A stretch of DNA of 11,385 bases from a bacterium (GTDB lineage: Bacteria > Patescibacteriota > Doudnabacteria > UBA920). Both the position numbers and the translations under genes were made by a program. The DNA lies in NCBI GenBank assembly GCA_021789715.1, contig JAJYJE010000015.1, positions 1 through 11,385 on the forward strand, written 5' to 3'. The notes under the pieces are model-generated. The model saw only the letters and a list, made by a program, of their open reading frames with translations. It made no database searches and was not told the origin of the DNA. Shown here in pieces: positions 1 through 11,385 of the stretch. The first letter of the stretch is position 1; each line of letters opens with the position of its first letter.

Positions 1-32
1 CCCCGCCCTGTCAAAGACGAGGGCGGGGTTTT
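1..32. terminator. GC-rich terminator hairpin downstream of the surface-protein gene
   Basis: A nine-base arm (1-9) pairs perfectly with 20-28. Inside it GTC (10-12) can pair with GAC (16-18) around an AAA loop, leaving one bulged G at 19. Four T residues follow on the plus strand. The hairpin lies 53 bases past the stop codon of the surface-protein gene, so its natural use is to end that minus-strand transcript, probably bidirectionally. The U-run needed on the minus strand would lie outside the window and cannot be checked. Confidence 0.7.
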
Positions 33-81
33 CATCTTTACGCCATTTTCATAGCGCTTGGATATTCATCGTCACACCAGA

Positions 82-3000
82 CTACTTAGCAATAGCGCTA
101 TTAGTCGGGTAGTTCGGGATGAAGGTGTTGCTGCCAACTTGTCCGACAAGCGAAGCGTTGCCGTTGATATCGTTGAAGGTGAAGGCAGTTGCCGCACCCA
201 AACTGACGGACAAAGACGGCGTATTCGCGCTGCCAGTGCTCGTGACGTGAACAACAATGTTGTAGGTCTTGGAAGTACCCGCAGCAATGCTGTTGTCAGT
301 GGTCACCGGAACGCTGGTCGCGTTGTTGACGATGGTTGCGGCCGGAGCGGCGGTTACGCCGGTGGACGCGTCAACCAGGGAAATCGTGTCAGCAGTGACG
401 CCAGTAGTGCTGGCCACCGTGAACGGAACCTGAGTCAAAGTCACATTGCCGCCCGCGTTGGCGGAAACGGTAATGGAACCGACGGTGATATTGCCGGCGG
501 ACATTGCGTTGCCCGCGGAAGTCAAAGTCACAGTCGGGTAGGAACCGACCAGATCAAAGGTGTTCGAGTGGGCCTGGACCGCATAGGTCGTACCGCCGGT
601 CGGCAGATACTTGGTAGTGCTGCCGGAGAGGTACTTGACGCGGATCAGGTTCAAAACGAACTGCTGGTTGCCCGGAACGCCGTTATTGCCAACCGGAGCA
701 AAGCCAACGGTCACCGGAACATCCACGCCGGCGTAAGTGGTCGGAACAGCAATGCTCAAACCACTGACGGAGGAGGAAGCGTTAACCATTGGAGCGGTTA
801 CGCCGCCAACGGTCACGCTGGTAATGGAAACCGCGCTGCCGCTGGAGTTGGTGGTATCGAAGTCCAATTCCTGGATGGTCGCGCCGCCGCCGGTAGACGT
901 GAAGTTAAACGTGGCAGCCGGAGCGTAGTTGGTGCCGGAAGTCGGAACCACGAACGAGGCAACCGGAGAGGAAGTCTGGAGAGTCGGGGTGGCAACAGTG
1001 CCAGTGCCGACGGTAATAACCTGGCCGTTTTGGCTGGACAGGGTCACAGTCTGGCTGCTGGTCGAACCAATGCCGCTGCCTTTCAACGCCGCCTGGATGG
1101 TGCCAGTGGTATTGCTGACGTCTGCGTAGACATCAACGGTAGCCGTCTGGTTCGCCGCCACAGTGAAGTTGGTGGAGAAGTTGGTGCTGGCCGAAGGAGC
1201 CACCGGAGTGGTGCCGTTCGGGAAATCCGGAGTCACCAGGTAGAGGTTGGCCAAAGTCGTGGTCGGGTTGGCGGTGTTGTTGCTGCCAGCCGTAAAGGTC
1301 ACGGTGAGGCTGTTGACTCTCACGCCATCGGCATTGGAAGCCTGAATGACGAAGGAGCCGATCTTCTGCTTGGTCGTGTTCGGGGAAATCGTCTGGTTAG
1401 CATAGCCGGTATTCAGCGCCAGAGTAGCGTTGCTGCTGCTTACGGACAGGTGAGTGCCGGTGTAAGTAGTGTCGCCGCTCGGGGTAAGCGAGAACGAAGT
1501 CGCGCCCTGCAAAGAATTCTGCGGGGTGACTAAATCGGTCCGGATATCCGCCCAGGAATCGCCGCTGCCCACTACGGAATCGCCCTTAACCGCCACGGTC
1601 ACGGTCTGGCCGGCCGGGATGGTAAAGAGGTTGGTAGTGCCAAAGGTGTAGCTGGGGGTCGCGGAAGACGGGCTGATCGCGCTCAAAGAAGAGCCGACCT
1701 GGGAGCCGTTCACATACACCGCGAGGTTGTTAAAGCCATCGGTGCTGGACGGCGTAACAGCCGTAGTCGCGTCGCTCAGGAAGTAGTTCAACGCTACTTT
1801 GAGGTTCTGAACTTTGACGTCTTCGCCATAGGCCTTCATAGTCCACTGGCCCAGGGTAACCTGGGAAGCGTTCTTTACGAACTGAGTGGCCGTAAAGGAC
1901 GGATCCTGCTGGACGGTCACGGTGCCGCTGTTGATAGTGGTCGTGCCCGGGTTCAGCTGCAGGATTTGAGTGCCGTCGTTATGAGTCAGCGGCACGTATA
2001 CGCTGTAGCTGGTATCCTGGAACAAAGCGTCGGATTCGGTTTGCAGGGTGAACTCGTAGGTGTACGAAGTGCCCTTTACAATATCACCATGCAGCTCAAT
2101 GGTGTGGCTGCCGGTGTTTAAGGTAACCGGGCTGCCGGTCAGGTCGAATACCACCACATTGGTGTTGGTACCCATGCTGCTGACGCTGGCAGTGCTGCCG
2201 ACCTGGGAACCGTCAACCATAAGTTTGAGGTTCTGGATGGCATCGCTGGAAACGGAACCGATCTGCTTGAACTGGATATAGCTCAACTTGACCGCGCGCT
2301 GGCCAACGGTAACCGTGGTGCCCCACAGGTTGGCGTTGGAAGTACCGGCATTAATGGTACCGTTGGTGCCGTCATTGGCGCCGGAACCGGTAATGCTGGA
2401 AGTATTGCTGTTATTGCTTAACTTCACGGTCGCAACATCGCTCACCGCGGCAATATTAAAGAGATTGCCGGAGATCGAAGTTGAAGCCGGCGTGCCGTTG
2501 GCCACAGTGTAAGAAGCCAACTGGGCGCCGATGGACTGGCCGGAGATGTTCGTGCCAACGTCTACGCGCACCGAAATGGTGGCGGTGCCGCTAACCGTGA
2601 ACAATCCGTTGGAATTGCTAAAGGTTACCTGGCCGTTGCTGAACGAACCGGCATCGGTGATGCGGTTGTTGCCCTGGTAGAGATAAACGTTGTTAATGCT
2701 GGTGTCAGCAGAAACGCCGACTCTCTTAACAATAACCTGGGTCACAGTGCCGCTGCCGCTGAAGGTGAAGTGCGCGATATCCGCGCCCACCTGGCTGCCG
2801 CTGCTGGAAACGCTGGAAGAAACCAGAGTACCCGCAGCCGGAGTGTCGGAAGACAAAGAGGCAGTGACATTGCCGGAGACTACGCTGCCGCCGGTGCTGC
2901 CGCCGGTGCTAGCCAAAGCGGTCGGGCTGAGCTGGCCGGGCTGGCGCATAGCCATAACGCCGGTCTGGGTCATAGCCTTATCCGCGGCATTGGCCGGGAC

Positions 3001-3606
3001 AACGTCAGCAAAGGAGTAACCCCAGCTGTTGAAGGTGGCCAAGTCCGGAATACCGAGCAAGCCGTTGGAACCGACCAATTGGACGGTGCCGTTGTTATTA
3101 ACCAACACGCCCGGCAAGTGAGCCGAGGTGCTGTTGTCGATGTTGGCGGTCTTCGTTAAGAACGAGGAATCGCCATACTGCGCGCGGCTGAAGCTAAAGC
3201 CCAAGCCGGTGAACACAGCAGCGCTGGTGAACGCGGCTTTCTGGCCGCCGGTGATCAGAGAGCATTCGCCCTTGACATCGGAGCCCTTAGTCGCGGTAGC
3301 GCAAAAGATTTTGCCGTCCTGCGGCGGGATAAACCCGGCAGAATCAACCGGCAAAGCCAAGTCGTCGCTGCTCGCCGGAACTACGGTGCTCCAGGAATTG
3401 AAGCCGTAGGAAAGGAAGGCGCCAGCAGACGTGTAGGCGCGGCGGGTGCCATTGGCAGTGATCATCCAAATGGTACCCGAGCTGTCGGAGACATTAGTCC
3501 CGGCGCCATGCGCGGCGGCCTGAGCCGCAAACGGCATAGCGAGAGACATCGTCATCGCGACCGCGGAGCCTACAGCAAAGATTTTCTTTGCGAGAGTATC
3601 TTGCAT
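82..3606 (-). CDS. Secreted surface-layer-like protein with N-terminal repeat modules and beta-rich body
   Basis: This codes for 1174 residues, probably a structural protein of the cell envelope or S-layer. An ATG further upstream (3651) is possible, but the ATG at 3606 is preferred: AAAGGAG sits six bases before it and a classic signal peptide begins directly there. The signal peptide has Lys7-Lys8, a hydrophobic core and an AQA site ending at residue 30. Three modules of about 65 residues follow (about 34-97, 98-165, 166-227). Each holds a pattern of the type G-x-hydrophobic-xxx-xx-NG, then xxF-xxxG-Y/F-x-F. The only two cysteines I see (102 and 115) are in module 2 and may form a disulfide. 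A Ser/Gly linker leads into about 930 residues rich in Thr, Ser, Val and Asn, with repeated beta-sandwich-like units (for example the DGSQVGS and NGSQVGS strands). I see no LPXTG motif, transmembrane anchor or SLH domain. Surface-layer identity is inferred from architecture; an adhesin is the alternative. Confidence 0.8.
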   Translation of the reverse strand: MQDTLAKKIFAVGSAVAMTMSLAMPFAAQAAAHGAGTNVSDSSGTIWMITANGTRRAYTSAGAFLSYGFNSWSTVVPASSDDLALPVDSAGFIPPQDGKIFCATATKGSDVKGECSLITGGQKAAFTSAAVFTGLGFSFSRAQYGDSSFLTKTANIDNSTSAHLPGVLVNNNGTVQLVGSNGLLGIPDLATFNSWGYSFADVVPANAADKAMTQTGVMAMRQPGQLSPTALASTGGSTGGSVVSGNVTASLSSDTPAAGTLVSSSVSSSGSQVGADIAHFTFSGSGTVTQVIVKRVGVSADTSINNVYLYQGNNRITDAGSFSNGQVTFSNSNGLFTVSGTATISVRVDVGTNISGQSIGAQLASYTVANGTPASTSISGNLFNIAAVSDVATVKLSNNSNTSSITGSGANDGTNGTINAGTSNANLWGTTVTVGQRAVKLSYIQFKQIGSVSSDAIQNLKLMVDGSQVGSTASVSSMGTNTNVVVFDLTGSPVTLNTGSHTIELHGDIVKGTSYTYEFTLQTESDALFQDTSYSVYVPLTHNDGTQILQLNPGTTTINSGTVTVQQDPSFTATQFVKNASQVTLGQWTMKAYGEDVKVQNLKVALNYFLSDATTAVTPSSTDGFNNLAVYVNGSQVGSSLSAISPSSATPSYTFGTTNLFTIPAGQTVTVAVKGDSVVGSGDSWADIRTDLVTPQNSLQGATSFSLTPSGDTTYTGTHLSVSSSNATLALNTGYANQTISPNTTKQKIGSFVIQASNADGVRVNSLTVTFTAGSNNTANPTTTLANLYLVTPDFPNGTTPVAPSASTNFSTNFTVAANQTATVDVYADVSNTTGTIQAALKGSGIGSTSSQTVTLSSQNGQVITVGTGTVATPTLQTSSPVASFVVPTSGTNYAPAATFNFTSTGGGATIQELDFDTTNSSGSAVSITSVTVGGVTAPMVNASSSVSGLSIAVPTTYAGVDVPVTVGFAPVGNNGVPGNQQFVLNLIRVKYLSGSTTKYLPTGGTTYAVQAHSNTFDLVGSYPTVTLTSAGNAMSAGNITVGSITVSANAGGNVTLTQVPFTVASTTGVTADTISLVDASTGVTAAPAATIVNNATSVPVTTDNSIAAGTSKTYNIVVHVTSTGSANTPSLSVSLGAATAFTFNDINGNASLVGQVGSNTFIPNYPTNSAIAK

Positions 3607-3610
3607 TTTT

Positions 3611-3619
3611 TGCTCCTTT
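3611..3619 (-). promoter_or_regulatory. Ribosome binding site fixing the surface-protein start
   Basis: On the minus strand AAAGGAGCA ends five bases before the ATG at 3606, with GGAG six bases from it. This is the strongest Shine-Dalgarno site in front of any complete gene in the window. It favours this start over the in-frame ATG 15 codons upstream. Confidence 0.8.
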
Positions 3620-3626
3620 TCTAGGA

Positions 3627-3651
3627 TTGATTGTTCAATTGAGACAATCAA
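3627..3651 (-). promoter_or_regulatory. Stem-loop in the surface-protein leader next to the ribosome binding site
   Basis: TTGATTGT (3627-3634) is the exact reverse complement of ACAATCAA (3644-3651), giving an eight-pair stem with a nine-base loop. On the mRNA it ends eight bases before the AAAGGAG site. Such a leader hairpin could stabilise an abundant mRNA or tune its translation; which of these it does is not visible from the sequence. It is AT-rich with no U-run, so it does not look like a terminator. Confidence 0.5.
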
Positions 3652-3679
3652 AGGGTCTAGAAAATGTTAATTAGTGTTT

Positions 3680-3721
3680 CCCGCCTCATCGGCGGGCACC
3701 CTTCTCCCCTCTTAACTGGGG
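3680..3721. repeat. Two short GC-rich inverted repeats in the surface-protein leader
   Basis: CCCGCC (3680-3685) pairs with GGCGGG (3691-3696) around a five-base loop. CCCC (3706-3709) pairs with GGGG (3718-3721). Both lie in the proposed long leader of the surface-protein mRNA. The arrangement does not match any riboswitch consensus I know. No ORF spans this stretch convincingly. Confidence 0.45.
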
Positions 3722-3786
3722 CGCTCTAGAGATCACCACAGGAAGATGCGGGTAGAAAAATGATTATTAATCTTGTCCTTAAAAAA

Positions 3787-4146
3787 CTGTAACGCTAGCA
3801 GATCGACCCTGGCCAGACCGGTTTTTCGTATCATCCCCAACATTGGTTGCGACACGCAAAACGATTGACCCAGCTAGCTGGCCTTTAAGGCAAGCTAATA
3901 ACTTGAATAAACGACAACAAAAGAACTGCCCGAAACCCTTTAAGAACTGCCTGGGCAAGGCCTCATGCAATTTTAAAGGTTTGTTTCAGGTTTCTAGAGT
4001 TATCGCACAAGCAGACGGAGGGTTTAAAAGCTTTGTTACAGCTTTCAAGCCCTTCCCCGGCATTTCTGCGTAAACGCAAAAAAGCCAGGAAAATCTTGCA
4101 ATTTGTCGCTTTAATAAGCGGCTTTTTTAAAATTGCAGGGTTTTCC
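3787..4146. ncRNA. Palindrome-dense non-coding block, candidate structured RNA
   Basis: No credible protein is encoded here, but inverted repeats follow one another closely: CCAACATTGG (3837-3846); TTGCG/CGCAA around a three-base loop (3847-3859); CCAGCTAGCTGG (3870-3881); TAGCT/AGCTA enclosing GCCT/AGGC (3875-3897); TGCCC/GGGCA (3927-3957); AAACCCTTTAA pairing with TTAAAGGTTT (3933-3982, one bulge); a 12-pair hairpin with one mismatch (4020-4052); GCG/CGC around TAAA (4068-4077); and a terminator-containing repeat (4088-4146). AAGAACTGCC occurs twice, 21 bases apart (3921, 3942). The size fits a large housekeeping RNA, but I cannot find the tRNA-like end of tmRNA, the conserved core of RNase P RNA, or the SRP RNA tetraloop domain. 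The strand is unresolved: the terminator favours plus, while the only good promoter favours minus, in which case this is part of a long leader. Confidence 0.4.
4105..4128 (+). terminator. Intrinsic terminator on the plus strand
   Basis: GTCGCTT (4105-4111) pairs with AAGCGGC (4116-4122) through seven pairs, one of them G-T, around a TAAT loop. Six T residues follow directly (4123-4128). It is nested in a wider inverted repeat: TTGCAATTT-type arms at 4095-4104 and 4130-4138, and GGAAAA/TTTTCC at 4088-4093 and 4141-4146. No annotated plus-strand gene precedes it, which implies an unannotated plus-strand transcript or a guard against antisense reading. Confidence 0.6.
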
Positions 4147-4219
4147 CGACTTTCTACGCATCTGGGATTGAAAATTCAAAAATGTGGATATCTGTACTAT
4201 TTATTGTCGTAACTTTAAC

Positions 4220-4248
4220 ATTATAGTATAGTTACCATTTTTTGTCAA
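4220..4248 (-). promoter_or_regulatory. Perfect consensus sigma-70 promoter (minus strand)
   Basis: Read on the minus strand, TTGACA (4243-4248) is separated by exactly 17 bases from TATAAT (4220-4225). Both hexamers match the consensus in all six positions. The expected transcript start is near 4213. Transcription runs towards the surface-protein gene, whose ATG lies about 607 bases downstream. The promoter sits directly behind the terminator of the upstream ATPase-receiver gene, so it starts a new unit. A strong constitutive promoter suits a very abundant surface protein. Confidence 0.85.
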
Positions 4249-4275
4249 ACCTTTGAGGATTTTTGGAAATACAAA

Positions 4276-4307
4276 GGGAGCGCCGGTCAAACTGCGCCAG
4301 CGCTCCC
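4276..4307 (-). terminator. Terminator of the ATPase-receiver gene
   Basis: GGGAGCGC (4276-4283) pairs perfectly with GCGCTCCC (4300-4307), with further G-C pairs inside. On the minus strand it is followed by TTTGTATTT. It starts eight bases past the stop codon of the ATPase-receiver gene and lies just before the promoter at 4220-4248, separating the two units. Confidence 0.8.
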
Positions 4308-4314
4308 CATGAGC

Positions 4315-5727
4315 TCATGCGGCTCCTCCTCGCGCCGCACGCCGCTTTTGAATGAACAAATCCATAATCTCAGAAACTAGAAATGGTTTCCTTAGCACCG
4401 GCATTTTGTGCTGCCGGCACAACTCCTCCTGCTCCGGCGGGACAATGGTACCGGTAATAATTACCGCGTCGCTTTTGGGAGCTTGTCTCAGCAATTCCGC
4501 GCCAAGCTCTATGCCGCTGCCGTCCGGCAGTATATAGTCGAGAACAAGGTAATCGGGCCGCAGTCCCTGCCGGATTACTTGTTTGGCCTCAGCCGCAGTT
4601 TCCACCGTCGATACCAGCCAGCCCTTTTCGCCCATCATCTTTTCGAGAAACTGCAACAGATCGCGGTTATCGTCCACCAACAAAACGATTGGATAAGACG
4701 GCGCGGCATCCGCGGCTATGCCCACCTTCAGGTCCAAACGCTCGCCGCTTCCGCGGGCCGCCCAAACACAACTGCCGGGCGGAATCCCGCCTGACGCCAC
4801 CATAGCGGCTAATGGCTGGGTCAGATGGCGATGGATGGTGCGGTTAAGTTCGCGCGCGCCGTATTCCCGGCTAGTGCCCTTTTCCAATAAAAACCGCCGG
4901 GCATCATCGGAAACAACAAGGCTGAACGAACGCATGCCCAGCCGCATGTTTACATGGGTCTGCAAGTCCCCAATGGCTTTATTGAGGATCGCCGCCAGTG
5001 TCTCATCGCTCAAGGGCTGGTAAGTGATAATACTGTCGATGCGGTTAATGAACTCCGGACTGAACCGCTTGCGCACCGCTACGAGGCTGATTTGCTGCAA
5101 TTTAGCGAGAAGTTCCTCCTGCCCAGTAGCCCAGGAAGCTGCCTGTCGCGGCGCCTGGAAGCCGAACTCGGGACTGATCTCCCGCAACATTTCCCTGGCG
5201 CCGAGATTGCTGGTCAGAAAAATCATGCTCTTCTCGAAATTGACCGTGGAATTATCGCCGAGCTGCAAAATCGCTTTATCCAGGACACCAAGCAACAGAC
5301 GGGTCATGGACGGCGCGGCTTTTTCGATCTCGTCGAACAGCACGAGCGATAAACCGCATTTTTCCGTGGTGACGGCATTCAGCTTTTGTTGCGTGAGCAA
5401 AGGCTGCGTTTCGCGGTGGCCAAGGTATCCCGGCGGCGCGCCGATCAGCTTGGCCACCTCATGGTTCATCTGAAATTCGCCGCAGTCGATCTTGAGCACG
5501 CATTTATGGCTGCCATGCAGCACTTCGGCCAGCGCCTCCACTGTTTTAGTCTTGCCGGTACCCGTCGGCCCGAGAAGCAAAAATACCCCGACCGGCCGGC
5601 CTTCCGGCGCCAATCCCGCCTGGAACATCTGGATGCACGGAATAATCTGGTTTGTGGAATTAGACTGGCCAATTACCTTTTTGTCCAGTAATTTCAACAA
5701 ATCAGCGGTTACCGTTGTTTCTTCCAT
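4315..5727 (-). CDS. ClpB-D2-like AAA+ ATPase fused to a C-terminal response-regulator receiver domain
   Basis: The protein has 470 residues. Residues about 16-320 resemble one AAA+ ring, the second ring (D2) of ClpB/ClpA unfoldases: IGQ at 19-21, Walker A GPTGTGKT 53-60, pore loop GYLG 100-103, Walker B LVLFDE with D132 and E133, sensor 1 N174, arginine finger R229 in PEFINRID, and sensor 2 GAR with R292. The Clp N-domain, first ring and ClpP-binding loop are absent. After a short linker, residues about 346-462 form a CheY-like receiver with the acidic pair D352/D353, phospho-acceptor D397, T425 and K447, all intact. This suggests a protein remodelling ATPase controlled by phosphorylation; the substrate and partner kinase are unknown and no kinase is in the window. 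The start is supported by GGGG six bases upstream. Both domain calls are firm; the function is inference. It would act in the cytosol. Confidence 0.9.
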   Translation of the reverse strand: MEETTVTADLLKLLDKKVIGQSNSTNQIIPCIQMFQAGLAPEGRPVGVFLLLGPTGTGKTKTVEALAEVLHGSHKCVLKIDCGEFQMNHEVAKLIGAPPGYLGHRETQPLLTQQKLNAVTTEKCGLSLVLFDEIEKAAPSMTRLLLGVLDKAILQLGDNSTVNFEKSMIFLTSNLGAREMLREISPEFGFQAPRQAASWATGQEELLAKLQQISLVAVRKRFSPEFINRIDSIITYQPLSDETLAAILNKAIGDLQTHVNMRLGMRSFSLVVSDDARRFLLEKGTSREYGARELNRTIHRHLTQPLAAMVASGGIPPGSCVWAARGSGERLDLKVGIAADAAPSYPIVLLVDDNRDLLQFLEKMMGEKGWLVSTVETAAEAKQVIRQGLRPDYLVLDYILPDGSGIELGAELLRQAPKSDAVIITGTIVPPEQEELCRQHKMPVLRKPFLVSEIMDLFIQKRRAARGGAA

Positions 5728-5784
5728 TTCTTTCCCCTTTCTGGGTTCGAATTTCCTCCCGTTTCTTCCCGCCTATAATGTAAA

Positions 5785-5813
5785 AATATAACAACAATGC
5801 CGTAAAAACACAA
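5785..5813 (-). promoter_or_regulatory. Possible promoter of the ATPase-receiver gene
   Basis: On the minus strand TTGTGT (5808-5813) and TATATT (5785-5790) are 17 bases apart. The -10 box matches five of six positions; the -35 box matches only the first three. The start would be near 5778, giving a leader of about 50 bases. A small inverted repeat, TGCGC/GCGCA (5815-5832), lies just upstream. Confidence 0.35.
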
Positions 5814-5848
5814 CTGCGCGGAAAGCTGCGCAAAATTATCCCAGCCAA

Positions 5849-5877
5849 TTTACAGCTGGCGCACGTAGTGTTAAACT
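5849..5877 (+). promoter_or_regulatory. Promoter of tRNA-Pro
   Basis: TTTACA (5849-5854, five of six consensus positions) is followed after 17 bases by TAAACT (5872-5877, four of six). The expected start near 5884 lies only about five bases before the mature tRNA end, as is usual for single tRNA genes. Confidence 0.5.
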
Positions 5878-5888
5878 TATACAGACCT

Positions 5889-5962
5889 CGGGCTGTAGTA
5901 TACCGGTAGTACATCTGCTTTGGGAGCAGATAGACTGGGTTCGATTCCCAGCAGCCCGACCA
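5889..5962 (+). tRNA. tRNA-Pro (anticodon UGG)
   Basis: All four arms fold: acceptor CGGGCTG/CAGCCCG, D stem GTAT/GTAC, anticodon stem TCTGC/GCAGA, T stem CTGGG/CCCAG with loop TTCGATT. The seven-base anticodon loop is TTTGGGA, so the anticodon at 5921-5923 is TGG, followed by G37 as is usual for proline tRNAs. The acceptor starts with C1-G72, also typical of bacterial tRNA-Pro. The discriminator is A5959, and CCA is encoded at 5960-5962. Two details are odd: position 15 is C and position 48 is A, where a purine-pyrimidine pair is normal, and the variable loop has only four bases. It is the only clear plus-strand gene and stands alone between two minus-strand genes. Confidence 0.95.
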
Positions 5963-5991
5963 CGGGTCAATCAACTTTCACTCCATCTCAC

Positions 5992-6010
5992 AACCGCCGT
6001 AAAGGCGGTT
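5992..6010 (+). terminator. Hairpin after tRNA-Pro, probable terminator
   Basis: AACCGCC (5992-5998) pairs perfectly with GGCGGTT (6004-6010) around GTAAA. It lies 30 bases after the tRNA. Only ATTCCATTT follows, so the U-run is weak; it may be a processing or weak termination site. Between it and the hairpin at 6100 I see no gene. Confidence 0.5.
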
Positions 6011-6099
6011 ATTCCATTTAGTCCAGGTTGTTTTACCTCATCCCCCAACATTCCCAAATTTTGCCAAATAGGATTTTTGCAGGTCCTGCTTCGCAGCCT

Positions 6100-6129
6100 A
6101 AAGCCGCCTCCCGAAAGGGAGGCGGCTTT
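6100..6129 (-). terminator. Strong terminator hairpin downstream of the GH13 gene
   Basis: Thirteen perfect pairs (6100-6112 with 6117-6129) close a GAAA tetraloop on the plus strand. The A/T ends give three U residues on either strand. It lies 21 bases past the stop of the GH13 gene and can also stop plus-strand reading from the tRNA side. Confidence 0.75.
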
Positions 6130-6150
6130 GATATCCCATCTTGATAATTT

Positions 6151-7779
6151 TTAAATCTTAATTATGTACCCTTCGTGCGGGCGGAGCAGAAAATTCCTCA
6201 AATGAGCCGCCTCCCCCGCCGGGCGGTCCATATAAGTGGTCAGCAGCATCGTGCCGGTCTCCGCGGGAAGAGTTATGGCGCGCGCTTGGTCGGAAAAATT
6301 CAACAACACCGCCACGCGCTCCCCCTCCCCCTCCCGCATATAAGCAAAAACTTCTTCGTCCGCCAAAACCAGCGGCTCAAACCGGCCAAACAGCAGCGCC
6401 GGACTGTCCTGGCGCAGCTTGATTAAATTCTTGTACAAAGCCAACACCGAGCGGGTATCGGCGAATTCCGCCTCCGCGTTCACGTGAGTATAATTTTCCG
6501 AAACCGGCAGCCAGGGCTGGGAAGTTGAAAATCCGGCGTACTCTAGCGCGTTCCATTGCATCGGCGTACGCTCGGGATCGCGGCCCAGCTTCATGCCCGG
6601 CACGTTCTTTTCGTACTGATCCCGCACCAGCTCATGCGGAATAAGTCCATCCACCATGCCGATCTCTTCCCCGTAATAAATAAAAGGCATGCCCCGCAGC
6701 GTAAACTGCAGCATCGCCGCCAGCCTGGCGCGCTCCAAACCAAGCCGGCTGGCCACCCGCGGCTGATCATGATTGCCTAAAACGTAATTCGGCCAGTCAT
6801 ACGGCTTAAGCGATGCCTCAAACTCCGTAATAAACTTCCGGTATGCGTCCACCCGCCATGGCATGCCGATGAGATTAAAATTAAACGGCGAGTGCCTGCC
6901 ATTGCCGCAGACGCGGTAATACCTTGCCATCTCTTCAATGCCGGCATGCAGCTCGGTCACCATAAACTTTTCCCCAAAACCGTCCAAGAATTGGCATAAC
7001 TCCTTTAGAATGCTTAAGGTCTCTTCCTGTCCCTGCGTGTACTGCTGTAACAAAGCGTGGTAGGGATCCATGCTGCCGGGGGCGAAATCCGGATTCGGAG
7101 GGTTATCCCGCAACTTGGCGTCTTTAACCAGCCAATGGACGGCGTCCACCCGAAATCCGTCTACGCCGCGGTCCAGCCAAAATTTCAGCACCGCTTTCAT
7201 AGCCGCCCCCACCTCCGGGCTGCGCCAATTCAAATCCGGCTGCTGTTTTAAGAACGTGTGAAAATAATACTGGCCGGTTTTTTCATCCGATTCCCAGCCG
7301 CTGCCGCCAAATACCGATAGCCAATTATTGGGAGGCTGGAGCTGGTCCCGATTCCGGCCTGCCGGCGCGGTATCGACTTTAGGATCCGCCCAAATATACC
7401 AGTTCCGTTTGGGATTCTCGCGCGAGGCGCGCGATTCCAAAAACCACGGATGCTGGTCCGAGGTATGATTCGGCACATAGTCCATCATAATCCTAATGCC
7501 CAGGCCGTGAGCCTCAGCCACCAGGCGATCAAAATCCTCCATCGTGCCAAAAAGCGGATCTATGGCGCAATGATCGGAAATATCATAACCAAAATAGCGC
7601 ATCGGTGATTTATAGACGGGCGATAGCCATATGGCGCCAATGCCTAAGTCGTGCAAATAATCGAGCTTTTCAATAATTCCCGGCAAATCCCCCACCCCAT
7701 CGCCGTTGCTATCCTTAAAACTGCGGGGATAAATTTGGTAGACAACCGCAGTGCGGTACCACGGAAGTTCTTGGCGCAT
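6151..7779 (-). CDS. GH13 alpha-glucosidase (oligosaccharide-hydrolysing alpha-amylase family enzyme)
   Basis: At 542 residues this has the usual length for cytosolic GH13 exo-glucosidases. A calcium-binding-type loop D-x-N-x-D-G-x-G-D is at 23-31. The conserved regions are all present: DYVPNH 100-105, QPDLNW 180-185, GFRVDA 208-213 with nucleophile D212, VTELH 274-278 with acid/base E276, and GNHD 335-338 with D338. A small beta C-terminal domain follows residue 460. QPDLNW is typical of the alpha-glucosidase/oligo-1,6-glucosidase group. Alanine after the nucleophile, rather than valine, leans towards alpha-1,4 bonds, but this is a weak guide; sucrose-active or transglycosylating activity cannot be excluded. 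There is no signal peptide, so it acts on imported or internal oligosaccharides. AAGGA lies 11 bases before the ATG, rather far. It is the last gene of the carbon-metabolism cluster. Confidence 0.9.
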   Translation of the reverse strand: MRQELPWYRTAVVYQIYPRSFKDSNGDGVGDLPGIIEKLDYLHDLGIGAIWLSPVYKSPMRYFGYDISDHCAIDPLFGTMEDFDRLVAEAHGLGIRIMMDYVPNHTSDQHPWFLESRASRENPKRNWYIWADPKVDTAPAGRNRDQLQPPNNWLSVFGGSGWESDEKTGQYYFHTFLKQQPDLNWRSPEVGAAMKAVLKFWLDRGVDGFRVDAVHWLVKDAKLRDNPPNPDFAPGSMDPYHALLQQYTQGQEETLSILKELCQFLDGFGEKFMVTELHAGIEEMARYYRVCGNGRHSPFNFNLIGMPWRVDAYRKFITEFEASLKPYDWPNYVLGNHDQPRVASRLGLERARLAAMLQFTLRGMPFIYYGEEIGMVDGLIPHELVRDQYEKNVPGMKLGRDPERTPMQWNALEYAGFSTSQPWLPVSENYTHVNAEAEFADTRSVLALYKNLIKLRQDSPALLFGRFEPLVLADEEVFAYMREGEGERVAVLLNFSDQARAITLPAETGTMLLTTYMDRPAGEAAHLRNFLLRPHEGYIIKI

Positions 7780-7826
7780 AAGTTTCTAAATCCTTAAAAA
7801 TGGTAACTAACTTGACGGGACTTCAC

Positions 7827-7857
7827 TGTAAAGATGACCATTGCGAGGGCGCAATGG
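7827..7857. repeat. Inverted repeat between the transaldolase and GH13 genes
   Basis: CCATTGCG (7838-7845) pairs perfectly with CGCAATGG (7850-7857) around AGGG, extendable to ten pairs with one G-T. On the minus strand it follows the transaldolase stop but lacks a real U-run (TCATCTTTA). It may be a weak terminator or attenuator. Directly beyond it a TTTACA (7827-7832, minus strand) could be the -35 box of a GH13 promoter, but I find no good -10 box at the right distance. Confidence 0.45.
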
Positions 7858-7887
7858 CCGCCTTGAATACCTTGCCTGCCTTCTCCC

Positions 7888-8760
7888 TCATTTTCCCGCA
7901 TCTATCAGATTATTCCAATCCGCGGCGAATTTCGCGATTCCCGAATCCGTAAGTTCATGCCGGATATTGTAACTTTGCCGCGGCTGAACCAGGTCAAGTT
8001 CCCTATATGGAATAGGCTGCAGCTTTTCGCTTTTCACTCCCGACTTTTCGCCGCTGGTCGGCATTCCGGCCGCCGCCCACTCCTGAATGGCTTTAAGGGG
8101 CGCGGTGATGATATCCGCGCCCAGTTCTATGGAGCGGACAAAATGGGATAAATTGCGAACGCTTGCCGCCAGCACTTCCGCGTGGCGGTCGCCGCGGCGA
8201 TACATCTGAACAATGTTGGAGATTAAATCCAGGCCGTTCTCGCCGCGATCATCAAGCCGGCCAATAAAAGGCGAAACAAACACCCCGCCTTTTTTTGCAC
8301 CCTTGGTCGCGGCATAAACCGCAGCGGCCTGCTCCTGGGAAAACACCAGAGTCATGTTTACGCGCAGGCCTTCCTTTACCGCCATTTCCGCGGCCTTTAA
8401 GCCTTCGGCGGTCGTAGGAAACTTAATGTGCGCATTGGGAATCCAGCCGTAAAATTCCTTGCCCTGCTCCAGCATTTCTTCGGCCGGCGTTTCCGCGTCA
8501 GCGTAGACTTCGATCGAAACCGAACCCTCCGGGATTAGGGCCGCCACTTCCTTGGTCACGCTTTCATAGAAATGCAAGACCTCCGCGGCGGAAAATTTTT
8601 CTCCCCGGGCCAGCCTGGCCTGAGCATCGGGATTTTTGGCGATAAGCGACGGGTTGGTGGTCTGCCCATCCAAAAAGCCAAGCAGGTCCAAAGCCGCTTT
8701 GGTTTCCTTAGGATCGCCGCTGTCGAGGAATATCTTTGTGGTAAGCCCTTGGGGACGCAT
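7888..8760 (-). CDS. tal: Transaldolase
   Basis: The 290-residue protein transfers a dihydroxyacetone unit between sugar phosphates in the non-oxidative pentose phosphate branch. The signatures are the TTNPSLI strand motif at 34-40, Schiff-base lysine K113 in AHIKFPTT, the NMTLVFSQEQA segment at 135-145, and the SPFIGRLDDRG phosphate-binding region at 163-173. It is longer than the compact TalC/MipB type (about 220 residues) because of an N-terminal KIFLDSGDP leader and a C-terminal tail after residue 235. The start MRPQGLTTKIFLDSGDP is typical for related enzymes as I remember them, so the ATG at 8760 is retained although no Shine-Dalgarno site precedes it. Upstream in the same frame, beyond a TAA, lies a short ORF that does have one. 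It sits between the LOG and GH13 genes in a co-directional run. Confidence 0.93.
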   Translation of the reverse strand: MRPQGLTTKIFLDSGDPKETKAALDLLGFLDGQTTNPSLIAKNPDAQARLARGEKFSAAEVLHFYESVTKEVAALIPEGSVSIEVYADAETPAEEMLEQGKEFYGWIPNAHIKFPTTAEGLKAAEMAVKEGLRVNMTLVFSQEQAAAVYAATKGAKKGGVFVSPFIGRLDDRGENGLDLISNIVQMYRRGDRHAEVLAASVRNLSHFVRSIELGADIITAPLKAIQEWAAAGMPTSGEKSGVKSEKLQPIPYRELDLVQPRQSYNIRHELTDSGIAKFAADWNNLIDAGK

Positions 8761-8781
8761 ATGATTTACGATGCGCTGAAT

Positions 8782-8823
8782 TTACAAATTACGAACCGAC
8801 TTGTCGTGTAAACATTTTGTCAT
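8782..8823 (-). CDS. Possible 13-codon leader ORF upstream of transaldolase
   Basis: ATG at 8821-8823 is preceded by AGGAAG with a five-base spacer, a good ribosome binding site. It runs 13 codons (MTKCLHDKSVRNL) to TAA at 8782-8784. The stop lies 21 bases before the transaldolase ATG and in the same frame. It may be a leader peptide that brings ribosomes to the otherwise site-less tal start. Chance is the alternative, since such short ORFs are common. I recognise no homologue. Confidence 0.25.
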   Translation of the reverse strand: MTKCLHDKSVRNL

Positions 8824-8888
8824 TTTAACTTCCTAACATACTGCTAAGGCGATAGCGCGTTAAGGTAATGCTTCGAACGTGCGCAAAC

Positions 8889-9593
8889 TCAGCTGAATAA
8901 GTGTTTTTTCTTCGGCAAACCTTTAATGTACTCATACGCTTCTTCCGCGGTGTCGACGAGCCGGTAAATATCCATATCTTCCTTATCAATGGAATGATTC
9001 TTTTCGTAAAGCGTTGTTTTTACCCACTCCAAAAGCGGAGCCCAGAATTCCCTGTTGACCAGAACAATCGGCACGGCGCGGATCTTATGCGTTTGGGTCA
9101 GCGTCACCATTTCAAAAAATTCGTCAAGCGTACCAAAGCCGCCGGGGAAAAACACGTAAATCTGCGAAGCGTACTCCAGCATAACCTTGCGGGTAAAAAA
9201 ATACGAAAATGATTCGCTTTCTTTAACATACTGGTTCGTGCGCTGTTCCATAGGCAGGCGGATGTTAATGCCCACGCTCTTGCCTTTGGCTTCGTAGGCG
9301 CCTTTGTTGGCGGCTTCCATAATCCCCGGTCCGCCGCCGGTCATCACGGTAAACCCGGCTTTCGACAGCATGCCGGCAAGCTTGGTCGCTTCTTCATAAA
9401 CTTGGGGGTCGAGACCGCGGCGCGCGCTGCCCATAATACTGACGGCCTTCTTGTAATTTTTCAAAAATTCAAAGCCGGAAATGAACTCGGCCATAATCCG
9501 GAAAATCGTCCAAGTCGGCAATTCTTTCACGCCCTGCCGGACTTTTTCCAAATGCTCAATAGGTTGGTATTGGGGTTTTTCGGTGTAAGCCAT
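8889..9593 (-). CDS. LOG family protein (nucleotide 5'-monophosphate phosphoribohydrolase-like)
   Basis: The protein has 234 residues and a Rossmann-like fold. The two family signatures are clear: [14 protein letters not shown] at 86-99 and PGGFGTLDE at 150-158, with R135-K136 of the RK pair between them and GSARRG at 55-60. LOG enzymes cleave nucleoside 5'-monophosphates to the free base and ribose 5-phosphate; they were first known from cytokinin activation and in bacteria also serve nucleotide turnover (PpnN type). A helical N-terminal stretch of about 45 residues precedes the core, as in the longer bacterial members. The ribose 5-phosphate product fits the neighbouring transaldolase, which suggests nucleotide salvage into central carbon metabolism; this link is inference. 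The ATG at 9593 has no Shine-Dalgarno site, and an in-frame TGA at 9603-9605 prevents any extension upstream. Confidence 0.9.
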
Positions 9594-9647
9594 ATTTTGG
9601 TTTCAATTTAACGAATAAGCAAGATGACAATTAAGCATAACTACATT

Positions 9648-9662
9648 TTAACACAATCTCAT
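9648..9662 (-). CDS. Possible 4-codon leader ORF upstream of the LOG gene
   Basis: AAGGAGG (9672-9678), the best Shine-Dalgarno sequence in this half of the window, lies nine bases before ATG AGA TTG TGT TAA, which encodes only MRLC. It is in the same frame as the LOG gene 54 bases further on, with a second stop (TGA) in between. Either the strong site drives a regulatory minimal ORF, or it is a relic. The LOG gene itself has no such site. Confidence 0.25.
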   Translation of the reverse strand: MRLC

Positions 9663-9676
9663 TTAACACTGCCTCC

Positions 9677-9708
9677 TTGTTAAATTGTTTAATTGTTAAA
9701 GTGTTAAT
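9677..9708. repeat. Four tandem 8-base repeats of TTGTTAAA type
   Basis: On the plus strand the units are TTGTTAAA, TTGTTTAA, TTGTTAAA and GTGTTAAT, head to tail from 9677 to 9708. Two more TTAACAC elements, in inverted orientation, lie at about 9648 and 9663. The array starts seven bases after the aldolase stop codon, and its left end overlaps the strong Shine-Dalgarno sequence. It could be a regulator binding array or simple slippage in AT-rich spacer DNA. No terminator for the aldolase gene is visible here. Confidence 0.6.
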
Positions 9709-9714
9709 GTAATG

Positions 9715-10779
9715 CTAGTCTTGTGTCGCCTCTCCTCCGGCCGATGTTTCGAACCCTTTCTCAAGTTCGGGAGCGTACTGCCCCTGGCTGGCCAAGCTGT
9801 TCATTTTGGCGCGGTGCAGGAACACGCGCTGGGCTGCGGCCAAATTTGCGTCCTTGCCCTGCCAAACTTTGGTGGCGCTATCCTGCAAGGCGCGCGCGTA
9901 GGAAAACGTGACCGGCCACGGCAAAGGCCCGTGCTGATGCATGGCGTTCAAATTTTCCGTAGCCTGAATTTCGCCCTGGCCGCCGGATAAAAACACCACG
10001 CCGGCCAAATCTTGCGGCAGCGTCTCCGCGAAAACCCGCAAGGTAGCCCTGGCAATTTCATCGGGAATAGCCGGCTGGCCGGAATCCTTGCCCGGCAGCG
10101 CCATGCTCGATTTTAAAACCATGCCGGAAGGAACCGCCCCGGCTTTGGCCAATTCTTCAAACACCGCCCGGAGCGTTTTATCCAGCACAATTTCGCAAGT
10201 CGCCAAACTATGATTGCCGTCCAAGAGCACCTCCGGCTCAACCATCGGTACCAGCCCCGCTTCCTGGCAGGCCAGTGCGTACGCGGCCAAATCCCTGGCG
10301 TTTTGGCGGATATTGGCGTCGCTAGGCGTTTTATCCGTAATCGTAATCACCGCCCGCCATTTGGCAAACCTAGCGCCCATAGACGCGTATTCGCGCAAGC
10401 GGCCGCTTAAACCATCCAAGCCCTTGGTCACCTTTTCTGAGGGTGAGCCGGGAAATTCAGCCAAACCTTGGTCGACTTTTATGCCGGGTAATATGTTTTC
10501 TTCCTGCAGCGCGTCTACAAAAGTTTTGTGCGACGAAGTTGCCTGATGAATAGTTTCGTCAAACAAGATCACTCCGCTTATGTACCGGCCCTCGCCGGGG
10601 GCGGTCAGCAGCATCTCGCGGAAGGCGCGGCGGTTATCTTCGGTATTTTCCAGATTAATGGCGGCAAACCGCTTGCCTACGGTATTCATACTTTCGTCCG
10701 CCGCCAAAATTCCTTTGCCCGGCGCCACCATTTGTTTGGCAATTTTATTGAGTTCGGCAACCTGTTCTATATTAATCAT
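9715..10779 (-). CDS. fba: Class I fructose-bisphosphate aldolase (eukaryote-like type)
   Basis: The 354-residue enzyme reversibly cleaves fructose 1,6-bisphosphate to dihydroxyacetone phosphate and glyceraldehyde 3-phosphate in the cytosol. The class I family motifs appear in order: GILAADES 23-30, IKVDQG 100-105, FAKWRAV 138-144, EPEV 181-184, Schiff-base lysine K223 in LKSSM, LSGGQ 264-268 and SYAR 293-296. Length and motif order match the classical animal and plant type, not the metal-dependent class II enzyme or the short archaeal DhnA type. It lies downstream of glpX, so aldolase and bisphosphatase are together, which favours a gluconeogenic or sugar-phosphate supply role. The ATG at 10779 has no close Shine-Dalgarno site; the nearest GGGAG is about 25 bases upstream inside the small ORF. 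An in-frame TAATAA forbids a longer N-terminus. Confidence 0.95.
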   Translation of the reverse strand: MINIEQVAELNKIAKQMVAPGKGILAADESMNTVGKRFAAINLENTEDNRRAFREMLLTAPGEGRYISGVILFDETIHQATSSHKTFVDALQEENILPGIKVDQGLAEFPGSPSEKVTKGLDGLSGRLREYASMGARFAKWRAVITITDKTPSDANIRQNARDLAAYALACQEAGLVPMVEPEVLLDGNHSLATCEIVLDKTLRAVFEELAKAGAVPSGMVLKSSMALPGKDSGQPAIPDEIARATLRVFAETLPQDLAGVVFLSGGQGEIQATENLNAMHQHGPLPWPVTFSYARALQDSATKVWQGKDANLAAAQRVFLHRAKMNSLASQGQYAPELEKGFETSAGGEATQD

Positions 10780-10800
10780 AGATTTTAATTTTATTACTTA

Positions 10801-10893
10801 TTACTCTCCCACAACTTCCTTCCACAATTCTAAAGTCTCCTGTTTGGTTAAAGGCCTGCGCAATTCTTCTGATTTTTGCTTGGCCATGCGCAT
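10801..10893 (-). CDS. Small ORF of 30 codons between glpX and fba, hypothetical
   Basis: ATG at 10891-10893 lies two bases after the TAA of glpX (TAA-AG-ATG). It reads 30 codons to TAA at 10801-10803, immediately followed by a second in-frame TAA and, seven codons later, the aldolase ATG. A second ATG two codons in gives MAKQKSEELRR, an equally likely start. The peptide is highly charged, with one Trp and repeated Leu, and would form an amphipathic helix (TKQETLELWKEVVGE at the end). No membrane segment or known motif is visible. The tight spacing suggests translation coupled to glpX. It may be a real small protein, a translational bridge to fba (which has no ribosome binding site), or a fortuitous ORF. 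I do not recognise a homologue. Confidence 0.45.
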   Translation of the reverse strand: MRMAKQKSEELRRPLTKQETLELWKEVVGE

Positions 10894-10895
10894 CT

Positions 10896-11385
10896 TTATT
10901 CGATATTTGTAAATTTACCGCCTCTCCTTCGAGTTTGCCTCAACTCTTTCTCATGGTGGCGGGTGGTTATATAACGGACGGTTCCGGATATTCCCCGAAT
11001 GACTATCGAATGCGTAATAATCGTCGGACCCGCAAACTGTACGCCTTGCAAAAGCGGGCCGTCAATGACGCCGGTGGCGGTAAAGGTAAGCTGATTGCTT
11101 TTGGCCAGAGCATTCACGTCGTAAATTTTCGAGGTTGTCAGGCCGGCATCCCTAATAAGTTTAGCATGTTTTTCATCTTTCGGCTTAAAGCGGCAAAACA
11201 TCCGGCCGCCTAAAATTTTTACGGCCACGGCCGCCAGTACCGCTTCGGCCGACGCGCCGGCCCCCATCAGCAAGTCTATTCCCGATTCCGGCAGGCACGG
11301 CGCAATGGCGCCGGCCACGTCGCCATCGGTGATTAATCGCACGCGGGCGCCGGCTTTCCTAACATCGGCGATAAGTTTTCCGTGG
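10896..11385 (-). CDS. glpX: Fructose-1,6-bisphosphatase class II (GlpX), C-terminal half, cut by the window edge
   Basis: The frame is open to the right edge; 162 residues are visible, about half of a typical GlpX. The enzyme removes the 1-phosphate of fructose 1,6-bisphosphate in gluconeogenesis and depends on divalent metal. The visible part starts near HGKLIADVRKAGARVRLI and continues with family motifs ITDGDVAGAIAP, GIDLLMGAGASAEAVLAA, GG at the end of the next helix, TGVIDGPLLQGV and GTVRYI. A basic tail (RQTRRRGGKF) follows. A GTG inside the frame (11340-11342) is not the start: it lies in the middle of a conserved stretch. The gene leads the cluster, and its stop is two bases from the next small ORF. 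The bifunctional FBPase/SBPase form of this family remains possible. Confidence 0.93.
   Translation of the reverse strand, partial: HGKLIADVRKAGARVRLITDGDVAGAIAPCLPESGIDLLMGAGASAEAVLAAVAVKILGGRMFCRFKPKDEKHAKLIRDAGLTTSKIYDVNALAKSNQLTFTATGVIDGPLLQGVQFAGPTIITHSIVIRGISGTVRYITTRHHEKELRQTRRRGGKFTNIE

Follow-up and report, generated by a model that had tools for sequence, protein, structure and literature searches.

A single-ring Clp-type ATPase with a C-terminal receiver domain, common in Acidobacteriota and present in a patescibacterial genome

Introduction

Sigma-54 activators of the NtrC type combine an AAA+ ring with a receiver domain, which in these proteins lies at the opposite end from the receiver described here. 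A receiver can also control a Clp unfoldase from a separate chain: RssB acts in trans and delivers sigma-S to ClpXP, and its phosphorylation lowers the apparent Km of sigma-S turnover about 3-fold (PMC7226468). Additional domains are also found on Clp-type rings, as in mitochondrial CLPB (Skd3), which has N-terminal ankyrin repeats (PMC9934407).

Here we analyse a gene of a patescibacterial genome whose product carries a receiver behind a Clp-type ring in the same chain. The window is the whole stretch of DNA that was analysed, 11,385 nucleotides in length.

Results

Domain order and conserved residues

The gene occupies positions 4315..5727 of the window on the minus strand, as do all its features given below, and encodes from an ATG start a single-ring Clp ATPase of 470 amino acids with a C-terminal receiver. 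The order of domains proposed in an earlier sequence-only reading was confirmed by Pfam, with all three matches in one frame and over their cut-offs: AAA_2 (residues 44-233, 5029..5598, 115.5 bits, cut-off 27), ClpB_D2-small (residues 239-321, 4765..5013, 57.3 bits, cut-off 21.9) and the receiver Response_reg (residues 348-456, 4360..4686, 48.5 bits, cut-off 30.2). Only one AAA_2 domain is present in the 470 residues and no other Pfam domain precedes it. Likewise, Pfam gave no N-domain or zinc domain for substrate recognition in the window protein, which counts against the explanation that we favour below.

Each residue singled out in that reading was found at its number in the translation. 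Residue check and alignment agree on the Walker A motif G53-T60 (5548..5571), the pore loop GYLG comprising G100-Y101-L102-G103 (5419..5430) and the Walker B motif LFDE at residues 130-133 with D132/E133 (5329..5340); the arginine finger R229 (5041..5043) and sensor 2 R292 (4852-4854) were located by alignment. The receiver has the full set expected of a response regulator, namely D352/D353, D397 (4537-4539), T425 and K447 (4387-4389). Ring and receiver are joined by a linker of about residues 337-346 (4690..4719), as delimited by the alignment and the structure model. The pTM of this model is 0.75, so that the placement of the receiver on the ring is not fixed by it; the rows of the fold comparison cover the ring only.

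Conservation was assessed on 63 receiver-bearing sequences, the window protein and those of 62 further loci. K59, D132/E133, R229, R292 and D397 are each present in 63/63. D352 and D353 are found in 62 of the 63, as is K447, where the remaining row is gapped, and position 425 is T or S in 57/63. On average the commonest residue accounts for a share of 0.87 in the AAA domain, 0.79 in D2-small, 0.50 in the linker and 0.75 in the receiver. Given its conserved motifs and what is known of the family, the protein probably forms a ring, uses ATP and threads its substrates through the pore.

Two other assignments of the ring were considered. Sigma54_activat matched the window protein with 26.4 bits over a cut-off of 20.2, compared with 115.5 bits for AAA_2. 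No GAFTGA motif was seen by eye in the translation, and Pfam gave no helix-turn-helix or other DNA-binding domain; with a ring of the Clp type, an NtrC-like activator was thus rejected. An anti-phage role was considered on account of ten PADLOC matches, the best being PDC-M37B (9.4e-23) and DolB (2.9e-14), with the best stretches lying within residues 8-188 and thus covering the ring only.

Distribution of the architecture

A protein search with the window protein scored at least 7,997 candidates, of which at least 7,992 reach E <= 1e-3; among the best 120 listed, the non-self proteins are 66-69% identical to it. Using a ring profile and a receiver profile, each built from 63 aligned rows, we found the ring followed by the receiver in 120/120 of these best-listed proteins, the window protein included. 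A search starting from a Gemmatimonadota member gave the same order in 119/120 listed proteins, the exception being P0231; P0234 lacks PF00072 in its Pfam list. The architecture is common in Acidobacteria and also occurs in Gemmatimonadota. A system peculiar to the host organism is therefore not borne out by these 120 matches, and the proviso of the sequence-only reading that the combination might turn out to be common applies. As to its being characterised already, there was no paper on the architecture among the literature matches listed, and no literature pairing ClpB_D2-small with Response_reg was found. The architecture is apparently widespread yet unstudied; one annotation source already names some relatives 'ATP-dependent Clp protease ATP-binding subunit ClpA/CheY-like chemotaxis protein'.

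One genome per species was scanned, and the best 80 of 167 confirmed loci were taken. ORF calls recovered the gene in 76/80, with the receiver in 62 and without it in 14. The remaining four (L055, L082, L086 and L088) were dropped by the ORF filter; tblastn assigned L055 and L086 to the receiver-bearing and L082 and L088 to the receiver-less form, which splits the 80 loci 64 / 16, and all counts elsewhere rest on 62 + 14. By label, the receiver-bearing loci comprise 59 Acidobacteriota, 2 Gemmatimonadota and 1 Pseudomonadota (Nevskia), and the receiver-less loci 13 Acidobacteriota and 1 Actinomycetota (Acidimicrobiia). The Nevskia and Acidimicrobiia rows fall among acidobacterial rows in a quick tree, and their labels may reflect mis-binning. 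In alignment A2, Response_reg was found in 42/47 members, the number labelled receiver-bearing, and in none of three of its five receiver-less members that were scanned singly. Furthermore, of the 35 genomes from which 35 loci derive, 28 (counted by eye) also list a more distant receiver-less one-ring match of 44-51% identity at 1e-70.

A careful ring tree placed the window protein within a 29-row acidobacterial set of receiver forms (100/96), mostly Bryobacterales/Solibacteraceae by label, and the placement is the same with the receiver included (100/99). A position outside the other 28 acidobacterial rows was not rejected (p 0.444). Nor was a tree in which the window protein is held together with four patescibacterial receiver-less rows (p 0.908 in the quick and 0.534 in the careful tree); this held tree was likelier by 26.3 (quick) and 2.1 (careful), which we take as ambiguity over the attachment of four long branches. 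By the quick tree the 14 receiver-less rows would have lost their receiver; in the careful tree every receiver form lies to one side (60/99). Neither the receiver forms as one clade (p 0.965) nor the receiver-less forms as one clade (p 0.57) were rejected; gain and loss of the receiver both fit.

Neighbouring genes in Acidobacteriota

The region upstream of the gene was surveyed in the 56 receiver-bearing loci whose upstream sequence reaches 2 kb or more and in the 14 receiver-less loci, the neighbour families being checked on one example each. A gene for IF-1 (infA) lies upstream on the same strand in 38/56 receiver-bearing and 12/14 receiver-less loci; the 18/56 without it include the two Gemmatimonadota and the Pyrinomonadaceae loci. 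For a cold-shock gene upstream on the same strand the counts are 33/56 and 1/14. A UDP-GlcNAc 2-epimerase gene was found in 11/62 receiver-bearing and 7/14 receiver-less loci, and, on the opposite strand, a Cas6-like gene in 24/62 and 0/14, respectively. The order csp - infA - (UDP-GlcNAc 2-epimerase) - ring gene is seen in many Acidobacteriota (L017-L058). Since many of the loci come from one order, shared descent explains much of this pattern. A noteworthy parallel is found in E. coli, where cspD, clpS, clpA, serW and infA lie within about 4 kb on different strands. Apparent small conserved opposite-strand genes upstream (clusters 2 and 3) were set aside, being antisense to csp, infA or wecB where those lie there (12 loci).

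The loop at the ClpP-docking position

The family carries the tripeptide [F/I/L]-G-F in the stretch from sensor 1 to the arginine finger; in the window protein it is FGF at residues 188-190 (5158..5166, located by alignment). G-F is invariant in 81/81 aligned members, 63 receiver forms and 18 receiver-less forms including four from relatives of the host. The first residue is F in 71/81, the window protein among them, and I or L in 10/81. In columns 193-197, shortly after the tripeptide, the commonest residue covers only 20-30%, and the loop around FGF has low confidence in the predicted structure. The counterparts of the tripeptide in the alignment are IGL in E. coli ClpA and [I/L]GF in the four patescibacterial Clps with a double ring that are shown, and E. 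coli ClpB is gapped at this place. Clp ATPases that bind ClpP have (L/I/V)-G-(F/L) at the same loop position (PMC8745299). From this consensus the window tripeptide departs in its first residue, which counts against ClpP docking.

We considered two alternatives for the function of the ring. First, it could be a one-ring HSP100 protein that remodels or disaggregates proteins independently of ClpP, its extra domain controlling assembly and activity like the ankyrin domain of Skd3, with the receiver tuning chaperone activity and not proteolysis. Second, it could be the unfoldase of a protease. The G-F loop, invariant at the ClpP-docking position and absent from E. coli ClpB, speaks against the first alternative, which we regard as rather unlikely. 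Because the loop resembles that of ClpP-binding Clp ATPases, we prefer a protease subunit to a remodeller like ClpB, and from this loop the docking of the ring on ClpP appears somewhat probable. Our best reading would therefore be a single-ring unfoldase that partners ClpP and is gated by its own receiver, and not a ClpB disaggregase. The label 'ClpB-type' of the sequence-only reading is kept for the fold and rejected for the docking loop. Similarly, its proposal of ATP-driven remodelling switched by a two-component signal agrees with the Clp-type ring and the full phospho-acceptor set, but remodelling itself is the weaker guess in view of the loop.

In a tblastn search with the host ClpP (E 1e-5) none of the 80 loci, acidobacterial and related, showed a ClpP gene, which counts against ClpP partnership. 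At the level of genomes, the host has one ClpP match, and ClpP was over the cut-off in 18/18 receiver-form genomes tested. The NCBIfam models score best for ClpB (206 bits) and ClpA (198 bits), both far below their cut-offs, which also counts against the favoured reading; the ClpB equivalog cut-off is 1232 bits, which a single ring cannot reach because the model spans two rings. The ClpA cut-off was passed by 0/18 genomes, yet each of the 18 has matches that fall short of it (best 831 of 993 bits), and the data thus say little on a replacement of ClpA.

Receiver and candidate kinases

Among the seven other ORFs of the window Pfam found no kinase, ClpP or sigma-54 factor, as the sequence-only reading had stated. 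The host genome has four HATPase_c matches, which are candidate kinases only, and eight receivers over the cut-off including that of the window protein. With ClpP, HATPase_c proteins and seven other receivers in the genome, the description of the protein as an orphan holds for its neighbourhood and not for the cell.

The receiver could serve as a docking or oligomerisation module only, phosphorylation being irrelevant. This would agree with the lack of a kinase linked to the gene in the window, which counts against the proposed phosphorylation, and with the single kinase-like neighbour cluster recognised by eye among 13 clusters inspected, which occurs in 4 related loci. The same ring is also found in a sister set of 14 proteins lacking the receiver, so the ring can exist without it. 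On the other hand, D397 (63/63), the acidic pair (62/63) and the lysine (62/63) are conserved as phosphorylation would require, which argues against a mere docking role, and we consider the latter improbable. Control of the ring by phosphorylation is likely, judging from the intact receiver.

Gene order in the host and its relatives

The host genome comprises 833,565 bases. At E <= 1e-60, the receiver form was found in the host only and the receiver-less form in three among 379 genomes of the same phylum. The other close matches among 145 relatives are four receiver-less one-ring proteins, 42-47% identical, and the nearest relatives of the window protein among the matches listed are acidobacterial (up to 69%). 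Carriage on a plasmid was considered and rejected, as no match was found in 72,556 plasmid records at 1e-60.

Seven corresponding stretches from relatives were compared. In five of these (G001, G002, G006, G010 and G011) a transaldolase gene and a large surface-protein-like gene flank tRNA-Pro(TGG), which in the window lies at 5889..5962 on the plus strand, at the flank of the proposed insertion, and in G011 is on the other strand; the other two (G003 and G009) hold the surface gene only, without the tRNA. Neither the ring gene nor the alpha-amylase gene has a relative in the five stretches at 1e-8. With tRNA-Pro, transaldolase and surface gene kept together without the ring gene, the locus has the look of a horizontal insertion, and the host seems to have acquired the ring-receiver gene horizontally. 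This gene-order evidence is independent of the trees. The donor may have been a lineage near Bryobacterales/Solibacteraceae (Acidobacteriota), the gene being inserted next to tRNA-Pro.

Several further features of these regions were noted. The interval from tRNA-Pro to the transaldolase (window 5889-8760) holds a gene of the alpha-amylase family (6151-7779), and each side of the tRNA thus carries a gene that is absent from the matching stretches of the five relatives. The ORF of 1189 amino acids at 82-3651 has a signal-like start and no Pfam match, lies beside tRNA-Pro in the five relatives and looks like a large surface protein. The genes for GlpX, class I fructose-bisphosphate aldolase, a LOG-like protein and transaldolase (7888-11384) have the same order in G001 and G010, and parts of it are found in G002 and G006. 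The receiver-less one-ring Clp of G003 (L006, 1370-3889) adjoins a transposase-like ORF of 386 amino acids, and another (L007, 1-2763) follows the end of an FtsZ-like gene, both neighbours being labelled by eye.

An artefact was considered as well: two genes might have been fused in assembly, as the sequence-only reading had cautioned, or an acidobacterial contig placed in the wrong bin. The gene indeed resembles acidobacterial ones, and the genome, 78% complete, is split into 116 contigs. However, there is no assembly join because 62 loci share the identical fusion, with the same order in one frame. The transaldolase of the same contig is 69-75% and the surface-protein-like gene up to 58% identical to proteins of the host's own genus or family, and relatives show both flanking this tRNA-Pro in an unchanged order. 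The GC content of the gene, about 0.57, is inside the contig range of 0.46-0.59. With the fusion repeated in this way and contig neighbours matching the host's relatives, we reject an assembly or binning error as very improbable.

Discussion

In the mechanism that we propose, six subunits would assemble into an ATP-driven ring, presumably a hexamer, and the GYLG loop would pull substrate proteins through its pore. The flexible F-G-F loop would dock the ring on ClpP, the putative partner, by which the substrates would be degraded. The receiver, tethered to the C-terminus by a flexible linker, would be phosphorylated at D397 by a kinase encoded elsewhere, and its phosphorylation may be the switch for assembling the ring, docking on ClpP or choosing substrates, in whichever direction and for whichever substrates. 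It would thus be a two-component adaptor built into the unfoldase, acting as RssB does for ClpX. To this explanation as a whole, a ClpP-docked single-ring unfoldase that is switched by its receiver and was horizontally acquired, we assign a probability of about 0.5. The stricter proposal of a self-contained, phosphorylation-gated Clp protease subunit, in which unfoldase, ClpP dock and receiver are united in one chain and a kinase signal directly toggles proteolysis, is more tentative and falls somewhat short of even odds.

A receiver covalently placed in an unfoldase with a ClpP-docking-like loop, in two phyla, would be a direct two-component route to the destruction or remodelling of proteins. 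If the stricter proposal is true, Acidobacteriota and Gemmatimonadota would have in it a standard link from signal to proteolysis, which in Acidobacteriota often goes with genes for cold shock and translation initiation, and the link would have moved as a single gene into a bacterium with a reduced genome. The locus would also illustrate clearly how a regulated unfoldase can pass by itself from one phylum to a distant one.

Compared with known systems, ClpC and ClpA, whose second ring was used for comparison, are double-ring partners of ClpP, whereas the window protein has one ring, no N-domain and no first ring; it differs further in its fused C-terminal receiver and in the family tripeptide, which starts mostly with F. 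Like ClpX it is a single ring that, to judge by the loop, may serve ClpP, but the ClpX models give only 34-42 bits, far below ClpB and ClpA, and Pfam finds no N-terminal zinc domain. The ClpB disaggregase has two rings, a middle domain and an N-domain, in contrast to the one AAA_2 domain found here. NtrC-type activators differ in that the ring of the window protein is of the Clp type and its receiver C-terminal. CLPB/Skd3 shares the single D2-like ring; in place of ankyrin repeats, of which Pfam finds none, the window protein has a C-terminal receiver and a ClpP-type loop. By analogy, a one-ring disaggregase like Skd3 is the nearest alternative, and an RssB-like adaptor in cis is the closest functional model: in both RssB and the proposed system a receiver would control a Clp unfoldase, the difference being that here it lies inside the unfoldase chain.
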